Shown piece by piece: positions 1 through 45,000 of a stretch of DNA of 45,000 bases. A model generated the notes under the pieces. It ran no database searches, was not told where the DNA came from, and saw only the letters and a program-made list of their open reading frames with translations. Positions within the stretch are counted from its first letter, which is position 1. Every line of letters begins with the position of its first letter. A program made the position numbers and the translations under genes. This stretch comes from Thermus hydrothermalis (lineage in GTDB: Bacteria; Deinococcota; Deinococci; Deinococcales; Thermaceae). The DNA lies in NCBI RefSeq assembly GCF_022760925.1, contig NZ_JAKTNT010000018.1:1-45000 (forward strand). Reading direction: 5' to 3'.

Positions 1-2
1 CC

Positions 3-611
3 CCTAGCCCTACCTCTACCCCTCCCTCCACCCCCGCCGAGCCCGTGGTCACCGTGATTCCCCTTCCCAAGGCGCCCGAGGCTTCGGCCACGGAAAGGGC
101 CGCACCCGAGGAGAAGCCGCGCCAAGAGGAAAAGCCCAGGGCGGCTTCCCCGGCGCCTGCCCCCACGCCCACGGGCGCCTACCGGGTGGTGGTGGGCGCT
201 TTCGCCAACCCGGAGAACGCCCTGAGGCTAGAGCGGGAGCTTAAGGCCAAGGGGTACCCGGCCCGCCTCGAGGCCGCAGGAAGCCTCACCCGGGTGGTGG
301 TGGGGCCCTACGCCACGGAGCGGGAAGCCTCCCAGGTGGCCCAGGCCTTGGCCGCTTACGGGGCGCGGGTCTACCGGGGCCAGGGGGCCCTTCCCCCGGC
401 CGAGGGCCAGGTCTACCTCCAGGTGGGGGCTTTCCAAAAGGAGGAAAACGCCTTGGCCCTGGTGGGGAAGCTTAAGGAGATGGGGCTACCGGTGGTCCTG
501 GTGAAGGACGGGGTGTACCGGGTACGGGTGGGGCCGGTGGCGGAAGGGGAGAAGGAAGCCATGAAGGCGAAGGTGGAGGCCTTGGGCCTAACGGCCTTGG
601 AGGTGCGATGA
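3..611 (+). CDS. SPOR-domain protein, 5'-partial
   Basis: The reading frame is open to the left edge of the window, so the true start lies outside; a GTG at 45 is only an internal candidate. A Pro/Ala/Glu/Lys-rich linker precedes two SPOR repeats, counted from the GTG at about residues 46-110 (starting YRVVVGAFANPENAL) and 123-187 (starting YLQVGAFQKEENAL). SPOR domains bind glycan strands lacking stem peptides and recruit proteins to the septum, so the protein is probably envelope-associated; any membrane anchor would be in the missing N-terminus. The stop overlaps the rex ATG (ATGA), so the two are co-translated. SPOR assignment is firm; the exact cell-wall role is inference. Confidence 0.85.
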   Translation, partial: PSPTSTPPSTPAEPVVTVIPLPKAPEASATERAAPEEKPRQEEKPRAASPAPAPTPTGAYRVVVGAFANPENALRLERELKAKGYPARLEAAGSLTRVVVGPYATEREASQVAQALAAYGARVYRGQGALPPAEGQVYLQVGAFQKEENALALVGKLKEMGLPVVLVKDGVYRVRVGPVAEGEKEAMKAKVEALGLTALEVR

Positions 612-1243
612 AGGTTCCGAGCGCCGCCATTATCCGCTTGGTCACCTACCTGCGCATCCTGGAGGAATTGGAGGCCAAGGGGGTTCACCGCACGAGCTCG
701 GAGCAACTGGCCGAGCTCGCCCAGGTGACTGCCTTCCAGGTGCGCAAGGACCTCTCCTATTTCGGCTCCTACGGCACCCGGGGCGTGGGGTACACGGTCC
801 CGGTGCTCAAGCGGGAGCTCAGGCACATCCTGGGCCTGAACCGCCGCTGGGGGCTTTGCATCGTGGGCATGGGCCGCTTGGGGAGCGCCCTCGCCGATTA
901 CCCGGGCTTTGGGGAGAGCTTTGAGCTCCGGGGCTTCTTTGACGTGGACCCCGAGAAGATAGGGCGGCCCGTGGGCAAGGGGGTGGTGGAGCACATAGAC
1001 CGGCTCCCCGAGCGGGTTCCCGGGCGCATAGAGATCGCCCTCCTCACCGTGCCCCGGGAGGCGGCCCAGGAAGCCGCCGACCGCCTGGTGGCGGCCGGGA
1101 TCAAGGGCATCCTGAACTTCGCCCCCGCCGTCCTCGAGGTGCCCAAGGAGGTGGCGGTGGAAAACGTGGACTTCTTGGCCGGACTTGCCAGGCTGACTTT
1201 CTCTATACTAAACCCCAAGTGGCGAGAGGAGATGATGGGGTGA
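608..1243 (+). CDS. rex: Redox-sensing transcriptional repressor Rex
   Basis: A 211-residue protein of normal Rex length. An N-terminal winged helix (about 1-80, with QLAELAQVTAFQVRKDLSYFG) is followed by a Rossmann NAD(H) domain with GMGRLGSAL at about 87-95 and a C-terminal swapped helix. Rex is a homodimer that represses respiratory or fermentative genes when NADH/NAD is low and leaves DNA when NADH binds. The family's structure was first studied in Thermus. The ATG overlaps the stop of the SPOR gene, and the TGA overlaps the ATG of the following lipoprotein gene. A possible Rex-type half-site pair is present at 24910-24927. Confidence 0.95.
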   Translation: MKVPSAAIIRLVTYLRILEELEAKGVHRTSSEQLAELAQVTAFQVRKDLSYFGSYGTRGVGYTVPVLKRELRHILGLNRRWGLCIVGMGRLGSALADYPGFGESFELRGFFDVDPEKIGRPVGKGVVEHIDRLPERVPGRIEIALLTVPREAAQEAADRLVAAGIKGILNFAPAVLEVPKEVAVENVDFLAGLARLTFSILNPKWREEMMG

Positions 1244-1686
1244 TGGGAAAGGCATTATTCCGGTAGTTATGGGTTGCCCTGCTTTTGGGGGTGGCGGGCT
1301 GTAGCACCTTTTTTGAAGGCGGAGTGATCTTTGGCGGGCCCACGGTGCTCGTGGCGCGGGAGAACTTTTCCTTTTCCACGGAAACGGACCAAAACGACAA
1401 CACCATCTACACCTATCGCTATGAGATCGTTCTCTACGCTCTACCCGGTTCTGGGGCGGGGAGCGTGATCCTCTTGGACGCTTCCGACAACCCCTTAGAC
1501 GCTCCCTTCCTCATTCCCCAGGCCTGCCCGCCCTCTAGCGCTGATCCTTGTGGCCCCTACGCGCGCACGTACGAGAAAAAAGCGTTCGCTCCCCTTGCGC
1601 CCGTGCAAGCGGTGAAGTACCGCACGGTTTCCGCCAACGGGCAGTCCAAGGTGGTGTCCCTGCCGGCTCCTATAGAGCTCTACTGA
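1243..1686 (+). pseudogene. Small lipoprotein gene interrupted by an in-frame amber codon
   Basis: An ATG overlapping the rex stop (TGATG) begins MGKALFR, then codon 8 is TAG (1264-1266), and the same frame continues LWVALLLGVAGC, a hydrophobic segment ending in a good lipobox (VAGC, Cys20). The signal peptide is therefore split by a stop. The remaining 127 residues (STFFEGGVIFGG onward) are of unknown function and contain three further Cys, after residue 80. CGG-TAG-TTA could come from CGG-TGG-TTA by one base change. A rescue start at TTG 1285 would remove most of the signal peptide. Either a real null allele or a sequence error; the intact downstream frame favours a recent event. Confidence 0.7.
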
Positions 1687-1694
1687 TTTGGGGC

Positions 1695-1700
1695 TATACT
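1695..1700 (+). promoter_or_regulatory. -10 box TATACT, leaderless start
   Basis: TATACT ends 7 nt before the GTG at 1708, the spacing expected for a leaderless Thermus transcript. No convincing -35 is seen. Confidence 0.6.
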
Positions 1701-1707
1701 GGGGGGC

Positions 1708-2655
1708 GTGACGGTCCACGAGGTCCTCGAGGCCCCCCTCCTGCGCTTTGAGGAAGCCCTTTCCGAGCTGGTCCAATCCGAGGTCCTCTTCGTCCGCCTC
1801 ATCCACCAGGACCTGGTGACCGCCGGGGGCAAGCGCATCCGCCCCCGGCTGGTGTTCTTGGCCTCGAGGGCCTTGGGCGGCGCGCCCTTTGACCTGGAGC
1901 TCGCCTTGGCCGTGGAGCTCCTCCACTCCGCCACCCTCCTCCACGACGACCTCATTGACGATGCGGAAACGCGCCGGGGCAAGGAGGCCGCCTTCCGCAA
2001 GTACGGCAACGCCGTCTCCGTGCTTTCCGGGGACTTCCTCCTTTCCCGGCTCCTCTTCGTCATCGCCAAGACCGGGCGCATGGACTTGGTGGAGCGCTTT
2101 GCCGAGGTGGCCAAGACCTTGTCCGAAGGGGAGGTGCTCCAGTTCCAGGTGGCGGCCCTGGAGGACTACTCCCTGGAGAACTACGAGCGCATCATCACCG
2201 CCAAGACCGCTGCCCTCATGGCCCTTTGCACCGAGGGGCCGGCCCTCTTAAAGGGCGAGGCCGAGGAGGTGCGGGAAGCCCTCCGCCGCTTTGGCCTCCT
2301 CTACGGCCAGGCCTTCCAGATGCGGGACGACTACCTGGACCTCATGGGTACCCCCGAGGCCCTGGGCAAGCCCGTGGGGGGGGATGTGCGGGAGGGGAAG
2401 GCCACCCTCCTCACCCTCCTCCTCATGGAACGCTTCCCCGAGGTGCGGGAAATCCTTAGGCGCAAGGGGCGGGAAGCGGGGGACCTGGAGCGGCTCAGGG
2501 CCTTGGCCCTTGAGAGCGGGGTGGCCGAGGAGGTGGAGGAAAGAATCCGCCAGCGGGCTGAGGCGGCGGCCAGGGCCCTCTCGCCCTTGCCCGATAGCCC
2601 CTATAAGGAGGCCCTGAAGGCCCTGGCCCTCGAGGAAGCGAAGCGGCTTTCCTAG
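1708..2655 (+). CDS. Polyprenyl diphosphate synthase
   Basis: A 315-residue trans-prenyltransferase. GGKRIRPRL (about 40-48) binds isopentenyl diphosphate. The first Asp-rich motif is DDLID at 80-84, followed by the conserved RRG, and the second is in QMRDDYLDLMG near residue 205; both bind magnesium and the allylic diphosphate. Small residues before the first Asp motif fit a long-chain product rather than farnesyl diphosphate. It probably makes the menaquinone side chain (Thermus uses menaquinone-8), but product length cannot be read from sequence. The GTG start is chosen for its position 7 nt after a TATACT box. Confidence 0.9.
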   Translation: MTVHEVLEAPLLRFEEALSELVQSEVLFVRLIHQDLVTAGGKRIRPRLVFLASRALGGAPFDLELALAVELLHSATLLHDDLIDDAETRRGKEAAFRKYGNAVSVLSGDFLLSRLLFVIAKTGRMDLVERFAEVAKTLSEGEVLQFQVAALEDYSLENYERIITAKTAALMALCTEGPALLKGEAEEVREALRRFGLLYGQAFQMRDDYLDLMGTPEALGKPVGGDVREGKATLLTLLLMERFPEVREILRRKGREAGDLERLRALALESGVAEEVEERIRQRAEAAARALSPLPDSPYKEALKALALEEAKRLS

Positions 2656-2683
2656 GGGGCGGTTTGTCCCCGAGGGGCCGGGG

Positions 2684-2689
2684 TATAAT
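2684..2689 (+). promoter_or_regulatory. -10 box TATAAT before gdhA
   Basis: A perfect TATAAT 16 nt before the gdhA ATG. The -35 region (GGTTTG at 2661-2666, 17-nt spacer) is weak. The implied leader is only about 10 nt and carries AGGTG as a short ribosome site. Confidence 0.6.
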
Positions 2690-2705
2690 CCCCCCAGGTG
2701 ATGCT

Positions 2706-3965
2706 ATGAGCCTGCCCGCCTACCGCCCTCCCGAGGACCCCGGCCTCTGGGAGGCCTTTTTGGAGCGGTTGGAGAAGACCCTGAAGGTGGCGGCCATCCA
2801 CCCCACCACGGTGGAGTACCTGGCCCACCCCAAAAGGCTCGTCACGGTTTCCCTGCCCGTGGTGATGGACGACGGCAAGGTGCGGGTGTTCCAGGGCTAC
2901 CGGGTAGTCCACGACATCGCCCGGGGGCCCGCCAAGGGCGGGGTGCGCCTCCACCCCAAGGTGACCCTGGGCCAGACCGCTGGCCTCGCCGCCTGGATGA
3001 CCCTGAAGGCGGCGGTTTACGACCTGCCCTTTGGCGGGGCGGCGGGAGGGGTGGCGGTGGACCCCAAGCTCCTCTCCCGAAGGGAGCTTGAGCGCCTGGT
3101 GCGCCGCTACACCGCCGAGCTCGTCACCCTCATCGGCCCGGACATGGATATCCTGGGCCCCGACGTGGGCACGGACCAACAGGTGATGGCCTGGATCATG
3201 GACACCTACTCCATGACCGTGGGCTCCACCGTGCCCGGGGTGGTGACGGGGAAGCCCCACGCCTTGGGGGGCACCGAGGGGCGGGACGATGCCGCCGGGC
3301 TTGGGGTGGCCCTGGTCTTGGCGGAGCTCGCCAGGAGGCGGGGCCTACCCCTAAAGGGGGCCAAGGTGGCGGTCCAGGGCTTCGGCCAGGTGGGGGGGAA
3401 CTTCGCCCTCCACGCCGAGCGCTTGGGCCTGAAGGTGGTGGCGGTTTCCACGAGCCGGGGGGCCCTTTACCGGGAGGAGGGGCTTCCCGTGAAGGAGCTC
3501 CTCGCCCACCACGAGGCCACGGGGGAGCTTCCCGAGTACAACCTGGCCCCCGAGGAGCTCTTTGCCCTTCCTGTGGACTACCTGGTCCTGGCCGCTTTGG
3601 AAGGGGCTTTGGACGGGGAAGGGGCCAAGGGGGTAAAGGCCCAGGCGGTCTTGGAGGCGGCCAACTTTGGCCTCACCCCCGAGGCCGAGGCGTACCTCCT
3701 GGGCAAGGGGGTCTTGGTGGTGCCCGACCTCCTCACCGGGGGCGGCGGGCTTTTGGCGAGTTACCTGGAGTGGGTGCAGGACCTCAACATGTTCTTCTGG
3801 AGTGCGGAGGAGGTGCAGGAGAGCTTTGCCAAGAGCGTGGCCAAGGCGGTGGGCGAGGTGTGCGCCAAGGCGGAGGCTTTGGGCTCGGACCTGCGCACCG
3901 GGGCCCTGGCCCTCGCCCTGGAGCGGGTGAACGAGGCCACGCGGCTTCGCGGCGTGTACCCCTAG
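2706..3965 (+). CDS. gdhA: Glutamate dehydrogenase regulatory subunit GdhA (catalytic Lys lost)
   Basis: A 419-residue Glu/Leu/Phe/Val dehydrogenase-fold protein. The start MSLPAYRPP at ATG 2706 is preferred to an upstream in-frame start that would lie before the -10 box. The substrate motif RGPAKGGVR is kept, but the catalytic-Lys motif GGGKGG is GGAAGG here (residues 110-115, Lys to Ala113), so catalysis is not expected. The NAD fold is present ([10 protein letters not shown]). In T. thermophilus GdhA is known as the regulatory partner of catalytic GdhB in a hetero-oligomer that is activated by amino acids such as leucine. gdhB starts 13 nt downstream, so the genes form one operon. Confidence 0.93.
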
Positions 3966-3978
3966 AGAAGAGGCGGCT

Positions 3979-5253
3979 ATGAAGAGCGAACCCCTTTCCT
4001 ACCTGGGCAAAGACGGCGGTCCTTGGGAGATTTTTACCGAGCAGGTGGACCGGGTGGTCCCCTACCTGGGGCGCTACGCCCCCTTGGCGGAAAGCCTCAA
4101 GCGGCCCAAGCGGGTCCTGATCGTGGACGTGCCCATCCACCTGGACGACGGCACCGTGGCCCACTTTGAGGGCTACCGCGTCCACCATAACACCGCCCGC
4201 GGCCCCGCCAAGGGCGGGGTGCGCTACCACCCCGAGGTCACCCTCTCGGAGGTTATGGCCCTGGCGGCCTGGATGACCATCAAGAACGCCGCCGTGGGCC
4301 TGCCCTACGGCGGGGGCAAAGGGGGCATTAGGGTAGACCCCAAGAAGCTTTCCCCCCACGAGCTAGAGCGCCTTACCCGCCGCTATACCTCGGAGATCGG
4401 CATCCTCTTGGGCCCGGACCGGGACATCCCGGCCCCCGACGTGAACACCGGGGAGCGGGAGATGGCCTGGATGATGGACACCTACTCCATGAACGTGGGC
4501 CGCACCGTGCCCGGGGTGGTGACGGGGAAGCCCATCGCCCTAGGGGGCTCCTTGGGGCGGCGGGACGCCACGGGTCGGGGGGTCTTCGTCACCGCGGCGG
4601 CGGCGGCGGAGAAGATTGGGCTTCCCATTGAAGGGAGCCGGGTCACGCTCCAGGGCTTTGGCAACGTGGGGAACGCCGCCGCCCGCATCTTCCACGACCA
4701 CGGGGCCCGGATCATCGCCGTGCAGGACCACACGGGGACCATCTACAACGAGGCGGGGATTGACCCTTACGACCTCCTCCGCCACGTGGCGGAGTACGGG
4801 GGGGTGCGGGGCTACCCCAAGGCGGAGCCCCTGCCCAACCCGGAGTTCTGGGCGGTGCCCACGGACTTTCTCATCCCCGCCGCCTTGGAGAAGCAGATCA
4901 CCGAGCAGAATGCCTGGCGCATCCAGGCCAAGATCATCGCCGAGGGGGCCAACGGCCCCACCACCCCCGCCGCGGACGACATCCTGCAGGAGAAGGGCGT
5001 ACTGGTGGTGCCGGACGTGATCGCCAACGCCGGGGGCGTCACGGTGAGCTACTTTGAATGGGTGCAGGACTTTAACTCCTACTTCTGGACGGAGGAGGAG
5101 ATCAACCGGAGGTTGGAGAGGGTTTTGCGGGGTGCCTTTGAGGCGGTCTGGCAGGTGAGCCAGGAGAAGCGGATCCCCTTGCGCACCGCCGCCTACGTGG
5201 TGGCCGCCACGAGGGTCCTCGAGGCCCGGGCCCTGAGGGGGCTCTACCCCTAG
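3979..5253 (+). CDS. gdhB: Glutamate dehydrogenase catalytic subunit GdhB
   Basis: A 424-residue glutamate dehydrogenase (glutamate + NAD(P)+ + water to 2-oxoglutarate + ammonium). The catalytic Lys114 is in [17 protein letters not shown] binds substrate carboxylate, [10 protein letters not shown] is the dinucleotide fold, and [19 protein letters not shown] is the usual C-terminal signature. It is the only member of the gdhA-gdhB pair with an intact active site. It links nitrogen assimilation to the TCA cycle. GAAGAGG precedes the ATG as ribosome site. The tandem arrangement suggests gene duplication followed by loss of activity in the first copy. Confidence 0.97.
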
Positions 5254-5263
5254 GGCGTTACGC

Positions 5264-5269
5264 TAGGCT
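5264..5269 (+). promoter_or_regulatory. -10 box TAGGCT, leaderless start
   Basis: TAGGCT ends 7 nt before the GTG at 5277, separating the GNAT gene from the gdh operon. Confidence 0.5.
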
Positions 5270-5276
5270 ATCCCTT

Positions 5277-5804
5277 GTGGACTGGCCCCGCTTTGGCCGC
5301 GTGACCCTGAAGCCCTTCGGTGCGGGGCTGAGCGAGGCGGAGTGGAAGGGCCTCTACGAGACCTTCCGCGACCCCGAGGTGGCGGAGTGGAACGGCTCTA
5401 GCCCCTTGCGTACCCCTTTCTGGCTCTTCAAGCGCTTTGTCCAGGCGGAGATGCGGCGGAAGGACCGCCTGGCCTTCGCCATCCTGGACGAAGCGGGGGA
5501 GTATCTGGGCACCCTGGAGCTTTACGACCTCACCCCGGAGGAGGCCACCTTGGGCATTCTCATCGGCAAAAAGGAACGCTGGGGCCAGGGCTACGGCACG
5601 GAGGCGGTGCGGGCGGCCTTGGCCTACGCCTTTGACGTCTTGGGCCTAAAGCGGGTGAAGCTCCGCACCTATGCCCACAACCTCCGGGCCCGGCGGGCCT
5701 TCCAGAAGGCGGGCTTCCGCGAGGTGGGCCTGGGCCCCGGGCCCAAGGGCAAGGAGGACGTGTACATGGAGGTGCGCCGTGAGGATTTTGGCCCCGAGGC
5801 TTAG
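5277..5804 (+). CDS. GNAT-family N-acetyltransferase (RimJ/RimL type)
   Basis: A 175-residue single-domain acetyltransferase. LGILIGKKERWGQGYGTEAVRAAL (about residues 94-117) holds the acetyl-CoA pyrophosphate loop (Q/R-x-x-G-x-G/A pattern as GQGYGT), and LRTYAHNLRARRAFQKAGFREVG is the C-terminal strand-helix typical of RimJ/RimL-like enzymes. The WNGSSPLRTPFW segment is usual in small ribosomal-protein or amino-acid acetyltransferases. The acceptor is unknown. The GTG start is supported by the -10 box 7 nt upstream. The 3' end overlaps the next gene by 26 nt. Confidence 0.88.
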   Translation: MDWPRFGRVTLKPFGAGLSEAEWKGLYETFRDPEVAEWNGSSPLRTPFWLFKRFVQAEMRRKDRLAFAILDEAGEYLGTLELYDLTPEEATLGILIGKKERWGQGYGTEAVRAALAYAFDVLGLKRVKLRTYAHNLRARRAFQKAGFREVGLGPGPKGKEDVYMEVRREDFGPEA

Positions 5805-6668
5805 GGAAGAGGTCTTCGCCCTCCTGCCCGAGGGGGTGGAGGTGCGCTTTCTGGACGAGCCTTGGCCGAAGGCGGCGGACATCTTCATCCCCCCTTTGGC
5901 CAGGAGGAGGTGGTGCGCAAGGTGTTGGCGGAGGTGGAGGTCAAGGTGGTCCAGACCCTCTCCGCCGGGGTGGACTGGGTTCTCCCCCTGGTTCCCGAAG
6001 GCGTGGCGCTCTGCGACGGCTCGGGCATCCACGACGTCCCCGTGGCGGAGTGGGTGGTGATGGCCCTCCTCGCCCTCCTCAAGGACCTGCCGGGCTTCCT
6101 CGAGGCGCAGAAGGAAAGGCGCTGGGCCCCCAAGCGGCTTCTGGACCTGGAGGGCAAGGCCGTCCTCCTCCTGGGCTACGGGGCCATCGGCCGGGCGGTG
6201 GCGGAAAGGCTTAGGCCCTTTGGGGTGGAGCTTCTCCCCGTGGCCCGCCACGCCCGCCCTGGGGTGTACACGCCCCAGGACCTTCCCCATCTCCTGCCCC
6301 AGGCGGACGCCGTGGTCCTCCTCCTGCCCCTAACCCCGGAAACCCGGGGGATGGTGGACCGGGACTTCCTCGCCCGGATGAAGCCGGGGGCCCTTTTGGT
6401 GAACGCCGGCCGGGGGGCTTTGGTGCACACGGAGGCGCTTCTTGAGGCCCTGGAGGCGGGGAGGGTGCGGGCCTTCTTGGACGTGACCGAGCCCGAGCCC
6501 CTGCCGGAAGACCACCCCCTTTGGCGGGCAAAAGGCGTGGTCCTCACCCCCCACGTGGCGGGGCTTTCCGAGGGGTTTCACCGGCGGGCGGCCCGCTTCC
6601 TGGCGGAGCAGGTGGGGCGGTACCTCCGGGGGGAACCCCTTCTAAACGTGGTGCGGGAGGGGTACTGA
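5779..6668 (+). pseudogene. D-2-hydroxyacid dehydrogenase with a frameshift in a C-run
   Basis: The N-terminus (VRILAPRLREEV to ADIFIPP) is read from GTG 5779, with GGAGGTG as ribosome site, in one frame; the remainder (FGQEEVVRKVL onward) is in the next frame, open to 6668. The break is at the six-C run 5889-5894: one more C would give IPPFGQEE and a continuous protein of about 296 residues. Family motifs are intact after the break: GYGAIGRAV (NAD fold), VNAGRGALV (catalytic Arg), DVTEPEPLPEDHPLW (Glu) and TPHVAG (His). Substrate unknown; phosphoglycerate- or glyoxylate-reductase-like. A one-base deletion, sequencing error or slippage could each explain it. Confidence 0.85.
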
Positions 6669-6877
6669 TGGTGGTCATCCTCCACGGGGACCTGCGCCGC
6701 TTAGGGGAGCGGCTGGAGGTGGAGGCCAAAACCCCGAAGGAGGCCCTGGAGAAGCTGGGCATCCCCCTGGACGAGGTGTGGCTTCTGGCGGTGGGGGACA
6801 GGGTGGTGGGCCTCGAGGAGGAGGTGGAGGGTCCCCTGGAGGTCTACCCCCCTATCGCCGGGGGGTGGTATACTTAG
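6668..6877 (+). CDS. MoaD/ThiS-like small ubiquitin-fold protein
   Basis: A 69-residue protein starting at an ATG that overlaps the previous stop (TGATG). The pattern of strands around a helix (MVVILHGDLRRLG, TPKEALEKLGI, EVWLLAVGDRVVG) and the end YPPIAGG match beta-grasp sulfur carriers such as MoaD and ThiS. Those normally finish exactly with Gly-Gly for adenylation and thiocarboxylation, but here three residues (WYT) follow Gly65-Gly66, so it would need trimming or does not act as a carrier. A further -10 box (TATACT) overlaps its last codons. Family assignment is by eye. Confidence 0.6.
   Translation: MVVILHGDLRRLGERLEVEAKTPKEALEKLGIPLDEVWLLAVGDRVVGLEEEVEGPLEVYPPIAGGWYT
6869..6874 (+). 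promoter_or_regulatory. -10 box TATACT inside the end of the upstream gene
   Basis: TATACT lies in the last codons of the MoaD/ThiS-like gene and would give a leader of about 70 nt for the next gene. The leader starts with a hairpin (CCTGCC 6881-6886 with GGCAGG 6894-6899) and ends in AAAGGAG before ATG 6954. Confidence 0.5.
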
Positions 6878-6953
6878 GGTCCTGCCCCAAGGAGGCAGGG
6901 GGCGCAGGAAGGGGGGAGCCGCCCAACGCCCACCCCGCGTAGAAAGGAGAAGC

Positions 6954-7976
6954 ATGGAGAAGAAGGAACTCCTCTCTACGCCCGTGGTCCCCATTGACAT
7001 CAAGGCCTTTGACGCCGGGCCCATCCTCGAGGCCATGGGCAGGACCGCCTTCCAGGCGAGAAACCTCCACAGGGCGGCGGAGATCTACCTCCGGATGCTG
7101 GAGGACGACGCTACCGTCATCCTCACCCTGGCGGGGAGCCTGGTTTCCGCCGGCCAAGGCCTCATCATCCACGACCTGATCCGCAAAGGGCTGGTGGATG
7201 TCATTGTGGCCACGGGGGCCAACATCGTGGACCAGGACTTCTTTGAGGCCCTGGGCCACCGCCACTACCAGGGAGACCCCAAGGCGGACGACGAAACCCT
7301 CCGCCGCCTCTGGATTGACCGCATCTACGACACCTACATTGACGAGGAAGAGCTCCGCCACACGGACTACACCATCGCCGAAATCGCCGACAGTCTAGAG
7401 CCCCGTCCCTACTCCAGCCGGGAGTTCATCTGGCACATGGGCCGGTACCTGGCGGAAAGGGGCTTAGGGGAGAGAAGCATCGTGCGGGCAGCGTACGAGG
7501 AAGGGGTACCCATCTTCGTCCCCGCTTTCTCCGACTCCTCCGCAGGCTTCGGCCTCGTCTACCACCAGGTGAAAAACCCCAAGGCCCACGTGACCATTGA
7601 CTCGGTGGCGGACTTCCGCGAGCTCACGGAGATCAAGCTCAAGGCGGGGACCACCGGGCTCGTGATGCTCGGGGGTGGGGTGCCCAAGAACTTCGCCCAG
7701 GACATCGTGGTGGTGGCGGAGGTTCTGGGCCACCAGGTGGAGATGCACAAGTACGCCATCCAGATCACCGTGGCGGACGAGCGGGACGGGGGGCTTTCCG
7801 GCTCCACCCTTTCCGAGGCGCAAAGCTGGGGCAAGGTGGACGCCGCCCTCTCCCAGATGGTCTTTGCCGAGGCCACCTTGGCCTTCCCCCTCCTCGCCTC
7901 CTACGTCTACCACCGGGCCCCCATGCGGGCCAAGCGCCGCTACGCCGACCTTTTCCGTAGGGAGGTGCCCGCTTAG
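6954..7976 (+). CDS. Deoxyhypusine-synthase-like protein
   Basis: A 340-residue homolog of deoxyhypusine synthase. Conserved segments include LTLAGSLVSAGQG, DVIVATGANIVDQDF, PIFVPAFSDSSAGFG and the active-site region SEAQSWGKVD, in which Lys294 corresponds to the catalytic Lys that forms the enamine with the aminobutyl group. Bacteria have no eIF5A, and bacterial relatives include homospermidine-synthase-like enzymes; Thermus makes unusual long and branched polyamines, so a polyamine role is a reasonable inference but not shown here. AAAGGAG precedes the ATG. A strong terminator follows. Confidence 0.88.
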   Translation: MEKKELLSTPVVPIDIKAFDAGPILEAMGRTAFQARNLHRAAEIYLRMLEDDATVILTLAGSLVSAGQGLIIHDLIRKGLVDVIVATGANIVDQDFFEALGHRHYQGDPKADDETLRRLWIDRIYDTYIDEEELRHTDYTIAEIADSLEPRPYSSREFIWHMGRYLAERGLGERSIVRAAYEEGVPIFVPAFSDSSAGFGLVYHQVKNPKAHVTIDSVADFRELTEIKLKAGTTGLVMLGGGVPKNFAQDIVVVAEVLGHQVEMHKYAIQITVADERDGGLSGSTLSEAQSWGKVDAALSQMVFAEATLAFPLLASYVYHRAPMRAKRRYADLFRREVPA

Positions 7977-7994
7977 GCCCTTGGGCACCTTAAA

Positions 7995-8025
7995 GGGGGT
8001 GGCTTTACCACCCCCCCGCCTTTTT
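7995..8025 (+). terminator. Rho-independent terminator
   Basis: GGGGGTGG (7995-8002) pairs with CCACCCCC (8008-8015) around a 5-nt loop, with five T at 8021-8025. It ends the deoxyhypusine-synthase-like transcript. Confidence 0.85.
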
Positions 8026-8027
8026 GG

Positions 8028-8033
8028 TACACT
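8028..8033 (+). promoter_or_regulatory. -10 box TACACT, leaderless start
   Basis: TACACT lies directly after the terminator and ends 8 nt before ATG 8042. Confidence 0.6.
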
Positions 8034-8041
8034 CCCGGCAA

Positions 8042-10801
8042 ATGCCCGACGAGCTAAGGCTCTACCTAAAGGAGCGTTTTGCCGTTCAGGGGCCCGTTTC
8101 CCCGGGGCGCTTTGAGGCGGAACTGGCCAAGCGCGTGGGAAGCCCGGCCCGGCGGGAGCCCCTCCTCAAGGCCTGGCGGGCCTACCTGGCGGGCGGGGGA
8201 AGGGAGGCGGTGCGAAGTTTCTACCGGGAGGTGCTCAAGGTGCCCAAGGGGGAGGCCTTGGTCTACGGCATGCACCTTCCCTTTTTGGAGTTCTACGCCA
8301 AGGAGGTGCCTCCCCGGGTGGAGGGGCAGGTCCTGGAGGTGGGGGCCTTCACGGGGGCCCTGGTGGGGTACCTGCAGAGGAGGCGGCCCGAGCTTTCCTG
8401 GCACGCCTTGGACGGGGTGGAGGAGGCGGTGGCCTTGGGGAGGAAGCGGGTGCCGGAGGTGGCTTGGCACCAGGGCTGGGCCGAGGAGGTGGACCTTCCC
8501 CCCTTTGATACCCTGCTTCTCCTCTCCGTCTTCCCCGAGGGGCTCGTGGACCAGGACCTGGAAAGCCGCCTGGAGCCCGAGGCCTTTTGGAAGCGCTTCG
8601 CCTTCTTTGAGCGCCTGCCCCTTTTCGCCCGGCTCCTAAAGCCGGGGGGGCTCCTCATCTATGGCCACGGGCCCTTCCTCGGGAAAAGCCCCGAGGGGGT
8701 GGAGGAGGGCTTTAGGCGGCTTGGCTTCCGGGAGGTGGAGCGGGTGGGGGAAGGGGAGTACTTTCTGGTCCTCGCCCGCAGGCCCGAGGCCTTGGCGGAG
8801 GTGCGGGCGGAGGAGGCCCTTTGGGAAGAGCCCGCCTTAGAGCCCGTGGCGGTCTTGGCGGAGGGGCCGGACCTGAGCCGGGTGCGGGCCCTCTTGGAGG
8901 CGGGGCAGTACGCCGAGGTGCTCGCCCTTCTGCCCGAAGGGGCGGAGGGGGAGGCGGCCTACTTACGGGGGAGGGCCCTTTTCGCCCTTTCCCGCTTCGC
9001 CGAGGCGGAGGAAGCCTTAAGGCGGGCCCTTTCCGAGGAGGCGGAGGACCTTAGGGCCCTGGTGCTGGTGGAGCTCGGGGAGTACGCCCGGGCCCAGGGG
9101 CGCCTCGAGGCCCTGGCGGTGCGGGGCGGGCGGTACCGCCTGGCCTTGGGGCGGGTCTACCTGGCCCAGGGGCGGTACGCCGACGCCCTAAGGCAGTTCG
9201 TGGAGTCGGGGCTTCCCGAGGCGGAGCTTTACGTGCGGGAGGCCCTGGAGCGCATCGCCGAGCGCATGCGCCGCTTCGCCCGGGAAGGGGAGTGGGCGGA
9301 GGTGAGCCGCCGGGCGGAGTTCGTGGAGGACCTCTCCCCAAGCCTCCTCACCCGGGAGATGCTAAGGCTGGGCCTAAAGGCGGCCCTTCTCCAGGGGCTT
9401 TTCGCCCGGGCGGAGCGCTACGCCCGCCGGCTTGCCGACCTGGACGAGGCCGAGGGCTTCTTGGGCCTGGCCCTGGCCGCCTTGCGCCTGCGCACGCCCT
9501 TGGACTACCGGGGGGAGGACCTTAAGGGGGTGGAGCCTTTCCTCACCGAGGCCTTGGCCCGGGCGGAGATCCCCGAGGCCCTTTTGCTCCTCGGGGTCCT
9601 GCGGGAGCGGGAAGGGCGCCACCGCGAAGCCCTTTACCTCCTGGAGCGGGCGGCCCAGCGGGGAGAAGGGGAGGTGGCGGGGCTTGCGTACCACCACCTG
9701 GCGGAGGTGAAGCGGGCCCTGAGGCGCCCCTTGAAGGAGGTCCTGGGGGACCACAAGCGGGCCCACGCCCTAAAGGCCTACCCCGCCCCCTACCTCTTCC
9801 GCCTGGCCCAGGAGGCCCTGGCGGGGGGGGAGGAGGTCTTGGCCCGGGAGCTCCTCTCCCGGGCCCGGGACGCCGGCCTCAGCGAGGTGGCGGAGGAGGA
9901 CCTAAGGGGGCTTCTTTCCCTCCTAGAGAGGCTAGAAGGCCCCTGGGCCGCCTTCCACGTCCTCTATCAGGCCTTGGGCCGCACCCCCGAGCCCCCTTTA
10001 GAGCTTTTGGCCCTGGCCTACCGCCTTTCCCGCTCCTTCCGGGAAAGCCCGGAGGCGGAGGCGGTGCGGGGGCAGTATCTGGCGGCCCTCTACGCCTCGG
10101 GGCAGGTGGCGGAGGCGGAGGCCCTTCTGAAGGCGGAGCTTGCGCAAGACCCCCAGGCCCTCGAGGTCCTCTTTGACCTGGCGGAGCACGAGGAGGCCAA
10201 GGGGAACTGGCGGAAGGCGGCGGAGTACTGGCAAAAGGCCCTGGAGGTGGCCCTCTACCGGGAGAAGGACTTGGAGCTTGCCCGGGAGCTTCTCCGTAAC
10301 CTCCTCTTCCTAAGGCCCCACGACGAGAGCCTCCTCCTCTACCTGGAGGAGCTCAAGGCCGTGGCCCGGGGGCTTAAGGCCCTGGGGGAGGAGGCCAAGC
10401 CCCTATCGGAAACCCCGGAGGAGCTTCTGGAGGAGGCCCTGCCCCGCTTCCACGGGGAGCACCTCCTGGTGGTGGGGGGGCACACGCAACTCCGAAGCCG
10501 CCTCGTGCCCTTCCTGGAGGAGCGGGGGCTTAAGGTGGACTGGTTTGACGCCGATAGCGCCGGGGTGGGGAAGGAGGCTTTGAAGCGCATCCTGAACCGC
10601 CTGGAGCGGGCCCACGGCCTCATGATCGTCTCCAGCTACGTGGGCCACGACCTTTCCGAGCCGGTGCGCCTCGAGGCCGAACGCCTGGGCATCCCGGTCC
10701 ACATCATCCCCGGGCGGGCCCGGGGGGCCACGGGCTTCCTCCGGGCCCTGAAGGGCTTTGCCCCCGAGCTCTTCAAGCGGGCCCTCAAGGGGGTACAGTA
10801 G
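8042..10801 (+). CDS. Large fusion: methyltransferase-like domain, TPR array, DUF2325-like C-terminus
   Basis: A 919-residue protein; ATG 8042 is preferred to an upstream in-frame GTG because of the -10 box at 8028. Residues about 60-250 look like a SAM-dependent methyltransferase fold (QVLEVGAFTGALVGYLQ, then LLKPGGLLIYG). Residues about 285-790 are Ala/Leu/Glu-rich helical hairpins of TPR type (for example LFALSRFAEAEEALRRAL). The last 110 residues (LLVVGGHTQLRSRLVPFLEERG to IPVHIIPGRARG) resemble the DUF2325 Rossmann-like module. No membrane segment or signal peptide. Substrate unknown; a scaffold or protein-methylating role is only a guess. mqnD starts 4 nt after its stop. Confidence 0.75.
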   Translation: MPDELRLYLKERFAVQGPVSPGRFEAELAKRVGSPARREPLLKAWRAYLAGGGREAVRSFYREVLKVPKGEALVYGMHLPFLEFYAKEVPPRVEGQVLEVGAFTGALVGYLQRRRPELSWHALDGVEEAVALGRKRVPEVAWHQGWAEEVDLPPFDTLLLLSVFPEGLVDQDLESRLEPEAFWKRFAFFERLPLFARLLKPGGLLIYGHGPFLGKSPEGVEEGFRRLGFREVERVGEGEYFLVLARRPEALAEVRAEEALWEEPALEPVAVLAEGPDLSRVRALLEAGQYAEVLALLPEGAEGEAAYLRGRALFALSRFAEAEEALRRALSEEAEDLRALVLVELGEYARAQGRLEALAVRGGRYRLALGRVYLAQGRYADALRQFVESGLPEAELYVREALERIAERMRRFAREGEWAEVSRRAEFVEDLSPSLLTREMLRLGLKAALLQGLFARAERYARRLADLDEAEGFLGLALAALRLRTPLDYRGEDLKGVEPFLTEALARAEIPEALLLLGVLREREGRHREALYLLERAAQRGEGEVAGLAYHHLAEVKRALRRPLKEVLGDHKRAHALKAYPAPYLFRLAQEALAGGEEVLARELLSRARDAGLSEVAEEDLRGLLSLLERLEGPWAAFHVLYQALGRTPEPPLELLALAYRLSRSFRESPEAEAVRGQYLAALYASGQVAEAEALLKAELAQDPQALEVLFDLAEHEEAKGNWRKAAEYWQKALEVALYREKDLELARELLRNLLFLRPHDESLLLYLEELKAVARGLKALGEEAKPLSETPEELLEEALPRFHGEHLLVVGGHTQLRSRLVPFLEERGLKVDWFDADSAGVGKEALKRILNRLERAHGLMIVSSYVGHDLSEPVRLEAERLGIPVHIIPGRARGATGFLRALKGFAPELFKRALKGVQ

Positions 10802-10805
10802 GGGC

Positions 10806-11624
10806 ATGGAGGCCTTAAAGCTCGGCTACTCCCCTTGCCCCAACGACACCTTCATCTTCTACGCCCTGGTGCACGGCGAGGTGCCAAGCCCCGTGCCCGT
10901 GGAGGCGGTCTTGGAGGACGTGGAAACCCTAAACCGCTTTGCCCTAGAGGGGCGGCTTCCCCTCACCAAGCTCTCCTACGCCGCCTACGGCCGGGTGCGG
11001 GACCGGTACGTGGCCCTGAGGAGCGGGGGGGCCTTGGGCCGGGGGGTGGGGCCCCTTTTGGTGGCCAAGAGGCCCCTCAAGCGGTTGGAGGGAGCGCGGG
11101 TGGCCATCCCCGGGCGGAACACCACGGCCTTTTTGCTCCTTTCCCTTTACGCCGAGGGCTTCCACCCGGTGGAGGTGCGCTACGACCGGATCATGCCCCT
11201 GGTGGCCCAAGGCGAGGTGGACGCAGGGCTCATCATCCACGAAAGCCGCTTCACCTACCCCCAGAACGGCCTGGTGAAGCTTTTGGACCTGGGGGAGTGG
11301 TGGGAAGGGGAGACGGGCCTGCCCCTGCCCCTGGGGGCCATCCTGGCCCGGCGGGACCTGGGGGAGGACCTCATCCGGGCCCTGGACGAGGCGGTGCGGA
11401 GGAGCCTGGAATACGCCTTCGCCCACCCCGAGAAGACCCTGCCCTACCTCAAGGCCCACGCCCAGGAGCTTTCCGAGGAGGTCATCTGGGCCCACGTGCG
11501 CACCTACGTGAACCCCTTTAGCCTGGACGTGGGGGAGGAGGGGGAGAAGGCGGTGGAAACGCTCTTCGCCCTGGCGGAGGCCAAGGGGCTTTTGCCGCCC
11601 TCCACCTCCCCCCTTTTCCGGTAG
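10806..11624 (+). CDS. mqnD: 1,4-dihydroxy-6-naphthoate synthase MqnD
   Basis: A 272-residue periplasmic-binding-protein-like enzyme of the futalosine route to menaquinone. It converts cyclic dehypoxanthinylfutalosine to 1,4-dihydroxy-6-naphthoate. The family signature LGYSPCPNDTFIFYAL is at residues 5-20, and RVAIPGRNTTAFLLL and DAGLIIHESRFTYPQNGL follow. The N-terminus is fixed by this motif, so ATG 10806 is chosen over an upstream in-frame ATG within the previous gene. Thermus menaquinone is made by this pathway; the other mqn genes are not in the window. Confidence 0.96.
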   Translation: MEALKLGYSPCPNDTFIFYALVHGEVPSPVPVEAVLEDVETLNRFALEGRLPLTKLSYAAYGRVRDRYVALRSGGALGRGVGPLLVAKRPLKRLEGARVAIPGRNTTAFLLLSLYAEGFHPVEVRYDRIMPLVAQGEVDAGLIIHESRFTYPQNGLVKLLDLGEWWEGETGLPLPLGAILARRDLGEDLIRALDEAVRRSLEYAFAHPEKTLPYLKAHAQELSEEVIWAHVRTYVNPFSLDVGEEGEKAVETLFALAEAKGLLPPSTSPLFR

Positions 11625-11627
11625 ACT
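11622..11627 (+). promoter_or_regulatory. -10 box TAGACT overlapping the mqnD stop
   Basis: TAGACT starts with the stop codon of mqnD and ends 6 nt before ATG 11634. Confidence 0.55.
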
Positions 11628-11633
11628 CGGGGC

Positions 11634-12257
11634 ATGTTCCAGGAACTTCCCCTCGAGGCCCGGCGGGAGCTGGCCCGCATCTTCCTGCCCCTAAGGGTGC
11701 GGCGGGGGGCGAGCCTGTACGCCCTAGGGGACGGGGTGGATGGGGTCTATTTGGTGCGGGAAGGGCTTTTCTGGCTGGAGGGCCCCCGTTCGGCCACGGG
11801 AGAGGCGGTGAGCCTGGGGGTGGTGGGGCCGGGGGGGCTTTTGGGGGAGGAGGCCCTGGTGGGGGAGAGGCGGCGCACCGCCGGGGCCACGGCCCTCACC
11901 TACGCCGAGCTCCTCTTCGCCAAGACGGAGGAGCTCGCCGCCCTAAGGCGTGCCCCGGAAGTGGAAACCTTTTTCCTCAAGGCCCTCTACGGGAGGCTTA
12001 AGGCCGCGGAGGAGGCCCTTTGGGCGGCCCGCCACCTCTCCGTGGCCCAGCGCCTGGCCCGCCTCCTCCTCACCCTGGCCCGGGAAGGGGAGGTGGCCCT
12101 CTCCCACCAGGACCTGGCCCACATGGTGGGGGCCACCCGGGAAACCGTGACCAAGCTCCTGGGGGAGTGGGCCTTGAAGGGCCTGGTGGACCTGGGCTAC
12201 CGGCGGGTGGAGCTCCGGGACCCGGAGGCCCTTGCCCGTTTGGCCGAGGCGCTATAG
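11634..12257 (+). CDS. Crp/Fnr-family transcriptional regulator
   Basis: A 207-residue regulator with an N-terminal cyclic-nucleotide-binding-type beta barrel (about 10-115, DGVDGVYLVREGLFWL), a dimer helix (ETFFLKALYGRLKAAEEALW) and a C-terminal winged helix (about 140-207). The recognition helix is in SHQDLAHMVGATRETVTKLLGEW, the standard Crp/Fnr signature. No Cys cluster for an Fe-S sensor is present, and the cAMP-binding RxA/S phosphate motif is not obvious (the GLLGEEALVGERRRTAGATA segment is partly similar), so the ligand is uncertain. Its own -10 box overlaps the end of mqnD. The TAG stop also begins the -10 box of bshC. Confidence 0.9.
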   Translation: MFQELPLEARRELARIFLPLRVRRGASLYALGDGVDGVYLVREGLFWLEGPRSATGEAVSLGVVGPGGLLGEEALVGERRRTAGATALTYAELLFAKTEELAALRRAPEVETFFLKALYGRLKAAEEALWAARHLSVAQRLARLLLTLAREGEVALSHQDLAHMVGATRETVTKLLGEWALKGLVDLGYRRVELRDPEALARLAEAL

Positions 12258-12260
12258 GCT
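12255..12260 (+). promoter_or_regulatory. -10 box TAGGCT, leaderless start
   Basis: TAGGCT starts at the stop codon of the regulator gene and ends 8 nt before ATG 12269. Confidence 0.5.
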
Positions 12261-12268
12261 TTAAAGCT

Positions 12269-13723
12269 ATGGAAACCGCCCTTTTGGCCCGCCTCCTGGG
12301 CCTGCCCCAAGGGGAGGAGGCCCTTAAGGCGCGCCTCGGCCGGGCGGGCCACCCGGGGCTCGCCGGGGCCCTCAGGGCTTACCTGAAGCGCCTCGGAGCG
12401 CCCCAGGAAGCCTTGGCCGCCGTGGAAGGGCTTGCCCGGGGGGCGGTGGTTACGGGGCAGCAGGCGGGGCTTCTGGGAGGCCCCGCCCTCACCTTCTACA
12501 AGGCCCACACCGCTTTGCGTCTGGCCGAGGGGGTAGGGGGGGTGGCGGTCTTCTGGGTGGCCTCCCAGGACCACGACGTGGAGGAGGTGCGCCACCTGCA
12601 CCTTCTTTGGGACGAGGAGGTGCGTACCCTTTCCCTCCCTTTGCCCCCTCTTCCCGCCGGGCGCATCCCCTTGGCCCCTTACCTGGAGGCCCTAAAGGCC
12701 TTTCTCGGGCCTTGGGCCAGGGACGAACGGGTGGCCTACGCCCTGGAAGGGCGGACGCTTTCCGAGTTCTTCGCCCGCACCCTCCTCGCCTTCCTGGGCG
12801 CGAGGGGCCTCGTCCCCTTTGACCCCATGGCGGAGGAGCTCGCTCCCCTTTTCCTCGAGGCCCTAGAGCGGGAGCTGGCCGAACCCTTGGCCAGCGCCCA
12901 GGCCATCAACGAGGAGGCGGAGAGGATCCGGGCCCTGGGGGGGAAGCCCCCCTTGCGGCGGAAGCCTGGGGCCACCAACCTCTTCCTGGAAACCGACGCC
13001 CGCCGCCTCCTCTTCTACGAAGGCGGGGCCTTTACCGATGGGGTGCGGCGCTACACGGCCAAGGAGCTTGGGGAGATCGCCCGGCAGGACCCCTCCCGCC
13101 TGACCCCGGCCGCAGGCCTAAGGCCCGTCTTCCAGGACCTGGTCCTGCCCACGGCGGGGTTCGTGGTGGGGCCCAACGAGTTCCGCTACGTGGCGGAGCT
13201 TTCCCGGGTCTACGCCCTCTATGGCCTCCCCATGCCCGCCCTTTTCCTGAGGCTTCAGGCGGTGGTCCTAGAACCCCCCATCCGGCGTATTCTGGAAAAA
13301 CACCACCTTTCTCCTTGGGCCTTTTTGGAGAAGGGGGAGGAGGCCTTCTTGGAGGCGGTGCGGGGCGGTTTGGAGGGCTACCGCTCCTTGGAGGAGGAGC
13401 TTCGGGGGCTTCTCGCCCGCTTGGAGGCGTTGGAGGCCCAGGCCAGGGCCTTGGAGCCCACCCTGGAGCGCCCCTTCCGCCGCTTCCGGGTGCGGCTTGC
13501 GGGGGAGGGGGATAGGCTCTTGCGCAAGCTCCTTAGGGCCCGCATGGGGAGGGATGCGGTGCTCATGGGCCACCTTGAAAGGCTCAAGCGCCACCTTCTG
13601 CCCCTCGGGTTGCCCCAGGAGCGGGTCTATCCCTTCGCCATGTACGCCCTGCGGCACCCGGAGGCCCTGGACCGGCTGAAGGAGGCCCCGCCCCAGGGCA
13701 AGGCCACCCTGGTCTTGGGGTAG
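12269..13723 (+). CDS. bshC: Putative cysteine ligase BshC (bacillithiol synthesis)
   Basis: A 484-residue protein with BshC hallmarks: VVTGQQAGLLGGPALTFYKA near residues 60-79, FWVASQDHDVEEV near 95-107, GLRPVFQDLVLPT near 286-298 and a long C-terminal coiled-coil stretch (about 365-450). BshC adds cysteine to glucosaminyl-malate in the last step of bacillithiol synthesis, the main low-molecular-weight thiol in Thermus-Deinococcus bacteria. A PIG-L deacetylase that may be BshB lies at 33695-34366. The start is chosen by the first family-like residues (METALLARLLGLP) and the -10 box 8 nt upstream. Confidence 0.92.
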   Translation: METALLARLLGLPQGEEALKARLGRAGHPGLAGALRAYLKRLGAPQEALAAVEGLARGAVVTGQQAGLLGGPALTFYKAHTALRLAEGVGGVAVFWVASQDHDVEEVRHLHLLWDEEVRTLSLPLPPLPAGRIPLAPYLEALKAFLGPWARDERVAYALEGRTLSEFFARTLLAFLGARGLVPFDPMAEELAPLFLEALERELAEPLASAQAINEEAERIRALGGKPPLRRKPGATNLFLETDARRLLFYEGGAFTDGVRRYTAKELGEIARQDPSRLTPAAGLRPVFQDLVLPTAGFVVGPNEFRYVAELSRVYALYGLPMPALFLRLQAVVLEPPIRRILEKHHLSPWAFLEKGEEAFLEAVRGGLEGYRSLEEELRGLLARLEALEAQARALEPTLERPFRRFRVRLAGEGDRLLRKLLRARMGRDAVLMGHLERLKRHLLPLGLPQERVYPFAMYALRHPEALDRLKEAPPQGKATLVLG

Positions 13724-13739
13724 GATAGGGGGAAAGGCT

Positions 13740-14792
13740 ATGGCGCGGTTGGGTCCCTTTATCCTCTTCCTCCTTCTACCCCTTCTCGCCTTCTTCCCCG
13801 CCCGGGGGCAAGGGAAGGACCTCCTCCTCCGGGTGCTCCTCCAAGAGGTACCCCAGGGCCAGGCGGTGCGCCTAAGCCTCCCCTCCGGGGAGGTGCGCGC
13901 CTCGGCCACGGGGGAGGGGGTGGTGTTGGACGGGCGCCTCCAGCCCTTCTTTGACCTGGACGTGCCCTACTTCGCCCTCGAGGGCCGCCCTTACCGGGGT
14001 GGGGTGCGGCTCCTCGCCCAGGGGGGGAGGCTCCTCGTGGTCAACCTGGTCCTCCTGGAGGACTACCTCCTCGGGGTCCTGCCCGGGGAGATGCCGGAGG
14101 GCTTCCCCTTGGAGGCCCTGAAGGCCCAGGCGGTCCTGGCCCGCACCTTCGCCGTGAACCGCCTGAACCCCAAGGCCCCCTACGACCTCTGCGCCAGCGA
14201 GCTTTGCCAGGTCTATCTGGGCTTCGCCGCCGAGAAGCCCAAGTACGCCCAGGCGGTGGCCGCCACCCGGGGCCAGGTTTTGAGCTACGGGGGTAAGGCC
14301 ATCTCCGCCCTTTACCACGCCGACTCCGGGGGCATGACCGCGGGGAGCGAGGAGGTGTTCCAAAAGGCCCTCCCCTACCTCCGCCCCCGGCCCGACCCCT
14401 ACGCCAAGGGTCCCAAGAGCGCCTGGCGGATGACGGTTTCCAAGGAGAGGGCGGAGAAGGCCCTTCGCTCCCTGGGCTACGCCCCTAGGGGGGAGGAGGC
14501 CCCCCAGGTCCTGGAGCGTAGCCCCTCGGGCCGGGCCTGGCGGGTGCGCCTTCTGGGGGTGGAGGTCCAGGGCCCCGAGGCGGGGCGGCTTCTCCGCCTC
14601 ATGGGCCTCCCTTCGGCCTTGGCCGAGTTCCAGGGCTTTGAGGCGGTGGGCCGGGGGGCGGGGCACGGGGTGGGGCTTTCCCAGTGGGGGGCCAAGGGGA
14701 TGGCGGAGGCGGGCTTTGGCCACCGGGAGATCCTGGGCCACTACTTCCCCGGCACCTTCCTCTCCGAGCTCCTCTTGGCCGGGGTGCCCTAG
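13740..14792 (+). CDS. SpoIID/LytB-domain exported protein
   Basis: A 350-residue protein with a signal peptide (MARLGPFILFLLLPLLAFFPARGQG) and a SpoIID domain: EDYLLGVLPGEMPEGFPLEALKAQAVLARTFA near residues 102-133, SALYHADSGGMTAGSEEVF near 188-206 and a GRGAGHGVGLSQWGAKGMA C-terminus. SpoIID-family proteins are lytic transglycosylases or activators that process denuded peptidoglycan. Thermus does not sporulate, so this is a general cell-wall remodelling factor; it may act with SPOR proteins, which recognise the same denuded glycans. GGGGGAAAGG is the ribosome site. The downstream GTG follows directly on its stop. Confidence 0.92.
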   Translation: MARLGPFILFLLLPLLAFFPARGQGKDLLLRVLLQEVPQGQAVRLSLPSGEVRASATGEGVVLDGRLQPFFDLDVPYFALEGRPYRGGVRLLAQGGRLLVVNLVLLEDYLLGVLPGEMPEGFPLEALKAQAVLARTFAVNRLNPKAPYDLCASELCQVYLGFAAEKPKYAQAVAATRGQVLSYGGKAISALYHADSGGMTAGSEEVFQKALPYLRPRPDPYAKGPKSAWRMTVSKERAEKALRSLGYAPRGEEAPQVLERSPSGRAWRVRLLGVEVQGPEAGRLLRLMGLPSALAEFQGFEAVGRGAGHGVGLSQWGAKGMAEAGFGHREILGHYFPGTFLSELLLAGVP

Positions 14793-15236
14793 GTGCTCCT
14801 CGCCACCCCCCTAGGCCCCCTTTGGCTTGCCGTTTCCCCCTTGGGGGTGGTCCGCCTCGAGCCCGCCCTCTTCCCCCGGGGGCCGGAGGCAACGGGCCCC
14901 TTGGCGGAGCGGGTGCGGGAAAGCCTTGAGGCCTATTTCGCCGGGGAGCGCCCGGATTTTCTGGACATCCCCCTGGACTACACCGGCCTTTCCCCGGCCC
15001 GCGTAGGCCTTTACGAGCGGGTTCGCCGCATCCCCTACGGGAAGACCACGAGCTACGGGGCGCTCGCCCGGGAGCTGGGGCTTTCCCCCCGGGCGGTGGG
15101 GGCGGCCCTCAGGGCTTCCCCCTACTTCCTCCTGGTCCCCGCCCACCGGGTCATCCACCAGGACGGGCGGCTTGGGGGCTTCGCCGGCCAGGAGGGGCTG
15201 AAGCTCTGGCTCCTTCGCTTTGAGGGGGCCCTTTAG
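14793..15236 (+). CDS. atl: Alkyltransferase-like protein (ATL), MGMT homolog without the active Cys
   Basis: A 147-residue homolog of O6-alkylguanine-DNA alkyltransferase. The helix-turn-helix part is intact (IPYGKTTSYGALARELGLSPRAVGAALRASP), but the active-site PCHRV is PAHRV, with Ala117 in place of the alkyl-accepting Cys. Such ATL proteins bind and bend O6-alkylguanine DNA and flag it for nucleotide excision repair instead of repairing it directly; one is known in T. thermophilus. The GTG start follows immediately on the upstream TAG. The gene is convergent with the glycosidase, overlapping it by 4 nt. Confidence 0.95.
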   Translation: MLLATPLGPLWLAVSPLGVVRLEPALFPRGPEATGPLAERVRESLEAYFAGERPDFLDIPLDYTGLSPARVGLYERVRRIPYGKTTSYGALARELGLSPRAVGAALRASPYFLLVPAHRVIHQDGRLGGFAGQEGLKLWLLRFEGAL

Positions 15237-16660
15237 ACTTCGGTCCAGACCGCCACGGAGAAGGGGGGAAGCTCGGGGCCGCAAAGCCTCCCCCCTTTGG
15301 GGGTGCAGAGGGCACCCGAGAGGAGGTCCACCGCCTGGGCTCCCCGGGGCAGGGCCCCGTGCAGGGGGATGTCCTGGGGGAAGGGCTCGGGGGTGGCGTT
15401 CACCACCACCAGGTAGGGCCCCCGGGTGAAGGCCAGGTGCCCGTCCACGGCGTAGACCCTGCTGTAGGGGGCGGTGCGGAGTTCGGGGTGCTCCTTGCGC
15501 AGGCGGGCAAGCCGCCGCACCGCTTCCCAAAGCTCCCTTCGCCACCTTTCCTCGGCCCACACCATGCCGCCCCGGTTATCCGGGTCCAGCCCCCCTTCCA
15601 TGCCCACCTCCTCCCCGTAGTAGACCGTGGGGCTTCCCGGGAGGAGGAAGAGGAGGGAGAGGGCGAGCCTGGCCCGCTCCAGGCTTCCCTTGAGGAGGGT
15701 GAGGAGGCGGGGGGTGTCGTGGGAGGTGAGGAGGTTCATCTGGGCCCGCACCACCTCCGGGCGGTAGCGGGCGAAGAGGTTTTCCAGGCGGTGGCTAAAG
15801 GCCAGGGCCAAGAGGGGTTCTATCCGGCCTAGGCCGCACCTTCCCGCAAGCTCCTGGTCCAGCGCCTCCCCCCCCACGAAGCCTAGGATGGCCCGGGCCA
15901 AGGGGTAGTTCATGGTGGCGTCAAACATGTCCCCCTGGAGCCAGAAGTCCGCCTCCTCCCAGATCTCCCCCACGATGTAGGCCTCGGGGTTGGCCCCCTT
16001 GACCCGCCTGCGGAAGGCCCGCCAGAACTCGGGGTCTGGGATCTCGTTGGGCACGTCCAGCCGCCAGCCATCGGCCCCGAAGCGGATCCAGTACTCGGCC
16101 ACGGCGAGGAGGTACTCCCGCACCGCTGGGGTTTCCACCTTGAGCTTGGGAAGCTCGGGGTTTCCCCACCAGGCCTCGTAGTTGGGGTTTTGGCTATAGG
16201 CGTTTAGGGGAAACCCCTTTACGTAGTACCAGTCCCGGTAGGGGCTATGCTCCCCGTTTTCCAAAAGGTGCTGGAAGGCGAAGAAGCCCCGGCCCGTGTG
16301 GTTGAAGACCCCGTCCAGGATCACCCTCATCCCGTGGGCGTGGGCCACCTCGAGGAGGTGGCGCAGGGCGGCGTTCCCGCCCAGGAGGGGGTCTACCTGG
16401 AAGTAGTCCACCGTGTGGTAGCGGTGGTTGGCGGTGGAGGCGAAGATGGGGTTTAGGTAGAGGGCCTCTACCCCTAGCTCCGCCAAGTAGGGGATCTTTT
16501 CCGCCACCCCCCATAGCGTCCCCCCCTTGAAGCCCCTCAGGGTGGGCGGGGCTTCCCAGGGCTCTAGGGGCCCTGTGGGGGCAGGCTTGCCGGGCGGACC
16601 TGCCCGGAAGAAGCGGTCGGGAAAGATTTGATAGAAGAAGGCACCCTCGTACCAGGCCAC
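15233..16660 (-). CDS. GH13 alpha-glucosidase/neopullulanase-type glycosidase
   Basis: A 475-residue alpha-amylase-family enzyme without signal peptide, so intracellular. Conserved regions: DGVFNHTG (116-123), DGWRLDVPNEI with nucleophile Asp202, IVGEIW with acid/base Glu232 and LTSHDTPR with Asp315. YFQVDPLLGG suits the cyclomaltodextrinase/neopullulanase subgroup, but the usual N-terminal dimerisation domain is absent. It likely hydrolyses maltooligosaccharides or related sugars in the cytosol. The GTG start is 7 nt from a TACACT box. It lies alone, divergent from gmk and convergent with the ATL gene. Confidence 0.9.
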   Translation of the reverse strand: MAWYEGAFFYQIFPDRFFRAGPPGKPAPTGPLEPWEAPPTLRGFKGGTLWGVAEKIPYLAELGVEALYLNPIFASTANHRYHTVDYFQVDPLLGGNAALRHLLEVAHAHGMRVILDGVFNHTGRGFFAFQHLLENGEHSPYRDWYYVKGFPLNAYSQNPNYEAWWGNPELPKLKVETPAVREYLLAVAEYWIRFGADGWRLDVPNEIPDPEFWRAFRRRVKGANPEAYIVGEIWEEADFWLQGDMFDATMNYPLARAILGFVGGEALDQELAGRCGLGRIEPLLALAFSHRLENLFARYRPEVVRAQMNLLTSHDTPRLLTLLKGSLERARLALSLLFLLPGSPTVYYGEEVGMEGGLDPDNRGGMVWAEERWRRELWEAVRRLARLRKEHPELRTAPYSRVYAVDGHLAFTRGPYLVVVNATPEPFPQDIPLHGALPRGAQAVDLLSGALCTPKGGRLCGPELPPFSVAVWTEV

Positions 16661-16667
16661 GGGCCCA

Positions 16668-16673
16668 AGTGTA
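16668..16673 (-). promoter_or_regulatory. -10 box TACACT (minus strand), leaderless start
   Basis: TACACT on the minus strand ends 7 nt before the GTG start at 16660. Confidence 0.6.
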
Positions 16674-16707
16674 CCACGGAAGAAAGGTTCCTAGATCACA
16701 AAGATCC

Positions 16708-16736
16708 TTGCCCTGGGCCAAGGGTTCTGGTATCCT
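16708..16736 (+). promoter_or_regulatory. gmk promoter, TTGCCC-17-TATCCT
   Basis: -35 TTGCCC (16708-16713), 17-nt spacer, -10 TATCCT (16731-16736), then 6 nt to GTG 16743. Likely drives gmk-rpoZ-coaBC and perhaps argR. Confidence 0.75.
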
Positions 16737-16742
16737 CCCGGG

Positions 16743-17414
16743 GTGAAGGCCATGCGGGGCCGCCTTTTCGTCATGACCGGGGCCAGCGGGGTGGGGAAGG
16801 GTACGGTGCGGGCCAAGGTGTTGGAGCGCACCCGCCTCTTCTACTCCATCTCCATGACCACCCGTTCCCCAAGGCCCGGGGAGCGGGACGGGGTGGACTA
16901 CTACTTCGTGGACCGCCCCACCTTTGAGGCCCTCCTTGCCCAGGACGGCTTTCTGGAGTACGCCGAGTACGTGGGCCACCTCTACGGCACCCCCAGGGCC
17001 CCGGTGGAGCGGGCCCTGGCCCGGGGGGAGGACGTCCTCTTGGAGATTGAGGTGCAAGGGGCCTTGCAGGTGCGCAAGAAGGTGCCGGAGGCGGTCCTCA
17101 TCTTCCTGCTTCCCCCGTCCCTCTCCGAGCTCAAGCGCCGCCTGGTCTACCGGGGAAAGGATAGCCCGGAGAAGATCGCCAAGCGCTTGGCGCAGGCGGA
17201 GTGGGAGATCCAAAACGCCCACCTCTTTGACTACGTGGTGGTGAACGATGTCCTGGAGGAGGCGGTGGCGGACTTCTTGGCCATCCTCACCGCCGAAAGG
17301 CGGCGCACCCCTCGGATGGCCTGGGCCCTCCAGAAGGCTTTGGAGCGGGACCCGGACCTGGAAAGCGAACTGGACGAGATTCTAAGGAGGAACCATGGCG
17401 GAACCGGGCATTGA
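16743..17414 (+). CDS. gmk: Guanylate kinase
   Basis: A 223-residue kinase that phosphorylates GMP to GDP with ATP. The P-loop is GASGVGKG (13-20), followed by the GMP-binding segment ([19 protein letters not shown]) and the lid region ([21 protein letters not shown]). It is somewhat longer than the usual 205-210 residues because of a C-terminal tail. The GTG start fits the -10 box 6 nt upstream; ATG 16752 is an alternative. It overlaps rpoZ by 20 nt. The gmk-rpoZ-coaBC order is common in bacteria. Confidence 0.96.
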
Positions 17415-17694
17415 CAAGCTTTTCGGTATGGTGGATTCCAAGTACCGCCTCACCGTGGTGGTGGCCAAGCGGGCGCAACAGCTTTTGCGCCACCGCTTCA
17501 AGAACACGGTGTTGGAACCGGAGGAGAGGCCCAAGATGCGGACCCTCGAGGGTCTCTTTGACGACCCTAACCCCGTGACCTGGGCCATGAAGGAGCTCCA
17601 CACCGGCCGGCTGGTCTTCGGGGAGAACCTGGTCCCCGAGGACCGGCTGCAGAAGGAGATGGAAAAGCTTTACCCCGTGGAAGAGGAGGGCTAG
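17395..17694 (+). CDS. rpoZ: RNA polymerase omega subunit
   Basis: A 99-residue omega subunit that wraps the C-terminal tail of beta-prime and aids RNA polymerase assembly. [30 protein letters not shown] is the conserved N-terminal helix region; the acidic tail ends VEEEG. AAGGAGGA lies just before the ATG, inside gmk. Its TAG is followed at once by the coaBC GTG, so the genes are co-translated. Confidence 0.97.
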
Positions 17695-18885
17695 GTGGCC
17701 CGGGTCCTGGTGGCGGCGAGCGGAGGGGTGGCGGCCATCAAGGTGCCCCACCTCCTCCGCCTCCTCCGCCAGGCGGGGCACGAGGTGCGGGTCCTCGCCA
17801 CCCCCCGGGCCTTGGCCTTTGTCACCCCCCTTTCCCTGGCGGTGGCCGCCGGGGGGGAGGTGGCCACGGAGGAGGCTTGGTTCCAACCCCACGGCCGGGC
17901 CCTCCACATAGAGCTCGCCCGCTGGGCCGAGGTGGTCCTGGTGGCCCCCGCCACCGCCGACGCCCTGGCCAAGGCGGCCCTGGGCCTGGCGGATGACCTT
18001 CTTTCCGCCACCCTCCTCGCCGGGGCCAAGCGGGTGGCCTGGGCCCCGGCCATGAACGAGGCCATGTGGCTCGCTCCCCAGACCCAAGGCCACGTAGAGC
18101 GGCTCAAGGCCTTGGGCCACGCCTTCTTCGGCCCCGCCCACGGCCCCCTGGCCGCGGTGGGGGAAGGGGAGGGGTGGGGGCGGATGCTGGAGCCGGAAGC
18201 GCTTTTGGAGCGCTTGGAGGCCCTGCTCACCCCCAAGGACCTCCAGGGCCTTAGGCTCGTGGTTTCCGCCGGGCCCACCCGGGAGTATTTGGACCCCGTG
18301 CGTTTCCTCTCCAACCCTTCCTCGGGGCGCATGGGATACGCCGTGGCCGAGGCGGCCCGGGATAGGGGGGCGGAGGTGGTCCTGGTGGCGGGGCCCACCG
18401 CTCTCCCCGACCCTTGGGGGGTCAAGGTGGTGCGGGTGGAAAGCGCCTTGGAGATGCGGGAGGCCATCCTGGCCCACTACCCTTGGGCCGAGGCAGTGGT
18501 CATGGCGGCGGCGGTGGCCGACTACCGCCCCGAGACCACCCTGGCCGACAAGGAGCCCAAGGTGGAGGCGGAACGGGTCCTTCGCCTGGTGCCCAACCCC
18601 GACATCCTCAAGGAGCTCGGGGAAAGGAAAGGGGACAGGGTCTTGGTGGGCTTCGCCATGGAAACCCGGGAGGGGTTGGAAAGGGCCCGGGGGAAGCTTG
18701 TCCGCAAGAACCTGGACCTCATCGTCCTGAACTGGGTAAACCGGGAGGGGGTGGGGTTTGGGAGCCTGGAAAACGAGGTGGTCCTCCTCCTGAGGGACGG
18801 GCGGGTCATAGAGCTTCCCCGGATGCCCAAGCGCCAGGTGGCCCACCGTATACTGGATTTCGTCAAAGAGTTTTGGAAAGCCTAA
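17695..18885 (+). CDS. coaBC: Phosphopantothenoylcysteine decarboxylase/synthetase CoaBC
   Basis: A 396-residue bifunctional coenzyme A enzyme. The CoaC flavoprotein domain (about 1-170) has the ASGGVAA start, the active His in [24 protein letters not shown] and the PAMNEAMW substrate clamp. The CoaB domain (about 180-396) has [27 protein letters not shown], the nucleotide-binding loop, and [11 protein letters not shown]. It converts 4'-phosphopantothenate plus cysteine to 4'-phosphopantetheine, using CTP. The GTG start is immediately after the rpoZ stop. A TATACT inside its 3' end (18849-18854) could serve argR. Confidence 0.96.
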
Positions 18886-18895
18886 CGGGGTGAGT

Positions 18896-19381
18896 ATGCG
18901 CAGCAAGGCCGAGCGGCACCGCGCGATACAGGAGATCGTGAGCCGGGAGGAGATCGGCACCCAGAAGGAGTTGGTGGAGCGCCTGCGGCAGCTAGGCTTT
19001 GAGGTGACCCAGGCCACGGTGAGCCGGGATATCGCCGAGCTCCGCCTGGCCCGCATCGCCTTGGGCAAGGGGCGGCACAAGTACGCCCTACCTTCCGTGG
19101 AGCTTCCCGAGGACGTTTACGAGGAGCTCAAACGGCAGTTCGGCCTTTTCGTCAAGGACGTGGACCGGGGTGGGAACATCCTGGTGGTGAAGACCGCCGA
19201 GGGGCACGCCTCGGGGATCGCCCTCCTCCTAGACCGCCTGAAGCGGGACGAGATCGTGGGCACCTTGGCGGGGGAGGACACCATCCTGGTGGTGGCCCGT
19301 ACGGAGCCGGAGGCCAAGGCCTTGGAGGAGGAGCTCGGGGAGTTGCTCTTGGCGGGCAGGGCCCTCAAGGGAGGGGCATAG
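18896..19381 (+). CDS. argR: Arginine repressor ArgR
   Basis: A 161-residue repressor. The winged helix (about 1-70) includes [30 protein letters not shown]; the C-terminal hexamerisation and arginine-binding domain includes [24 protein letters not shown] and [17 protein letters not shown]. It represses arginine genes when arginine binds. In T. thermophilus ArgR has also been reported to bind the promoter of the main lysine cluster, which is relevant to the lysJK locus at 28.6-31 kb. ATG 18896 follows GGGGTGAG; an in-frame GTG at 18890 is an alternative. Confidence 0.94.
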
Positions 19382-19396
19382 GGCCCAAGGTCCCAA

Positions 19397-20008
19397 GTGG
19401 TTGAACTCTTTCTCAAGTCTTTCCTCACCCTCTTCGTGGTCATGGACCCGGTGGGGCTGGTTCCCGTCTTCTTGGCCTTGGCGGGGGACCGCCCCCCGAA
19501 GAAGCAGGCCCAGATCGCCGCCAGGGCGGTGCTGGTGGCGGGGGGGCTTCTCGTGGCCTTTTTCTTCTTCGGAAGGGGGCTTTTGGCGCATCTCGGGATT
19601 AGCCTCGAGGCCCTCCGCATCGCCGGGGGCATCCTCCTCTTCCGCATCGCCACCGAAATGGTCTTCGCCCACCACGAACGGGAAACCGAAGAGGAAAAGG
19701 ACGAGGCCCTGGTCCGGGCGGACATCTCCGTCTTCCCCTTGGCCATCCCCCTTATCGCCGGGCCCGGGGCCTTGGCCAGCGTTCTCATCCTGGGCGGGGA
19801 GGCCCGGATGGTGGTGGGGGGGTGGGCGGTGGTCCTCTTTAGCGCCTTTCTGGTGCTCCTTCTGGCCTACCTCTTTTTACGGGCCGCTTCCGGGATACGC
19901 CGGGCCCTGGGGCGCACGGGGGTGAACGTGGTGACCCGGGTGCTGGGCCTTCTGCTTGCTGCCCTTGCGGTGCAGTACGTGGCCGACGGGGTTAAGGGCC
20001 TCCTTTAG
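19397..20008 (+). CDS. MarC-family integral membrane protein
   Basis: A 203-residue protein with about six hydrophobic segments. The family signatures [15 protein letters not shown] (about 15-29) and [19 protein letters not shown] (about 113-131) are clear. MarC/SnatA proteins are inner-membrane proteins, some of which have been linked to amino-acid export; the substrate here is unknown. A hydrophilic loop ([14 protein letters not shown]) separates the two halves, which look like an inverted repeat fold. The GTG start is 15 nt after argR, so it may be read from the same transcript. Its end overlaps a convergent gene by 17 nt. Confidence 0.9.
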
Positions 20009-21158
20009 CCCGGTACATGCGGCGGTCCGCCTCCCGCAAAAGGGCCTCCAGGTCCTCGCCTTCCACCTCCACCCCGCCCGCCGCCACCCCGTAGGGGAGG
20101 CTTTGCCGCAGCCGGGCGATGAGGGCGGGGATTTCCTCCTGGGAAAGGCCCAGGTGGAGGCTCACGAACTCGTCCCCCCCCACCCGGAAGGCCAGGTCCC
20201 GGCGGCGGGAGAGGTTTTTCAGGGCCTGGGCCAGGGCTTTCAAGGCCTGGTCCCCGGCGGCGTGCCCTTCCCGGTCGTTTAGGGTCTTAAGGCCGTTCAG
20301 GTCCCAGTAGATGAGGGCCAAGGGCTCTCCCAGGGCCTGGGCCTCGGCGCGGAGCTTGGGGAAGGTTTCTTCTAGCGCCCGGCGGTTTCCCAAGCCCGTG
20401 AGGGGGTCGGTGCGGGCCGCCCTTTCCAGGGCCTGGCGCTCCTTCAAGGCCTTGAGGAGGAGGGCGGCTTCCAGGGCGAAGGCCTGGGCCAATTCTAGAG
20501 AAAGGGGGGTAAAGGCCTCGGGGTCGCGGAAGTTGTCCAGGTTCATGGCCGCCAGCACCTCGCCCTCGAGGACGATGGGCAGGCCCAAGGTGGCCTGGAT
20601 TTCCAAGAGGCGGCCGTGCTCAAAAAAGGCGGGCCGGGCCTCCACGGTGCTCAGGCTGGAGAGGTGGCGGATCTCAGGTCCTTTGAGCACCCGGGGGCGG
20701 CCCCTGAGCCAGTTGTCCACCCCAAGCCCGTACCAGGCGAGCTCCTCCTCCAAGGAGGTGCGGGCCCCCAGGAGGGCTTCGGAGAAACCCTCCTGGGCCA
20801 CCAGGTAAAAGTACCCTCCTTCCCGAAGCAAAATGCTCCCCGCTTCCGCCCCGGGCACCGCAGCCACCGCTTCCCGGATCAGGTCCTGCAAAAGCCCCTC
20901 GGGCTCCTCGTGCTGCAAAAGCCCCCGCAACACCTTAAGAAGCCCCTTGTAAGCCCGGGCCTGCACCGAGAGGTCCGTGGTTTCCAGGAGAAGGAGGTAG
21001 GTCCCCGTGGGGGACGGGAGGCGGGCTACCCGGTAGCTCCTCTCCCCATGGACCAGGGTGTCCCCTTCGGGTAGGGGTAGGTCTTGGGCCAGGGCGTTCC
21101 GCTCCACCCTCCCCTCCTGCAGGTGGAAGACCGGGTAGGGGGCTTCCATGGGGTTCAT
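19992..21158 (-). CDS. GAF-GGDEF diguanylate cyclase
   Basis: A 388-residue cytosolic protein. A short N-terminal sensor-like region precedes a GAF domain (about residues 75-220, AVPGAEAGSILLREGGYFYLVAQEGF to LPIVLEGEVLAAMNLDN) and a C-terminal GGDEF domain (about 235-385) with an intact catalytic GGDEF near residue 327. An RxxD inhibitory site (RRRD) sits exactly five residues before GGDEF, so feedback by c-di-GMP is likely. It should make c-di-GMP from GTP; the GAF ligand is unknown. The ATG overlaps the recN stop, so it is the second gene of a recN operon. Confidence 0.93.
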   Translation of the reverse strand: MNPMEAPYPVFHLQEGRVERNALAQDLPLPEGDTLVHGERSYRVARLPSPTGTYLLLLETTDLSVQARAYKGLLKVLRGLLQHEEPEGLLQDLIREAVAAVPGAEAGSILLREGGYFYLVAQEGFSEALLGARTSLEEELAWYGLGVDNWLRGRPRVLKGPEIRHLSSLSTVEARPAFFEHGRLLEIQATLGLPIVLEGEVLAAMNLDNFRDPEAFTPLSLELAQAFALEAALLLKALKERQALERAARTDPLTGLGNRRALEETFPKLRAEAQALGEPLALIYWDLNGLKTLNDREGHAAGDQALKALAQALKNLSRRRDLAFRVGGDEFVSLHLGLSQEEIPALIARLRQSLPYGVAAGGVEVEGEDLEALLREADRRMYRAKGGP

Positions 21159-22717
21159 CGCGCCTCCAGGAGGAGCCTGGCGTGGGAGAGGGCGGCCTCG
21201 GTGTACTGGCCCGAGAGGAGGCGGGCGAGCTCCCGCACCCTTTCCTCCCCCTCCAGCACCTCCACCCGCACCTCCCCCTCTTCCTTCACCACCTTAAGGT
21301 GGCGGTGGGCCCGGGCGGCCACCTGGGGCAGGTGGGTCACCACCAGGACCTGGCGCTTTTCCCCCAGGCGGGCGAGGCGCTCGGCGAGCTTCCAGGCGGT
21401 TTCCCCGCCCACCCCGGTGTCCATCTCGTCAAAGACCACCGTGGGGGCCTCGGCCCCGGTGAGGAGGGCGAGGGAGAGGGCGATGCGGGAAAGCTCCCCC
21501 CCGCTGGCGGCGGAGAGGGGGGAGAGGGGTAGGCGGGGATGGGCGGCGAAGCGAAAGGCCACCTCCTCCAGGCCAAAGGCCCCGGGCTCGGGCAAGGGGG
21601 TGAGGGCCACCTGGAAGCGGGCCTGGGGGAGGCCTAAGGCGGCGAGCTCCTCCTCCATGGCCCGGGCGAGCTTCTTGGCCGCCCCTTGCCGGGCCTGGCT
21701 TAGCTCCGCCCCTAGCCGGAGGAGCGTTTCTTCTGCCTTCAGGAGGTCCTTTCGCACCTCAAAAAGGCGTTCCTCACCCCCTTCCAAGGCGGCAAGCTCC
21801 GCCTTGGCCCGCTCCCCGTGGGCCAGGACCTCCTCCAGGGTGGGGCCGTACTTGCGCTTGAGGCGCTCCAGGAGGGCGAGGCGTTCCTCCAGTTGGGCCA
21901 GGCGGCCAGGGTCGGCCTCGAGGCCCTCCAAGTACGCCTCTAGCTCCCGCGCCACCGCCTCCGCCCCCTCCAGGGCGGCCTCCAGGTCCTTGGCCAGGGC
22001 CTCCAGGGCGGGGTCGTACCGCCCCCCCTGGCGAAGCTCCCGCACGGCGTTTTCCCAAGGGGAAAGCCCCTCTTCGGTGAGGAGCGCATAGGCCTTCCCC
22101 GCCCGTTCCCGCAAGGTTTCCAGGTGCCGTAGGCGCCGGGCCTCCTCCTCCAGCTCTAGGTCTTCCCCGGGACGGGGCTTGGCCTCTTGGATTTCCCGGA
22201 GTTGGAAGCGCAGGAGGTCTTCCCGCTCGCTTTTGGCCCGCAGGGCCTCCTCCAGGGCCTCTTTTTCCTGAAGGAGAGCCTGGTAGCGGGCGTGGGCTTC
22301 CCGGTAGGCCTGGAGGTGGCCGGGGGGGAGGAGGGCGTCCAGGAGCTCCCGCTGGCGCCTGGGGGAAAGCAGGGCCAAGGCGGCGTGTTGCGCATGGAGG
22401 GAGAGCCAGCGTTCCGCCTCCTCCTGGAGTTCCCTCAGGCTCACCACCTCCCCGTCTATGCGGGGCGTGGAGCGGACCCCCACCCTTCGGGAAAGCACCC
22501 GCTCCCCTTCCCCCTGGAAGAAGGCGGTGACCAGGAGGCTATCCCCATAGGGCCCGATAAGCCCCTCGGCCCGCTCCCCCAAAAGGAGGGCCAAGGCGTC
22601 CACCAGGAGGCTTTTCCCGGCCCCCGTTTCCCCGGTGAGGACGTTGAGACCGGGGGCGAGCTCCAGGGTGGCCTCGCGGATGGCGGCGAGGTTTTTCACC
22701 TCGAGGCGGACGAGCAT
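21155..22717 (-). CDS. recN: DNA repair protein RecN
   Basis: A 520-residue SMC-like ATPase for double-strand-break repair. Walker A is GETGAGKS (29-36), the ABC signature is LSAASGGELSRIALSLAL and Walker B is PTVVFDEMDTGVGG. The central part (about 150-350) is a Leu/Glu/Ala-rich coiled coil, shorter than in SMC proteins, as expected for RecN. Promoter TACAAT lies 8 nt before the ATG. It is co-transcribed with the downstream diguanylate cyclase, an unusual pairing. Confidence 0.96.
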   Translation of the reverse strand: MLVRLEVKNLAAIREATLELAPGLNVLTGETGAGKSLLVDALALLLGERAEGLIGPYGDSLLVTAFFQGEGERVLSRRVGVRSTPRIDGEVVSLRELQEEAERWLSLHAQHAALALLSPRRQRELLDALLPPGHLQAYREAHARYQALLQEKEALEEALRAKSEREDLLRFQLREIQEAKPRPGEDLELEEEARRLRHLETLRERAGKAYALLTEEGLSPWENAVRELRQGGRYDPALEALAKDLEAALEGAEAVARELEAYLEGLEADPGRLAQLEERLALLERLKRKYGPTLEEVLAHGERAKAELAALEGGEERLFEVRKDLLKAEETLLRLGAELSQARQGAAKKLARAMEEELAALGLPQARFQVALTPLPEPGAFGLEEVAFRFAAHPRLPLSPLSAASGGELSRIALSLALLTGAEAPTVVFDEMDTGVGGETAWKLAERLARLGEKRQVLVVTHLPQVAARAHRHLKVVKEEGEVRVEVLEGEERVRELARLLSGQYTEAALSHARLLLEAR

Positions 22718-22725
22718 CTTCTCCC

Positions 22726-22731
22726 ATTGTA
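22726..22731 (-). promoter_or_regulatory. recN -10 box TACAAT (minus strand)
   Basis: TACAAT on the minus strand ends 8 nt before the recN ATG. Confidence 0.55.
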
Positions 22732-22745
22732 AAGGCGTGGGGGTG

Positions 22746-24341
22746 CTAGGCTAGGGTGATGCGGTCGCGCCCCGTTTCCTTGGCCCGGAGGAGGGCGTAA
22801 TCGGCTTTGAGCACCCACTCCTCCACCTCCTCTAGCCCATTGGGTGTCTTGCCGCCTGCTATCCCTGCGGAAAGGGTTAAAGGGTAGGGGATAGGTTCCA
22901 CCTTCTGGGCGCGGAAGCGGGATCGGATCCGCTCCACCACTTCCATGGCTGCCCGCTGGTCTGCGCCGTAGAGAAGCAGGAGAAATTCCTCGCCACCATA
23001 GCGCACCGCCACGTCTTCTCGGCGAAGGCTTCCTTGGAGGATGCGGCCTAGGGCCTTGAGCACTTGGTCTCCCACAGCGTGGCCGAAGGCGTCGTTGATG
23101 CGCTTGAAGTGGTCAATATCCAGTAGGGCAACGCTTAGGGGATTATGGTAACGCCTGGTTAGGGAAAGGAGCTTGGGGAGCTCTACCTCGAGGCCCCGGC
23201 GGTTGAGAAGCCCGGTGAGGGGATCGGTCAGCGCCAAGGTACCCCACTCCACCTGCTTGAGCACTTGGCGAAGCCGCTCGCCTAGGAGAGAGAGCAAGCC
23301 TTCGGGAAGAGGTTCTTTAGGAGGTTTTCGGAGGTATAGGTGGGCGGATTCCCCGTTCATAGGTACCTTTAGGCTATAGGGGGTGCGGAGCCCCACAAGC
23401 CCTCGCCTGCTGAGGACCTCGAGGCCCACCGCTTCGGGGATCAAGGTGCGGGTGGCTTCCAATGCGCCTATTAGGACTGCTTCGGGGCTAAGGGTTTGGG
23501 TGATCCGGGGAGTAAGGCGAGCAAGCTCCCTCAGAAATCGTATCCAGCGCAAGTTCTTTTCTTCCGTGCGCTTCCATTCCAGGTGGTGCGCATAAAGGAG
23601 ACCCAAAGACCCCACTATCCCCCCGTAGAGGGCCAGTATGCGCATGGCTATTGGAAAATTGTCTACGAAAAAGAGGATGGGATACACAAACAAACCGCTT
23701 AAGGCCAAAGCTTGGTAGGTGAAGGAAGGCTCTCCCTGGGGAGTTCTAGCTATCCCAATCGCTAAGAACACGTAACCTAGGGTTCTTAAAAGGTGGAGGG
23801 GGTCTCCGGTTTGGCCTTGCGTATAAGGGGAGGCCATACCTTCGGTGAGGAGGAAAAGTAACCCTACGCCCCATAGAGACCTGTCATCGGGTCCTGTATG
23901 AAAAAGCGTTTCTAATTTGGGAAGGACCAGGAAGAGAAGCGCGAGGTTCCAAGCAATGTAAAGCGCATTCAAGCCAAGCCCCGCTTGCGCTAGAACCTCT
24001 ATTCCCAAAAGCCCTAGAGGAAGCAGAAAAAGGGTTATGCGAGGTGGGTGGCCTGGTACTTGTAGGATGCCTAGGGCTAGGCTAACGTAACCCAGAAGAG
24101 CGAAAAGGGTTTCTAAGAGAACTCGTTGCGTACTATCTAAGAAAAGTTCCAGGCTTCCCACCGCATCGCTGAAACCAAAAAAGAGGAGGCTAAGACCCCA
24201 AAAGGGCTTTCTACGGGTGAGAAGGTATCCTCCAGCAGCTAACCCTACCCAGGGAAGGAGGGTGTGTTCGCTCCAGAATGAAGTGCGAGGCGAAAGACCG
24301 AGGATAACGAGAAGCAGAAGGCTCAACCCCAAGTAAGCCAC
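22746..24341 (-). CDS. Membrane-anchored GGDEF diguanylate cyclase
   Basis: A 531-residue protein. Residues 1 to about 230 hold roughly seven or eight hydrophobic segments (for example YLGLSLLLLVILGL and LLFLVLPKLETLF), giving a 7TM-type membrane sensor. A divergent linker of GAF size follows (about 240-355), then a GGDEF domain with GGEEF near residue 448 and an RxxD inhibitory site (RRED) five residues before it. It should make c-di-GMP in response to an unknown membrane signal. Base composition is visibly lower in GC than its neighbours, especially in the membrane part, suggesting later acquisition or relaxed composition. GTG start 6 nt after TAAACT. Confidence 0.9.
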   Translation of the reverse strand: MAYLGLSLLLLVILGLSPRTSFWSEHTLLPWVGLAAGGYLLTRRKPFWGLSLLFFGFSDAVGSLELFLDSTQRVLLETLFALLGYVSLALGILQVPGHPPRITLFLLPLGLLGIEVLAQAGLGLNALYIAWNLALLFLVLPKLETLFHTGPDDRSLWGVGLLFLLTEGMASPYTQGQTGDPLHLLRTLGYVFLAIGIARTPQGEPSFTYQALALSGLFVYPILFFVDNFPIAMRILALYGGIVGSLGLLYAHHLEWKRTEEKNLRWIRFLRELARLTPRITQTLSPEAVLIGALEATRTLIPEAVGLEVLSRRGLVGLRTPYSLKVPMNGESAHLYLRKPPKEPLPEGLLSLLGERLRQVLKQVEWGTLALTDPLTGLLNRRGLEVELPKLLSLTRRYHNPLSVALLDIDHFKRINDAFGHAVGDQVLKALGRILQGSLRREDVAVRYGGEEFLLLLYGADQRAAMEVVERIRSRFRAQKVEPIPYPLTLSAGIAGGKTPNGLEEVEEWVLKADYALLRAKETGRDRITLA

Positions 24342-24347
24342 AAGCCC

Positions 24348-24353
24348 AGTTTA
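24348..24353 (-). promoter_or_regulatory. -10 box TAAACT (minus strand), leaderless start
   Basis: TAAACT on the minus strand ends 6 nt before the GTG at 24341. Confidence 0.55.
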
Positions 24354-24384
24354 AACCCGGGTGTTCCCTTGGGAGCGGTTATCC

Positions 24385-24406
24385 GCCCTTGGCAATTGGC
24401 AAGGGC
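24385..24406. repeat. 22-bp near-perfect palindrome
   Basis: GCCCTTG (24385-24391) and CAAGGGC (24400-24406) flank a central GCAATTGG. It lies between the membrane GGDEF gene and the tRNA promoter and could be an operator for either side. No known factor is assigned. Confidence 0.5.
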
Positions 24407-24425
24407 TGGACCTCCTCGTGGGTGG

Positions 24426-24454
24426 TTGCAGGCTTTGGAGGGAGCGGGTAGACT
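24426..24454 (+). promoter_or_regulatory. tRNA operon promoter, TTGCAG-17-TAGACT
   Basis: -35 TTGCAG (24426-24431), 17-nt spacer, -10 TAGACT (24449-24454). A small hairpin (GGGGC/GCCCC, 24463-24476) lies between it and the first tRNA. Confidence 0.75.
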
Positions 24455-24485
24455 GAACCTCTGGGGCTGATGCCCCTCGTTTTGG

Positions 24486-24560
24486 GGCCCCATCGTCTAG
24501 CGGTCAGGACGCGGCCCTCTCAAGGCCGAAACGGGGGTTCGATTCCCCCTGGGGTCACCA
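24486..24560 (+). tRNA. tRNA-Glu (CTC)
   Basis: 75 nt including encoded CCA. Acceptor stem GGCCCCA/TGGGGTC with one G-T pair; anticodon stem CGGCC/GGCCG around loop CTCTCAA, giving anticodon CTC (reads GAG, the main Glu codon here); T arm with GGTTCGATT. It is followed after 1 nt by tRNA-Val. Confidence 0.97.
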
Positions 24561-24561
24561 C

Positions 24562-24638
24562 GGGCGGCTAGCTCAGTTGGTCAGAGCGCTCGCCTTACAA
24601 GCGAGAGGTCAGAGGTTCAAATCCTCTGCCGCCCACCA
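24562..24638 (+). tRNA. tRNA-Val (TAC)
   Basis: 77 nt including encoded CCA. Acceptor stem GGGCGGC/GCCGCCC; anticodon stem CTCGC/GCGAG around loop CTTACAA, giving anticodon TAC; T arm with GGTTCAAAT. A terminator follows 13 nt downstream. Confidence 0.97.
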
Positions 24639-24651
24639 CCATAAAAAGCCA

Positions 24652-24690
24652 AAACTCCCCGCCTTGATAGTAGGACGGGGAGTTTCTTTT
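24652..24690 (+). terminator. Terminator of the tRNA pair
   Basis: AAACTCCCCG (24652-24661) pairs with CGGGGAGTTT (24676-24685), loop 14 nt, followed by CTTTT. Strong rho-independent form. Confidence 0.88.
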
Positions 24691-25167
24691 ATAGATCCAT
24701 TCTGCATCTCTTGGAAGAGATGTCGTTGCTCACGCTTAAGAGAGCATTGTCTTGCGGGCTTTCCCTAACACATCGCCAGGCATACCCGGACGATAGTAGG
24801 ATCCATTATTGGGTGGGGTGTTGGCGGGGCTTCCCTCAGGGTCCGCGACCCCGCTTTCCAAAGCCGTTGCCTCTCTTTTTAGTCTTTCTTCCATCCCCTC
24901 GAGGGCCTCTTGTGCGCAGAAGCACAAGGTGTTCCCGCAATCTCCTTCTTCGGGGGTCTATACCGCTTCCGGGGTGTGGGGGCAAAGTACTTGTCGGGGG
25001 CTTCCATCCCGAGTGCCAGTATGTGGCTGCCTTTTTACGCCGGCGAGTTTATCCTGCCCTTCGGGTAAGGTGGTGTATCTTTTAGGAAGGCGTCGCGCGT
25101 TTGCTTGAAGAATGTTTGGTCTGTTTGCGCAGGGGAAAGCGAGGAAAGGGGTAGGCGGAGAGGCGAG
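24691..25167. other. 477-bp intergenic stretch of lower GC, no supported gene
   Basis: Composition is less GC-rich than the chromosome around it. The short open frames on both strands show no recognisable family, signal or ribosome site. The stretch contains one CCTCGAGG copy (24897) and an inverted repeat TTGTG-N8-CACAA (24910-24927). A possible -10 TATCTT is at 25075-25080 for the downstream methyltransferase, without a good -35. It may be debris of earlier insertions next to the tRNA genes. Confidence 0.6.
24910..24927. promoter_or_regulatory. Possible Rex-type operator
   Basis: TTGTG (24910-24914) and CACAA (24923-24927) are separated by 8 nt, matching the outer half-sites and spacing of the Rex consensus (TTGTGAA-N4-TTCACAA), but the inner AA/TT pairs are absent. 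No adjacent gene start on either strand makes the target obvious. Confidence 0.3.
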
Positions 25168-28100
25168 GTGAGTGTTCTTTCTCTGGGTTCCTTCGTCCGC
25201 TATAGGGGGCGGGACTGGGTTTTGGTAGCCCGTCAAGGGGACATTCTTGACTTGCGTCCTCTGATGTCCCGCAGGGATGCTGGGGTATGGGTTCATCTTG
25301 GCCTGGTGGAAGCCGTTCAGAAGGTTCTTCCTCACGAAGCGCTCGTACCCTTGGGGTTCCCGAAGGCCCCGCCTAAACCCGTGGGGGGAGACCTTTGCGT
25401 TGAACAGGGTGAGGAAAACCTGATTGCGGCTGTAAAGGGCTTTGTTGGAGACCTCGGCACGGGCTTCCTCCGGGGTCCTGACGGAAGGGTTTTGGCCCAA
25501 GACCCGGAGGCGCTTTACCGCGACCTCCTGCGCATCGCCTACCGCATTCTTTTCCTCCTAGTGGCGGAGGCACGAGGGGTCCTGGGAGGGAATGAACTCT
25601 ACCGCCGATCCTTCTCCCCCCACCGCCTCCTGGACCTTTCCACCGACAAGGAGGCCTACACGGAGGATTACGACCTCTGGCTTGGTCTCAAGACCCTGTT
25701 CCGGCTCCTGAGGGAGCCGGGACTCCTCGTGGGGACCGAGCCCGCCGCCAAGATCCTGGGCTTGGACGTCCTGAACGGCCACCTTTTTGAGCCCATCCCC
25801 CTCGAGGAGGGCCCGTATGCCGTGGACAACCGCCACCTCCTCCAGGCGTTCCACCATCTGGTCTTCTTCCGGGATGGGAAGGAAGGGCTCAAGCGCATCA
25901 ACTACGCCGCTTTGGACGTGGAGGAACTGGGCTCGGTGTACGAAAGCCTTCTGGACCACACCCCGGTGGTGGAAGGACGAGGGGAAGAGCGCCGCTTCGC
26001 CTTCCAGTCGGGTACGCTGAGAAAGCGCACGGGGAGCTACTACACCCCGGAAGCCTTGGTGGACCTGGTCCTCCGGGAGACTTTGGACCCCGTGGTGGAG
26101 GAGCGCCTGAAGGCGGCGGGGGACGATCCCAAAGCCCGTGAGGAAGCCCTCCTCTCCCTCAAGATCCTGGACCCCGCTTCGGGGAGCGGGCACTTCCTCC
26201 TGGGGGTAGCCCGGAGGCTCGCCCGCCGCCTGGCCCAGGTGCGCACCGGGGAGGAGGAGCCCTCTCCCGAGGCGTACCGCCAGGCGGTGCGGGACGTGGT
26301 GGCGAACTGCCTCTACGCTGTGGACCTGAACCCCCTGGCGGTGGAGCTTTGCCGGGTAGCCCTCTGGATGGAAAGCCACGTGCCAGGTAAGCCCCTCACC
26401 TTCCTGGTCCACCGCGTGAAGTGCGGCAACTCCCTGGTGGGCGTTCTGGATCCCGAGGTGCTGGCGGAGGGGATACCCGAGGAAGCCTTTACCCCCAAGA
26501 AAGGGGACGCCAAGGAGGTAGCGGCCTCCCTCAAGAAGGAGAACCGCTGCCAGCGGGAGGGGGAGCAGACCCTCTTTACTCCCCCTAGGGAAAGCGTTCT
26601 AAAAGAGGAGCGAGAAAACCTTGTCAAACTCCTTCAAGAGTTCGCCCAGCTCCCCGAGAACTGCCCGCAGGAGGTGGTGGCCAAGGCTCGTTTTTACGAG
26701 GCGCTCAGGGAGAAGGATGCCTGGCGAAGGCTCAAGCTCGCCTCGGACCTCTGGACGGCGGCCTTCTTCCAACGGCTTGAGGGCAAGGGCCCCTTCATCA
26801 CCACGGAAGCGGTGTGGCGGGCCCTGGAGGATGGGGTGGACCCCGCCCTAAGCGAGCTCGCCGAGGAACTTGCAAGGCGCCACCGCTTCTTCCACTGGTG
26901 GCTGGAGTTCCCCGAGGTCTTCGCCCAAGGGGGGTTTGACGTGGTGTTGGGGAACCCGCCTTGGACTCGCTTGCGAGAAGAGGAGGGCATGACCCGCTTT
27001 CTCAGGGCTTCGGGCCGTTTTCCCTTAACGGGTAAAGGGGCGAACACCTACCAATTTTTTACCGAGCTCGCTCGTTCCTTATGCCGTCCTGGTGGCTTCT
27101 GTGGGCTTTTGGTGCCCACCGGTTTGGCCACGGACTCGGGTAGCCTGAGCCTCTTTCGGGATCTGGTGCTAAAGGGAACGCTCCGAACCGTTTATGACTT
27201 TGAAAACCGAAAAGGGTTTTTCCCGGAGGTGGATAGCCGTTTTCGGTTTGCCCTGGTGGCCTTTGAGGGGGGAGGGCAAAGCTCTAACGCCAGAAGCAAA
27301 GGGGCCAGGATGGCCTTTTTCCTGAAGGAGCCCGAAGAAGCTCGGGATGAAAAGCGTTCTTTGACGCTATCCGCAGAGGATATTGCCCTTTTCAACCCGA
27401 ACACATGCACGCTTCCCCTCTTCCGCACCCCCCAGGATGCGGAACTCGCCCGCCACCTTTACCGGGTGGCTGGCGTTTTCTATAAGGAGGCGCCTAAAGA
27501 AGACCCCTGGAAGATTCGTTTGGGGTTGCTTATGCCTCTAGAACACAATTCTCCCTTCCTGCGCTCCCCGCAAAGCCTGAAGGGGGCAAAGCGGTTTGGT
27601 CACCGCTTGGACCTGGAAGGGGAACCCTATGTGCCCTTTTGGGAAGCGAAGATGTTTCACCAGTACAACCATCGCTATGCGGACTACGCCTCGGGGGAGA
27701 TCCAACCCCTATCGCCTACGGCCCTTTCTGACCCTACGTACTCGGTCACGCCGGCCTACTACCTCCCGGAAGGCTTTGTGGAGGAGCGCCTTTCCCATCT
27801 GGAAGGTGCTCGCTTTCCCAGGCGGCGGTGGCTCCTCGCCTTTCGCAACGTGGCTCGCGCCACCGATGAGCGCACGGTGATTTTCACCGTTCTTCCCCGC
27901 CTAGGGGTGGGGGGAAAGGCCCCCTTGCTCCTTTCCTCCGAGCCAAGCTTCCGCATCCTCACCCTCCTGGCAAACCTGAATGGTTTGGTGTTGGACTATG
28001 CCGCCCGCCAAAAAGTGGGCGCCACGGACTTGAGCTTCCACTACCTCAAGCAGTTCCCCGTCCTCCCCCCCGACCGCTACACGGAAGAGGACCTCCGCTT

Positions 28101-28599
28101 CCTCGTCCCCCGGGTCCTGGAGCTCGTCTACACCGCCTGGGACTTAGCCCCCTTAGCCCAGGACGTTTGGGAAGAGGCGGACGAAGACCTCCGGGAAGCC
28201 ATCAGGCGCTGGCGAGAGGAAGCCCCGGCGCACCTGGACAAGCCCCCCGCGTGGCTCGAGGGCCCCTACCCCTTCCCGCCCTTCCAATGGGACGAAGAGA
28301 GGCGGGCTAGGCTCCGGGCCGAACTGGACGCCTACTACGCCAGGCTTTACGGCCTAAACCGCAAGCAACTCCGCTACATCCTGGACCCTCAGGACCTCAC
28401 GGAAGGGGAGCTTAAGGACATCCTTTCCGATTACGAGGAAGTGGAAGACCCCCTGGACGAAGCGGCTTACCGCAAGCGGCGGGAAAGGAGCCGTTTTCCC
28501 GGGGAAACCTTCCGGGTGCTCAGGGAAAAGGAGATAAAGCGCTACGGGGAGTACCGCACCCGTAGGCTTGTATTGGAGGCGTGGGAAAGACTCAGCTAA
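25168..28599 (+). CDS. Orphan Eco57I-type large DNA adenine methyltransferase
   Basis: A 1143-residue gamma-type N6-adenine methyltransferase. YYTPEALVDLVL (Y292-T293-P294), the SAM motif LDPASGSGHFLL (about 334-345), ANCLYAVDLNPLAVELCRVALWM and catalytic NPPW (596-599) are in the expected order, followed by a target-recognition-like region and an end (ETFRVLREKEIKRYGEYRTRRLVLEAW) usual in the large methylases of phage-defence or type II-like systems. No PD-D/E-x-K nuclease motif is evident. The first 40-80 residues (LGSFVRYRGRDWVLVARQGDILDLRPL) look like the start of SNF2-type helicases that normally neighbour such methylases. GTG 25168 follows GGAGAGGCGAG; a longer TTG start at 25105 is less likely. 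GC falls in the middle part, suggesting transfer. Confidence 0.82.
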   Translation: MSVLSLGSFVRYRGRDWVLVARQGDILDLRPLMSRRDAGVWVHLGLVEAVQKVLPHEALVPLGFPKAPPKPVGGDLCVEQGEENLIAAVKGFVGDLGTGFLRGPDGRVLAQDPEALYRDLLRIAYRILFLLVAEARGVLGGNELYRRSFSPHRLLDLSTDKEAYTEDYDLWLGLKTLFRLLREPGLLVGTEPAAKILGLDVLNGHLFEPIPLEEGPYAVDNRHLLQAFHHLVFFRDGKEGLKRINYAALDVEELGSVYESLLDHTPVVEGRGEERRFAFQSGTLRKRTGSYYTPEALVDLVLRETLDPVVEERLKAAGDDPKAREEALLSLKILDPASGSGHFLLGVARRLARRLAQVRTGEEEPSPEAYRQAVRDVVANCLYAVDLNPLAVELCRVALWMESHVPGKPLTFLVHRVKCGNSLVGVLDPEVLAEGIPEEAFTPKKGDAKEVAASLKKENRCQREGEQTLFTPPRESVLKEERENLVKLLQEFAQLPENCPQEVVAKARFYEALREKDAWRRLKLASDLWTAAFFQRLEGKGPFITTEAVWRALEDGVDPALSELAEELARRHRFFHWWLEFPEVFAQGGFDVVLGNPPWTRLREEEGMTRFLRASGRFPLTGKGANTYQFFTELARSLCRPGGFCGLLVPTGLATDSGSLSLFRDLVLKGTLRTVYDFENRKGFFPEVDSRFRFALVAFEGGGQSSNARSKGARMAFFLKEPEEARDEKRSLTLSAEDIALFNPNTCTLPLFRTPQDAELARHLYRVAGVFYKEAPKEDPWKIRLGLLMPLEHNSPFLRSPQSLKGAKRFGHRLDLEGEPYVPFWEAKMFHQYNHRYADYASGEIQPLSPTALSDPTYSVTPAYYLPEGFVEERLSHLEGARFPRRRWLLAFRNVARATDERTVIFTVLPRLGVGGKAPLLLSSEPSFRILTLLANLNGLVLDYAARQKVGATDLSFHYLKQFPVLPPDRYTEEDLRFLVPRVLELVYTAWDLAPLAQDVWEEADEDLREAIRRWREEAPAHLDKPPAWLEGPYPFPPFQWDEERRARLRAELDAYYARLYGLNRKQLRYILDPQDLTEGELKDILSDYEEVEDPLDEAAYRKRRERSRFPGETFRVLREKEIKRYGEYRTRRLVLEAWERLS

Positions 28600-28646
28600 A
28601 CCTGGCCCGGGGTCTTTTGCGCCTCGAGGCGGCAGGAGGCAGTTGT

Positions 28647-30889
<2,243 letters not shown>

Positions 30890-30902
30890 ACGTGCCCCCC
30901 GC

Positions 30903-30950
30903 AAAGAAAAGCTCCCGGGGCGGGCCCGGGAAGCCAGGCTTCCCAGGCCC
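30903..30950 (-). promoter_or_regulatory. lysJ attenuator: antiterminator and terminator hairpins
   Basis: Read on the minus strand. Hairpin A: GGGAAG (30944-30939) with CTTCCC (30933-30928), extended by three pairs, one of them G-T. Hairpin B: TCCCGGG (30931-30925) with CCCGGGA (30919-30913), loop 5 nt, followed by GCTTTTCTTT, a rho-independent terminator located 14 nt before the lysJ ATG. A and B share bases 30931-30925 and cannot form together. A ribosome at the leader stop (30955-30953) would cover the left arm of A and let B form; a ribosome stalled on the Lys codon (30961-30959) would leave A free. Confidence 0.65.
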
Positions 30951-30952
30951 CG

Positions 30953-30976
30953 TTAGGTTTTGCCCCGGGCGGCCAT
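30953..30976 (-). CDS. lysJ leader peptide (MAARGKT)
   Basis: A 7-residue open frame, MAARGKT, with CGG (Arg) and AAA (Lys) codons, starting 9 nt after the -10 box, so nearly leaderless. It lies directly upstream of the two competing hairpins and has the placement expected of a leader peptide for amino-acid-controlled attenuation. Leader-peptide attenuation is known for the main lysine cluster of T. thermophilus. Only one Lys and one Arg codon are present, fewer than usual, which lowers confidence. Confidence 0.55.
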   Translation of the reverse strand: MAARGKT

Positions 30977-30985
30977 CTCTCTTCC

Positions 30986-31014
30986 AGGGTAGGGGGCTTG
31001 CCCCCCGGTGTCAA
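30986..31014 (-). promoter_or_regulatory. lysJ promoter, TTGACA-17-TACCCT
   Basis: Minus strand: consensus -35 TTGACA (31014-31009), 17-nt spacer, -10 TACCCT (30991-30986). Overlaps the divergent folK promoter, so the two may interfere. Confidence 0.8.
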
Positions 31015-31025
31015 CGGGATAGACT
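30998..31025 (+). promoter_or_regulatory. folK promoter, TTGCCC-16-TAGACT
   Basis: -35 TTGCCC (30998-31003), 16-nt spacer, -10 TAGACT (31020-31025), then 7 nt to GTG 31033. Confidence 0.65.
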
Positions 31026-31032
31026 TGGGGGC

Positions 31033-31512
31033 GTGCTGGCCTACGTGGGGCTGGGTTCCAACCTGGGGGACCGGGCGGGCTACCTCTTGGCCGCCGTGTC
31101 CCTCCTCTCCCGCCTGCCCAAGACCCGTCTTCTCCGCCTTTCTCCCGTGTACGAGACGGCGCCCGTGGGCCCCCCGCAACCCCCCTATTTGAACCTGGTG
31201 GCGGAGTTGGACACGGGTTTGGACCCCAGGGAGCTCCTCCAGGCCCTCCTGGAGGTGGAAAGGGCCCTGGGCCGGGAGCGCAAGGAGCGCTGGGGCCCGA
31301 GGACCATTGACCTGGACCTCCTCCTCTACGGGGATCTGGTCCTGGAGGAGGAAGGGCTTCAGGTGCCTCACCCGAGGCTCCACGAGCGGGCCTTCGTCTT
31401 GGTGCCCCTTCTGGACCTCCTCCCCGAGGGGCGGCACCCGGTGCTGGGGGTACGCTTCGCCGAGCTCTTGGCGGCCCTTGACGCCTCCGGGGTTTCGCCC
31501 CTTGTGCTATAG
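31033..31512 (+). CDS. folK: 2-amino-4-hydroxy-6-hydroxymethyldihydropteridine pyrophosphokinase FolK
   Basis: A 159-residue enzyme that transfers pyrophosphate from ATP to 6-hydroxymethyl-dihydropterin in folate synthesis. LAYVGLGSNLGDR opens the protein, so GTG 31033 is the start; a longer in-frame start would read across the promoters. RTIDLDLLLYGD (Asp-x-Asp binding magnesium) and LQVPHPRLHERAFVLVPL are the family signatures. Folate production links it functionally to glyA and the purine operon nearby. Confidence 0.95.
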   Translation: MLAYVGLGSNLGDRAGYLLAAVSLLSRLPKTRLLRLSPVYETAPVGPPQPPYLNLVAELDTGLDPRELLQALLEVERALGRERKERWGPRTIDLDLLLYGDLVLEEEGLQVPHPRLHERAFVLVPLLDLLPEGRHPVLGVRFAELLAALDASGVSPLVL

Positions 31513-31513
31513 T
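31508..31513 (+). promoter_or_regulatory. -10 box TATAGT before the S1-domain gene
   Basis: TATAGT overlaps the folK stop and would give a leader of about 30 nt with a small CGCGG/CCGCG hairpin and GGAGAAGGAAA before GTG 31552. No clear -35. Confidence 0.5.
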
Positions 31514-31551
31514 GGGGGCATCGCGGGCAGGACCGCGCGAGGAGAAGGAAA

Positions 31552-31929
31552 GTGGAGATAGAAGCGGGAAGCATCGTGGAAGGCCGCGTGGTGCGGGTGA
31601 CGGATTTTGGCGCCTTTGTGGAGCTGCCGGGCGGGGAGCAGGGGCTCGTGCACATCTCCCAGATCGCCCACGAGTTCGTGAAGAACGTCCGGGATTTCCT
31701 CAACGAGGGGGACATCGTGCAGGTGATGGTGAAGGGCCGGGACGCCAAGGGGCGGCTGGACCTTTCCATCAAGGACCTGACCCCGGCCCCCGAGGGGGCG
31801 CCCCCGCCCCGGCCCAGGCGGCTCCCAAAGCAGTCCCCGGAGTTTGAGAACAAGCTCAAGAGCTTCCTCCGGGGTACCGGGGGGTTCGGCGGCGGGAAGG
31901 GCAAGAAGGGCGGCCGCAAGAAGCGTTAG
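31552..31929 (+). CDS. S1-domain RNA-binding protein
   Basis: A 125-residue protein. Residues 4-75 form an S1 OB-fold (GSIVEGRVVRVTDFGAFVELPGGEQGLVHISQIA, then GDIVQVMVKGRD and GRLDLSIKDL), as in general stress protein 13/YabR-type proteins. A Pro-rich linker and a Gly/Lys/Arg tail (GGGKGKKGGRKKR) give a basic, probably disordered RNA-binding end. It probably binds RNA or ribosomes; the target is unknown. Confidence 0.9.
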   Translation: MEIEAGSIVEGRVVRVTDFGAFVELPGGEQGLVHISQIAHEFVKNVRDFLNEGDIVQVMVKGRDAKGRLDLSIKDLTPAPEGAPPPRPRRLPKQSPEFENKLKSFLRGTGGFGGGKGKKGGRKKR

Positions 31930-31941
31930 CGCCCAAACGGG

Positions 31942-31971
31942 GCCCCGGGGGGTTTATCCCTCCGGGGCTTT
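31942..31971 (+). terminator. Weak terminator-like hairpin
   Basis: GCCCCGG (31942-31948) pairs with CCGGGGC (31962-31968), followed only by TTT. It sits between the S1-domain gene and trxA. Confidence 0.4.
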
Positions 31972-31975
31972 GCCG

Positions 31976-31981
31976 TAGAGT
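31976..31981 (+). promoter_or_regulatory. trxA -10 box TAGAGT, leaderless start
   Basis: TAGAGT ends 8 nt before ATG 31990. Confidence 0.55.
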
Positions 31982-31989
31982 AGGGGGGT

Positions 31990-32319
31990 ATGGCGAAGCC
32001 CCTCGAGGTCACCGACCAGAACTTTGACGAGCTCTTAGGCGGTCACCCCTTGGTCCTCGTGGACTTCTGGGCGGAGTGGTGCGCCCCTTGCCGCATGATC
32101 GCCCCCATCCTGGAAGAGCTGGCCCAGGAGTACGAGGGCAAGCTGGTGGTGGCCAAGCTGGACGTGGACGAGAACCCCAAGACGGCCATGCGCTTTCGGG
32201 TGATGAGCATCCCCACGGTGATCCTCTTCAAGAACGGCCAGCCCGTGGAGGTCCTGGTGGGGGCCCAGCCCAAGCGCAACTTCCAGGCCAAGATAGAGAA
32301 GCACCTGCCCCAGGCATGA
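31990..32319 (+). CDS. trxA: Thioredoxin
   Basis: A 109-residue thioredoxin with active site WCAPC (the usual WCGPC has Gly), [20 protein letters not shown], and the cis-Pro loop [12 protein letters not shown]. It reduces disulfides in cytosolic proteins using thioredoxin reductase. The Gly-to-Ala change between the Cys residues also occurs in other thioredoxins and should shift redox potential only modestly. Its TGA overlaps the plsX ATG. Confidence 0.95.
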
Positions 32320-33296
32320 GGATCGCCCTGGACGCCATGGGGGGGGACCGGGCCCCGGAGGTCACGGTCCAAGGGGCCCTCTTGGCGGCCCAGGAGGGGG
32401 TGGAGGTCCTTTTGGTGGGGGAGGAAGGGCGCCTTAACGCCGAGCTTGCCCGCTTGGGGGGCCGCCTCCCCGTATACCACGCCCCGGACTGGATCCCCAT
32501 GGAGGAGCACGCCACCGAGGTGCGGAAGCGCCGGCAAAGCTCCATCTGGGTGGCCCTGGAGCTCCTCAAGCGGGGCGAGGTGGAGGCCGTGGTCTCCATG
32601 GGCCACACCGGGGCTACCATGGCGGCGGCCCTCTTCGTCCTGGGGCGGGTGAAGGGAGTGGAGCGGCCCGCCCTTCTCGTGGAGTTCCCGAGCCTAAAGG
32701 GGCGCACCTTCCTCCTGGACGGGGGGGCCAACGCCGACTGCCGCCCCCCCTTCCTGGTGCAGTTCGCCGCCATGGGCCTGGCCTACGCCGAGGCGAGCGG
32801 CGTGCCAAGCCCCCGGGTGGGCCTCCTTTCCATCGGGGAAGAGGAGGGAAAGGGAAACGCCTTGGTCCAGGAGGCCTATCCCCTCCTCAAGGAAGCCCTG
32901 GGTCCCCGCTTTTTCGGCAACGTGGAAGGGCGGGACATCTTCTTGGGCACGGCGGAGGTGGTGGTCACGGACGGCTTCACGGGCAACGTGGCCCTGAAGC
33001 TGGCGGAAGGGGAGGCCAAGGTCCTCTTCACCTGGATTAAGGAGGCCTTCGCCTCGAGCCCCTGGGCGAGGCTGGGGGCCCTCCTGGCCCGGGGCGCTTT
33101 GCGCCGGGTGAAGGAGCGGGTGGACCCCTCCCAGTACGGGGCCATGCCCCTTCTCGGGGTGGAGGGGGCGGTCTTCATCGGCCACGGCTCGGCGGACGCC
33201 CTGGCGGTGAAAAACGCCCTCCTGAGGGCCAAGGCCCTGGTGGAGGCGGGGCTTCTTGCGCGGGTGCGGGAGGCTTTGGCCGCCCTACACGTCTAG
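32316..33296 (+). CDS. plsX: Phosphate acyltransferase PlsX
   Basis: A 326-residue enzyme that makes acyl-phosphate from acyl-ACP, the first step of the PlsX/PlsY phospholipid pathway. The [15 protein letters not shown] start, [48 protein letters not shown] and [13 protein letters not shown] are all family motifs. ATG 32316 is fixed by the MGGDRAPE motif. No fab genes follow; the 3' end overlaps the convergent archease gene by 12 nt. Confidence 0.96.
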
Positions 33297-33704
33297 GATC
33301 ACCCGGGCCCGCCACCTTCCCCCTTCCTGGCCCACGTGGAGGCCGTGGAAGGTGGCGCTCTTCACCTCCCCTTGGAAGCCGAAGGCTTCCTGGAAGGGCT
33401 CGCCCTGGAGGCTTGCCAGGAGGCGAAACCCCCCTTCCTCCGGGAGAACCCGCACCCGGGCCCTTCCGGGCACGAAGCCCTTGGTCTGGATGAGGTAGAT
33501 GAGCTCGTTCAGGTAGCGCACCAGGAGGGTGTCCAGGTCCTCCGCCCAAAGGGAAAGGCGCCGCCTCCTTTTGCCCCCTTCCGGCGGGTTTTGGAACATC
33601 ACCGCCAAAAGCCCTTTTAGGGCGGCTTGGAAGAGGCCCTCGAGGCTTTCCGCCTCCACCTCAAAGCCGATGTCGGCGGTGTGGTCCAAAAGCCTCACCA
33701 CCAT
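33285..33704 (-). CDS. Archease-family protein
   Basis: A 139-residue protein. VRLLDHTADIGFEVEAESLEGLFQAA (with metal-binding Asp residues), EDLDTLLVRYLNELIYL and the end [26 protein letters not shown] match archease. Archease activates the RNA ligase RtcB by promoting its guanylylation. No rtcB is in the window. The ATG overlaps the end of the deacetylase gene, making it the third gene of a glyA operon. Confidence 0.93.
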   Translation of the reverse strand: MVVRLLDHTADIGFEVEAESLEGLFQAALKGLLAVMFQNPPEGGKRRRRLSLWAEDLDTLLVRYLNELIYLIQTKGFVPGRARVRVLPEEGGFRLLASLQGEPFQEAFGFQGEVKSATFHGLHVGQEGGRWRARVILDV

Positions 33705-34365
33705 GGCCCCTCCACCAGGCCCTTTTCCCCCACCACGTGGAAGGTTTCCGTCCAGAGCCTCTCCGGGTGCCGCTCCAGGAAGGCGAGGACGGATAGGGCC
33801 TGGGTCCTGTGCTGGGCGATGGCCCTGAGCTTTTCCTTTAGGGCCCACTCGGGGAGGCGCAGGCGGTGGGTTGGGGGGTAGGGCCCTTCCGGGCGCACCA
33901 TGTAGACCACCCGGGCGAGGCCCTGGGCCGCCCCTTGGGCGTAGCGGCTCGCCGCCACGTGGTCGGGGTGGCCGTTGATGCCGTCGGGGGGGAAGGTGAC
34001 CACGAAGCGGGGCCTTAGGGTTTGGAGGCGGCTCCGGATGGCCTCCTCCGCCTCGGGGTGGTCCAAAAGGCCTTCCCCTTGGGCCTTCCCCCGCTCCCCC
34101 GCCCCCACCTCCCGGGGCAGGCCGTTGGGGAAGGAGAGGACCTCGAGGAAGTCCACCCGGAGGAGCTTTGCCGCCCGGGAGAGCTCCTCCGTGCGCACCT
34201 GGGGAAGGGCCTCTGGGGGGCAGAGGCCTAAGGTCCTCCCCGCCTCCCCCCGGGTGAGGGTGAGGATGCCCGTCCGAAGCCCCGCCGCCTTGGCCAAAAG
34301 GAGCGCCCCCCCGGCCCCGAAGCTCTCGTCGTCGGGGTGGGGGACCACCACCAGGAGGTCCAGCA

Positions 34366-34366
<1 letters not shown>
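33695..34366 (-). CDS. PIG-L-family deacetylase, probable BshB
   Basis: A 223-residue zinc deacetylase. PHPDDE (9-14) and the later NGHPDH motif supply zinc ligands and the catalytic Asp. The family includes the bacillithiol enzyme BshB, which removes acetate from N-acetylglucosaminyl-malate. Because bshC is present at 12269-13723, BshB is the most likely identity, but other PIG-L deacetylases act on different sugars. Starts within the last bases of glyA and overlaps archease by 10 nt. Confidence 0.85.
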
Positions 34367-35616
<1,250 letters not shown>

Positions 35617-35617
35617 C

Positions 35618-35623
35618 TAAGCT
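35618..35623 (+). promoter_or_regulatory. -10 box TAAGCT, leaderless start
   Basis: TAAGCT ends 6 nt before ATG 35630, back to back with the glyA promoter. Confidence 0.45.
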
Positions 35624-35629
35624 AAGGCC

Positions 35630-35890
35630 ATGAAAGGGAACGCCTTCACCATCGTGAAGTGGGGGGCCCTCCTGGCCCTTGCCGTCTTGCTCCTCACCAT
35701 CCTCCTCATCAACTTCACCACGAGCCGCGACCTGCCCGAGCTGGTGCGGGTCCAGGTGGAGCGGTACGCCGTGTGCAGTTACTGGTTTTTTGGCTGGCAC
35801 CTGGCCTCCACCGGGGCCTTCGCCTTCGCCTTTTTGCTGGTGGGCTTGGTTTCGGGCTTCCTCCTGGGCTTCTTTCTGAGGCGGCGCTAG
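35630..35890 (+). CDS. Small membrane protein of unknown function
   Basis: An 86-residue protein with two hydrophobic helices (about 11-29, GALLALAVLLLTILLINF, and 60-82, STGAFAFAFLLVGLVSGFLLGFF), joined by a polar loop (TTSRDLPELVRVQVERYAVCSYWFFGWH), and a basic RRR end that should stay in the cytosol. The plan resembles LapA/DUF1049 proteins, which have two helices around a short beta loop, but the match is only general. It has its own -10 box and is convergent with purF (4-nt overlap). Confidence 0.75.
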   Translation: MKGNAFTIVKWGALLALAVLLLTILLINFTTSRDLPELVRVQVERYAVCSYWFFGWHLASTGAFAFAFLLVGLVSGFLLGFFLRRR

Positions 35891-37278
35891 AGGAGTTCCA
35901 AGGCGAGCTTTTCCCCCTCCTCGGGGACGCCCGCCGGGTAGCGGCCGTTGAAGCAGGCGAGGCAGACGGGCCCCCCGATGGCCCGCTTGACCCCCTCCTC
36001 GGATAGGAAGGCCAGGGAGTCGGCCCCGATGTAGGCCCGTATCTCCTCCACGCTCTTCTGGGCGGCGATGAGCTCCTTGCGGGCCGCCGTGTCTATGCCG
36101 TAGTAGCAGGGGAAGCGGATGGGGGGGCTGGAGACGCGGAAGTGGACCTCCTTGGCCCCCGCCTCCTTGAGGAGGGCCACGATGTGGCGGCTGGTGGTGC
36201 CCCGCACGATGGAGTCGTCAATGAGCACCACCCGCTTGCCCTTCACCGCCGAGGTGGGGGAGAGCTTGAGCCGGGTTTTTAGGTCCCGAAGCTCCTGGGT
36301 GGGCTGGATGAAGGTGCGCCCGGCGTAGGGGTTCTTGTAGAGCCCGTACTCCAGGGGGAGGCCGCTTGCCCGGGCGTAGCCGATGGCGGCGCCAATCCCC
36401 GAGTCGGGGACGGGCACCACCATGTCCGCCTCCGCCGGGGCTTCCCGGAAGAGCTCCTCGCCCATCCGCACCCGGGCGGCGTAGGCCTCGGTGCCGTCCA
36501 GGAGGCTATCGGGCCGGGCGAAGTAGATCCATTCAAAGGCGCAAGGGGTGGGGTTTGGGGGAAGGCCTTGGAGGCTTCTTAGCTCCCCCTCCTCCACCCA
36601 GACCACCTCCCCGGGCCGCACGTCCCGCAGGTACTCCGCCCCGAGGAGGGCGAGGGCCGGGGGCTCGGAGGCGAAGGCGTAGCCCCAGGGGGCCTTGCCG
36701 ATGGCGAGGGGCCGCACCCCGTGGGGGTCCCTGAGGGCGAGGAGGGTCTTGCGGTCCATGAGGAGGATGGAGTACCCCCCTTCCAGGCGCCGCATGGCCT
36801 CGAGGGCCGCCTCGGGGAGGGAGAGGTGGGAAAGCCTAGCCAGGAGGAGGAGCATGACCTCGGTGTCCGAGGTGCTCTGGAAGGTGGCCCCCTCCTGGAG
36901 GAGGCGGTCGCGGAGGGGCTTGGCGTTTACAAAGTTGCCGTTGTGGGCGATGGCCAAGACCCCGTGGGCGGTGCGGGCGGTGAGGGGTTGGGCGTTGAAG
37001 CGGAGGTTGGAGCCCGTGGTGGAGTAGCGGGTGTGGGCGAGGCCGAGCCGGGCCCCGGGCAGGCGGAGCTTTCCCAGGCGCTCCTCGGTGAAGACCTGGT
37101 TCACGAGGCCCAGGTCCTTTTCCACCAAGAACTCCTTCCCGTCCGTGACGGCGATGCCGGCGGCCTCCTGGCCCCGATGCTGCAGGGCGAGGAGCCCCAG
37201 GTGCAAAAGCCCCGCCACGTCCAGGGGGGTTTCGCTCCAAAGGCCCAGGACGCCGCACTCCTCCCGTGGCTTATCCAT
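35887..37278 (-). CDS. purF: Amidophosphoribosyltransferase PurF
   Basis: A 463-residue enzyme for the first step of purine synthesis (PRPP + glutamine to phosphoribosylamine). The nucleophile is the Cys of EECGVLGL at position 8, exposed after removal of a 7-residue propeptide. The PRPP loop is [13 protein letters not shown]. Four Cys typical of the Bacillus-type iron-sulfur enzyme are present, in [22 protein letters not shown] and [11 protein letters not shown], so an Fe4S4 cluster is expected. Last gene of the operon; its start overlaps purL by 8 nt. Confidence 0.97.
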
Positions 37279-39448
37279 CCAGGACCTCCCGCAAGGGGCG
37301 TTGCCAGATGGCCTTAAGCTCGGCCACCTCCCACTCTAGCACTCCCTTGGGGGTGAGGACCGTGAGGGTCTTCCCCCCGGTTTCCCCCAGGATGCGGTAG
37401 GGAAGGCCCTGGGCCTCCAGGCGGGCCGTGGCCTCCTTAAGGCGGTCCTTGGCCACGGTGAAGAGGATGCGGCTTGGCGCCTCGCCGAAGAGGGCCTCCA
37501 GGCCCGCTTCCCGCACCTCCACCGTGGCCCCTAAGCCGTAGGGGAAGGCCATCTCCGCCAGGGCCACCAAGAGCCCCCCTTCCGCCAGGTCGTGGGCGGT
37601 GTCCGTGAGGCCCAGGGCGATGAGCTCCCGGATGGCTTCCTGCACGGCCTTCTCCCGCCCGAGGTCCAGGAGGGGGGGGTGGCCCGCCTCGAGGCCCGTG
37701 AGGAGGTAGAGGACCTCGCTCGCCCCAAGCGTCCCCCTTTCCTCCCCTAAGAGGACCACCACCTCTCCGGGCCGCCTAAAGCCCATCTCCGCCCGGCGAC
37801 GTAGGTCCAAGACCCCCACCACCCCCACCATGGCCGTGGGGGGGATGCGTTTGCCGCCCGCCTCGTTGTAAAGGGAAACGTTGCCGCTCACCACGGGCAC
37901 ACCCAGGGCGGCGCTCGCCTCCTTTAGGCCTTCAATGGTTTCCTTGAGCTCGTAGTAGCCCTCGGGGGTTTCCGGGCTTCCCAGGTTGAGGCCGTCCGTG
38001 TAGGCGAGGGGCTTCGCCCCCACCACGGAAACGTTGCGGCAGGCCTCCGCCAGGGCGTGCATGGCCCCGAGGCGGGGGTGGAGGCGGCTATACCGGGGGT
38101 TTTGGTCCACCTTGGCGGCGATGCCCAGGTGCGTGCCCTTGATCCAGAGGAGGGCGGCGTCCCCCTTGCCCGGCACCAAGGCGGTGCGGGTGCCCACCTG
38201 GTGGTCGTAGCGCTCGTAGACCGCTTCCCGGCTCGCCAGGTTGGGGGAGGCGAGGAGCCTTTCCAGGACCTCCTTGGGGTCCGCCTCGAGGGGGGGGATG
38301 GGGGTTTCCCTGAGGCGCCGCACCTCGGGGTCTTCCTGGGCTAGGCGCACGTAGGTGGGGGCTTCCGCCAGGGCCTCCGTGGGCACCTCCGCCACCACCT
38401 TTCCCCTATGGAGGACCCGGAAGACCCTTTCCGGGATGGTCCGGGCCACGGCCACGCAGTCCAGGCCCCACCTGCGGAAGACCTCCTCCAGTTCCTTTTC
38501 TTTTCCCTCCTTGGGCACCAGGACCATGCGCTCTTGGCTTTCGGAAAGGAGGAGCTCCTCGGGGGCCATGCCCGCCTCCCGGGTGGGGACGAGGTCTAGG
38601 TCTAGCTCCACCCCGAGGCCGGACTTGTGGGCGAGCTCGGCGAGGCTAGAGGTGAGCCCCGCTGCCCCCATGTCCTGGACGCCTTCCACCAGGTCCTTCT
38701 CTATGGCCTCGAGGGTGGCCTCCATGAGGAGTTTCCCCAAGAAGGGGTCCCCCACCTGCACCGCCGGGCGGTCCTCCTCCTTCTCCTCCTTTAGCTCCCG
38801 GCTGGCGAAGGCCGCCCCCCCGATGCCGTCCCGCCCCGTCTTGGCCCCGGCGTAGTAGAGGGGCCGGCCCAGGGAGGCCCGGCTTCGCTTGAGGTTCTCC
38901 TCCCTGAGAAGCCCCAGGCACATGGCGTTCACCAGGGGGTTTTCCCGGTAGCCCTCGTGGAAGTAGAGGTCCCCGCCCACGGTGGGGACCCCGATGGCGT
39001 TCCCGTAGAAGGCGATGCCGGAAACCACCCCCTTGAAGAGGTAGCGGCTACGGCCCTCGGGGGGGCCAAAGCGCAGGGAGTCCAGGAGGGCGATGGGCCG
39101 GGCCCCCATGCTCATGATGTCCCGGAGGATCCCCCCCACCCCGGTGGCCGCCCCTTGGAAGGGTTCCACGGCGGAGGGGTGGTTGTGGCTTTCTATCTTG
39201 AAGGCCACCGCCCACCCTTCCCCCAGGCGCACCACGCCGGCGTTTTCCCCGGGGCCCTGCAGGACCGCTTCCCCTTCCTTAGGCAGTTCCTTCAGGAGGG
39301 GGCGGGAGTTCTTGTAGGCGCAGTGCTCGCTCCACATCACCTTGAAAAGGAGGAGCTCCACCCGGTTGGGCTCCCGCCCAAGCCGCCTCAGGATCTCCCG
39401 GTATTCCCCTTCCGGGATGCCGATTTCCTTGGCCAAGGCTTCCATCAC
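37271..39448 (-). CDS. purL: FGAM synthase subunit PurL (small type)
   Basis: A 725-residue synthetase subunit of the Bacillus-type length, needing PurQ and PurS as separate partners, both encoded just upstream. It makes formylglycinamidine ribonucleotide from FGAR, ATP and ammonia supplied by Pur[45 protein letters not shown] and the C-terminal GVVGVLDLR and [19 protein letters not shown] regions are diagnostic. The ATG overlaps the HAD gene stop. Confidence 0.97.
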
Positions 39449-40158
39449 TCTAGGAGGGGGAGGAGCTCGCGGTGGTCCTTCACCTTGGCCGTGGGCTTCA
39501 CCTCCCCGTTCATCTCCCTCAGGCCCACGTACTGCACCGCCCAGGGGTAGCCGGCGCCGAAGGCCCCCTTGATGTCCGTGTGGGGCAGGTCCCCCACGTG
39601 GAGGGCCTCCTCGGGGGCCACCCCCAGGGCCTCGAGGGCCACCTGAAACGCCTCGGGCTTGGGCTTCACGAACCCCGTTTCGTCGGAGAAGCTATAGGCC
39701 TGGAAGACGTCCAGGCCCTGCCGCTTGAGGTGCTCCCTCAGGAGGCGGCCCGGGGTCATGCCCGTATCGGAAACGATGGCCAGGGGGTACTTCCCCGCCA
39801 GGGCCTTGAGGACCTCCACCCCGGGCAGGGGCTTGAGGTCGGCGAGCAAGGAGGTTTCCTCCAGCCTCCTTGCGGTGAGGGCGATGAGCCCGGGGTCGTG
39901 GGGTGCCCCGAGGAGGGCGAAGATCCGGGCCACCCGGTCGTACACGGACATGTGTTCCCCCGCCTTCCAGGCCTCCTCAAAGGCCAGGGCCGCCTGCCGG
40001 TAGGCCTCCCGCACCTCGCTTTCCTCCGCCGGGTGCCCTGCCTCGGAAAGGGCGTCCAGGAGGATCTCGTACCGGGCGGGCATGACCTTTTCCAAAAACG
40101 CCTCCCCCTCGGTGAAGAGGGTGCCCCAGAAGTCAAAGGTGATGGCCTTGGGTTTCAT
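39445..40158 (-). CDS. HAD-superfamily hydrolase within the purine operon
   Basis: A 237-residue haloacid dehalogenase-like protein. Motif I is [10 protein letters not shown]: nucleophile Asp9 is present, but the position two residues on (the usual acid/base Asp of phosphatases) is Trp, as in DxW/DxY dehalogenase-like members. Motif II is in LAIVSDTG, motif III Lys in [11 protein letters not shown] and motif IV in [15 protein letters not shown] helical cap sits at about 20-110. Substrate unknown. It is inserted between purQ and purL with 4-nt overlaps on both sides, so it is always co-expressed with purine genes. Confidence 0.88.
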
Positions 40159-40841
40159 CGCTGAACCTCCTTTTCCAAAAGCCCCAGGAAGAGGGGAAGC
40201 CCGTCCTCCCCTCCCAGAATGGGGTCCACGGCCCGCTCGGGGTGGGGCATCATGCCGAGGACGTTGCCCCGCTCGTTCACGATGCCGGCGATGTCGTTCA
40301 GGCTCCCGTTGGGGTTATAGTCCCTCTCCCCGGCCAGGGGGGCGTAGCGGAAGACCACCCGGCCCTCGCCCTCCAGCCGCCTTAGGGTTTCGGGGTCGGC
40401 GTAGTAGCGCCCCTCGGCGTGGGCGATGGGCAGGCGGAGGACTTGGCCTTGGGCGTAGCGGCGGGTGAAGGGGAGGTCGGTCCTTTCCACCCGCACCCCC
40501 ACCTCCTTGCAGGTGAAGTGGAGGTTGAGGTTGGCGAGGAGGGCCCCGGGGAGGATGCCCGCCTCGGTGAGGATCTGGAAGCCGTTGCAGACGCCCATCA
40601 CATACCGCCCCTCCTCGGCGAAGCGGCGCACCGCCTCCATCACCGGGCTTTTGGCGGCCAGGGCCCCCGCCCTCAGGTAGTCCCCGTAGCTAAAGCCCCC
40701 GGGGAGGAAGACCCCGTCATAGCCCCTCAGGTCCCTTTCCGTGTGCCAGACGAACTCCGCCCGCATGCCCGCCTTCTCCAGGGCGAAGCGGGCGTCCTCG
40801 TCGCAGTTAGAACCGGGAAAGCGGACGATGGCCCACCTCAT
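40155..40841 (-). CDS. purQ: FGAM synthase glutaminase subunit PurQ
   Basis: A 228-residue class I glutamine amidotransferase that feeds ammonia to Pur[16 protein letters not shown] opens the protein, [11 protein letters not shown] has the catalytic Cys and [14 protein letters not shown] the His/Glu pair. ATG 40841 is fixed by the conserved N-terminus; a longer open frame upstream is a shadow of purS and purC. Overlaps purS and the HAD gene by 4 nt each. Confidence 0.97.
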
Positions 40842-41089
40842 AGTTCCTTGAGGGCCTCGAGGGTGTAGACCTCCATCACCGGGTTGGCGAGGAGGCTTCC
40901 CAGGAGCTTGGCCTTTTCCTCCGCCTGGAGGAAGTTTTCCGCCGAGAAGACGATCTCCAAAACCTTCCCCACCCGCACGGACTCCACCGGGTGGCCGAGG
41001 TCCCGCAAGACCCCTTCCACCGCCCGGCCCTGCGGGTCCAGGATGCCGTCCTTGAGCTCTATGAGGAGCGTGGCCTGGTACCTTGGCAT
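40838..41089 (-). CDS. purS: FGAM synthase accessory subunit PurS
   Basis: An 83-residue PurS that holds PurL and PurQ together. [30 protein letters not shown] and [11 protein letters not shown] are the family pattern. Its ATG follows immediately on the purC stop. Confidence 0.96.
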
Positions 41090-41785
41090 CTACCCTCCCA
41101 AAACCCGCCTTAGGACCTCCTGGTACGCCTCTTCCACGCCCCCCAGGTCCTTGCGGAAGCGGTCCTTGTCCATGGGCTTTCCCGTGGCCATGTCCCAAAG
41201 GCGCATGGTGTCGGGGCTAATCTCGTCGGCGAGGAGGATTTCCCCCTCCCTTTCCCCAAACTCCAGCTTGAAGTCCACCAGTTCCAGGCCCCTTTCCGCG
41301 AAGAACGCCTTCAGGATCTCCCCCACCCGCAAGGTGGTGGCCTTCACCTCCTTTAGGGCCTCGGGGGAGGCGAGGTCTAGGGCGAGGACGGCGTCCTCGC
41401 AGATCAAGGGGTCCCCCAGGGCATCGTTCTTGAGGGAGAACTCCACCAAGGGGGCCTTAAGGGGCGTGCCCTCCTTTAGCCCGTAGCGCTTGGCGAAGCT
41501 CCCCGCCGCCTTGTAGCGGAGGATCACCTCCAAGGGGAGGATCCTCACCCGCTTCACCCGCATCTCCCGCTCCGAGAGCTCCTCCACGAAGTGGGTCTTG
41601 ACGCCCTTTTCCTCCAAGAGGCGGAAGAGGGCGGCGGAAACCTTGTTGTTCACCACCCCCTTGCCGGGGATGACCCCCCGCTTCTGCGCATTAAAGGCGG
41701 TGGCCTCGTCCTTGAAGTAGACCCTTAGGGTGTCCTCCCCTTCCGGGTAGAGGACCTTGGCCTTGCCCTCGTAAAGCTTCTCCAT
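41090..41785 (-). CDS. purC: SAICAR synthetase PurC
   Basis: A 231-residue enzyme joining aspartate to CAIR with [51 protein letters not shown] and [15 protein letters not shown] are diagnostic. AAGGAGG lies before the ATG in the 36-nt gap after purB, which also carries a GGCC-TTTC-GGCC hairpin. Confidence 0.97.
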
Positions 41786-41821
41786 GCCCCTCCTTATGGC
41801 CGAAAGGCCCTTTTCCTCATT

Positions 41822-43132
41822 TTAAAGCCCAAAACGGGCGTAGATGGCGTCCACGTGGCGGAGGAAGGCCTGAGGGTCAAAAAGCGCCCTTAGCCTCTCC
41901 CCCTTGATGGGGTTTTCCGGGTCGGCTTCCAGAAGCTTTAGGAAGCTTTGTCCTTCTTCCCAACTCTTGAGGGCGTTTCGCTGGACCAGGGCGTAGGCCT
42001 TTTCCCGGGGGAGGCCTTCGGCGATGAGGGCGTTTAGGACCTGCTGCGAGTAGACGAGGCCCCGGGTGAGGTCCAGGTTCCGCTTGAGGTTCTCCTCAAA
42101 GACCCTAAGCCCTTCCAGGATGCCCTTAAGCCGCCTTAAGGCGTAGTGGAGGGCGGTGGTGGCGTCGGGGAGGATGACCCTTTCCACGGAGGAGTGGGAG
42201 ATGTCCCGCTCGTGCCAGAGGGCGATGTTCTCCAGGGCGGGTCCGAGGTAGCCCCGGAGGAGCCGGGCCATCCCCGTGAGGTTTTCCAGGCCCACGGGGT
42301 TTTTCTTGTGGGGCATGGAGGAGCTTCCCGTCTGGCCCTCGCGGAAGGGTTCTTGGGCCTCGAGGACCTCCGTGCGCTGGAGGTGCCTGAGCTCCACCGC
42401 CACCCTTTCCAGGTTGCCCCCGAGGATAGCCAAAGCGGCGAGGACCTCCGCATGCCGGTCCCGGGGGACCACCTGGGTGGAGATGGGCTCCGCTTGAAGG
42501 CCAAGCCGCCTCGCCACGTGGGCCTCCACCTCGGGGGGGACGTGGGCGTAGTTGCCCACGGAACCCGAGAGCATGGCCACGCCTATGGTTTCCCTAGCCC
42601 TTTTTACCCTTGCCTCGTCCCGGAGGAAGGCGGCGTAGAAGGAGAGGAAGCGGAGGCCGAAGCTCGTGGGCTCGGCGTGGACCCCGTGGGTGCGGGCGAT
42701 GGCGGGGGTGTGCTTGTAGCGGAGGGCGAGGGCCTTGAGGGCCTCCTCTACCCCTTTAAGCTCCTCCAGGATGAGGTCCAAAGCCCGCACCAGGAGGGCG
42801 TTTTGCGCCGTGTCCACGATGTCCGAGCTGGTGAGGCCCAGGTGGAGGTAGCGCCCCACCTCCTCGTCCCCGGTCCACTCCACCAGGGCCCGGGTGAAGG
42901 CCACCAGGTCGTGGCGGGTGGTTTCCTCTATCTCCGCCACCCGCCGGGCGAAGGCTTCGGTGAGGGGTTTTTCCTCCAGGGTCCGGAGAAGCCTTGCCGC
43001 AAGGCCCCTAGGCACCTGGCCCAGGGCCTCCCAGGCCTCGAGGGCGTAGGCTTCCACCAAGGCCCACATGCGGTAACGGCTTTCCTCGGACCAAAGCGCC
43101 GCCATCTCCGGGGTCTGGTACCGGGGCACCAT
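41822..43132 (-). CDS. purB: Adenylosuccinate lyase PurB
   Basis: A 436-residue lyase acting twice in purine synthesis (SAICAR to AICAR + fumarate; adenylosuccinate to AMP + fumarate). LTSSDIVDTAQNALLVRALD, ARTHGVHAEPTSFGLRF and the signature GSSSMPHKKNPVGLENLTG are clear. First gene of the operon. The ATG is 6 nt from a TAGCCT box on the minus strand. Confidence 0.97.
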   Translation of the reverse strand: MVPRYQTPEMAALWSEESRYRMWALVEAYALEAWEALGQVPRGLAARLLRTLEEKPLTEAFARRVAEIEETTRHDLVAFTRALVEWTGDEEVGRYLHLGLTSSDIVDTAQNALLVRALDLILEELKGVEEALKALALRYKHTPAIARTHGVHAEPTSFGLRFLSFYAAFLRDEARVKRARETIGVAMLSGSVGNYAHVPPEVEAHVARRLGLQAEPISTQVVPRDRHAEVLAALAILGGNLERVAVELRHLQRTEVLEAQEPFREGQTGSSSMPHKKNPVGLENLTGMARLLRGYLGPALENIALWHERDISHSSVERVILPDATTALHYALRRLKGILEGLRVFEENLKRNLDLTRGLVYSQQVLNALIAEGLPREKAYALVQRNALKSWEEGQSFLKLLEADPENPIKGERLRALFDPQAFLRHVDAIYARFGL

Positions 43133-43138
43133 GCCTCA

Positions 43139-43144
43139 AGGCTA
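43139..43144 (-). promoter_or_regulatory. purine operon -10 box TAGCCT (minus strand)
   Basis: TAGCCT on the minus strand ends 6 nt before the purB ATG. No strong -35. No purine riboswitch or PurR-type box was recognised nearby. Confidence 0.5.
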
Positions 43145-43211
43145 CCGGTTTGGGGCCGTATCCTGCTACCCCAGGCCTTGAGCCCACTCTCCTCCAGGAG
43201 CTAGGGGGTAC

Positions 43212-43240
43212 TTGACACGTTCTGGGGGTCCTGGTAGTCT
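43212..43240 (+). promoter_or_regulatory. 23S rRNA promoter, TTGACA-17-TAGTCT
   Basis: Consensus -35 TTGACA (43212-43217), exact 17-nt spacer, -10 TAGTCT (43235-43240). The leader of about 85 nt ends in a 9-bp hairpin with a GGTA loop (43307-43328), just before the mature 5' end. Confidence 0.85.
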
Positions 43241-43333
43241 TTTCTTTGCGCTGCCTGGTAGGCGGCGGGGGATCTTGAAAGCTAGGGTGGCTGGAATGTG
43301 GAATGGAGGCCATGCGGTAGCGTGGCCTTTGAG

Positions 43334-45000
<1,667 letters not shown>

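Follow-up and report, generated by a model that had tools for sequence, protein, structure and literature searches.

Sequence, conservation and predicted RNA folding make it highly likely that a lysine-responsive, ribosome-mediated transcription attenuator controls lysJ-lysK in Thermus hydrothermalis. The DNA analyzed was a stretch of 45,000 nucleotides (hereafter ‘the window’), in which both genes lie on the minus strand. The lysJ gene (29711..30889), encoding [LysW]-aminoadipate semialdehyde transaminase (NCBIfam NF042418, 792 bits against a cut-off of 700), starts with the ATG at 30889 and overlaps by 4 nt with lysK (28647..29714), encoding [LysW]-lysine hydrolase (NF003367, 476 bits against a cut-off of 363). 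Upstream of lysJ, folK is divergently oriented, with a GTG start at 31033 on the plus strand. The sequence TAGACT (31020..31025, plus strand), the probable -10 element of folK, was found in 16 of 26 Thermus genomes and was missing in nine, the remaining locus being cut off. It adjoins the -35 element of lysJ on its upstream side and is located 7 nt before the folK GTG (window positions 31020-31035, plus strand), so that folK appears to be leaderless too.

All parts of the proposed attenuator are located on the minus strand upstream of the lysJ ATG. The -35 element TTGACA (31009..31014) is invariant in the 26 Thermus genomes, and a spacer of 17 nt (17-18 nt across these genomes) separates it from the -10 element TACCCT (30986..30991), which lies 7-9 nt from the leader ATG in every one of them. 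Judging from this spacing, transcription is expected to start at about 30980-30978, approximately 6-8 nt past the -10 element, so the leader would have almost no untranslated 5' end. The leader frame, found from the sequence and by comparison within Thermus, consists of seven codons, ATG GCC GCC CGG GGC AAA ACC TAA (MAARGKT; 30953..30976), in which codon 4 is the Arg codon CGG (30967-30965) and codon 6, the Lys codon AAA (30959..30961), is the candidate control codon. Codons 3-5 include region 1 (GCCCGGGG, 30963..30970), which is complementary to regions 2 and 4, as seen in the folds of the free RNA and of its 5' part. A consensus promoter and a MAARGKT frame with CGG and AAA codons had been proposed from the sequence alone, and all of these parts are indeed present.

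Two hairpins follow. Hairpin A (regions 2:3; 30924..30948), the putative antiterminator, was identified from sequence and folding as an 11-bp stem with a CTG loop, GCCTGGGAAGC-CTG-GCTTCCCGGGC (30948-30924), with 99.6% of cells paired among 22 distinct sequences. Hairpin B (regions 3:4; 30912..30932), the terminator stem indicated by a terminator scan and folding, is followed by CTTTTCTTT. The T-run TTTTCTTT of the predicted terminator (30903..30910), located by sequence, terminator scan and comparison within Thermus, is separated by 13 nt from the lysJ ATG. Because A and B have bases 30932-30924 in common, they are mutually exclusive in silico. The sequence-only reading had already recognized both hairpins and their overlap, but had drawn A too short: it was placed at 30944-30928, with B at 30931-30913, the shared bases at 30931-30925, and 14 nt rather than 13 nt remaining before the ATG.

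To examine conservation, we used 27 Thermus genomes, one of which (G011) belongs to the same species as the window. All contain lysJ, and in 26 of them it is preceded by the promoter, the seven-codon frame, hairpin A, the terminator and the T-run. The leader ATG and the Lys AAA are invariant (26/26). The frame is always seven codons long and contains no indels or frameshifts, whereas indels occur on both sides of it, and the distance from the stop codon to hairpin A varies from 3 to 5 nt. Codons 2, 3 and 7 are variable, and the stop codons interchange (TGA in 16 genomes, TAA in eight and TAG in two). AAA is the minority Lys codon, accounting for 30 of 403 Lys codons in the lysJ orthologues (30 AAA versus 373 AAG) and for 15 of 115 in five genes of the window. 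Nine of the 26 genomes lack the folK-type upstream sequence and one more is cut off there, and all of them retain the element; thus, the element goes with lysJ.

A scan for the hairpin-A pattern gave matches in 24 of the 27 Thermus genomes, and 23 genomes from other genera of the family gave none. Within Thermus, the pattern is missing in G005 and G020, where the stem begins with GCCCGGG, and in G010, where the element itself is gone. Two additional matches occurred in G009 and G021, where the leader arrangement was not seen. In G010 (L004), neither the leader nor the two hairpins remain, and a TTGACA/TAGCCT promoter immediately precedes the lysJ ribosome-binding site; the main lysine cluster still has an intact leader in this genome (L056). 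With a promoter straight before lysJ and no attenuator, G010 provides a natural comparison.

The generic terminator scan was not significant, with six terminators found against 5.6 expected. Therefore, it is conservation that bears the case. Nine of the 11 pairs of hairpin A never vary in Thermus, so covariation is uninformative; the compensatory changes that the sequence-only reading had suggested seeking cannot be expected within a genus whose stems are nearly invariant. The supporting evidence lies outside the genus: in nine genomes from three further lineages of the order, lysJ is preceded by leaders that keep this layout but differ in sequence, namely MLPRSRKPRHRG[LS]G in g2, MFASSRKP[MV]QREVG in g3 and MK[AVT][LW]KPRKPEVRGKP in f4-g13. 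Their hairpins are also unlike in sequence and show the same overlap of A and B. The RKP motif is shared with one Thermus leader (MAARRKP in G007), which suggests a common origin on the basis of these sequences. Besides G010, the lysJ leader is missing in G049, G032, G038 and G058.

We folded the RNA at 37 C with the ribosome-covered part masked; counted from the first base of the codon in the P site, the footprint extended 15 nt. For the window, a Lys codon in the A site gave a probability of 0.98 for A, and the stop codon at that site gave a probability of 1.00 for B. The corresponding means over the 26 genomes were 0.95 and 0.94, and at 65 C they were 0.92 and 0.95. The fold changes between codon 6/7 and the stop codon. 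The switch holds for footprints of 14-16 nt, but with 12-13 nt the probability of B at the stop falls to 0.35-0.69. There were two exceptions: in L015 the terminator is favored even at Lys, and in L005 the antiterminator is favored even at the stop. Among 1000 dinucleotide shuffles of the post-leader segment, none gave an equally strong stall-dependent switch.

As a positive control, we used the leader that precedes the main lysine cluster (homocitrate synthase), MLARAKKLGRRGVG and its close variants, which we found in 25 Thermus genomes as well as in G049. The predicted switch falls right past a Lys codon, the second one in most of the Thermus leaders shown and the first one in L056 and L183. 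In g2, g3 and f4-g13, the antiterminator is lost exactly past the Lys of RKP, so that in these leaders, as in the main-cluster leader, a Lys codon is the final position at which a stalled ribosome leaves the antiterminator free to form. The f4-g13 case is weaker, with an antiterminator probability of no more than about 0.4 (37 C) or 0.2 (65 C). Conservation and, in silico, masked folding and shuffles thus support the earlier proposal of a leader-peptide attenuator for lysJK in which A would act as antiterminator and B as terminator, the choice being made by the position of the ribosome.

From the sequence, its conservation and the predicted choice of fold, we infer the start of transcription, translation of the leader, termination and the response to lysine as follows. 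RNA polymerase would start a few bases ahead of the leader ATG, and a ribosome would load on the nearly leaderless seven-codon frame. When Lys-tRNA is ample, the ribosome would reach the stop codon and cover the left arm of A, and terminator B would form. When Lys-tRNA is scarce, it would wait at AAA with its leading edge just before hairpin A; A would then form and sequester the left arm of B, letting transcription go on into lysJK. Points that speak against this attenuator reading are the single Lys control codon, since control codons are usually multiple, the lack of covariation in the nearly invariant stems, the dependence of the predicted switch on footprint length, the exceptions L015 and L005, the predicted fold of the untranslated RNA and the genomes in which the leader is missing.

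The free RNA in full length is predicted to form hairpin A (2:3) together with a pairing of regions 1 and 4, and not B; in the 5' part, region 1 can pair with region 2. Therefore, the untranslated RNA should read through at equilibrium, although the order of folding during transcription could alter this. Because A is predicted to form here without any ribosome, and because terminator-like sites are frequent by chance, we considered whether the small frame is spurious and the hairpins merely constitute a partial terminator that sets a basal level of lysJK, or whether A and B act without translation. However, the ATG and the Lys codon are invariant, the stop codons interchange and the frame is free of indels, and in several leaders of unlike sequence a Lys codon stands at the switch point. 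We consider this explanation very unlikely. Still less credible is a ligand-binding riboswitch (lysine L-box) or a T-box in place of a leader peptide. Such an RNA would fit the position ahead of lysine genes and the pairing of an antiterminator with a terminator, but no aptamer is apparent: an Rfam cmscan of the region gave no match at the gathering threshold, its matches with E<=1 being at chance level and far below gathering scores, and only about 30 nt of RNA precede hairpin A, which is too short for a known aptamer.

The Arg codon requires separate consideration, as the sequence-only reading had taken both Arg and Lys to be read by the leader. Among the 26 Thermus genomes, codon 4 is CGG in 18, CGC in one and TGG (Trp) in seven. 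Mapped on the lysJ tree, the Trp label requires about six changes, three of them forced by branches with good support; one of the six concerns a Trp in an f4 leader that does not stand at the homologous position. These repeated flips between Arg and Trp indicate that the Arg codon is not maintained, and the claim of dual reading in Thermus is not supported. Both region 2 and region 4 are possible pairing partners of the CCYGGG in codons 3-5, and a C-to-U change there keeps a G-U pair, which may be the reason why only this change is common at codon 4; in each of L023 and L024, one pair is broken. The Arg/Trp codon is thus probably retained for RNA pairing through the CCYGGG of region 1, and not for arginine sensing. 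We also weighed a dual attenuator in which lysJK opens on a stall at either CGG or Lys and is thereby linked to both pathways. In the model a stall at codon 4 also favors A, but any stall ahead of Lys has the same effect, so that the prediction is not specific to Arg. In g2, g3 and f4-g13, the leaders place Arg beside Lys (RKP) and have further Arg codons, and the two next-best aminotransferase paralogues examined fall below the acetylornithine aminotransferase cut-off; set against the Trp codons of seven Thermus genomes, this leaves the dual attenuator an unlikely explanation. Reading of both Arg and Lys may, from their sequences, suit the longer RKP-containing leaders of other genera.

In g2 and g3, the lysJ leaders L099-L102 have two to four Arg codons beside one Lys. 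These genomes lack a Thermus-type homocitrate synthase. Lysine synthesis by the DAP route might have let their leaders shift to arginine, but dapB over the cut-off is likewise missing. In the Thermus genome G000, a lysA-like gene over its curated cut-off is located at G000:C1:27515-28636, although this genome has the aminoadipate-route genes and no dapB was seen in it.

In Thermus thermophilus, the main (homocitrate synthase) lysine cluster is reported to be under attenuation, and control by the arginine repressor (ArgR) is reported as well. This species is described as making arginine by the classical route and lysine by a LysW-mediated one (PMC10433800). We found no report on attenuation of lysJK in the open literature. 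The main-cluster leader and the lysJ leader belong to the same pathway, and both have a near-leaderless start, a Lys AAA at the predicted switch point and an antiterminator that overlaps a terminator with a TTTTC T-run. They differ in that the former has 14 codons with AAA AAA and the latter seven with a single AAA, and their stems are of unrelated sequence in unlinked operons. The lysJ element would very probably be a second lysine leader-peptide attenuator in Thermus, a known kind of switch at a site not covered by any report we found.

With the enterobacterial trp, his, leu and thr attenuators, the lysJ element shares a leader frame with a control codon, mutually exclusive 2:3 and 3:4 hairpins and a U-run terminator. 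Unlike them, it has no room for a Shine-Dalgarno-led leader, and it has one control codon where classical leaders have several. In classical attenuators, a protector (1:2) hairpin causes termination without translation, whereas the free lysJ RNA is predicted to read through, unlike that of E. coli trp, as region 1 can pair with region 4 while 2:3 forms. A further, tentative idea, which we regard as possible but doubtful, is that the element is a minimal translation-dependent OFF switch, with a leaderless seven-codon leader, one control codon and four regions that are near-copies of the self-complementary CCYGGG. The untranslated RNA would then read through (1:4 with 2:3), only a ribosome that finishes the leader would terminate transcription, and related genera with adjacent Arg-Lys codons would read both amino acids.

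A scan of this genome with the promoter and ATG pattern gave 28 matches, compared with none for the reversed control; the genes behind them were named by reading the sequences, not by family search. Short frames with matching amino acids also precede hcs (Lys) and lysJ (Lys). Near-leaderless frames with terminator-like hairpins were seen at G000 C4:40656 (L140), where a Leu/Val/Ile-rich frame precedes the acetolactate synthase large subunit; at C13:20941 (L149), where a Leu/Ile-rich frame precedes a leuC-like gene; and at C13:61778 (L150), where a Phe/Tyr-rich frame precedes a DAHP-synthase-like gene. Another near-leaderless frame, MRPRLLNNG (L134; G000:C2:121701-121742, minus strand), has two Asn codons and precedes a gene for what looks like an archaeal-type aspartyl/asparaginyl-tRNA synthetase. 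It is followed by GC-rich alternative hairpins with no clear T-run, and is a possible Asn-sensing leader. Leader peptides of this near-leaderless type thus seem to be commonplace in Thermus, and the lysJ case would be ordinary in kind. If the attenuator reading is true, then two unlinked operons of one pathway in Thermus would be under the same kind of lysine-tRNA control, and a seven-codon leader with a single control codon would be able to persist across a genus.
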